Source: Leptospiraceae bacterium (GTDB lineage: Bacteria > Spirochaetota > Leptospiria > Turneriellales > Turneriellaceae). Taken from it: a stretch of DNA of 34,720 bases. The stretch is taken from contig JANWWS010000005.1 of assembly GCA_025055765.1 (NCBI GenBank), positions 1 through 34,720 on the forward strand. The letters run 5' to 3'. The notes below the pieces were generated by a model. It was not told where the DNA came from, did no database searches, and worked only from the letters and a program-made list of their open reading frames with translations. Both the position numbers and the translations under genes were made by a program. Of this stretch, positions 1 to 34,720 are shown piece after piece. Positions within the stretch are counted from its first letter, which is position 1. The number at the start of each line of letters is the position of its first letter.

Positions 1-2
1 CA

Positions 3-545
3 AAAGGTCTTTGGGATCTGCGCTTAAATCCGGCCCTTATGGCTAAGCTGCGCAAGGCGGCAGCTAAATCCAACACAAGCATGTCGGCCATTGTGCGCTT
101 TTGCGCCTTTAAACTGGCCCGCAAGAAGGTGGTTCACATGGACAAAATGCGGGAAATGGCCCACAAGCTGAAGGAGAAAAACCAGAAAAATCCGGTTCCA
201 TCGCATAAGCTTTGCCGGCTCAACGTAGTACTTCATGGGGATGATGAGAGGCTATTTTGTGAGCTCAAGTACCGTTTTGGACTTACGACGAGCATGGTAT
301 TGCGCATTGCCCTAGTACGTTATTTGGATAGTTTTTTGTCTGGGATGATCCCGTATTGGAGGCTATTTTGGTATGGTACGAAATTTGTGGCCAGACACAA
401 GTGTTATTATTCCACGGTGGTGGGTATACCTATTGTGGATTTCCATACTAAAGAATTATTTGCACCAGAGGATTACCACGATAAGCCCCCGGGGCAACTC
501 CCCATGTATCTGCGCTATTATTGGCAGCGCCGCTCCAAAAGCTGA
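3..545 (+). CDS. Tandem ribbon-helix-helix-like DNA-binding protein (5' partial)
   Basis: The frame is open to the left window edge, so the N-terminus is probably missing; an internal ATG at 39 would cut the first motif. Two ribbon-helix-helix-like segments are visible: a short strand (WDLRLNP) followed by two amphipathic helices, and a second strand (CRLNVVLHGDDERLFCELK) followed by helices containing GLTTSMVLRIALVRYL. The spacing resembles CopG/Arc-type dimers, which use the strand to read the major groove. The remainder is basic and aromatic, ending WQRRSKS. I recall Leptospira paralogue families (DUF1564) with a similar strand-helix-helix core, but that match is from memory. Function is inferred to be transcriptional regulation; the target is unknown. 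No partner gene follows closely. Confidence 0.5.
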   Translation, partial: KGLWDLRLNPALMAKLRKAAAKSNTSMSAIVRFCAFKLARKKVVHMDKMREMAHKLKEKNQKNPVPSHKLCRLNVVLHGDDERLFCELKYRFGLTTSMVLRIALVRYLDSFLSGMIPYWRLFWYGTKFVARHKCYYSTVVGIPIVDFHTKELFAPEDYHDKPPGQLPMYLRYYWQRRSKS

Positions 546-561
546 GCCTTCTCGTTTTGAC

Positions 562-578
562 AAGCCTAAGATAGGCTT
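562..578. repeat. Inverted repeat, 7-bp arms
   Basis: AAGCCTA-AGA-TAGGCTT is a perfect 7-bp inverted repeat with a 3-base loop, 17 bases after the stop of the ribbon-helix-helix-like gene. No T-run follows, so it is a poor intrinsic terminator; a processing hairpin or a protein-binding site are alternatives. Confidence 0.45.
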
Positions 579-666
579 CGGAGCTCGTATGTCTCTTGCT
601 GGTAGGAAATGGAATTTTCTCCTAAGCCGTGCTATCGCCGTTTTTGCGTGATCCTTGCGATAAATC

Positions 667-716
667 AAGCATCGCTTCTAGCCTTAGACCAAAGCGGTAT
701 CTTCAAATACCTGCTT
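667..716. repeat. Two further AAGC...GCTT inverted repeats
   Basis: Positions 667-677 read AAGC-ATC-GCTT. Positions 692-716 pair AAGC+GGTAT with ATACC+GCTT around a 6-base loop, with one bulged T at 712. Both lie just upstream of the candidate -35 box at 734, so they could be operators or transcript hairpins. They share arm ends with the repeat at 562-578. Confidence 0.35.
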
Positions 717-733
717 CCATGTTTCAAAATTGG

Positions 734-761
734 TTGACATAGTATGTAAGAGAAGTAGCAA
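734..761 (+). promoter_or_regulatory. Candidate promoter, TTGACA 34 nt before the ATG
   Basis: A perfect TTGACA (734-739) is followed after 16 bases by TAGCAA (756-761), a weak -10. Transcription would start at about the ATG at 768, giving a leaderless mRNA. No properly spaced Shine-Dalgarno is present. Confidence 0.45.
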
Positions 762-767
762 TCTCCC

Positions 768-1367
768 ATGAGCCTAAGAAAAGTTACCTATGCTTGTGTG
801 CTTGCGATTTTGACCATCCAGGCGGTAAGCGCCCAAACAGCCAAAGGAAAGGAGACGCCACCTGCCACAAAAAGCGCTGGGGGGACTGCCTCTGTTCGCG
901 AGGGTAAATTTGGTATTGATTATTCTTACGCTTACGATGTTAGTACACTAGGTGCCTGGTTTCATGTGTCGGAGAAACTAGCCCTTGCCCCGAGATTGGG
1001 GTTCTCGGCGGGAGGGGGAGCTACCAATATTCAGATCGGACTCTTAATACCCATCTATTTGGCGACTTTGCAAAGACTAGAGCTTTTTCTTGCACCCCAT
1101 GTGGGATTCTCTATCCAACAAGAAGAGAGAAGGGAAAACATACCATTGCTTGGGCAGATCACGGTGAAAAGTGAGAGTAGTAGCTTTGATCTTAGTGTAT
1201 ATCTGGGCACTCAATTTCCGGTAACAGAGCAAGTCCACATCTATGGGATGAGCGGACTTGGCCTGAACAGTAGGTCGATAGATCCTGGTGGCGGAGTTTC
1301 TAAGGAAACGGAGACAAGTTTTGGCACGCAGCGCACGGCATTGGGACTAATTTTTTACTTTAACTGA
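768..1367 (+). CDS. Small outer-membrane beta-barrel protein
   Basis: A 199-residue protein with an N-terminal signal peptide: a short basic start, a hydrophobic core to about residue 21 and a likely cleavage after VSA (Ala22). A Thr/Lys/Gly-rich linker follows, then alternating amphipathic strands such as LGAWFHVSEKLALAPRLGFS and VHIYGMSGLGLNS. The end, LGLIFYFN, is rich in aromatics as in barrel proteins inserted by BamA, though the last residue is Asn rather than Phe. The length suits an eight-strand barrel. It appears to be a single-gene unit behind the TTGACA promoter. The specific role is unknown; porin-like or structural functions are possible. The barrel call is a pattern inference. 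Confidence 0.65.
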   Translation: MSLRKVTYACVLAILTIQAVSAQTAKGKETPPATKSAGGTASVREGKFGIDYSYAYDVSTLGAWFHVSEKLALAPRLGFSAGGGATNIQIGLLIPIYLATLQRLELFLAPHVGFSIQQEERRENIPLLGQITVKSESSSFDLSVYLGTQFPVTEQVHIYGMSGLGLNSRSIDPGGGVSKETETSFGTQRTALGLIFYFN

Positions 1368-1428
1368 ATTAAGGATTTCCGCAACGAACCCCCAAATATA
1401 AGCTTGTCATGGCCTCGTCGACGCAAGA

Positions 1429-1446
1429 GGTGAACACTTGTTCACC
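1429..1446. promoter_or_regulatory. 18-bp palindromic operator candidate
   Basis: GGTGAACACTTGTTCACC has perfect 8-bp arms around CT. Its core, GAAC-N4-GTTC, matches the LexA box form of Gram-positive bacteria (known from B. subtilis), not the TTTG-N5-CAAA box I recall for Leptospira. It ends 8 bases before the GTG at 1455, where a bound repressor would block transcription or translation initiation. A TetR-type operator is an alternative. Confidence 0.5.
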
Positions 1447-1454
1447 AAGAAAAA

Positions 1455-2630
1455 GTGGCCATGGATGATTTGGCTAAAAGAAGTGCCCTTGAAAAAATAG
1501 CTTACCTTCTGCAGAGGGACGAGCAGGATTTTTCGTTTCTTTATAAGCTTGAAGCTCAAGAAATCAACCGGCTTTACGAGTGGGTTTTGGAGAGATTACA
1601 GCTTGATAATTCTCCGTTTTGGGAAAGACTTGCCAAGGTCACTGCCTTTATACCAAATTTTATTAATGCTCGGATAGCAGAAGATATTCTAGGGGCCCAT
1701 ATCACAGCAAATTTGACCTACCATGTGCCAGTGCAGGATGCTCTTGCGATATCGCGGTATTTCTCTGTAGAATTTATGGCTGAGCTAGCACAGGTGCTTG
1801 TTCCGGGACGTGCCCAGCATATCTTGCACTCCTTCCCGGTGCAAGATATGAAGAAAATCATGCATCAACTTTTAAGAAAAAAGAACTACTATACCTTAGG
1901 CAATTTTGTCGACTATCTACCTATTGAGACACTGCTCGTTTTAGCTCAGGAAATCCATAATGAGGAAGACCTTTTGCGTATTGCCGTATTTTCTTCAAAC
2001 AAGCAACACCTAGCCAATATGCTGTGTGGCTTTACGGATGATAGATTACTGCGCTTAGTGCAAGCCGCCCACCGGCTTGGGCTGTGGAATGAGCTATTGG
2101 GTGTGGTTTCTTTTTTCGATGACTCCCTGCGTCAGCGGATGGCTAATATAGCCCAAGATTTTGGCCCCAGCGAACTATTGGCGATGCTCAAGGCTGCCTG
2201 TGGCTTGCAACTTGCCGCAGACATGGCTCGCATAACCCAATTCTTGGCAGAAAAAGAGAAAGCACGTCTAGCCCAATTGGTGCCTCAGTTGAGCGATGAA
2301 GAACTTGTAGCTTATATTCGAGGTTCTTGTGAAGTTAAAGGAGAAAAAGAAATTTTGCAAATAGCTGTATATTTTACTGAACAGGATTACGAACGTGTGG
2401 CACAATTACTACCTCAATTGGAAGATATGGAAATCCTAGGGCTTATCGCAGCTGCCTTCCCAGCTCGTCTTGTACCGGTTATATTAAAGATAGCATCATA
2501 TCTCCCCGATGAGCAAATCCCCCGTCTTCGAAAGCTTATGGGAGAGCTTGGGGATGGAGCCAGTGATGAGATGAAAAGACTCTCACAGGAGCTTTCTCTT
2601 GGTCAAAAAATCCATGATATTTTGAGTTAA
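1455..2630 (+). CDS. Alpha-helical repeat protein of unknown function
   Basis: A 391-residue cytoplasmic-looking protein without signal peptide or membrane segment. After a variable first 70 residues comes a conserved-looking block, FIPNFINARIAEDILGAHI, then repeating two-helix units of about 35-45 residues, for example VQDALAISRYFSVEFMAELAQVL and DYERVAQLLPQLEDMEILGLI. The pattern recalls MgtE N-terminal and HEAT-like repeats, and uncharacterised proteins with a similar FxPN...AxxI..xxxGP block that I remember from other phyla. The start is GTG 1455 or ATG 1461; neither has a clear ribosome site. The palindrome at 1429-1446 sits directly upstream and suggests specific regulation. Its stop interlocks with the stop of the opposing gene in TTAA. 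No function is assigned. Confidence 0.6.
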   Translation: MAMDDLAKRSALEKIAYLLQRDEQDFSFLYKLEAQEINRLYEWVLERLQLDNSPFWERLAKVTAFIPNFINARIAEDILGAHITANLTYHVPVQDALAISRYFSVEFMAELAQVLVPGRAQHILHSFPVQDMKKIMHQLLRKKNYYTLGNFVDYLPIETLLVLAQEIHNEEDLLRIAVFSSNKQHLANMLCGFTDDRLLRLVQAAHRLGLWNELLGVVSFFDDSLRQRMANIAQDFGPSELLAMLKAACGLQLAADMARITQFLAEKEKARLAQLVPQLSDEELVAYIRGSCEVKGEKEILQIAVYFTEQDYERVAQLLPQLEDMEILGLIAAAFPARLVPVILKIASYLPDEQIPRLRKLMGELGDGASDEMKRLSQELSLGQKIHDILS

Positions 2631-3784
2631 ATTAGTTCCAAGATTCTTTGGCGCACCCTTTCCGCGTTTTCCCCTATAGGTCGCCACCGGCCTTTGCGCA
2701 GTCTTCGCTCAAAGGAACTTTTTTCTAACACCAGGCTTGTGATGTGTTGGCCTGAAGGAGAAAACACATGAAAGCGATTTTTGGGGCCCCGAACAACAAT
2801 AGAGTTTTTCTGTTCGTCTTCAAAGAAATCCTCAGCTCTAGCCTCTTTGGTATCGGATATGGCCTGAGATATAGGTCTTTTTTGCAATTGCCGCAAGTGG
2901 GCATGCCAGGTACGTCTAGTTTTGCGTCGATTGAGTGCCTCTATATCTTTTTTAAGTTTGCCTAAACTTCGGCTCACTTGCTCAAAAAGGTTCTTATCTT
3001 TTCCAGATAGTGTCTTAGGCAATTTTGCAAGCTTAAGCCGAAGGCTTTGTAGGAGATATAGGGTTTCGTTAACTGGTGAGGGTTGAGGACTTTCTTGTTC
3101 TAGAAGTTCTTTGTAGTGTAGGATATTTAGAGCTATCTTTTTTTTAAAGCGAACCACCTGTACGCAGAGAGCCAAGCGCTTTTCTTTCTCATGGTTCCGA
3201 AAATAGCCAAAGGCAAGTTGCGCTATGATTTGGTGGTCGCTCCCCCCCTGCTGAAAGGCAGGCAATAGCTCTCTGGTAAGTTCCTCACCTTGCATGAAAA
3301 GCGTCAAAAGAGGGGGTTTATCTTCGAATAACTCACCTACTCTTTCTTCTTTTTTATCAAGTAGAAGCTGATGGAAATCACTGTACTGAGGAATTCCGCG
3401 CGAGTTGTAGCCACTAAAGACCTCAGTTGAAGAAGAAGGTAGGCTATGAGCACACCCAAAGCTCTGACAAAAATAGCAATAGATTCGCCCTGCGGGGTAA
3501 ATATTTAAAACAGCTCTTCTGTTAAGAATTTGATTCAATTTTGAAAAAAGATTTGTACTGATTTTTTGCTCCCGGGGGTTGTAGCTGAGTTTTGCTGAAA
3601 TAGAAAAACCTTTTAATCCCATCTGGGGGAAATCTAGGAGCAGCTCCTGCAGTTTCTGAATAAAATCACTCTCAAGCCTCTCAAGTTCCGGTAATTTGTC
3701 TTCATTTCTACTAAGAAAAACTTGTCGAGAGTGATTATCTTCTAGTGAGAGGGATGATTTGCGGGGCTCTTCGCGTGGCGCCAT
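2627..3784 (-). CDS. Conserved-looking hypothetical protein with CxxC-x4-C-x-H motif
   Basis: A 385-residue protein, not recognised. Residues 103-113 carry C103-x2-C106-x4-C111-x-H113, a spacing compatible with a metal-binding knuckle, followed by a Ser-rich turn and FSGYNSRGIPQYSDF. The middle (about 220-290) is strongly helical, Lys/Leu-rich and possibly coiled coil. The C-terminus (about 315-385) is basic and ends RWRPIGENAERVRQRILELI. No signal peptide or membrane segment is seen, so it is probably cytoplasmic. The ATG at 3784 has the best Shine-Dalgarno in the window. Nucleic-acid binding would suit the charge and the motif, but this is speculation. Confidence 0.55.
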   Translation of the reverse strand: MAPREEPRKSSLSLEDNHSRQVFLSRNEDKLPELERLESDFIQKLQELLLDFPQMGLKGFSISAKLSYNPREQKISTNLFSKLNQILNRRAVLNIYPAGRIYCYFCQSFGCAHSLPSSSTEVFSGYNSRGIPQYSDFHQLLLDKKEERVGELFEDKPPLLTLFMQGEELTRELLPAFQQGGSDHQIIAQLAFGYFRNHEKEKRLALCVQVVRFKKKIALNILHYKELLEQESPQPSPVNETLYLLQSLRLKLAKLPKTLSGKDKNLFEQVSRSLGKLKKDIEALNRRKTRRTWHAHLRQLQKRPISQAISDTKEARAEDFFEDEQKNSIVVRGPKNRFHVFSPSGQHITSLVLEKSSFERRLRKGRWRPIGENAERVRQRILELI

Positions 3785-3788
3785 AAAG

Positions 3789-3795
3789 CCTCCTT
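3789..3795 (-). promoter_or_regulatory. Strong ribosome binding site AAGGAGG
   Basis: On the minus strand AAGGAGG stands 4 bases before the ATG at 3784. It fixes that start and contrasts with the many genes here that lack any ribosome site. Confidence 0.75.
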
Positions 3796-3823
3796 AAACC
3801 CAGCTTTGGATAACGTGGATTAG

Positions 3824-3829
3824 TTGACC
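3824..3829 (+). promoter_or_regulatory. Candidate -35 box upstream of alr
   Basis: TTGACC begins 36 nt before the ATG at 3860. The -10 is poor (TGGCAA after 16 bases). It favours ATG 3860 over GTG 3845 as the alr start. Confidence 0.3.
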
Positions 3830-3859
3830 ACCTGTTTTTAGGTTGTGGCAAGACAGGTA

Positions 3860-4975
3860 ATGCTACGTTTTTCCTCCCCAGCCCCCTACCCCGTCCTACA
3901 AATTTTACGTCAAAATCTACGCCACAACCTAATGCTTATCCGTTCTCATGTTGGTAAAGCAAAAATACTGATACCAGTCAAGGCTAACGCCTATGGCTGT
4001 GGACTTTCGCAACTCATACCGTTTTTTGTGGAGGAAAAGGTAGAATACTTGGGTGTAGCTAACCCTCATGAAGGGGTTTTGGCTCGCTCTTTAGGTTACA
4101 AAGGGGTAATCCTTAATTTGGGTTCCTTTTTTCCGGAAAATGCGGATTTATTTTTTCATCATCGCATCCACCCCACTATTACCGACCTCTGGCAGGTTAG
4201 CTTTTTGGAGAAAAGAGCTCAAGAAAAGGGTATGGTCATAGATGTCCATGTCAAGTTAGATGTCGGCATGGGCAGGCTGGGTTTAAAGGAGGAAAACCTT
4301 TCCGCATTCCAAAAAGCATTTGCCCTCACAAAACATCTTAGAATATCGGGGATTTTTACCCACTTCCCTTGTGCGGATGGACGTCCTGGAATCACTTTGC
4401 GCCAATTAAGCCGATTTTTGCAGCTATCCCAGAGATTGATAAAGGAGCTCTCCCTAAATAGGGAGGACCTTCTCTTGCATGCCGCGAACTCCTATGCCAT
4501 GATGCGCTTCCCCGAGACCCATCTGGATATGGTACGTCCCGGTCTTTTTTTCTATGGATATTTTCAAAACGAGAAGGATCGTCGCCGTTACCATAATTTA
4601 TTTCCCATTAAACCCTCTCTGCGGCTGATTGCCCGCCCCTTCAGTTTGCGCCGGCTTCGCAGAGGAGATACCGTCTCTTATGGATCCACTTATGTCTGCC
4701 GCAAAGACGACTACCCCGTTGGTGTCTTTCCTCTTGGTTATGCCGATGGTTTGCCCAGAGCCCTCAGTAATAAAAACATTTCCTTTTCGGGGCATCCCCT
4801 CTTAGGCCGTGTTACCATGGACCAGATTGTTCTAGGCAATGTAGAAAGCGATGAACCAGTGGAAATCCTTGGGGAAAAAGCGCCCTCGTTAGAACAATGG
4901 GGAGATCTATCCTGTTCCTTTGCCTATGAGATTATGACAGGTTTGGGGCAAAGGTTGCGACGCGAGCTTGTTTGA
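3860..4975 (+). CDS. alr: Alanine racemase
   Basis: A PLP enzyme interconverting L- and D-alanine and supplying D-Ala for peptidoglycan in the cytoplasm. From ATG 3860 it is 371 residues, the normal length. The N-terminal TIM barrel has the PLP lysine in VKANAYGCG (Lys41). The barrel continues through VKLDVGMGRLG, GIFTHF and HAANSYAMM. The C-terminal domain contains the catalytic tyrosine of VSYGSTY (Tyr274), then FPLGYADGLPR and GRVTMDQ. GTG 3845 would add five residues; ATG 3860 fits better the distance to the TTGACC at 3824. It lies ahead of doxX-like, hisB and hisH genes on the same strand, probably co-transcribed in part. Confidence 0.93.
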   Translation: MLRFSSPAPYPVLQILRQNLRHNLMLIRSHVGKAKILIPVKANAYGCGLSQLIPFFVEEKVEYLGVANPHEGVLARSLGYKGVILNLGSFFPENADLFFHHRIHPTITDLWQVSFLEKRAQEKGMVIDVHVKLDVGMGRLGLKEENLSAFQKAFALTKHLRISGIFTHFPCADGRPGITLRQLSRFLQLSQRLIKELSLNREDLLLHAANSYAMMRFPETHLDMVRPGLFFYGYFQNEKDRRRYHNLFPIKPSLRLIARPFSLRRLRRGDTVSYGSTYVCRKDDYPVGVFPLGYADGLPRALSNKNISFSGHPLLGRVTMDQIVLGNVESDEPVEILGEKAPSLEQWGDLSCSFAYEIMTGLGQRLRRELV

Positions 4976-5020
4976 AATTTTGCTTTACCCTTGGGCTCTT
5001 GCGGGGGTTTTGCCAGATTA

Positions 5021-5455
5021 ATGCGATTTATTAGAAAATGGGATATTTTAGCAGAGAACAACCACTTAGACTTTCCCTCCGAGATTGCCATAACAAGCCT
5101 TCGTGTCTTTGCTGGGCTTTCGATGGCTCTTGCCCATGGAGCTAAAAAGATTCCCATACCAGAAAAATTTTTGGATTATTTAAGCGAGACGGGCTTCCCC
5201 TTTCCTTACGTCGTGGCGTGGCTGGCAGCTCTCTTTGAATTTCTGGGGGGCATCCTTTTAGCTCTTGGCCTTTATACAAGGCTTGCCGCTTTTTTTATAT
5301 TTATCGTAATGGCTACGGCAGCTCTCTATGCACATCGCCACGACCCCTTCTCCAAAGCGGAACTTGCTCATATCTACGGCTTTGTAGCCTTACTTTTTAT
5401 AGCCTTTGGCGGCACTCGCTTCTCGATCGACCGCCTCTTGCGCAAAAAAAGCTAG
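5021..5455 (+). CDS. DoxX-family membrane protein
   Basis: A 144-residue inner-membrane protein with four hydrophobic segments at about residues 21-40, 62-83, 85-102 and 116-131. The pattern R-hydrophobic-G...HGAKKIP, the loop [33 protein letters not shown] and the final [12 protein letters not shown] are typical of DoxX. Family members are linked to thiosulfate-quinone oxidoreductase subunits or to redox stress complexes, but many are unassigned, and nothing nearby points to sulfur oxidation. The frame extends upstream to TTG 4991; ATG 5021 is preferred. TTTACC (4984-4989), 37 nt upstream, may be its own weak -35 box. The hisB start is 10 bases past the stop. Confidence 0.8.
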
Positions 5456-5465
5456 GGTATTCCAT

Positions 5466-6059
5466 ATGCGCATGGCACAAACGGAGAGAAAAACTAGGGA
5501 AACAAGTATATCCTTGAAATTAAACGTCGACGGAGAGGGGGAATTAAAAGGGGAGATTCCTATTCCCTTTTTTGCTCATATGCTGTCTCACCTAGCCAAA
5601 TACAGCCTTTTCGATATGGAATTCCATATCACCGGCGATTTGGAGATCGATGCCCATCACACTGTAGAGGATACGGCTATTGTTTTGGGTGAAACCTTAA
5701 GAAAAGCCCTTGGCAACAAGGCGGGAATACAACGCTATGGTCATTTTACGCTACCCATGGATGAAGTGCTGACTACGGTAGCCATTGACTTTTCTGGTAG
5801 ACCTTACTTTCATTACCAAGGTCCTGCGCTTATGCCCATGGGGAAATTTGGCATTTATGACAGCGAACTTACCCATGAATTTTTGCACAAGCTTTCGATC
5901 CATGCTGCCATGAACCTGCATGTGGTGGTTCATTACGGCCAAAACCGGCATCATATTCACGAATCCATATTCAAGGCCTTGGGGCATTCTTTGCGGCAGG
6001 CAGTGGCATTAGATCCTAGGCGAGGGGGTGATATCCCTTCCACAAAAGGGATACTATAG
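5466..6059 (+). CDS. hisB: Imidazoleglycerol-phosphate dehydratase
   Basis: Dehydrates imidazole glycerol phosphate to imidazole acetol phosphate in histidine synthesis. It is monofunctional: 197 residues with no HAD phosphatase domain. The duplicated fold is visible, with metal-binding motifs DAHHTVED (His64, His65, Glu68, Asp69) in the first half and [13 protein letters not shown] (His162, His163, Glu166) in the second. The ATG at 5466 has AGGG eight bases upstream; ATG 5472 is the alternative. The longer upstream frame overlaps the doxX gene and is unlikely. Its stop TAG abuts the ATG of hisH without a gap, so the two are translated together. Confidence 0.95.
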
Positions 6060-6674
6060 ATGCGTCTTTTAGAGTTAAATTTAGGTATGGGAAACCTGCG
6101 CTCCTTGCAGAAAGCGGTGGAGTACTGCGGCGCTCAGGTGCAACTTAGCGACCGGCCCGAAGAGATTAAGGAAGCCGATGGTCTTCTTTTGCCGGGAGAT
6201 GGTGCTTTTGGAAGGGCCATGCAGGAAATCCATACCAGGGATTTACGCCATGCCCTTGAAGAATATGTGCAAATGGGTGGGCCAGTTCTCGGTATCTGTC
6301 TAGGTTTCCAGCTTTTATTTGAAGCAAGTGAGGAATTTGGCCAACACCAGGGGCTTGGCTTTTTGCCCGGTCGTCTTTTGCAATTTCCAAGTAATCTTCG
6401 TGTTCCGCACATGGGGTGGAATCTCACCTATCTTGACACAACGAGCCGCCTCCTGCGGCATCTGCCGGAGAAGGCCTATTTTTACTACATCCATAGTTAT
6501 CGCCTACCTGGTGTTTATCCTTTTACAACGGGGGTTTGTCATTATGGTGGGGAATTTACGGCTATTGTGGAAAGGGAAAATCTTTTCGGGGTGCAGTTTC
6601 ACCCGGAAAAATCGGGCAATGATGGGCTTCAAATTATCCGCAACTTCTTAAAAATAGTTGAGGAATTGAGCTAA
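6060..6674 (+). CDS. hisH: Imidazole glycerol phosphate synthase, glutaminase subunit
   Basis: Class I glutamine amidotransferase that feeds ammonia to HisF in histidine and AICAR formation. It is 204 residues long, as usual. The nucleophile Cys80 sits in VLGICLGFQLLFE, and the other triad members His181 and Glu183 in GVQFHPEKSG. The oxyanion region LPGDGAFG and the conserved HMGWN and YFYYIHSYR blocks are present. It directly follows hisB. The partner hisF and hisA are not in the window, so the his genes are scattered. An 18-base gap leads to the next, unrelated helical gene. Confidence 0.95.
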   Translation: MRLLELNLGMGNLRSLQKAVEYCGAQVQLSDRPEEIKEADGLLLPGDGAFGRAMQEIHTRDLRHALEEYVQMGGPVLGICLGFQLLFEASEEFGQHQGLGFLPGRLLQFPSNLRVPHMGWNLTYLDTTSRLLRHLPEKAYFYYIHSYRLPGVYPFTTGVCHYGGEFTAIVERENLFGVQFHPEKSGNDGLQIIRNFLKIVEELS

Positions 6675-6692
6675 ACATCCGACATAATACAT

Positions 6693-7517
6693 GTGGAGCT
6701 TTTTATCAATTCACAGAGAGTTGATTTTTCTTTAGATGAGAACCTCTGCCTAGATGAAATAGTAGAAAAAGTTACCAACTGGGCTCTGGGGCAGAATCAC
6801 TATGTGCTAGAGTATCGTCATTACCCCAAAAAGGGCCACGAAGAGGAGCCCCCCTGCCGCGACAACTTAGAGCGCATTGAATTTGAGCTTGGCAGCTATA
6901 ATGATTTAGTTTTCTCTCACTTGCAGGAACTGGCAAAGTACATTGATGAGGTTGGGGTTTTTCTAGCCCAAAAAATAGAAAAAGGAAGGCCACTAGAACG
7001 CGAAGAAGAAAGTCTTTATCGAGAAGGTGTGCACTTCATAAGCGAATCTTTGAGTAAGCTATCTCGCATTTTTGGGGAAAACCCTCGAGAATTCGAAAGA
7101 TATCTAAGCATCCTTTTCGAAAGCCAAAACCTTTGGGAGCGCCTTGAAGCCTTGGCCTTTGTGAAAAACAAAGTGGCTCTCTGGCAGCGTCTTCATGAGT
7201 TAAATCTTCTTTCAGCTGAGGAAAAAGAAGCTTTGCTGCAAGAGTTTCAGGAGAAGAAGGTGCAAATTTCCGAGCGCTGCCAGGAGTTGGCCACTCTTTT
7301 TACCATGGGAAAAGAGAAAGAAGCTCTTCTTGGGCTAGAAAGTTTTATTTCTTATTTGACTACGATACTAGCTCTCACCTTAAATAAGGGTAAGGGCAAC
7401 CAGCTTTTAGCTGATCTCGCTTCACTTAGTGCCGCGTTAGAAAGCAAAGATTTTGTCACAGCAGCTGATCTATTGGATTTTGAAATCCGTGAGGGTATTG
7501 AAGCGTTAAGTCCTTAA
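6693..7517 (+). CDS. Helical protein of unknown function
   Basis: A 274-residue protein not recognised as a named family. Residues 1-45 look like a small beta/alpha (ubiquitin-like) module, MELFINSQRVDF...ENLCLDEIVEKVTNWAL. The rest is almost wholly helical and charged, with likely coiled coils around 75-130 and 175-225. No signal peptide or membrane segment occurs. The start is a GTG 18 bases after hisH; the overlapping ATG at 6691 is in another frame. No good ribosome site is present, so translation may depend on hisH. Its stop interlocks with the opposing SDR stop in TTAA. A structural or flagellum-related role is possible but unsupported. Confidence 0.6.
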   Translation: MELFINSQRVDFSLDENLCLDEIVEKVTNWALGQNHYVLEYRHYPKKGHEEEPPCRDNLERIEFELGSYNDLVFSHLQELAKYIDEVGVFLAQKIEKGRPLEREEESLYREGVHFISESLSKLSRIFGENPREFERYLSILFESQNLWERLEALAFVKNKVALWQRLHELNLLSAEEKEALLQEFQEKKVQISERCQELATLFTMGKEKEALLGLESFISYLTTILALTLNKGKGNQLLADLASLSAALESKDFVTAADLLDFEIREGIEALSP

Positions 7518-8371
7518 AATAGCCGGGAAAGTTCATCGATAAAGGTTTCGGGTAGCACTCTTTTTAGGTTTTCCGCCAAATTGGTAATCCCAACAGGATA
7601 ACGCAGCCGGGGGGTTTTTTCCTGAATAATTTTCCAGATGAGATGAGCTATTTCGGCAGGGGATTGGGCAACGAGGGCTGATATCTCGGCCAAGTCTTGG
7701 TATTTCCTGTATTGCTCGCGGTATAAAGAGGACTCATGGTTTTGGGCATACTCCAGATTATCGACGAAGTTGCTCAGCACCGGGCCTGGCTCGACAAGGC
7801 TTACATAGATATTATACCGCAAAAGCTCGTAGCGAAGACTTTCCGAAAAGCCCTCTAGGGCAAACTTGGAAGAGGCATAGGCGCTGACAACGGGTATGGC
7901 AAGCCTCCCAAAGGCACTTGAGAGTTGGATGATTTTCCCCCGCCGCAATTGTCTCATGGTGGGGACAATAGCTTTTACTAAAGCAACTGGCCCGAAAAAA
8001 TTTGTGCGGAATTGGCGTTCATAAGCCTCCATGCTTAGATCCTCTAAAGCTCCAATGATAGCAAAACCAGCATTGTTTATGAGAATGGGCTCAGCCCCCC
8101 TTTCCCAGGCTTTTTCTTCACGTTCTATAACTAATCGCACTACTCTTTCGATATCCGCATGAGAGTCGACATTTAGTTCCACAGGAGTTAACAGATGGCC
8201 GATACCCCTTTTCGCGGCTTCTTCATCGAGCATGCCTATTTTTTCCCGCTGCCTAAGGCCTGCAAAAACCCTTACCCCGTTTTCAGCTAATAGAAGGCTT
8301 GTAGCAAACCCAATCCCCGAGGAACAACCCGTGATTAATACAACGTAGCGATAGTCTGGAAGATAACCCAT
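7514..8371 (-). CDS. Short-chain dehydrogenase/reductase
   Basis: Classical NAD(P)-dependent SDR, 285 residues. The Rossmann motif TGCSSGIG lies at residues 14-21, NNAG at 99-102, catalytic Asn124, Ser152 in LSSAFG, and Tyr165/Lys169 in YASSK. The long loop after the active site (VEPGPVLSNFVDNLEYA) resembles retinol or 17-beta-hydroxysteroid dehydrogenase-like bacterial SDRs, suggesting a lipid or other hydrophobic substrate, but the substrate cannot be read from sequence. No Shine-Dalgarno precedes ATG 8371; TTTACA lies exactly 34 nt upstream. Transcription is independent of the gene at 8422-9420, 50 bases away. Confidence 0.85.
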   Translation of the reverse strand: MGYLPDYRYVVLITGCSSGIGFATSLLLAENGVRVFAGLRQREKIGMLDEEAAKRGIGHLLTPVELNVDSHADIERVVRLVIEREEKAWERGAEPILINNAGFAIIGALEDLSMEAYERQFRTNFFGPVALVKAIVPTMRQLRRGKIIQLSSAFGRLAIPVVSAYASSKFALEGFSESLRYELLRYNIYVSLVEPGPVLSNFVDNLEYAQNHESSLYREQYRKYQDLAEISALVAQSPAEIAHLIWKIIQEKTPRLRYPVGITNLAENLKRVLPETFIDELSRLF

Positions 8372-8399
8372 AGGGAAGGCTTTGCCATACCTTCTCTTT

Positions 8400-8405
8400 T
8401 GTAAA
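8400..8405 (-). promoter_or_regulatory. Candidate -35 box TTTACA, 34 nt before the SDR start
   Basis: The minus-strand TTTACA begins at 8405, exactly 34 nt from the ATG at 8371. The -10 region (AAAGCC after 16 bases) is weak. It belongs to the recurrent leader pattern seen across the window. Confidence 0.35.
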
Positions 8406-8421
8406 ACCTTTTCATGAATAT

Positions 8422-9420
8422 TTAAAAGTTAGATTTAAAGGTAAAAAAAAGCCCGTCAGCTGAGTATGGCTGAGTGGAGAAAAAACTTGGCTGATCCTCG
8501 TAGGGGCCATTGAGGAAATAGGCATCCACGAGATTCAGAAGGTAAACTAAGAATAAAATTCCAAATGCGGTGTTTTGCGTTCCTTCTGCCCGGATATATC
8601 TTTGTCTTTGAGCAAGAAAGCTTTCCCGAAAAGCTGGGTCATAGATGTCTCCCCTCAAATTCTTATATTTTTTTTCTTCACGTAAAAAATTTAAATCTGC
8701 ATAGATATAAAATGCGCTCGCAGCCACAAAGACAGTTCCCAAGGCAACTCCTTTTGTAAGCCGGCCCGCATAAATCTGCCCCCACCCGGGCAAAACCGCG
8801 GAGCGCCATAAAACAGCAATTCTTCCACCTTTCACAGGTGGCCGCACTTCCGGAAGACGGAGGTAGTTTTCGATAATTTGCTGTTTTTCCTTTGGGTTTT
8901 GTAACACGAGGTCGTAGCTACCTGGTAGCAAATCCTTAGGCAAAATAATTTCAAGTTCGCTCTTGTCTTTATAAATAATTTTCTCAGGTGCTATTAGTTC
9001 ATCTGATTTTTTAAGAAAAACCTTTATGTCCCGGGAAAAGTTCCTGCCTTTAACTAAGATGGGGGACTGAGCCGTCTCTGGCAAAACCACTTTTTCTTCC
9101 TTCTCCACCACAGGAAGGCGAGCCAAGCGCACCTTGAGAGGGATATAGTTACTAAATATGGGATCCTTTCCAAAACGATTTAAAACACCCACCCTAAATT
9201 CGTAATCCCCTTCCGAGAGCCTTACGGTAAAACGATTTTCTTGGATCGTTTCTCGATAGACGGTTTTGCCATCGCTCTGGCGCAGCTCAAAGATATAACC
9301 CCCACTACCATCACGCCCTTTCCATTGGATGGTTTTTTCCACAAAATCCTCTTGCCCATAATGAGGCATATGGAACAAGAGGAAGAGACAAAAAAACTGT
9401 TCAAGCCTTCGGCAAATCAC
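8422..9420 (-). CDS. Envelope protein with IPT/Ig-like domain and DUF5683-like membrane region
   Basis: A 332-residue exported protein. An N-terminal signal peptide (FFCLFLLFHMPHYG) precedes a beta-rich module with EGDYEFRVGVLNRFG (residues about 30-95). An IPT/TIG-like segment follows, ILVKGRNFSRDIKVFLK...LPGSYDLVLQNP (about 120-185). The next block, LPGWGQIYAGRLTKGVALGTVFVAASAFYIYADLNF shortened here, begins at about residue 212 and matches the DUF5683 signature; a second hydrophobic segment is at about 285-300. It ends with aromatic residues, FFTFKSNF. The GTG start at 9420 is supported by GAGGAA five bases upstream and a good minus-strand -10. Function is unknown; homologues I recall are spirochaetal. 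Confidence 0.65.
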   Translation of the reverse strand: MICRRLEQFFCLFLLFHMPHYGQEDFVEKTIQWKGRDGSGGYIFELRQSDGKTVYRETIQENRFTVRLSEGDYEFRVGVLNRFGKDPIFSNYIPLKVRLARLPVVEKEEKVVLPETAQSPILVKGRNFSRDIKVFLKKSDELIAPEKIIYKDKSELEIILPKDLLPGSYDLVLQNPKEKQQIIENYLRLPEVRPPVKGGRIAVLWRSAVLPGWGQIYAGRLTKGVALGTVFVAASAFYIYADLNFLREEKKYKNLRGDIYDPAFRESFLAQRQRYIRAEGTQNTAFGILFLVYLLNLVDAYFLNGPYEDQPSFFSTQPYSADGLFFTFKSNF

Positions 9421-9425
9421 AAAGG

Positions 9426-9431
9426 TTCCTC
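9426..9431 (-). promoter_or_regulatory. Ribosome binding site GAGGAA deciding a GTG start
   Basis: GAGGAA on the minus strand lies five bases before the GTG at 9420 and selects that codon. Confidence 0.6.
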
Positions 9432-9440
9432 AGGAAAGCT

Positions 9441-9468
9441 ATTATATCAGACGATACCTCCGTCTAAA
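9441..9468 (-). promoter_or_regulatory. Sigma-70-type promoter candidate
   Basis: On the minus strand TTTAGA (9463-9468) and a perfect TATAAT (9441-9446) are separated by 16 bases. The start site would be near 9434, leaving a short leader with the GAGGAA ribosome site of the gene starting at 9420. Confidence 0.5.
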
Positions 9469-9476
9469 TACATACC

Positions 9477-11459
9477 ATGGAACAGGAAAACCAAAGCTTT
9501 GAACTTTCCCGCTTTACCATTAAGGTTAAGCTGATTCTCATTATCTCAGCTATAATTATCCTTTCGCTTGCGAGCATGATTGTTTTGGCAAGTATTTTTT
9601 TTAGATCGGATAGTGAAAAGAGAGTGCAAGAAAACAACCTTAGGGTCACGGAAGTCCTTGGTCAGCGGGTAGAAGCAGAACTTTTGGCCATGGTAGCCAA
9701 CTTGCGTACAAATGCCCTGGCTCTTTCGCAAAGTCAAGAAAAAGATAAAATCATACAGCTTTTCTTTCAAAATTATCCTAACATCTTGTTTTTTGCCAAT
9801 GCAAGTTTTGATGGACGCAAAGTGCGTTTTTCACAAACCCTTTTTAATCAGAGTTACCTACAAGAAGTGAATCTAGATGCGAAAAAAATTTTAGATTATG
9901 CCGAGCGGCAGCATACAAAATTTGCGCCTGCCTTTGCAGGAGATGTTGTGATGGCCAATGTATCTGCCGGCTTTTCCTTTCCTGCCTTTGCTATTGCGGC
10001 CCCTTTAGAAAAAACGGAGACAACGACTATATTACTCGCTTTCATTGGCCTTGGTGAACTTCAGCGCTCCTTTGCCTTTACGGGCATCACTACTACCTTC
10101 ATGATTGGCCCAACCGGAGAGGTAATGGCCCACCCTGATGAAAAGGTGGTCCTTGCCGCCCAGGACTTTTCTTCTCTTCCCATCGTCGAGGCCTTACTTA
10201 CAAGCAAAGTAGAGACGGGACAAATCCGTTACCTTTATCAAGGCAAGGCTTACCTTGGCTCTTACAAAAAACTACCTCTTTCCGGGCTTGGCATTGTTTC
10301 CATTGTAGAAGAGGACAAAGCCTTAGAGGAAGTTTATAATATCACAAGGCGAAATATTTATATTTTAGTGATTGTCTTAGGTGCCTCTATTTTGGTGGTT
10401 TTCTTCTACGCGCGTTCTCTCACTCGGCCAATTATCAACCTAACAGCAGCAACAAGAGAAATCCAAAAGGGCAACTTTCGCGTTAACCTGAAACCCGAGA
10501 CCCGAGATGAAATAGGCTACTTAACTGACTCCTTTGTGAAAATGGGTTTGGGACTTGAGGAGCGAGAAAAAGTAAAACAAATTTTAGGGGCAATGATTGA
10601 CCCTGTGGTCGTGCAAGAGGCCATGAGGGACTTAGCTGCATTAAAGCGTGGGGCAGAGCGGACCATTACGGCTTTTTTTTCGGATGTAGCCGGATTTTCT
10701 ACGATTAGCGAAAAACTGCGTTCCGAAGAACTGGCTGCTTTATTAAACGAATATCTCTCGGCCATGACAAATATATTAAAAAAACATGAGGGTGTTCTCG
10801 ACAAATATATCGGAGATGCTATCGTCGGCATTTGGAATGCACCTCTCGATGTCAAAGACCATCCTTTAAAGGCAGCTCGTGCTTCCATAGAGATGCTGCA
10901 CAAACTAGAAGAGCTGCGCCAATACTGGAAAAAAAATAATCTTTACATAAAAGAAGCTCAAGAGATGGATATCCGCATAGGCCTAAACTATGGCCCTGCT
11001 AAAACAGGTTTTATGGGCACAGAGGCCTTAGCTTCCTTTACTATGATGGGTGACACGGTAAACTTGGCTGCCCGTCTAGAGGCAGCGGCCAAGGACTATG
11101 GTGTAAACATATTGATCAGTGAAATGGTGCAAAAGCAAATTGAACACGAAATGTTTACGAGGAAATTAGATTTGGTGCGTGTCAAGGGCAAAAATGAACC
11201 TGTTACGCTTTATGAGCTAGTAGGTAAAAAAAATGAGATCAGTGCCCCTCGCGGGGAATCTGCCCAACTTTTTGAAGAAGGGCTTTCTCTGTACCTAAAG
11301 CGCGATTTTAAAAAGGCAATTCAAATTTTTCAAAAGGCAGAAAAAGTACGCCAAGAAAAGGACAAAGCGGCGCAGCTCTTAATAGAGCGCTGTGAAATTT
11401 ATTTAGAAAAACCACCTCCTGATGACTGGGATGGCGTCTATACAAGAACGCATAAGTGA
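9477..11459 (+). CDS. Membrane-bound class III adenylate cyclase
   Basis: Makes cAMP from ATP at the cytoplasmic face. It is 660 residues: transmembrane helix 1 at about 17-42, an extracytoplasmic Cache-like sensor at 43-290, helix 2 at 294-312, a HAMP linker at 313-370 and the cyclase domain at 395-575. Metal-binding Asp403 (FFSDVAGFS) and Asp447 (YIGDAIVGIW) are present, with adenine-selecting Lys443 and Asp526 and transition-state Asn529 and Arg533 (GDTVNLAARLE). These point to ATP rather than GTP. The tail is TPR-like and ends with the PPPDDWDGVY motif common in bacterial cyclases. The downstream FecR/Ig protein starts within the stop codon, suggesting a shared signalling role. Confidence 0.93.
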   Translation: MEQENQSFELSRFTIKVKLILIISAIIILSLASMIVLASIFFRSDSEKRVQENNLRVTEVLGQRVEAELLAMVANLRTNALALSQSQEKDKIIQLFFQNYPNILFFANASFDGRKVRFSQTLFNQSYLQEVNLDAKKILDYAERQHTKFAPAFAGDVVMANVSAGFSFPAFAIAAPLEKTETTTILLAFIGLGELQRSFAFTGITTTFMIGPTGEVMAHPDEKVVLAAQDFSSLPIVEALLTSKVETGQIRYLYQGKAYLGSYKKLPLSGLGIVSIVEEDKALEEVYNITRRNIYILVIVLGASILVVFFYARSLTRPIINLTAATREIQKGNFRVNLKPETRDEIGYLTDSFVKMGLGLEEREKVKQILGAMIDPVVVQEAMRDLAALKRGAERTITAFFSDVAGFSTISEKLRSEELAALLNEYLSAMTNILKKHEGVLDKYIGDAIVGIWNAPLDVKDHPLKAARASIEMLHKLEELRQYWKKNNLYIKEAQEMDIRIGLNYGPAKTGFMGTEALASFTMMGDTVNLAARLEAAAKDYGVNILISEMVQKQIEHEMFTRKLDLVRVKGKNEPVTLYELVGKKNEISAPRGESAQLFEEGLSLYLKRDFKKAIQIFQKAEKVRQEKDKAAQLLIERCEIYLEKPPPDDWDGVYTRTHK

Positions 11460-13528
11460 TGTGGCAAAAAAAATATAGTTTTTCAAAAGGGGAAATAATT
11501 TTCCTGGGATGTATACTTTTTGCGATGTTCATTTCCTCGGCTCTTCTTTATGCCGATTTTCGGAAAAAAATAAAAGTTGAGGGCAAGGAACCCATTGGGG
11601 TTCTCAAGCTTAAGCACAAAACCACGCAGAGAAAATACGATAAAGAAGTTATTTGGGAAGATTTAGATGAAGCTGTCCCCATTTACAATCGAGACACAAT
11701 CCGCACAGCAACAGAATCGCAAGCAGTTATTGAACTTTTGGATGGAACACAAATTGAAGTCGGCGAAAATAGCATGATTGTGCTTAATATGGCAGGGAAT
11801 TTAGCGAATATTGGCTTTCTCTATGGCGCTGTACGGGCAAATCAAGAAGCGGGAAGCTCTCCTCTAAAAATTAGTACGGCTTCGGGGGAAATCCGTTTAG
11901 AGGAAGGCAGTGCTGTTTCCCTCTCGGCACAAGAGGGTCAAAACCTGAATGTCACTGTCAATGAAGGCAAAGCCACTGTCTCATCAGCTGGCCAGCAAAT
12001 AGAAATTGGGGAAAATAAGCGCGCACTTTTGGGAGAGGAACTTGAAATCCAAGAAGTACCTTTTAGACTACTTGAACCTGCTCCTCAAGAGCGCATCTTT
12101 GCCGATGGCCCCTTAGCGGAACTTGTGTTTTCTTGGGAAGGCCCCAAAGATAAAAGTGAGCTTGTTGTGGCTAAAGACCGCAATTTTAAAGAAATTATTA
12201 CTCGAAAAATTGCCTCAAGCCCCCAGCGAGAAAAATTAGCACCTGGCAGCTATTACTGGCGCATAGAAAATGCAAATAATAGAGCCAAGGTAAGTGAAAG
12301 CCGTTTTCTCGTGGTAGTTGAAACCAAGAAACTTATTGCTGTTTCTCCTCCCCCGAATTCCACTGTGGAAACAAAGGAAGCCCAAGCCTTGGTTAATTTC
12401 CAGTTTTCCCGTTACGATTACGCCCTTTCTTATATTCTACGAATTAGTACGAAGCCTGATTTGTCAGAAATTTTTTTGGAAGAAGAGATCTTAACTAATT
12501 TCGTCGCAAGAAAGTTACCACCAGGTGTTTATTATTGGCAAGTAAAGGCAAAACTGCCCCCGGGTGCACCCTCCGTAGAAACCCCTATTTCCCGATTTAG
12601 CGTGGTGCAAAAAAAGGAGCTAGATCCACCCCAGCTTAGCTATCCACCACAAGGACATAGATGGCATAGGTATTGGGCTCAAAAAGGCCTAAGTTTTTCT
12701 TGGCATCTCGATAAAGTCTATACTCAGTACATCTGGGAGTTATCTCGCGAAAAGAATTTCGCAACTATCTTAGATACTATCGAAGTTAAAGAAAATTCTT
12801 TAGTATACAAAAAAGATTTAGAGGAAGGTGATTATTTCTGGAGAGTAAGAGCAAGAACTAGCGAACAGGAAGAGAAAATCTCCGTAGTGCAAAAATTTAC
12901 CATCACTTCTGGGGATTTATTTGTCTTGCTTTCTCCGGAAAACAAAGCCTTGTTTCAACAAAGCCAATCTATAGAATTTCGCTGGAAAAGTGAGATCGCC
13001 GCTTCAGATACTTTGTTTCTCCTAGCCAAAGACGCTAATTTTCAAAATCTCATTGTACGAGAAAGAAACACCGAAACACGCTATTTTGTCTACAACCTAG
13101 AGCCGGGTCGTTATTTTTGGAAAATCTTAGCCTTTGAACCAACTTTCTCTACAAGCAGTGAGGTGCGCTCTTTTGAGATCATCGTTCCTGATAAGGACAT
13201 AAAGCTTTTAGAGCCTTTACCCAATAGTGTAGTCGACATGAGCGATAAAGACTTCCTGCGCTTTGCCTGGGAGGGCAGCAAGGATAGGCGTTATATTCTC
13301 AGCTTAGTTTTTCTCGACAAAGGAAAGAGCATCCCCATTTTTACGCTTACTCTTACAGATCTTAGCTATGATTTTCGGGAGCTTAACAAATTAAATGAGG
13401 GCCGTTATCGCTACAGTGTGCAAATGGAGGGCTCAACTAAAGCCCAGAGCGCTATTTTCTCCATAGAATTGCGCAAGAAACCAGAACCCCCCGAAATTGA
13501 AATACCTGATATCATTTATATTGAGTGA
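11459..13528 (+). CDS. FecR-domain protein with five Ig/Fn3-like repeats
   Basis: A 689-residue single-pass protein: a transmembrane or signal anchor at about 12-31, a FecR-like domain at about 75-195 (IYNRDTIRTATESQAVIEL, then GAVRANQ and GEIRLEEGSAVSL), then about five beta-sandwich repeats near 100 residues apart. Each repeat ends with a G-x-Y-x-W-type strand: GSYYWRI 263, GVYYWQV 356, GDYFWRV 457, GRYFWKI about 551, and a diverged GRYRYSV about 651. Most of it lies outside the cytoplasmic membrane. ATG 11459 overlaps the cyclase stop as TGATG, indicating coupled translation; GTG 11456 is the alternative. FecR domains in other systems relay periplasmic signals; here a role with the cyclase is inferred. 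The stop overlaps the opposing gene by 13 bases. Confidence 0.8.
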   Translation: MWQKKYSFSKGEIIFLGCILFAMFISSALLYADFRKKIKVEGKEPIGVLKLKHKTTQRKYDKEVIWEDLDEAVPIYNRDTIRTATESQAVIELLDGTQIEVGENSMIVLNMAGNLANIGFLYGAVRANQEAGSSPLKISTASGEIRLEEGSAVSLSAQEGQNLNVTVNEGKATVSSAGQQIEIGENKRALLGEELEIQEVPFRLLEPAPQERIFADGPLAELVFSWEGPKDKSELVVAKDRNFKEIITRKIASSPQREKLAPGSYYWRIENANNRAKVSESRFLVVVETKKLIAVSPPPNSTVETKEAQALVNFQFSRYDYALSYILRISTKPDLSEIFLEEEILTNFVARKLPPGVYYWQVKAKLPPGAPSVETPISRFSVVQKKELDPPQLSYPPQGHRWHRYWAQKGLSFSWHLDKVYTQYIWELSREKNFATILDTIEVKENSLVYKKDLEEGDYFWRVRARTSEQEEKISVVQKFTITSGDLFVLLSPENKALFQQSQSIEFRWKSEIAASDTLFLLAKDANFQNLIVRERNTETRYFVYNLEPGRYFWKILAFEPTFSTSSEVRSFEIIVPDKDIKLLEPLPNSVVDMSDKDFLRFAWEGSKDRRYILSLVFLDKGKSIPIFTLTLTDLSYDFRELNKLNEGRYRYSVQMEGSTKAQSAIFSIELRKKPEPPEIEIPDIIYIE

Positions 13529-14712
13529 ACCACCAGCTCTTGGATAATTTTTTCCATTTTGCCGACTACCTGTTGCTGCAGCTCTTCATTAAAAGAGGTA
13601 TCAAAGGAAAAGCGGATTACGGAAAGTGCCTCTTCTTCTGTGTAACCCATGGATAATAGTCCGGGCGAGGCTGTTCGGGAACGTGACTTACAAGAAGTTC
13701 CTGTTGAGACAACCACACCCTCTTGATCTAGCGCCATAAGAAAAAAATCAATATCTAGGTTGCGAAAAAGCACAAGACTTGTGCCAGCCAGACGCTCACT
13801 CTCCTTTCCAATAATCTCAATATCTAAAAGTGGCTTAAGAGATCTTTCTATTTTTTCCTCAAAGCTTTGGGTTAACTTGCGAAGCTCCTCGTAGTCTTCC
13901 ATATTCTTTATAAGCTTTTCTAATTTCAAGGTCATGGCATAGATAGCCATGAGGTTATGTGTTCCTGATCGGATTTTATACTCCTGATTGCCCCCCACAA
14001 AAAGTGTGTTTTCCTCAAAAAAGTCACCCCATGTACCTCTAGGACGAAGCAAGAGACCACAGCCCATACCTGCCCCAATTTTGTGGGAGGCAAGGCTAAA
14101 AAAAAGAGGCAGCTCTGGCTTTTGTGAAAAAAAGTCACTTTTTATGGGGGAGTGCGGGTGTATATGGCGCAAGACTTGGGAGGCATCGCAAAGAAGAGGC
14201 AGACTATCTCTTCTTTTCTCTTGCACAAGCTCAAAAAAACTTTCCAAGGGCAATAACATACCACTCTCATTATGAGCAGCCATCATAAAAGCAGCATCTG
14301 CTCTTTCGATTTTCTCTTCTAGCCCATCTAATTTTAGCTCTCCTCTATTAGAAAGTCCATACCAGAGAATCTCCGTGTGCGGAAGTTTTAAAACTAATTC
14401 TACGATACTGGGATGCTCAAGTTGACTCAGTAAGGGCCGAAAAACCCTGCCCTCTTTTAAGGCCTTAAGCCACAGTGTTGTTATAAAAATGTGATTTGCT
14501 TCTGTGGCCGAGGAGGTAAAAATAACCTGTTTGGCACTAAGGCCTAGAAGTTGGCTAATTCTCTCCCGGCACTGTTCCACAAGTTGAAAACTTTTCTGGG
14601 AAAAAAAAGAAAGCCCAGAGCTATTGCCAAAATTTCTTAAGTAGACCTCCAGAGCATGCTTTAAGACCTCTTCATCAGGCGATGCGGTGGCATTAAAGTC
14701 TAAATAAATCAT
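13516..14712 (-). CDS. Cysteine desulfurase, NifS/IscS-like
   Basis: A PLP-dependent class V aminotransferase-fold enzyme, 398 residues, that would transfer sulfur from cysteine for Fe-S clusters or thio-modification. The N-terminus YLDFNATASP is typical. His100 (LEHPSI), Asp176 (CDASQ) and Lys211 (SHKIGAGMGCGLL, the PLP lysine) are present. The sulfur-carrying Cys341 lies in STGTSCKSRS, an ordered short loop as in NifS group II-like forms. No IscU or NifU scaffold gene lies nearby. The ATG overlaps the upstream gene's stop as ATGA, with GGAG just before it. It could be a paralogue specialised for a partner encoded elsewhere. Confidence 0.87.
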   Translation of the reverse strand: MIYLDFNATASPDEEVLKHALEVYLRNFGNSSGLSFFSQKSFQLVEQCRERISQLLGLSAKQVIFTSSATEANHIFITTLWLKALKEGRVFRPLLSQLEHPSIVELVLKLPHTEILWYGLSNRGELKLDGLEEKIERADAAFMMAAHNESGMLLPLESFFELVQEKRRDSLPLLCDASQVLRHIHPHSPIKSDFFSQKPELPLFFSLASHKIGAGMGCGLLLRPRGTWGDFFEENTLFVGGNQEYKIRSGTHNLMAIYAMTLKLEKLIKNMEDYEELRKLTQSFEEKIERSLKPLLDIEIIGKESERLAGTSLVLFRNLDIDFFLMALDQEGVVVSTGTSCKSRSRTASPGLLSMGYTEEEALSVIRFSFDTSFNEELQQQVVGKMEKIIQELVVHSI

Positions 14713-15902
14713 GCTCCATTCATTTTGAGAATAAAATCAAGACGAAAGGCTTGGCGCTCCTCTTCTCTTTTTAAATCTGGGATTGTTTTTAACACCTGGT
14801 TTGCCAGAGCCCTTGCTTTTTGCAAGTCTCCCTTACGAAAGGCTGTCTCTGCCAGGGCCAACAAATACTGGGGGTTTCTCTCTAAACCATGACCCTGGAG
14901 GGCATAGAGCGTAGCAAAACTTTCCTCTGCCTCTCGGCGGCCACCCTGCCTGGCCTTTTCCAGCAATAGCTCAATATAGGGACCAAGATAGGAAGCATCC
15001 CTTGAAAAAGTATAGAAAAAATTTGCCTTGTCTAGTTGCATTTCTATGGCTGAGCTTACCTTGCGCATTTTTTGAAAAAATTCCTTGAGATAAAGAGCGT
15101 AAACACTATCTTGGCTGAGGTAAATATAGGTTTTTTCAGGCAAAAACTCTCTATTTTTTTCTGGCTCACCCATTTCGCGATAAGCTTTCTTTTCTGCTAG
15201 ATATTCTCTATATTCCATAGCTTTTTGCCAAAATTTGGGTATTTCTGAGCCACGGCAAAGTGCCTCGTAGAGCTTTTCCCGAAAGTATATAAGTGCAGTG
15301 ACGTCCGGCTTTTTTTTTAAGGCTAAGTCAAAGTAAAGACGATCTATTCTAAGAATATTTTTTACCACCTTTTCGTAGTCTCGCTCACTTATAGCATACG
15401 CAAACGGATTTTTTTGGGATGGATCCTCTGCCTCACGCAGTTTTCGACGAGAAAGTCTTCTTTCTCTTTGTAGTTTATGCCAGCTCTCCTCAACACTTAC
15501 AAAAGGCTCACAAAAAAGGGAGAGATCATGCAGGAGATCCTGGATACTTAATTGAGAGCTCTCATCTAGGAAGCCTAGTAGATTCCCGGAATCTAGTTGA
15601 AGAGAGCCAACCTTTACAGTTTCGTTTCGATTATAGAGTTCTTTGGCATATTCGGCAAGCTCAAAAAGTCCCGACTCTACCAACCTTTTCGCAGCAGCTC
15701 CATCTTCTTCAAAGGAGTAGGGTTTTCTCTTTTGTCTATAGGGACTATCAAAACTTTCTCCTGTTAGTATCCGATCATAAAAATTATAAATGGCATTGCG
15801 GTAGCGAAAAATAGATGCAAAGACAATGAGGCCAGAAAATCCCAACAAAATACTACGGGCTAGAGGGTTTTTCCAAATCTCGCCAAAGATATCACGAATC
15901 AC
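14709..15902 (-). CDS. Membrane-anchored helical (TPR-like) protein
   Basis: A 397-residue protein with one hydrophobic segment at about residues 17-32 (SILLGFSGLIVFASIF), followed by helical repeats. The last 80 residues are the clearest TPR-like part: YLLALAETAFRKGDLQKARALANQVLK. No catalytic motif was found. The start is a GTG at 15902 with no usable ribosome site; TTGACA lies 34 nt upstream, implying a leaderless mRNA. It is translationally coupled to the cysteine desulfurase downstream (ATGA overlap). An assembly or scaffold role is possible; not recognised as a named family. Confidence 0.65.
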   Translation of the reverse strand: MIRDIFGEIWKNPLARSILLGFSGLIVFASIFRYRNAIYNFYDRILTGESFDSPYRQKRKPYSFEEDGAAAKRLVESGLFELAEYAKELYNRNETVKVGSLQLDSGNLLGFLDESSQLSIQDLLHDLSLFCEPFVSVEESWHKLQRERRLSRRKLREAEDPSQKNPFAYAISERDYEKVVKNILRIDRLYFDLALKKKPDVTALIYFREKLYEALCRGSEIPKFWQKAMEYREYLAEKKAYREMGEPEKNREFLPEKTYIYLSQDSVYALYLKEFFQKMRKVSSAIEMQLDKANFFYTFSRDASYLGPYIELLLEKARQGGRREAEESFATLYALQGHGLERNPQYLLALAETAFRKGDLQKARALANQVLKTIPDLKREEERQAFRLDFILKMNGA

Positions 15903-15908
15903 AGCTCT

Positions 15909-15936
15909 CGTATAGAAAAAAAATACCCCATGTCAA
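15909..15936 (-). promoter_or_regulatory. Candidate promoter, TTGACA 34 nt before a GTG
   Basis: On the minus strand TTGACA (15931-15936), a 16-base spacer containing a T8 run, and TATACG (15909-15914). The predicted start site coincides with the GTG at 15902. It is the best -35/-10 pair among the 34-nt group. Confidence 0.5.
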
Positions 15937-15942
15937 CAGAAG

Positions 15943-15948
15943 TTTACA
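15943..15948 (+). promoter_or_regulatory. Candidate -35 box before the Nudix gene
   Basis: TTTACA starts 33 nt before the ATG at 15976, back-to-back with the opposite TTGACA at 15931-15936. The -10 region (AAACTA) is weak. Confidence 0.3.
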
Positions 15949-15975
15949 AAGGCTCTTTGATTTGAAACTAGAGCC

Positions 15976-16461
15976 ATGCTTGGGCTCACTTTATGTTATA
16001 TTCGCCAAAACAAAAAAACGCTCATGCTTTACCGAAACAAAAAAGAAAATGATGTGCATTTTGGCAAATATAATGGTCTTGGAGGAAAACTGAAACCTGG
16101 TGAAAGTCCCGAGGAAGGGGTAAAGCGAGAAGTCGAAGAGGAGTCAGGGCTTATTTTAGAAAAGCCTAGACTCCATGGCTTTATTCTATTCCCCGAATAT
16201 AAAGATAATGAAGATTGGCTTGTGTTTGTCTTTACTGCCACGCAATTCTCTGGTGTCTTAAAAGACTGCCCTGAAGGAGAGCTTGTCTGGGTTGATGATG
16301 ATGAGCTGTTAAAAATCCCCCTGTGGGAGGGAGACCGAATTTTCATACCATGGCTTGAAAAGCCCTCTTTTTTTTCAGCTAAATTTATATATCGAGACAA
16401 ACGACTTGTAGAGCACCAAGTACACTTTTACCCTGAACCCAATATGGCCCAATTTCCTTGA
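15976..16461 (+). CDS. Nudix hydrolase, MutT-like
   Basis: A 161-residue hydrolase of nucleoside diphosphate derivatives. Residues 37-59 match the Nudix box G-x5-E-x7-REU-x-EE-x-GU exactly (Gly37, Glu43, Arg51, Glu52, Glu55, Glu56, Gly58). The preceding KYNGLGGKLKPGE resembles MTH1/MutX-type 8-oxo-dGTP phosphatases, so cleansing oxidised nucleotides is the likely role. The C-terminal FYPEPN is not diagnostic. It leads a four-gene run with apaG, argG and a small PsbP-like gene. No Shine-Dalgarno is apparent before the ATG. Confidence 0.88.
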   Translation: MLGLTLCYIRQNKKTLMLYRNKKENDVHFGKYNGLGGKLKPGESPEEGVKREVEEESGLILEKPRLHGFILFPEYKDNEDWLVFVFTATQFSGVLKDCPEGELVWVDDDELLKIPLWEGDRIFIPWLEKPSFFSAKFIYRDKRLVEHQVHFYPEPNMAQFP

Positions 16462-16491
16462 CGATGTGATAGCTAACCACAGGCAAGCCAT

Positions 16492-16941
16492 GTGAAAAAA
16501 ACCAAGATTTCGGAATGTATCACAGACGACATTCGGGTAAGAGCCGTCGCTGCCTATCTACCCGAAGAAAGCCATCCCGAAAAAAACCAGTATATGTATG
16601 GCTATCGCATACAAATTACCAATCTTGGTTCCTTAAGTGTGCAGCTACGGTTTCGCCACTGGATTATCATTAACTCAGATGGTAAGAAAAGCGAGGTAAG
16701 GGGACCTGGGGTGGTGGGGGAATTCCCTTTTTTACGACCCGGAGATTCCTTTGAATACGCAAGCTTTTGCCCCCTGGACACAGATTTTGGTACCATGGAG
16801 GGAAGCTACACTTTATACAGGGAAGATGGGAAAATTGTAGAAGCCAAAATCCCTCGCTTTTACCTAGCTACCAATGCTGGAGTTGATCTGGAAAACATAT
16901 CTTGGGAAGAAAAAGGACTAACAACCCAAGAAAAAGTTTAA
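16492..16941 (+). CDS. apaG: ApaG domain protein
   Basis: A 149-residue beta-sandwich (DUF525) protein. The signature GPGVVGEFPFLRPGDSFEYAS begins at residue 71 and PLDTDFGTMEGSYTLYRED at 94; both match the family closely. The length is slightly above the usual 125 because of a C-terminal extension (VDLENISWEEKGL). The role of ApaG is unresolved: it has been linked to Co2+ resistance and diadenosine tetraphosphate levels in enterobacteria. The start is GTG 16492, 30 bases after the Nudix gene. The neighbouring Nudix hydrolase could act on related dinucleotides; this is inference. Confidence 0.9.
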   Translation: MKKTKISECITDDIRVRAVAAYLPEESHPEKNQYMYGYRIQITNLGSLSVQLRFRHWIIINSDGKKSEVRGPGVVGEFPFLRPGDSFEYASFCPLDTDFGTMEGSYTLYREDGKIVEAKIPRFYLATNAGVDLENISWEEKGLTTQEKV

Positions 16942-16944
16942 CTT

Positions 16945-18159
16945 ATGGAAAAAAAATTTCAAAAGATAGTTTTGGCATACTCGGGAGGTTTAGATACCTC
17001 GGTTATTTTGCATTGGCTCAAGAGAGAGTACCAATGCGAGGTTATTGCTTTTTGCGCAAACATAGGCCAAGAAGAGGAACTCCATGGCCTTGAAGAAAAA
17101 GCCAGACGCACTGGCGCAAGCAAAGCCTATATCCAAGATTTAAGAGAGGAATTTGTAAGGGATTACGTCTTTCCCATGATTCGCTCAGGGGCTATATACG
17201 AGGGTCGTTATCTCTTGGGTACTTCCATTGCCAGACCGTTAATTGCCAAACACCTTATTGAAGTTGCTAAGCAAGAGGACGCTCAGGCCATAGCCCATGG
17301 TGCTACGGGTAAGGGGAATGACCAAGTGCGCTTTGAAGTTACGGTGATGGCATTGGCCCCCCACCTCACCATCATCGCACCTTGGCGGATTTGGGATTTT
17401 AAGGGCCGTAGTGACCTAATTGCCTATGCCAAAAAAGAAGGCATTCCCGTAAGTGCAAGTGTGGAAAAGCCCTATAGTATAGACCGCAATGCTTTGCACA
17501 TTTCCTATGAAGGAGGTATCCTAGAGGATCCTTGGCAAGAGCCCCCGGAAGATATGTTTTTACTGACAAAATCGATAAAAGATACTCCGGTAGACGCGGA
17601 GTACATTGAAATTGAATTTCAAAGAGGCAATCCCATAAAGCTCAATGGAGAGCTTAAAACCCCCTACGAAATGCTCAAGAGTTTAAATGACATAGGGGCA
17701 AGACATGGTATAGGGCGTGTGGACATGGTAGAAAACCGCCTCGTTGGAATTAAATCTCGGGGTGTCTACGAAACACCAGGCGGCACTATCCTACACTTGG
17801 CTCACCGTGACCTTGAATCAATCACCCTTGAACGCAATTTGCAACACCTAAAAGACAGTCTCTCCTTACGCTATGCAGAACTAGTCTATAATGGGCTTTG
17901 GTTTAGTCCCGAAAGGGAGGCCCTTCAGGCCTTTGTGGATGATACGCAAAAAGTAGTTAATGGTACGGTACGGATTAAACTGCACAAAGGATCCGCCCTT
18001 GTCGTGGGACGCAAATCGGGAAATTCCCTCTATGACCACGCTTTAGCCTCCTTTGAAAAAGAAGAGGTTTACAATCAAAAGGATGCTGAGGGTTTTATTC
18101 GTCTCTATGGACTAGGCATGAGAAACGGCTACCCTATTTATCAAAAATTCAAGAGTTAA
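16945..18159 (+). CDS. argG: Argininosuccinate synthase
   Basis: Joins citrulline and aspartate using ATP in arginine synthesis. It is 404 residues, the standard length. The N-type ATP pyrophosphatase P-loop AYSGGLDTS lies at residues 11-19. Other family blocks are visible: [39 protein letters not shown], and [21 protein letters not shown]. The ATG is 3 bases after the apaG stop and the next gene begins 2 bases after its own stop, so it sits inside an operon. argH is not in the window. Confidence 0.97.
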
Positions 18160-18161
18160 CT

Positions 18162-18623
18162 ATGCCCTTTAAAGCACAGACTTTCACAAGTGAAAATGAA
18201 CTTTTTGAGCTACAATACCCCCGCACTTGGGAACAAGAAACTTATGAGGGCATACCTGCTTTTTTTGACCCCTTCTATGGCACAGGTGCCCTGCAGTTTT
18301 TTTCTTTAAGAATTGACGAGATAAGTGAAGAAGAACTCTGCGAGGCACCTTTTTTAAGGGGGAAAACCTTACAGGAAAAAATGGCACTTTTTCTTGAGGA
18401 AAACGAAGTACCTTACCATTGGGAAGAGCTGACTGCCGAATACCGAAATGGCCAACATTTCATCGCCAAGGAATACTACAAAGAAGGACGCTTCTACATG
18501 GTAGCCATGTTTGAAAAAGAAGATGTCTTCGTTCTCTCTTTATTTAACTCAAAAGGCTTACCCGACCCTGAAGAAGCACAAATTGTCGCGGAAATTCTTC
18601 AATCGGTACGCTTGTTTAGCTAG
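18162..18623 (+). CDS. Small PsbP/DUF3805-like protein
   Basis: A 153-residue protein without a signal peptide. The sequence FELQYPRTWEQETYEGIPAFFDPFYGTGALQFF is the usual first hairpin of PsbP-fold stress-type proteins, and the C-terminus (DPEEAQIVAEILQSVRLF) is the typical closing helix and strand. The family name DUF3805 is from memory. The gene starts 2 bases after argG, so it is translated with it. Function is unknown. Four bases separate its stop from that of the opposing FecR gene. Confidence 0.65.
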   Translation: MPFKAQTFTSENELFELQYPRTWEQETYEGIPAFFDPFYGTGALQFFSLRIDEISEEELCEAPFLRGKTLQEKMALFLEENEVPYHWEELTAEYRNGQHFIAKEYYKEGRFYMVAMFEKEDVFVLSLFNSKGLPDPEEAQIVAEILQSVRLFS

Positions 18624-18627
18624 AGTT

Positions 18628-19392
18628 TTATTTGCCTCTCATGCGCTCGAGGTCGCTTTGTTGGCGCTCTTTTATTCTTCGTAGGTTTTGTAGGTCCCGA
18701 TCACGTTGTTTCTTTAGTTTTTCATAGTTTTCTTCTGTTAACAACTGCAATCGAGCAAAAATATCCATTTTTTTCTTCATGGCTTCATCTAAAATTTGCT
18801 TACGGATCTCGGCTGTTCTCGTTAAGAGCTGCTCCCCCTCGCGCAAAATCACCGCCATAGGTTTATTATCTCTTGCGACTTCTACGCTCACCTCCCCTCG
18901 GTTTACAAAAACTCCTGGTGGGATGTCGCCATCCTCCAACTTCTTGAATCTCTCTTCCCGTTCTTCTGCGACAATAAATTCGGTTCCTCGAACCCCTGCC
19001 GTGGTCGTAGGCGTCTTAACTTGGTATAGAAAATCTTTTTCCTTTTTTTTCACAATCTTCGAGTACAGCGCACCTGTCTGCAATTCAAGCAAAATACGCC
19101 TTTTGTCTTTGTCCTCTGTTATTTCGGTAAAATCAAGCACGCTGCCTGGACTTAGCCGCACAATAGTGTGCGGGCCAATTTGGATATCAGCTTTGCCATC
19201 CTCAGATATCACCCGATCATAGCGGTAGAGAAAAGTATTTGGCCTTATGGGGTGAGCCTTTTGATCTCGCTGAAGAACGACCTTGCCTTGCACAAAGGTA
19301 ACCACCGCCAGGGTATCTGATAGCTCCCCCGACCGTGGATAAACAACAATAGGCAAAAAAAACACGACAAAGGTAATAATTAAGTAGCGCAC
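18628..19392 (-). CDS. Exported FecR-domain protein with coiled-coil tail
   Basis: A 254-residue protein with a signal peptide (YLIITFVVFFLPIVVYPRSG). The FecR domain spans about residues 25-175: VTFVQGKVVLQRD, PNTFLYRYDRVISEDGKADIQIG, LELQTGALYSKI, and the hallmark KTPTTTAGVRGTEFIV. The tail (about 190-254) is a Lys/Glu/Arg-rich coiled coil. It is not paired with an adjacent sigma factor, unlike classical FecR, and is probably periplasmic. The start GTG 19392 is chosen because AGGTGG lies five bases upstream; GTG 19401 and 19398 are alternatives. It follows the hydrolase genes on the same strand. Confidence 0.8.
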   Translation of the reverse strand: MRYLIITFVVFFLPIVVYPRSGELSDTLAVVTFVQGKVVLQRDQKAHPIRPNTFLYRYDRVISEDGKADIQIGPHTIVRLSPGSVLDFTEITEDKDKRRILLELQTGALYSKIVKKKEKDFLYQVKTPTTTAGVRGTEFIVAEEREERFKKLEDGDIPPGVFVNRGEVSVEVARDNKPMAVILREGEQLLTRTAEIRKQILDEAMKKKMDIFARLQLLTEENYEKLKKQRDRDLQNLRRIKERQQSDLERMRGK

Positions 19393-19423
19393 AGGCACCA
19401 CCTAACCAAGAATAGACGCCACC

Positions 19424-19429
19424 TGTCAA
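19424..19429 (-). promoter_or_regulatory. Candidate -35 box TTGACA
   Basis: TTGACA on the minus strand lies 37 nt upstream of GTG 19392, in the 44-53 base gap before the FecR gene. It may give the FecR gene its own transcript; the -10 (TTAGGT at an 18-base spacing) is weak. Confidence 0.35.
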
Positions 19430-19445
19430 CTGGTTTCTCTACATT

Positions 19446-20417
19446 TTAAAAACGCAGGTAATAATTTAGTTCCTCATATAATTTTGAGAAAGCCTCACTA
19501 TAGCGGAAGAGATCCATATGATGGAAGTCTTTTTGATAAAAATTTACTTCACTGGCTTGATAAAAGCGCACATTACCTTTCGCTTGCTTGCGCCCGTAGA
19601 GGTTATATATGGGAAAAATACTCTCGGAGGGGGCGAAATTGTCAATTTTGCCTCCAATAAAAATTGCCCCTGGCACAATATCCCTTAATGCTTCCTCATT
19701 TCTTGCTGCCACAATTTGGTCTTTTCTTAAATGCACAAACTCCGCCGGATACAGTGGGAGATTTTTTTCTCCAAAAAGATTTTCGCAAAGAACCGGATTC
19801 TCCACACAAAAACGATCATTGGCCCCAGCTGTTTTTTCTGCCACAGAGCCAGGGTAGTTATAATCAAAACCTGTTCCTAAAAAGAAAACCTTATCGACTC
19901 TCCTAGCCAAGCGCCCTGCTTTTTCTTCTTGCATGAGGTAATAGAGTACACCGATACCACCCATAGAAATGCCACCTAAAACCCAATTTTCCTGAGCGCT
20001 TTTTTTTCGTAGTTCGATTAAAGCGGCTTTGAGGAAATCCTGCCCGTATTGTCTTAGACCTATAGAGGGCTTCTTGCGCACAAGGTAAACAGAAACACCC
20101 CTCAAGGTAAAGAAATTAATAAAACTGTCCCTCCCGGCATAGAGAATCTTCTCATCAAAGATTACGGGGCTTGTTATAACCATCTGATAATTCTCCCCTC
20201 CTGCATAGGTTCGCGGAAAGTACAATATTTCTCCTTCATGACCCCCTTCTGTCTTATAGGTAAACATCGCCCAGCGTAATTTGTCCTCTAAGAGATTATG
20301 CTCCCGAGATGAACACTGGCACAAAAAGAAGGCAAAGGTAAGCGCTATGCTTCCCCTTTTTTTAACTTTAATTGAATTTGTCCAGAAAATGAATAATTTT
20401 GGGAAATATTTCCTCAT
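19446..20417 (-). CDS. Alpha/beta hydrolase lipoprotein
   Basis: A 323-residue exported hydrolase. A long basic N-region precedes ALTFAFFLCQCSS, where Cys33 or Cys35 could be the lipidated residue of a relaxed spirochaetal lipobox. The nucleophile elbow GGISMGG gives Ser151. Asp259 (GGKIDNFAP) and His299 or His300 (KDFHHMDLF) are likely triad partners. Substrate is unknown; an esterase is a reasonable guess. Its first 50 bases overlap the 3' end of the preceding hydrolase gene in another frame, an unusually long overlap. No downstream ATG precedes the signal, so the overlap is probably real. Confidence 0.68.
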   Translation of the reverse strand: MRKYFPKLFIFWTNSIKVKKRGSIALTFAFFLCQCSSREHNLLEDKLRWAMFTYKTEGGHEGEILYFPRTYAGGENYQMVITSPVIFDEKILYAGRDSFINFFTLRGVSVYLVRKKPSIGLRQYGQDFLKAALIELRKKSAQENWVLGGISMGGIGVLYYLMQEEKAGRLARRVDKVFFLGTGFDYNYPGSVAEKTAGANDRFCVENPVLCENLFGEKNLPLYPAEFVHLRKDQIVAARNEEALRDIVPGAIFIGGKIDNFAPSESIFPIYNLYGRKQAKGNVRFYQASEVNFYQKDFHHMDLFRYSEAFSKLYEELNYYLRF

Positions 20418-21408
20418 GTGCTTTTTTCCCTACTAGTAGATCCGTATGCCCATAATCTTCGGAAAGCCCCTCTGCTTTTGAGGCAATAAACAAAAACTTA
20501 TCTTTACTGCCTAAAAGTTCAAATGCATCCCTCACGGTTAGGGGATCTGCCAAATGGTCTCTTCTTGCCGCGATAGCAAGCACAGGAATTGAAATTTTGC
20601 GCAGATCTTGACGGTAATTTATTTTCTTGTCAGATGAAACAACCGCCTCATGTAAAACAGCATCTATAAACTGATACACTTCATTTTTAGAAATGTTTGT
20701 AACCACCTCAAAAACCAGTATCTCTTTGGTTTCCTTGTCTGTGTTGGGTAGATAGATGAGGACCCGTTCAAAAGGTTTTTGCAGAAAACCAGGACCCCAA
20801 AAACCTAGCTTAAATAGAGGACTTACAGGAATAGCCGGCAAGAGCACCATAGCTCCTTGCATACGAAAAAGGAATTGCATGGAACGGTCAAGTGGCGCAA
20901 TACGCATGGGCGAACCTAAAGTAACCAACGTATGGAGGCGGCGATCTTCGTAAGAACCAGCGCGGCTATAGCCCACCACACCCCCCAGGCTATGCCCTAT
21001 CCAATTGAGCTTATTAGACTTTGTTTTTTCTAGGACATAGGCGATAGCTGCATCAGCATCATGGCGGATGTATTCATCAATCCCATAGTTATACCTAAAC
21101 TTGCCAAAAAAATACGAGGGTGAACCCGCATCGGCCCGTCCTCGCAGATCCATAAGCCAAACATCGTAACCGGCTTGGGCAAGGAGATAGGCAAGGCTTT
21201 TTTCTTCTTTAATTTTAAAATAATTGCGATTGGCCAAAAGACCATGGCAAAGAAGAACAGGAAATCTTTTTCCAGGACCGGAGCTGGGGAAGTGCTCTAA
21301 GGTAAGTTTCCAACCATCACGGGTGATAACCTCATGCCTTTCTCCTCGTAGCTTAAGAGTGGCACAATGACTAAACAACAAAATGAAAAAGACTAACCAA
21401 TGCGGCAT
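20368..21408 (-). CDS. Alpha/beta hydrolase lipoprotein, acid-lipase-like
   Basis: From ATG 21408 it is 346 residues; the frame opens 59 codons earlier but that part overlaps the barrel gene. The N-terminus MPHWLVFFILLFSHC is a lipoprotein signal with Cys15. The fold is clear: oxyanion HGLLANRNYF, then AGYDVWLMDLRGR as in gastric/lysosomal acid lipases, Ser140 in GHSLGG, Asp284 in AARRDHLADP and His321 in YGHTDLL. It likely cleaves acyl esters on the outer face of a membrane. It begins one base after the stop of the barrel gene and overlaps the second hydrolase, so all three are coupled. Confidence 0.8.
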   Translation of the reverse strand: MPHWLVFFILLFSHCATLKLRGERHEVITRDGWKLTLEHFPSSGPGKRFPVLLCHGLLANRNYFKIKEEKSLAYLLAQAGYDVWLMDLRGRADAGSPSYFFGKFRYNYGIDEYIRHDADAAIAYVLEKTKSNKLNWIGHSLGGVVGYSRAGSYEDRRLHTLVTLGSPMRIAPLDRSMQFLFRMQGAMVLLPAIPVSPLFKLGFWGPGFLQKPFERVLIYLPNTDKETKEILVFEVVTNISKNEVYQFIDAVLHEAVVSSDKKINYRQDLRKISIPVLAIAARRDHLADPLTVRDAFELLGSKDKFLFIASKAEGLSEDYGHTDLLVGKKAHEEIFPKIIHFLDKFN

Positions 21409-21409
21409 G

Positions 21410-21952
21410 TTAAAAGTAAAATCCGACGTGAACATTCCAGCCGAGCCCTGATAGATCGTATACAACGGAGCGGGCAAAATGTTGCACATTGTAGCGGGCT
21501 TCCACATCCAAGAAAAAGGCACCCCAAAAGTAGAAGGTAACCCCCCCGTGCAGGGATGTACGTGCAAAAACCCCATTTCCCGCAACGGGGTAATCTATGT
21601 AAAGAAACCCTCCATCCCCTCCTAGATATATGTCCAAAGCAGAACGAGGTAAGATATGGAGGTCTCCCCCTAGAGTAAAAGGGATATATGTTGTCCCTTG
21701 AGGGGAGGCCATAGCATAGCCTGTTTCCCCCCGAATGGCAAAAAAATCCGTAACTAGATATTGAAAGCGACCCAAGAGGAGCCCAAAGTTTCCTGTAGAA
21801 GATCTCTCCTCGCCATAACCAAGAGATAATTTCAGCACATGTCGTTGAATTCCGTTATATTCGGCTTCCTGAAATTGGTTATAGCGGACATCTTGGGCGG
21901 CAAGCAAACCAACAAACAAGAAAAAGATGACACCAGAAACCCTGGCCAGCAT
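21410..21952 (-). CDS. Small outer-membrane beta-barrel protein
   Basis: A 180-residue protein with a signal peptide (VSGVIFFLFVGLLAAQ, cleavage near Ala19). Amphipathic strands include HVLKLSLGYG, LLLGRFQYLVTDFFAIRGETGYA, LDIYLGGDGGFLYIDY and FFLDVEARYNVQHFA. It ends GWNVHVGFYF, with the C-terminal phenylalanine expected of BAM substrates. The size suits an eight-strand barrel. It leads the operon with two lipoprotein hydrolases, which could mean a shared outer-membrane function. TTGACA lies exactly 34 nt upstream of the ATG; no ribosome site is seen. Confidence 0.7.
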   Translation of the reverse strand: MLARVSGVIFFLFVGLLAAQDVRYNQFQEAEYNGIQRHVLKLSLGYGEERSSTGNFGLLLGRFQYLVTDFFAIRGETGYAMASPQGTTYIPFTLGGDLHILPRSALDIYLGGDGGFLYIDYPVAGNGVFARTSLHGGVTFYFWGAFFLDVEARYNVQHFARSVVYDLSGLGWNVHVGFYF

Positions 21953-21980
21953 AATCTAACGTTCGTTATAGATGTCGTAT

Positions 21981-21986
21981 TGTCAA
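21981..21986 (-). promoter_or_regulatory. Candidate -35 box TTGACA, 34 nt before the barrel gene
   Basis: Minus-strand TTGACA begins at 21986; the ATG begins at 21952. No good -10 is found at a 16-18 base spacing (TATAAC is only 10 bases away). Confidence 0.35.
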
Positions 21987-22000
21987 ATCTTTTCTCATCG

Positions 22001-22016
22001 TAAGCTGCCATGCTTA
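22001..22016. repeat. Inverted repeat TAAGC-N6-GCTTA
   Basis: A perfect 5-bp-arm inverted repeat whose right arm is the first of three TGCTTA copies upstream of glnA. It is about 71 bases before the -24 element, suitable for an activator dimer. Confidence 0.35.
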
Positions 22017-22056
22017 AAAAAAATCCTGTATGCTTATTTTTTAATCATATTGCTTA
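22011..22056 (+). repeat. Three TGCTTA repeats at exact 20-bp spacing
   Basis: TGCTTA occurs at 22011, 22031 and 22051, each followed by an A or T tract. The phase is about two helical turns. The location, about 60-100 bases before the predicted sigma-54 start site, suits enhancer sites. Confidence 0.4.
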
Positions 22057-22062
22057 TTTTTT

Positions 22063-22068
22063 TATAAT
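22063..22068 (+). promoter_or_regulatory. Possible sigma-70 -10 box upstream of glnA
   Basis: A perfect TATAAT with only a weak -35 (TTTAAT at 22040, 17-base spacer). It could supply basal glnA transcription, like the dual promoters of enterobacterial glnA. Confidence 0.25.
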
Positions 22069-22086
22069 AAAGTTTGATCTTATCTG

Positions 22087-22102
22087 TGGCACCGGAATTG
22101 CA
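22087..22102 (+). promoter_or_regulatory. Sigma-54 (-24/-12) promoter of glnA
   Basis: TGGCAC-N5-TTGCA matches the RpoN consensus at every core position, with GG at 22088-22089 and GC at 22100-22101 in the required spacing. Transcription would begin near 22113, leaving a 28-base leader with AAGGAG. This indicates nitrogen control through an NtrC-type activator. Confidence 0.85.
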
Positions 22103-22128
22103 TGGAAATGTGGCAAATTTCACCGAAA

Positions 22129-22134
22129 AAGGAG
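22129..22134 (+). promoter_or_regulatory. glnA ribosome binding site AAGGAG
   Basis: AAGGAG lies six bases before ATG 22141 and decides that start over ATG 22102, which falls inside the -12 element. Confidence 0.8.
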
Positions 22135-22140
22135 TCAAAA

Positions 22141-23565
22141 ATGGAAGCAGGATCACCCAAGGAATTGCTTGAGAAAATCAAGTCAGAGAATATCGAGTTT
22201 GTGGATGTGCGCTTCACCGATATGCTGGGCACAATGCAGCACTTTACTATGCCTGCCCACCAAATTGGAGAAGAAGCGTTTTCTTATGGGATTGGCTTTG
22301 ACGGCTCTTCTATTAGGGGTTGGAAGGCCATTAACGAATCAGACATGATCGCACGCCTTGACTACAAGTCGGCCTATATTGACCCCTTTTTCCAACATAA
22401 GACCCTGGCTGTCATTGCTGACATCTATGACCCAAAAACAGAAGAGCCTTACAACCGAGATCCCCGGTACATATTAAAAAAGGCTGTTGAGTATATGAAA
22501 TCTACTGGGATTGCCGACACGGCATATTTTGGCCCAGAGGCTGAGTTTTTTATTTTCAACAATGTGCGCTTCGATCAGACCATGAACAATGGCTTTTACT
22601 TTATTGATTCTGACGAAGCTGTTTGGAACATGGGGCGCGATGAACAACCTAACCTAGGTTACAAAATTCGCAAAAAAGAAGGTTATTTCCCACTTCCGCC
22701 CTCTGACCAGTTTCAAGATTTACGTTCGGAAATGCTGCATACTTTGGAAAAAATGGGCATTAAGACTGAAAAACACCACCATGAGGTAGCCAATGCCGGC
22801 CAGGCAGAAATTAATCTCGTGGTGGATGAAGTCTTACGCATGGCTGACAAAATGCAGCTATACAAATATGTGGTCAAAAATGTAGCGCGTCAGGCCGGAT
22901 TTACAGCTACCTTTATGCCGAAACCTATCTTTGGTGACAACGGTAGTGGAATGCATACCCACCAGTCTCTTTGGAAAAATGGCCAAAACCTGTTTTATGG
23001 CAACAAATATGCCAATCTCTCCGATCTTGCCTTAAATTACATTGCTGGGATATTGAACCATGGACCGGCCCTTTTGGCTTTCACCAATCCCACAACCAAT
23101 AGCTACAAGAGGCTTGTCCCAGGTTTTGAGGCTCCTGTGAACTTGGTCTACAGTGCGCGCAACCGTTCGGCTTCCATCCGGATTCCCGTTGCTGTGGTAA
23201 ACACACCAAAAACACGCCGCATTGAATTCCGCACCCCAGATCCTTCTTGCAATGTATACACCGCTTTTGCTGCGATGATTATGGCTGGCCTCGACGGCAT
23301 CCAAAATAAAATGGATCCTGGCGAACCATGTGACTTCAACCTCTATGAAGCTCCTGATGAGGTCAAGGCCAAAATCCCCGCTGTGCCCGCCAATTTAACT
23401 AAAGTACTTGATGCGCTAGAGAGAGACCATGCCTGGCTTACCAAAGGTGGTGTCTTTGATGAAGACTTCTTGCAAGCCTATATTAGCTACAAGCGAGCTG
23501 AGGTCGAGCAAATAGTTAACCAGAGACCCCATCCCTACGAGTTTGTCCTCTACTACGACTGCTAG
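22141..23565 (+). CDS. glnA: Glutamine synthetase type I
   Basis: Makes glutamine from glutamate, ammonia and ATP; a cytoplasmic dodecamer. From ATG 22141 it is 474 residues, the GSI size. Motifs include FDGSSIRGW (53-61), metal-binding FGPEAEFFIF (130-139), the ATP region KPIFGDNGSGMHTHQSLW (261-278), TNPTTNSYKRLVPGFEAP (315-332) and NRSASIRIP (341-349). NLYEAP places Tyr402 where E. coli GSI is adenylylated, suggesting the GSI-beta type, though no GlnE gene is in view. It is a single-gene unit with a sigma-54 promoter and an intrinsic terminator. Its last 50 bases are overlapped by the opposing EamA gene. Confidence 0.97.
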   Translation: MEAGSPKELLEKIKSENIEFVDVRFTDMLGTMQHFTMPAHQIGEEAFSYGIGFDGSSIRGWKAINESDMIARLDYKSAYIDPFFQHKTLAVIADIYDPKTEEPYNRDPRYILKKAVEYMKSTGIADTAYFGPEAEFFIFNNVRFDQTMNNGFYFIDSDEAVWNMGRDEQPNLGYKIRKKEGYFPLPPSDQFQDLRSEMLHTLEKMGIKTEKHHHEVANAGQAEINLVVDEVLRMADKMQLYKYVVKNVARQAGFTATFMPKPIFGDNGSGMHTHQSLWKNGQNLFYGNKYANLSDLALNYIAGILNHGPALLAFTNPTTNSYKRLVPGFEAPVNLVYSARNRSASIRIPVAVVNTPKTRRIEFRTPDPSCNVYTAFAAMIMAGLDGIQNKMDPGEPCDFNLYEAPDEVKAKIPAVPANLTKVLDALERDHAWLTKGGVFDEDFLQAYISYKRAEVEQIVNQRPHPYEFVLYYDC

Positions 23566-24454
23566 GATGCCCCTGCCGCGCTGCGGCAGGGCTCTCTTGT
23601 TTCTTATTATACATTGCTAAGAGAAGGTTTGCGCACAATATAAGAATAGCTCCTAGATGAGAGATCCAAGGCAAATCCCGATGCTCCAAGATAAGCCCAA
23701 AGATAAAGGCTATAACAATCCTAGTTGAAGAAAGCACCGAGCCCTGCACAGAGGAGACGTAGCGAAAGCCATAGGTGAGTAAAAGCTGACCTAGAAAACC
23801 CAAGAAACCAGACCAAAATAAATAAGGTAAAAGTACGTGCTCAAAAATCTGTTGGCGAAAGCCAAGAAAAACGAGTACTACGAGCGAAAACAAAAAACCA
23901 AAGCGAAATTGTGTGCGTATAATTTGGTAGGTAGAATCACTTTGACGTATGTCCCGAAGAGAAAGTACCGCAATACCAGCCGTGAGGCCAGAAATAAGCC
24001 CAATAAAATCCTTCGCTGAGAAATAAAGGACTCTCCCTTCCCCAATAACAAAAAAACTACCGCTTATAGTTAACAAAACCGCAAGTAAATGACGAAGAGC
24101 TATTTTCTCCTTTACATAGAGGGGGGCCAAGAGAGCAACAAAGGCAGGGTAGGTCATGTTTAGGATATTACCCTTTGTAACACCCGAAACCTCCACCCCC
24201 CAGAGAAAAAAATAAACAGCTATGGTGTTCCAAAAACTACGTACATAAAGCCCTTTTTTGTTTTGAATGGGCGGCAAATCATGACGTTGAAAAAGTACAA
24301 ATAGTTCAAAGACAAGAAAACCAACGAGAAATCTCCAAAAGACAAAAACAAAGGCCGAGATAGGGTATTTTTTTTGGCCTAAGTAAACAAAATATGTGGA
24401 AAAATAAAAAGCAAAGGCAGAAAACAAAATGGCAAGCGACCCCAGGGAGGCCAC
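23516..24454 (-). CDS. EamA/DMT-family transporter
   Basis: A 312-residue inner-membrane protein with about ten hydrophobic helices in two EamA halves, as in drug/metabolite exporters (for example FWRFLVGFLVFELFV and GFLGFLGQLLLTYGFRYVSSVQGSVLSS). The second half ends near residue 287 (LLLAMYNKK). The last 25 residues are Ser/Arg/Gly-rich and are encoded across the glnA terminator and the last codons of glnA on the other strand, so the tail is probably accidental. The start is GTG 24454, two bases after the TatT-like gene. Cargo is unknown. Confidence 0.85.
   Translation of the reverse strand: MASLGSLAILFSAFAFYFSTYFVYLGQKKYPISAFVFVFWRFLVGFLVFELFVLFQRHDLPPIQNKKGLYVRSFWNTIAVYFFLWGVEVSGVTKGNILNMTYPAFVALLAPLYVKEKIALRHLLAVLLTISGSFFVIGEGRVLYFSAKDFIGLISGLTAGIAVLSLRDIRQSDSTYQIIRTQFRFGFLFSLVVLVFLGFRQQIFEHVLLPYLFWSGFLGFLGQLLLTYGFRYVSSVQGSVLSSTRIVIAFIFGLILEHRDLPWISHLGAILILCANLLLAMYNKKQESPAAARQGHPSSRSRGQTRRDGVSG
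23571..23605 (+). terminator. Intrinsic terminator of glnA
   Basis: CCCTGCCGC-GCT-GCGGCAGGG forms a perfect 9-bp GC-rich stem with a 3-base loop (23571-23591), followed by a broken T-tract. It begins five bases after the glnA stop. It is the only convincing terminator in the window. Confidence 0.75.
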
Positions 24455-24456
24455 GT

Positions 24457-25359
24457 CTAGTTCTCAAGGAAAAGTTCCTTCCTCTTCTCCCAAAGCCTCT
24501 GGGCTTTCTTACGCGCCAGTGCGTTGGCAAGCCCTTGGGGAGGAAAGAGATCTTCGGGTGCTTCTAAAATATTCTTCAGGTTATCCTCAAAACAGCCTTT
24601 TTCTTGGGCAAAGACACAATAAGTTGCGGCGTAGTAATACTGAGTCATAAGAAATTTTCCCCTAGCATATTGAAGAGCTTTTTGAAAGGCTCTTTGCGAC
24701 CTTTCTAGATCACCTCCTAAGGTCTCACCTCGCGACCCATAGTAAATCCCCTCAAAAAGATAGGCTCCCCCATAAAAGTAACTCTCCTCAAGTTCTTTAA
24801 CCCGGGCCATGAGAAGCTCGACCTTCGGCAATTGCATGAGGTTCCTGAGGTCATCGCGACTTAGGTTAATTTCACTTCCCCAACTAAAGGCATACCAAAA
24901 GAGGTAGGGTACATCCTGAGCTTTCGTTTTTGTTAGGGCAAGGCGTAGCTCCTCAAGAGGCATTTCCTCAAGTTTACCCAGCCTTTTCTCGAGGGTGGTT
25001 TCTAAAAATTGCCTTGCCCGGCGGTAAAATTTTCTTGCTCTTTCTCGCTCGCTTTTACCTTCTTCACCGCGGAATTCCTGCTCCTCGGCTAGATCCTCCA
25101 CAAAAGCCAGGGCATAGCCCGCATAGCCCTGTGCTAGAAAAAGCCTTAACCTCTCGTTGTCGGGATCTTGCATAAGAAGCGCCTCAAGTAGCTTCAAATT
25201 CCCAGAAAGAGCTGATTCGGCAAGCCTTAGATCGCTTTCCCCTTCAAAACTCTGGCGGCTTTCTTCCATGGCAAGAACCACCTCCCTTATAGCAAGCTTG
25301 CGCAGGGAGCAGGACGGCATAAGCAAAGTTATCATTACAAGTAAAAACAGTTGGCGCAT
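24457..25359 (-). CDS. TatT-like TPR lipoprotein (TRAP transporter T-component family)
   Basis: A 300-residue lipoprotein: MRQLFLLVMITLLMPSC gives lipidation at Cys17. It resembles TatT, the trimeric TPR lipoprotein of Treponema pallidum that partners a TRAP solute-binding protein. Seen matches (from memory of the family) are LLEALLMQDPDNERLRLFLAQGYAGYALAFVED early on, split here by function not by gap, and the ending DLFPPQGLANALARKKAQRL. No TRAP permease or binding-protein gene is in the window, so its partner is elsewhere or differs. ATG 25359 begins one base after the FNR stop; an upstream TTG 25380 would overlap FNR. Confidence 0.75.
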   Translation of the reverse strand: MRQLFLLVMITLLMPSCSLRKLAIREVVLAMEESRQSFEGESDLRLAESALSGNLKLLEALLMQDPDNERLRLFLAQGYAGYALAFVEDLAEEQEFRGEEGKSERERARKFYRRARQFLETTLEKRLGKLEEMPLEELRLALTKTKAQDVPYLFWYAFSWGSEINLSRDDLRNLMQLPKVELLMARVKELEESYFYGGAYLFEGIYYGSRGETLGGDLERSQRAFQKALQYARGKFLMTQYYYAATYCVFAQEKGCFEDNLKNILEAPEDLFPPQGLANALARKKAQRLWEKRKELFLEN

Positions 25360-25360
25360 C

Positions 25361-26224
25361 TCAGTAGGTCTCCGATTCAAGACGGCTCTGGCAACTCTTC
25401 AACAGCTCCTCTCCATCCACACCTTTTTGAGCCGCAATGGCCTTTATGGCATAATCAAAGCCACTTTCCATTCCTTTAAGACCACACATATAAAAAAGGG
25501 TACGGGGGTTTTGCAAAAGAGGAAACAACTCATCTGCTTTTTCTGCCATAACATGGTGGATGTATTTTCGACTACCATCAGGGTTTTTTTGTTGGCGAGA
25601 TAGAGCAGTGTAATAATGAAAGTTCTCTTTTTGATAGGAGCGAAATTCACTGTCGTAGAGCAATTCATCTTCGTATCTTACCCCCATAAAGAGAAAGACG
25701 GGTTCTCTAAAGTCTTTCACAACGCGAAAGAGTCTTTGCAGAAAAGCTCGAAAGGGGGCTATGCCTGTACCCGTTGCCATAAAGACATATGGCCGATGGA
25801 TATCCTCATCTACCGGCAAAAGAAATTTACGCCCAGCAGGCCCTGTTAAGGACACCACATCCCCTTCTTTTAAGTCACAGAGATAATTGGAACAGACCCC
25901 CCGCACAACTTCCCCTTTGTCATTTTGGTAAACAACTCTTTTTACCGTAAGAGAAAGTTTCTCAGCTCCCGGTGTGCGGCTTCCCAAAGAGGCAATGGAG
26001 TAAAGCCTTACCGCATGTGGGTTTCCCTTTTCGTTAACACCTGGGGGTATGACCCCTACCGATTGACCTTCTCGGTAATTCATGGCATCAGCATCGAGGA
26101 CTATATGGCATACTTCTGTGTCTTCTTTTTTTACAAGTGGCTTATTTAAAATGACCCGGGCTAATAGGGGATTTGCTTTGCGGTAGGTATTGACCTCTAC
26201 TTCGGGTAAGACTACACCTTCCAT
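25361..26224 (-). CDS. Ferredoxin-NADP+ reductase, plastid type
   Basis: Moves electrons between NADPH and ferredoxin or flavodoxin. At 287 residues it has the FAD motif RLYSIAS (73-79), GVCSNYLCDL (109-118), TGPAGRKFLLP, the NADP-binding ATGTGIAPFRAF (150-161), SR (209-210) and CGLKGME (247-253), and a C-terminal Tyr287 (ESETY) that would stack on the flavin as in plant enzymes. This subclass is known in Leptospira, and that supports the taxonomic guess. It heads a unit with the TatT-like and EamA genes. TTGATG lies 34 nt upstream of the ATG as a weak -35 candidate. Confidence 0.92.
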   Translation of the reverse strand: MEGVVLPEVEVNTYRKANPLLARVILNKPLVKKEDTEVCHIVLDADAMNYREGQSVGVIPPGVNEKGNPHAVRLYSIASLGSRTPGAEKLSLTVKRVVYQNDKGEVVRGVCSNYLCDLKEGDVVSLTGPAGRKFLLPVDEDIHRPYVFMATGTGIAPFRAFLQRLFRVVKDFREPVFLFMGVRYEDELLYDSEFRSYQKENFHYYTALSRQQKNPDGSRKYIHHVMAEKADELFPLLQNPRTLFYMCGLKGMESGFDYAIKAIAAQKGVDGEELLKSCQSRLESETY

Positions 26225-26274
26225 AGTGGCGCAAGCTCAGCTGCCAACAGGCCATCAAGCACCTTTTCCCTTGC

Positions 26275-26302
26275 TTGACCTGCTTTTTCGGTTTTTTAGC
26301 CT
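26275..26302 (+). promoter_or_regulatory. Candidate promoter, TTGACC 34 nt before the ATG
   Basis: TTGACC (26275-26280), 16 bases, then TAGCCT (26297-26302); the ATG follows at 26309. The -10 resembles the TAGCAA in front of the gene at 768. No ribosome site is present. Confidence 0.4.
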
Positions 26303-26308
26303 GCCTTA

Positions 26309-26800
26309 ATGAAATATCAAATATATCCTTTATGGCAATTCATGCGAGAACACTACACTTTTGAAGAAGCCTTTTCTCTCTTTGGCCCCTTTACAGGAGC
26401 CAACATCCGCTGCCGCCGGATAGACCCGTACACTATTGAGTCTTACATGGACCTGGTACCAGCCAACACTAACTATGTTGGAACCCACTTTGGGGGATCT
26501 CTCTATGCCATGTGCGATCCTTTCTTTATGTTTTTACTTATGGAGCACCTTGGCCCAGACTATATCGTCTGGGATCAACGTGCCTCTATAGATTTCCTAA
26601 AGCCCGCCCGCGCAAGAGTAAAGGCTACCTTTCATATACCTCCCCAAAGAATTGCTGACATCCAGCAAAACCTCACAAAAAAACGAAAATCCCATGAGGT
26701 CTTCTCATGCGACATCATAGAAGAAAGCAACGGCAGAATTGTGGCTCATGTCGAAAAGGTACTTTATGTACGCCGGCGTGCAAGAAGCGAAGACAGTTGA
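26309..26800 (+). CDS. DUF4442 hotdog-fold protein (putative thioesterase)
   Basis: A 163-residue protein with the DUF4442 core: a long N-terminal helix (FMREHYTFEEAFSLFGPF), then ANTNYVGTHFGGSLYAMCDPFFMFLLM around the hotdog helix, WDQRASIDFLKPARARVKATF, and a final strand VAHVEKVLYVRR. Such proteins are thought to hydrolyse acyl-CoA thioesters or bind lipids; the substrate is unproven. The following DedA gene is 35 bases on and may be co-transcribed, pointing to membrane-lipid metabolism. Confidence 0.83.
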   Translation: MKYQIYPLWQFMREHYTFEEAFSLFGPFTGANIRCRRIDPYTIESYMDLVPANTNYVGTHFGGSLYAMCDPFFMFLLMEHLGPDYIVWDQRASIDFLKPARARVKATFHIPPQRIADIQQNLTKKRKSHEVFSCDIIEESNGRIVAHVEKVLYVRRRARSEDS

Positions 26801-26802
26801 CC
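26797..26802 (+). promoter_or_regulatory. Weak -35 candidate upstream of dedA-like gene
   Basis: TTGACC overlaps the DUF4442 stop codon, 39 nt before the DedA ATG, with AAATTA 16 bases downstream. The site may be fortuitous. Confidence 0.25.
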
Positions 26803-26835
26803 TAGAAGGAGCTCTCGTAAATTAAGGCTAGATAC

Positions 26836-27471
26836 ATGCGCATCTTAAAAGCCCTGGTTGCTTTTTTTACCGACCATGGATATTGGGCTGTCTTTACAGT
26901 GCTTTTGGCCTGTGGTTTTGGCCTACCTATTCCTGAAGATATATCTCTTGTCTCGGGAGGTGTTATTGCTGGTCTTTATCCAGAAAAAAACAATGTGCAT
27001 ATCATGTTTGGGGTTGGTATGGCAGGTGTTATGCTTGGCGACAGCATTGTCTTTCTTTTAGGATGGTTTTTCCATGAACGCATTTTAAAATTTAAACCCA
27101 TTGCGGCAGTAGTCACTCCCGAGCGCTATCGCAAGGTCCAGATCTATTTTGCCCGTTTTGGCCGCTGGGTTGTTTTTATGGGGCGCTTTATGCCTGGACT
27201 ACGTATGCCTATTTTTTTAAGTGCAGGCATAAGCCGTAGGGTTAGCTTTTTCTTATTTTTTTTTACAGATTTCTTTGCTGCCCTTATTAGCGTTCCTGTT
27301 TGGGTTTATTTAGGCTACTATATGGCCCATAATTTTGATGAGCTTATGAAAATCTTACACCGAAGCCAGCTCATGATCTTTACCGTTATTTTGCTGACTG
27401 GCCTCATGATTTTTTTGTTTGTCTTTGTTAAGAAAAGAATAAAGCGTAAGCTTAACTTAGAAGAAATCTAA
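26836..27471 (+). CDS. DedA-family membrane protein
   Basis: A 211-residue inner-membrane protein of the SNARE-associated/VTT family. It has the signatures CGFGLPIPED near residue 26, MLGDSIVFLLGWFF, and the conserved FARFGRWVVFMGRFMPGLRMPIFLSAG stretch with its two arginines, followed by further hydrophobic helices and a basic tail. DedA proteins are lipid scramblases or transporters (undecaprenyl-phosphate or phosphatidylethanolamine) needed for envelope integrity; which lipid is handled here is unknown. AAGG eight bases before ATG 26836 is a weak ribosome site. The stop interlocks with the opposite SDR stop in CTAA. Confidence 0.9.
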   Translation: MRILKALVAFFTDHGYWAVFTVLLACGFGLPIPEDISLVSGGVIAGLYPEKNNVHIMFGVGMAGVMLGDSIVFLLGWFFHERILKFKPIAAVVTPERYRKVQIYFARFGRWVVFMGRFMPGLRMPIFLSAGISRRVSFFLFFFTDFFAALISVPVWVYLGYYMAHNFDELMKILHRSQLMIFTVILLTGLMIFLFVFVKKRIKRKLNLEEI

Positions 27472-28154
27472 GCCATAATGGGTATGGTATTACCGGTTGC
27501 AGGGGCTGAAAGAGGGGATAGCCAAAACAAGATATGCCGGGCAATGTCTTGCGCACGAAAATTTGGCTTAAAGTCGGGGTAGACACGCCGCAGCATTTCG
27601 GTATCAACCGCCCCTGGGCATAGGATATTGCAACGTATACCAAGATCCCTCCCCTCTGCTGCAATTACCTCGCCAAGACCAGTAAGAGCCATCTTGCTTG
27701 CGGTATAGGCAGACGCTCCCGCAAATTTTTCAACAAAACTCATGCCGGCAAGGCTTGAGACAAGCACAATGCTGCCCCTGGCTTGGGCAAGAGCCTGCCA
27801 GGCTGCTTGAACAAAGATAAAGGCATGGTTGAGATTTACTTGGAGATGGCTTTGCCACAGAGATAGAGATAACTCCTGAACAAGCTTTCTCTCAAAATAA
27901 GCCGCATTGATGACAAGTCCATCGAGATTTGAGGGTAAGGTAGGCAAGATCTTTTCGATAGATTCCAAAGAAGAAAAATCGCAAGGATAAAACACCATCC
28001 CCCCATGCGAGCTCAGCTCTTGAAGCTTGCCCATGGTGCGGGAATAGCAAAACACCCTTGCGCCTTCCTCTAAAAGAAGCTTCGCTGTCGCAAAGCCAAT
28101 ACCTCTTGAGGCCCCCGTTATGACAATGTTTTTGTCCTTGAGCTGCCCATTCAT
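27468..28154 (-). CDS. Short-chain dehydrogenase/reductase
   Basis: Classical SDR, 228 residues from ATG 28154. It shows TGASRGIG at 13-20, INAAY at 82-86 (a variant of NNAG), Ser134 in LVSSLAG, Tyr150 and Lys154 (YTASK), and CPGAVDTEM. The size and motifs resemble FabG-like 3-oxoacyl reductases, and its coupling to an enoyl-CoA hydratase-family gene suggests acyl-CoA metabolism. ATG 28154 overlaps the upstream stop as ATGA; ATG 28172 would add six residues. The missing Asn of NNAG is unusual but tolerated in the family. Confidence 0.87.
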   Translation of the reverse strand: MNGQLKDKNIVITGASRGIGFATAKLLLEEGARVFCYSRTMGKLQELSSHGGMVFYPCDFSSLESIEKILPTLPSNLDGLVINAAYFERKLVQELSLSLWQSHLQVNLNHAFIFVQAAWQALAQARGSIVLVSSLAGMSFVEKFAGASAYTASKMALTGLGEVIAAEGRDLGIRCNILCPGAVDTEMLRRVYPDFKPNFRAQDIARHILFWLSPLSAPATGNTIPIMA

Positions 28155-28948
28155 GATTTTCTCTTTCCCCATTTTTCTATAAGGGCGAGAAAAGATTCGT
28201 TTTGCAAAAAAGCACTATTCCATAAAGCCACATGGCGCAGGGAGCTGTTCACCACATAGTTTCGTCTCTCGTTTAAAACAGCCTTGATGCCTTTTAATAC
28301 TAGAGGATCTTTCTTAGCCATTTCAAGGCCTAACTTGCGAGCCTCCTGCCACATACTTTCTTTATCTTCAAAAACACGGTTTACGAGTCCCATTTGTAAT
28401 GCCTCCTCACTGGAAATATCTCTTCCGGTAAAGGCGAGCTCGCGGGTGCGCGCCTCACCAATAATATAGGGAAGAAGTTGGAGTGAACCCATATCCGCAA
28501 CAATATGGAGTTCGCTTTCTTTTAAAGAAAAAATAGCATCCCGGCTGCAGAGACGTATATCACAAGCTGCTATGAGATCAAGCCCCCCACCAATACAATG
28601 GCGGTGAACACAGGCCAAGACTGGCTTTTCGAGTCCCAAAAGGCTTTTTATCCCTTTTTGGAGTTTTTCAATGAGCTCTAGAATTTGCTGCCGATGCGCG
28701 GCACTTTCCCCGAAGAAAAGCTCCGAAAATTTCAGAGCAAATTCCGAGATATCTAAACCCATAGAAAAGCTGCTACCTTTCGCGGCAAGACAGACCACCT
28801 TGACACACTTGTCTAGAGCTATCTCTTCGACAAGCAGGGGGAGTTCTTCCCAAAAGCTAAGATTTAAAAAATTTCTTTTCTCGGGGCGGTTAAGCCAGAC
28901 CCACAGCAGGCCATCCTCTCTCTCCAAAGCAAAAAAGGTATAGGTCAC
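28151..28948 (-). CDS. Enoyl-CoA hydratase/isomerase family, dienoyl-CoA isomerase-like
   Basis: A 265-residue crotonase-fold protein. The oxyanion-hole segments are FSMGLDISEF (61-70) and HCIGGGLDLIAACDIRL (117-133). Asp124, Glu144 (LKESE) and Asp152 (VADMGSLQLLP) align by spacing with the three acidic residues of delta3,5-delta2,4-dienoyl-CoA isomerase (rat ECH1 Asp176, Glu196, Asp204, from memory), favouring isomerase over hydratase activity. It would help degrade unsaturated fatty acids with odd-position double bonds. GTG 28948 lies 34 nt after TTGACA. It is translationally coupled to the SDR downstream. Confidence 0.85.
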   Translation of the reverse strand: MTYTFFALEREDGLLWVWLNRPEKRNFLNLSFWEELPLLVEEIALDKCVKVVCLAAKGSSFSMGLDISEFALKFSELFFGESAAHRQQILELIEKLQKGIKSLLGLEKPVLACVHRHCIGGGLDLIAACDIRLCSRDAIFSLKESELHIVADMGSLQLLPYIIGEARTRELAFTGRDISSEEALQMGLVNRVFEDKESMWQEARKLGLEMAKKDPLVLKGIKAVLNERRNYVVNSSLRHVALWNSAFLQNESFLALIEKWGKRKS

Positions 28949-28976
28949 GCCAAAGAACCCAGCATCTCTTGTCTCT

Positions 28977-28982
28977 TGTCAA
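28977..28982 (-). promoter_or_regulatory. Candidate -35 box TTGACA, 34 nt before a GTG
   Basis: Minus-strand TTGACA begins at 28982, the GTG at 28948. No convincing -10 (GGGTTC after 16 bases). Confidence 0.35.
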
Positions 28983-29023
28983 GGCTTTTAAAAAACAAAA
29001 AATGGATAATTAGCCTGCCCTCC

Positions 29024-30904
29024 ATGCCGAAAATAAAGCAGAAAATGATCCTCTTTTGGCGCAGGATATCCCTCTACCCCATGTTTTTTTTCTTAGCTAG
29101 GGGCTACCTATGGGGCCAATACATCGCTCCCCCTGAGATACCATCTCTCGAAGAACGTAATCTCACGACGACTACCGTGCCAGTTGTGGAAATTGTGCGT
29201 GGCCTACGTGCCCAAATTTCAAGCCAAGATCCTAATACCGTTATCCTGACATGGCAGCCGGCTGTTTTGCGCGATGACTATGTCGTGGCTCGTTCCAGCA
29301 TACCCATTAATAGCCTGGAAGTGCTCCTCGCCGCACGCTCGATTGCCGTTTTACCACCAGGGGTTGCTACCTATCTTGACCAAGCGCTTGAGCCTGGCAG
29401 CTACTTTTATGCCGTTGTGGCGCGTAGCCAAATAAGACAAAAGAATGTTGTACTGCAACTTAATGAAAACTACACTGGCATACCTATCGTTATTACCCAA
29501 AGACCAGAGGAAAGCCGCAAAGATATTCCCCCTCCTCAGGTTTCGTTAATATTAGCCCAAAAGGAAGAGGAAGGGATCCGCATCACATGGAAAGGGGTGG
29601 CCACCCCTGGAGTAAGTTATGTTCTCTATCGTTCGACCATCGCCCCTTCATCACCTGAAATACTCAGAAGCCTGAGCCCCCTTGTCATCTTGGGGCAGGG
29701 ACAGCAAAGTTATCTTGACCGAGACCTACCTGGTCCTGGAAACTATTACTACGCTGTGGTAACACGTTCCCCTACAGGTGCCGAAGATTTACAGCTTGTA
29801 CCTGACCAATCGTATACCCGCTACGGGGTAGAATGGGGCTCTTTCGAGCTACCCGCAGTGAAAGACCTGCGTGCTCGCTATGACCCAAAACAAAACCAGG
29901 TCCAGCTTACTTGGCAGGATGTCAGCGAGGATCCCCGAAACCTTTATTTTTATGAGGTTTACCGTTTTCAAGACCCTATGTTAGTAAGCCAAATCGAAAA
30001 AGCGCCTCGCCTGGCACGAATCCCGCAAGGGATAGGATCATACCTTGACAAAGAGCCATTACCGGGAGCCTACTACTATGCCGTAGTCACCCGCGTTGCG
30101 GGCAAACAAGACCACAGTAAGCTAAAGCTTGGGGAAAATCTCATTTTATTTGATAAGGTTAATCTAAGAGACGAGGAGCGTCCTAGAGAGGTCCTAAAAA
30201 AAGAAGAGGCAGCGCCCAAGTATTTTGAAAATTTCACCGCACAAAGCGAAAAACATGCTGTCTTCCTAAGCTGGAAGGCCAAAAACCTCCCTCCCAAAAG
30301 GCAGATTTTTCTCTACAGGCTTTTTAAAGAGCCGAAATCTCTGGCAGACCTTGCCCAGGGAGAGCTCATCGCCCGCCTAGGTGGCGAGCTTGAAATGTAC
30401 GAAGACCTTCCGCCCTCACGGGGTATTTATTACTATGCTATCTTTGGCCAATCAGAAAATGGGGGGCTCTTGCCCGATACTTTAGAGGCAAGACATAATC
30501 TCGTTGGTCCTATTTATTTTGAAAAATTAGAACGCACTCAAAAAGAGCCTGTCGTAGAAATCCCCACGGAAGAAAAAGAGGAATCGGCTACTCTCGAACC
30601 AAAAGCAGAGCCAAAAGATGTAAAAAAACAACCATCACCACGGTCTCTACAGGATATCGAAACTGTGGTGCGCAAGTATTACCAGAAAGGTCAGTACGAG
30701 AGAACTATCGAGGAACTAGAGCCCTTCACAAAAAACGCTGACCCTCAAAGCGCTGCGAGAGCTTTATTTTACACAGGACTCTGCTATTTTAAATTAGGCA
30801 ACTACCGTCGTGCTATTGATTTTTTTATCCATCCTAAGGTTCAAAAAACCTACGGTAAACAAGCTAAATTTTGGTATGAACAATCCCTTGAAAAACTACA
30901 GTGA
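29024..30904 (+). CDS. Exported fibronectin-like repeat protein with TPR tail
   Basis: From ATG 29024 it is 626 residues; ATG 29045 is an alternative, and the upstream TTG 28976 is unlikely. A signal peptide (ILFWRRISLYPMFFFLARGYLWG) precedes four fibronectin type III-like modules, each starting with a strand like ILTWQP, ITWKG, LTWQD or LSWKA and closing with G-x-Y-[FY]-Y-A-V: GSYFYAVV, GNYYYAVV, GAYYYAVV, GIYYYAIF. An acidic linker (about 510-545) leads to a C-terminal TPR-like pair (YYQKGQYERTIEELEPF, LFYTGLCYFKLGNYRRAIDFF). Probably periplasmic and a protein-binding scaffold. Its stop is 7 bases before the next gene, with which it likely works. Confidence 0.7.
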   Translation: MPKIKQKMILFWRRISLYPMFFFLARGYLWGQYIAPPEIPSLEERNLTTTTVPVVEIVRGLRAQISSQDPNTVILTWQPAVLRDDYVVARSSIPINSLEVLLAARSIAVLPPGVATYLDQALEPGSYFYAVVARSQIRQKNVVLQLNENYTGIPIVITQRPEESRKDIPPPQVSLILAQKEEEGIRITWKGVATPGVSYVLYRSTIAPSSPEILRSLSPLVILGQGQQSYLDRDLPGPGNYYYAVVTRSPTGAEDLQLVPDQSYTRYGVEWGSFELPAVKDLRARYDPKQNQVQLTWQDVSEDPRNLYFYEVYRFQDPMLVSQIEKAPRLARIPQGIGSYLDKEPLPGAYYYAVVTRVAGKQDHSKLKLGENLILFDKVNLRDEERPREVLKKEEAAPKYFENFTAQSEKHAVFLSWKAKNLPPKRQIFLYRLFKEPKSLADLAQGELIARLGGELEMYEDLPPSRGIYYYAIFGQSENGGLLPDTLEARHNLVGPIYFEKLERTQKEPVVEIPTEEKEESATLEPKAEPKDVKKQPSPRSLQDIETVVRKYYQKGQYERTIEELEPFTKNADPQSAARALFYTGLCYFKLGNYRRAIDFFIHPKVQKTYGKQAKFWYEQSLEKLQ

Positions 30905-30911
30905 GGATTCT

Positions 30912-32135
30912 ATGAAAAAAACGCTACTTTTTCTTGGCATATTTTTTCTCATTGCGGCTGTGGGGGTTTTTTTTGCCACCCTGCTTTTTTATTTGCCTGA
31001 AAAAAAGGCAGAGGCTCTTTTGCGCAAGGGGAAGCTTTACTTAGAACAAGAATCCCAAGAAGCTCTGCGCCAAGCTATTGAGCAATTCACCACTGTTTTG
31101 TCGGAATATCCAAACTCTCGCTCCGCAACAGATGCCCAATATTTTTTAGCACAAACTTACGAGAAATTAAACTTAAAAGATATTGCCTTTGGCAAGTATA
31201 AAAAACTTCTTGAACAAAAACTCTCAGGTGAATTAGAAGAAGAAGTAAAGTTTAAATTAGCGAAATTACAGATATTGCGCTCTTATACTGAGGAAGGGAA
31301 GACAGCTCTACTTTTACTCTTAAATAACACAAAAAATCCTAAACTACGCTCCGAAATTTACACGGAAATCGGTAAAATCTATGCCCGCGAGGGCAAACAA
31401 GCTGAGGCACAACGAAATTACCAAATTGCCCTTAGTGAGTACGCCGAAAACCGGGAGGCAAGACTTTTGCTTGCTAAGACATTAAAAGAACAGAAAAAAG
31501 ATAGCCAAGCTTTTGGTGTCTACGAAGAATACCTAACCTTTCAAGCACCTCTTGAGGGCGATCGGCAGCAAGTGGCCCAAAGCTACCGTAAAGAAATCTT
31601 AGACAGTGCTTTAAAACAACTGCAGCAACAAAACTTCACCGAAGCTATAAAAAACCTACAGTTTGTAAGCGAACGCTTTCCTAATACCGACGAAGCAGAA
31701 GATGCCCTTTATTTTTTGGGAAATGCTTACCTTAAGCAAAAAAACTATGTAGCGGCACTAAAAGCTTTCAACGATGCCGTTAGCAACAAACCACGGCACC
31801 GAGATGAAGCCTCTTATATAAAAAAAGGAGAGACTTATTATTACCGGAAAGACTATAAAAAGGCAGCAGCCATGTTCCAATACGTGCAGAAAAACTATCC
31901 TAAAAGCAAGTACTATCAAATAGCCAAGGATTGGGAAGAAGAGGCCTTGCGCTCCATGCATGAAGAATTATCCCATGGCGAAGCCGAAGAAGATGAGATC
32001 TCGCAAGAAAAGTCCCAAGATAGCCAAGAAAGCAAAGAAGTTTTATCTCAAAAAACGCAAACCCCGCCGAGGCTTGTAGAACAAAACAACTACCAAGAAA
32101 TCCCCCGTCTTGAGGATAGTGAGGTTGTTCCTTAA
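30912..32135 (+). CDS. Membrane-anchored TPR protein
   Basis: From ATG 30912, with GAGGAT five bases or less upstream, it is 407 residues. One N-terminal membrane segment (about 4-28) is followed by periplasmic TPR repeats, e.g. LRQAIEQFTTVLSEYPNSRSATDAQYFLAQTY, with BamD/YbgF-like YPNS and FPNTDEAEDALYFLGNAYLKQKNYVAAL phrases, and YYRKDYKKAAAMFQYVQKNYPKSKYYQIA. The last 60 residues are acidic, Gln/Ser-rich and probably disordered. It is 7 bases from the fibronectin-like gene. A role in envelope assembly is plausible, but it is not BamD itself: the anchor is not a lipobox and the length is too great. Confidence 0.75.
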   Translation: MKKTLLFLGIFFLIAAVGVFFATLLFYLPEKKAEALLRKGKLYLEQESQEALRQAIEQFTTVLSEYPNSRSATDAQYFLAQTYEKLNLKDIAFGKYKKLLEQKLSGELEEEVKFKLAKLQILRSYTEEGKTALLLLLNNTKNPKLRSEIYTEIGKIYAREGKQAEAQRNYQIALSEYAENREARLLLAKTLKEQKKDSQAFGVYEEYLTFQAPLEGDRQQVAQSYRKEILDSALKQLQQQNFTEAIKNLQFVSERFPNTDEAEDALYFLGNAYLKQKNYVAALKAFNDAVSNKPRHRDEASYIKKGETYYYRKDYKKAAAMFQYVQKNYPKSKYYQIAKDWEEEALRSMHEELSHGEAEEDEISQEKSQDSQESKEVLSQKTQTPPRLVEQNNYQEIPRLEDSEVVP

Positions 32136-32969
32136 TTATGGCTTCTTCAAGACAGGTTTATGCGAAACAATGGCTATATTATGGCTATTGGCAAAGGACA
32201 CCATTTCTTCTAAACCAATAACAAAAACACTGTGGCTTTCCACCGCAAGAATATGGCAGCTAGACTCAGCCATTTTTTGCAGGGTATGCAGACCAACTGT
32301 CGGGATATCAAACCGTGGGTCCTGAGAATGTCTCTCGGCCTTGCAGACAACGGCACCTTTGCCATGGCTTAAAGCCCCTCCCCTTAAAATACACGCATCG
32401 GTACCCTCTAGGGCCTCCACAGCAAGCACTGTTTTGCGGCGCACTACTACAGTTTGACCAATATCAAGCTCACCCATCTTGCGAGCATAGAAAAGGCCAT
32501 AGCGTATATCTTCCCAGTCTTGGTTGGTAAGTTTTCGTTTCGTATAAACGCCCTCCCTTAATAAGAGGCTTTGCAAAAAAGTATATTGAGGTAGGACCTT
32601 AATCTTGCGTCGATTTAACTCTCTTAAGAGTAAGTCAAAGAATTCTTGGTCGCTAAAGCCTGACATTTTGGCCAAAAAGGTCAGGGCTTTGAGGTCATAT
32701 TTCATCCCAGAAAAGAGGCGCTCTTTGTGTATCTTACCTAAAAAAATAACATCACTTACCCGGTATTTCTTAAAGGCAGAAAAGAGCTCGCCTAGTCTAC
32801 CTAAACGGACCACCACACATTGTTCCGGGAATTCTTGCCTATACTTGTCGGCAAGCTCCTGCGTTTCTTCTTGATAGAGAAAGATTTTCAAGGGGATATT
32901 CTTACGTTGTGCTTCGCGGGCACAAAGTAAAGGCAAAAGCCCTCCCCCAGCGACAATACCTAGGACCAT
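32136..32969 (-). CDS. lpxI: UDP-2,3-diacylglucosamine diphosphatase LpxI
   Basis: Hydrolyses UDP-2,3-diacylglucosamine to lipid X in lipid A synthesis, replacing LpxH. It is 277 residues as in Caulobacter LpxI. The N-terminus MVLGIVAGGGLLPLLCAREAQ and the catalytic half are typical: VLAVEALEGTDACILR (181-196) and DPRFDIPTVGLHTLQ (217-231), with Asp221 the likely metal ligand. It shows the organism makes lipid A, which excludes Borrelia and Treponema. Transcription may continue from the gene at 33000, 30 bases upstream; TTGAAC lies 34 nt before its ATG as a weaker match to the leader pattern. Confidence 0.92.
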   Translation of the reverse strand: MVLGIVAGGGLLPLLCAREAQRKNIPLKIFLYQEETQELADKYRQEFPEQCVVVRLGRLGELFSAFKKYRVSDVIFLGKIHKERLFSGMKYDLKALTFLAKMSGFSDQEFFDLLLRELNRRKIKVLPQYTFLQSLLLREGVYTKRKLTNQDWEDIRYGLFYARKMGELDIGQTVVVRRKTVLAVEALEGTDACILRGGALSHGKGAVVCKAERHSQDPRFDIPTVGLHTLQKMAESSCHILAVESHSVFVIGLEEMVSFANSHNIAIVSHKPVLKKP

Positions 32970-32999
32970 GCCGCCAAAGTCAAAAAGCTCCCATTAAGT

Positions 33000-33758
33000 T
33001 CAAGATGATTTTGAACCATAGCGAGCCAAATCTTCTAGGCGAAAATCATCGAGGATTTTTTGGCATTCAAGAGATAGCTCCAGAAGGGCCTGAGCTAGAG
33101 GCATTTTCGGTGGGAGATCGAACTCTTGCCCCTTAATAGCAGAGGGAAGAGATTTTTCTAAAAGCTGCAAGAAATCCCGCAGTTGGTAAAGAGCGACCGC
33201 CACAGTCTGCATGAGCTGACGCTCTGTTTTTTCAATGAGCCGGTAATTTTGGGTAGTGAGGATTTCCACATAATGGCGCAAATGGCCCGCCGGTTTTCTA
33301 CCCTCAGGTAAGTAAAACCATTCGAGATCATGCAGGTAACGCTCGAAATCATAATAGCGGCTGTGACCTCGACCATAGGCGAGGATGACTTTTTGCAACC
33401 TGGGAAAAAGGCGGGTAGTGGCACCCGTGAGATAGCGCATTTCAAAAGAAATCCGCGGATCAAAGAAATTGTCAGGGTAGGAGCGGATTCTTTCTTCATT
33501 TGCCGCCATAATCTCCTCTACCCTGCGGTTTATTTCTTCTTTACGACGTTTATCTTCTAGGATCTCTTCCGCCTTGGCCTTAAGTTTTCGGTAAAACTCA
33601 ATTTCTTGGCGCACAAACACATCTAGGGGGATTTTGTTTTTTTTCATAAAAAGAATGCGCTCTTCGAGATCTTGCAAGTTAAAAAATCTTTCTCCATATT
33701 TTTCCATCGCCTCACGAAATTTTTGCCGCAACGTGGCCAAAACTTCTTCATCTTGCAT
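33000..33758 (-). CDS. Helical coiled-coil protein of unknown function
   Basis: A 252-residue protein from ATG 33758 (a TTG at 33770 is the upstream option). No signal peptide or membrane segment. Residues 1-100 are a charged helix with likely coiled coil (FYRKLKAKAEEILEDKRRKEEINRRVEEIM). The later half, with FFDPRISFEMRYLTGATTRLFPRLQKVILAYGRGHSRYYDFERYLHDLEWFYLP shown in part, looks conserved and globular. The family is not recognised. TTGACC lies exactly 34 nt before ATG 33758, which supports that start. It precedes lpxI on the same strand; whether they are functionally linked is unknown. Confidence 0.6.
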   Translation of the reverse strand: MQDEEVLATLRQKFREAMEKYGERFFNLQDLEERILFMKKNKIPLDVFVRQEIEFYRKLKAKAEEILEDKRRKEEINRRVEEIMAANEERIRSYPDNFFDPRISFEMRYLTGATTRLFPRLQKVILAYGRGHSRYYDFERYLHDLEWFYLPEGRKPAGHLRHYVEILTTQNYRLIEKTERQLMQTVAVALYQLRDFLQLLEKSLPSAIKGQEFDLPPKMPLAQALLELSLECQKILDDFRLEDLARYGSKSS

Positions 33759-33786
33759 GGCATAGCTCAAAGTAAGTGGGCATTGT

Positions 33787-33792
33787 GGTCAA
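33787..33792 (-). promoter_or_regulatory. Candidate -35 box TTGACC, 34 nt before ATG 33758
   Basis: Minus-strand TTGACC starts at 33792. No good -10 is seen (TTGAGC after 16 bases). It is part of the recurrent leader pattern. Confidence 0.35.
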
Positions 33793-33848
33793 GCTTTCTT
33801 TAAAAGGCTCTTCGGGGTTTGGGTGAATTTGCCGAAAAGGATAAAGCA

Positions 33849-34694
33849 GTGGTTCTTCTTTTCTTCCTTTCTTTTCTTAGTTTCGTAAGCCAGGGGGGAG
33901 AGGAAATCCGCCTGTTGCCAAAATTAGACTACCGACACAGCGAACTTCAGCTTTTGCGTCAAGAAATAACGCAAAATTTACAGAGCTTTCGGCGGGAAAA
34001 GAAAATCAAGCTACGCTGGTGGCGCTACCGGCTCGGCAAGAAAGACCACTTTTTTCAAGTCATGGCCAAAACCATGCAAAACCATGACACCCTTTCATCT
34101 GTGAATCGCCTGGCCAGTCTCTACGACTTACAAGAGGGGGATGAATGGCTCATACCCAACATGCGTGGACTTGCTCTTTATGGAAATCGCCAGGAACTTG
34201 CCCAAAGATATGGTCTTTCTCCTGAGCTTATTTTTCCCGTTCCGGGCAAGAAGGATCTTTATTTTGTGCCAGGAGCTTTTTTTGACAAAACCCATAAGCC
34301 TTATTTTCAATTAGCGACATTCTTGCGGCCCGTGGCGGGTGTTGTAAGCTCTCCTTTTGGCTATCGACGAGATCCTTTTGACGCGCGCCAGCGCTTTCAC
34401 AAGGGAATTGACCTTTCCTGTCAGCTAGGTAGCCCTGTTGTCGCCAGTGAATCAGGAGAGGTGATCTTTGCCGGCTGGAAGTCAGGTTATGGGCTAACCG
34501 TCATCTTGCGCCATGCGTTTGACTACGAAACCCTCTATGCCCACTTAAAGGAAACTAAGGTGAGAAAAGGTGAGAAAGTAAGAAAAGGTGAGACAATAGC
34601 TCTATGCGGTTCAAGCGGCCGTTCAAGCGGGCCCCACCTACACTTTGAGGTACGCCGACGTGGGGCCCACCAAAGACCCCAACTTCACCTCTAG
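33849..34694 (+). CDS. M23-family metallopeptidase with LysM-like segment
   Basis: A 281-residue exported peptidase from GTG 33849, chosen because AAGGA lies seven bases upstream; TTG 33819 would add ten residues. The signal (VLLFFLSFLSFVSQG) precedes a LysM-like stretch (about 60-110, YRLGKKDHFFQVMAKTMQNHD, then LQEGDEWLIPNM) and the M23 domain at about 160-281. Zinc ligands are His184 and Asp188 (HKGID) and His265 (GPHLHFEV), with His232 (YAHL) and His263 catalytic. It likely trims peptidoglycan cross-links during growth or division, so it is an active rather than degenerate M23. The C-terminal QRPQLHL corresponds to the usual NPxxYL end, so the gene is complete. Confidence 0.88.
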   Translation: MVLLFFLSFLSFVSQGGEEIRLLPKLDYRHSELQLLRQEITQNLQSFRREKKIKLRWWRYRLGKKDHFFQVMAKTMQNHDTLSSVNRLASLYDLQEGDEWLIPNMRGLALYGNRQELAQRYGLSPELIFPVPGKKDLYFVPGAFFDKTHKPYFQLATFLRPVAGVVSSPFGYRRDPFDARQRFHKGIDLSCQLGSPVVASESGEVIFAGWKSGYGLTVILRHAFDYETLYAHLKETKVRKGEKVRKGETIALCGSSGRSSGPHLHFEVRRRGAHQRPQLHL

Positions 34695-34720
34695 CCTGTC
34701 TGTGTCGTTGTGGTCTTCGT

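Follow-up and report, generated by a model that had tools for sequence, protein, structure and literature searches.

In Leptospira, EbpA, an activator with two GAF domains, acts with RpoN to activate amtB, and glnA is a predicted target of the pair (PMC12655853). EbpB is a receiver-type second activator in this genus, while the saprophytes have EbpA only (PMC12655853; PMC5243855). No fixed-distance dyad has been described for Leptospira EbpA-RpoN in the literature covered here. NtrC enhancers in E. coli can act from widely differing distances, as far as 15 kb away, according to work cited in PMC4641369. GAF activators of the FhlA/NifA type with a Fis HTH use TGT-N10-12-ACA inverted repeats, which in Clostridiales mostly lie 100-250 bp upstream (PMC6615313), and the form TGY-N11-RCA is common to FhlA, NifA, and NtrC enhancers (PMC6615313; PMC8743547).

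The glnA locus analyzed here lies in a 34,720-nucleotide stretch of a Leptospiraceae bacterium genome, referred to as the window, and shares features with all three of these systems. Like EbpA-RpoN of L. interrogans and L. biflexa, it involves a two-GAF AAA+ HTH activator, a sigma-54 promoter before amtB, and an apparent nitrogen role, but where L. interrogans has EbpA plus the receiver-type EbpB, the EbpA-like protein is here the only intact activator. Like the NtrB/NtrC-controlled glnAp2 of Escherichia coli, it combines glnA with a sigma-54 promoter and, upstream, a 17-bp dyad with the pattern TGC-N11-GCA. It differs from glnAp2 in having no receiver-domain activator, another dyad sequence, and a distance that in most promoters does not vary by even a base pair. 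With FhlA/NifA-type enhancers it shares the GAF-type activator, the Fis HTH, and a TGT...ACA-like inverted repeat, yet unlike the Clostridiales sites the dyad here begins 56 or 36 bp ahead of the -24 element. We consider it likely that the sigma-54 promoter of glnA is driven in nitrogen shortage by the EbpA-like activator bound at this dyad, and that the activator serves a small regulon. The promoter and gene have the following parts:

22087-22102, + strand: sigma-54 (-24/-12) promoter of glnA, TGGCAC-N5-TTGCA, TGGCACCGGAATTGCA; pattern match, kept in relatives
22113, + strand: predicted transcription start of glnA, placed by sigma-54 geometry 12 bases past the GC of the -12 element
22129-22134, + strand: glnA ribosome-binding site AAGGAG
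22141-23565, + strand: glnA, encoding a type I glutamine synthetase of 474 aa (TIGR00653, 654 bits; Pfam Gln-synt_N and Gln-synt_C)

A preliminary description of this DNA had claimed an RpoN consensus core with correct spacing upstream of glnA, and this holds: TGGCAC-N5-TTGCA is matched exactly and occurs once in the window, against a mean of 0.04 in shuffles, and the GG and GC of the -24 and -12 elements are ten bases apart within TGGCAY-N5-TTGCW. The glnA start codon is the ATG at 22141. The same description had rejected the ATG at 22102 as the start, rightly so, since that codon lies upstream of the predicted transcription start and a 92%-identical glnA in a relative starts at the codon equivalent to 22141. 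Its 28-base leader is also correct in length, counted from 22113, but does not end in AAGGAG, which stops 6 nt short of the ATG. The closest named relatives of this glnA belong to Leptospirales/Leptospiraceae metagenome bins, and the window probably derives from a Turneriella-like branch within the leptospiral class. A search of the leader against Rfam found no credible RNA element, the bxd_4 match reaching half its gathering score.

Sites comparable to the glnA promoter were found in most relatives. Of 29 glnA upstream regions, 22 contained a sigma-54 site with a score of 25 or more out of 30, a score reached by 4.3% of random 150-bp windows, so that the comparison proposed in the preliminary description came out in favor of the promoter. 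In the relative whose glnA is the closest match (92%), CTGGCACGCCGCTTGCT stands at a different distance from the ATG and downstream of a tpiA-like gene, and this change of distance and neighbors indicates that the promoter survived a change of neighborhood. The gene upstream of glnA in several relatives is one we take to be tpiA; in the window (21410-22141) that neighborhood is lost and an unknown divergent gene lies upstream of glnA. One genome of the order (G003) has one glnA that resembles that of the window but lacks a sigma-54 site, and a second glnA with such a site.

The genome carries one copy of rpoN, as the preliminary description had predicted, with the AID, CBD, and DBD domains all present (Pfam); the ABC ATPase encoded by the neighboring reading frame upstream is presumably LptB. 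Neither rpoN nor a strong bEBP was found in two relatives, G007 (99% complete) and G009, and no sigma-54 site was found at the glnA of G007, at either glnA of G009, or at the amtB genes of the two genomes. Sigma-54 sites at amtB are present in G008, G010, and G011, which belong to the same genus. The joint absence of rpoN, the GAF-type activator, and the glnA and amtB sites from G007 and G009 amounts to a natural loss of the whole pathway. Dependence of the glnA promoter on rpoN is thus supported by the presence of rpoN, by conservation, and by the loss of the sites in relatives lacking rpoN.

A candidate sigma-70 promoter near glnA, at 21927-21955, matches 10 of 12 bases and was rejected as chance level, 0.7 such sites being expected in shuffles. 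This weak site is the one point in favor of an explanation in which TGGCAC-N5-TTGCA is a chance match and glnA is transcribed from a sigma-70 promoter. We regard that as extremely improbable, because the sigma-54 promoter is kept across genera with differing flanking genes, correlates with rpoN, and is linked to the dyad described below. The glnA promoter is a genuine sigma-54 promoter, ordinary in kind.

Seven proteins in the genome match Sigma54_activat. The strong match (241 bits) is a 703-aa protein of GAF-GAF-AAA-lid-HTH_8 organization with the Walker A sequence GESGTGKE and the GAFTGA motif (G000:C26:69926), and it is the sole intact bEBP in the genome, having two GAF domains, an AAA+ domain, and a Fis HTH without a receiver domain. 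An intermediate match (84 bits, 520 aa; L008:904-2466, G000:C3:82268-83827) has an intact Fis HTH but neither Walker A nor GAFTGA, and no receiver match. The other five score at most 32 bits and resemble other AAA+ proteins. Judged by these domains, the sole intact activator is EbpA/FhlA-like rather than NtrC. The degenerate bEBP is conserved as a paralogue across the order (homologues L184-L192), with more distant homologues even in the rpoN-less G007. It is apparently catalytically dead, and since homologues persist in G007 it probably functions independently of sigma-54.

The preliminary description had also predicted nitrogen-responsive control through an NtrC-like activator, to be sought as an NtrB/NtrC pair. 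A perfect sigma-54 promoter at glnA is indeed a textbook NtrC target, and the class-level relatives G018-G024, most of which have more than one strong activator, do carry further intact bEBPs, about 450 aa long. A profile search of the genome, 99.4% complete in 50 contigs, found no receiver-domain Sigma54_activat protein that could be NtrC, which contradicts such a pair acting from NtrC boxes unless ntrC lies in the missing 0.6%. Given this completeness and fragmentation an activator could be missing, yet the same lone type recurs in close relatives: G002-G006, G008, G010-G012, and G014-G017, all of the same order, each have a single strong activator, about 700 aa long. As for orthology with L. 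interrogans EbpA (LIC_10132), the comparison covered proteins of the class-level relatives G018 and G019, which are 41-42% identical to the activator over their length. Direct reading of 21941-22087 upstream of glnA found no NtrC box TGCACCA-N3-TGGTGCA, and the dyad consensus TGYTTA-N5-TAARCA differs from this NtrC consensus (PMC8743547). Activation of glnA by NtrB/NtrC is therefore very unlikely, and of the earlier prediction it is the nitrogen-responsive part that remains plausible, not NtrC, the only intact bEBP being GAF-GAF.

The plausibility of nitrogen-responsive control of glnA comes from companion sigma-54 sites before amtB-glnK and a second amtB. TGGCAC-N5-TTGCW occurs 6 times in the 2.51-Mb genome, against 1 match for a reversed-pattern control. 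The reading of all six as promoters was rejected, since four lie inside ORFs; the two intergenic sites precede glnA and an amtB operon. Relaxing the pattern to TGGCAY gives 14 sites, 5 of them intergenic, which precede glnA, amtB-glnK (TGGCATTTTCTTTGCA), a GAF-SpoIIE-TPR phosphatase gene with amtB2, and the genes for a beta-barrel porin (bbp2) and a circularly permuted ATP-grasp protein. A version allowing one mismatch has more than 200 matches in the genome, too many for individual sorting. From this distribution of sites, the regulon in this genome appears to consist of these five transcription units.

The gene for the GAF-SpoIIE phosphatase with TPR overlaps the start of the second amtB and has a perfect sigma-54 site in front (L128:3864-6993, G000:C49:241863-244992), an arrangement that represents a possible link of partner-switching signaling with ammonium transport. 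Perfect sigma-54 sites together with dyad-like elements also stand before the bbp2 porin (PF07642; L132, G000:C6:47095) and ATP-grasp (PF14403; L135, G000:C37:67001) genes, which are candidate nitrogen-regulated genes.

Upstream of the glnA promoter lies a set of repeated elements:

22011-22016, + strand: third TGCTTA half-site, one 20-bp step farther out than the dyad, at 76 bp before TGGCAC
22031-22047, + strand: 17-bp dyad TGCTTATTTTTTAATCA, predicted site of the GAF-type activator, starting 56 bp before TGGCAC
22051-22067, + strand: second, weaker dyad copy TGCTTATTTTTTTATAA, one 20-bp step closer in, at 36 bp before TGGCAC; relatives again show sites at -36

The hexamer TGCTTA begins at 22011, 22031, and 22051, an exact 20-bp spacing, and the predicted dyad centers at about -74 (22039) and the weaker site at about -54. 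Elements resembling TGCTTA, TAAGCR, or TGTTTA are common to the five promoters of this genome and, with one exception, missing from intragenic control sites. Seventeen sigma-54 promoters from eight genomes of the order went into a 17-bp motif model with dyad symmetry; its consensus is TGYTTA-N5-TAARCA, and the glnA copy reads TGCTTA-N5-TAATCA. In 13 of the 17 promoters the best site begins exactly 56 bp ahead of the T of TGGCAY, and in the rest 35, 36, or 45 bp ahead of it; in shuffled sets no more than 3 sequences have a position in common. The same dyad was recovered de novo from random 17-mers with a total score of 283, compared with 143-155 in shuffled sequences. When the model was trained without the window's genome, all five promoters of that genome fell in the top 1% of random windows.

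A second approach combined TG..TA.....TA..CA with a fixed gap and GG-N9-TGC and was run over 25 genomes. This fixed-distance pattern gave 15 matches, against 1 for the reversed control, and 14 of them are complete sigma-54 promoters (TGGCAY or CGGCAT plus TTGC), even though the pattern left most of these bases free; the fifteenth, in G005, is chance-like. The matches include glnA and amtB in several genera. One is a sigma-54 promoter before the gene for a 201-aa ACT-domain-like protein (L247, G003:C100:23736), which presumably resembles the C-terminal part of GlnD. Among promoters outside the model, the best site fell within 1 bp of -36, -56, or -76 in 7 of 14 (binomial P about 7e-5, optimistic since the sequences are related), and no shuffle reached this result. 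In genus g6 of the same family, which has the same activator, the dyad was not found. The recognition helix of the g6 activator is NRVTLDKKI instead of NRLTLD(R/K)KI, a difference of sequence that fits a shift of specificity and proves nothing.

What the sequence itself shows is the promoter together with rpoN, one intact activator, and a dyad held at a fixed position. The simplest reading of these features is that the activator binds the dyad, as suggested by the TGY-N11-RCA form, the company of sigma-54 promoters, and the presence of a single intact activator. RNA polymerase with sigma-54 would sit at 22087-22102 as a closed complex, while the GAF-GAF-AAA-Fis HTH activator would bind at 22031-22047, aided by the weaker copies 20 bp to either side. 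The activator presumably responds to nitrogen status, its GAF domains sensing the signal, and in nitrogen shortage it would open the promoter with ATP by way of its GAFTGA loop. This one activator together with sigma-54 would serve glnA, amtB-glnK, GAF-SpoIIE/amtB2, the bbp2 porin gene, and the ATP-grasp gene.

An alternative accepts the sigma-54 promoter but has the dyad bound by another protein, notably the degenerate bEBP (C3:82865) as repressor or co-activator, with the EbpA-like activator acting from elsewhere. The degenerate protein has its intact Fis-type HTH and co-occurs with the dyad at the genome level, but the survival of homologues in G007 makes a sigma-54-independent role probable, and the dyad accompanies sigma-54 promoters and has the known form of a bEBP enhancer. 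We consider this alternative improbable and prefer binding by the intact activator. More tentatively, and with some doubt on our part, the enhancer may be locked to the promoter in this order. The published enhancers lie at variable distances, so that a constant distance is unusual and hints at a set geometry, in which a GAF-type activator held in one helical register (centered near -74 and in some cases -54, at 20-bp intervals) would make a set contact with sigma-54 instead of acting through flexible looping; the dead bEBP paralogue might join the same complexes.

The fixed-distance dyad is a newly recognized motif, and together with a single GAF-type activator it probably constitutes a variant on sigma-54 control of glnA. 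Sigma-54 enhancers are known for acting over flexible distances. A predicted enhancer that keeps one base-pair distance in front of different genes in several genera makes the contact geometry between activator and polymerase testable, and the two relatives without rpoN, activator, and sites provide natural controls. For the lineage itself, core nitrogen assimilation appears to run on sigma-54 and a single GAF-domain activator, with no NtrC involved.
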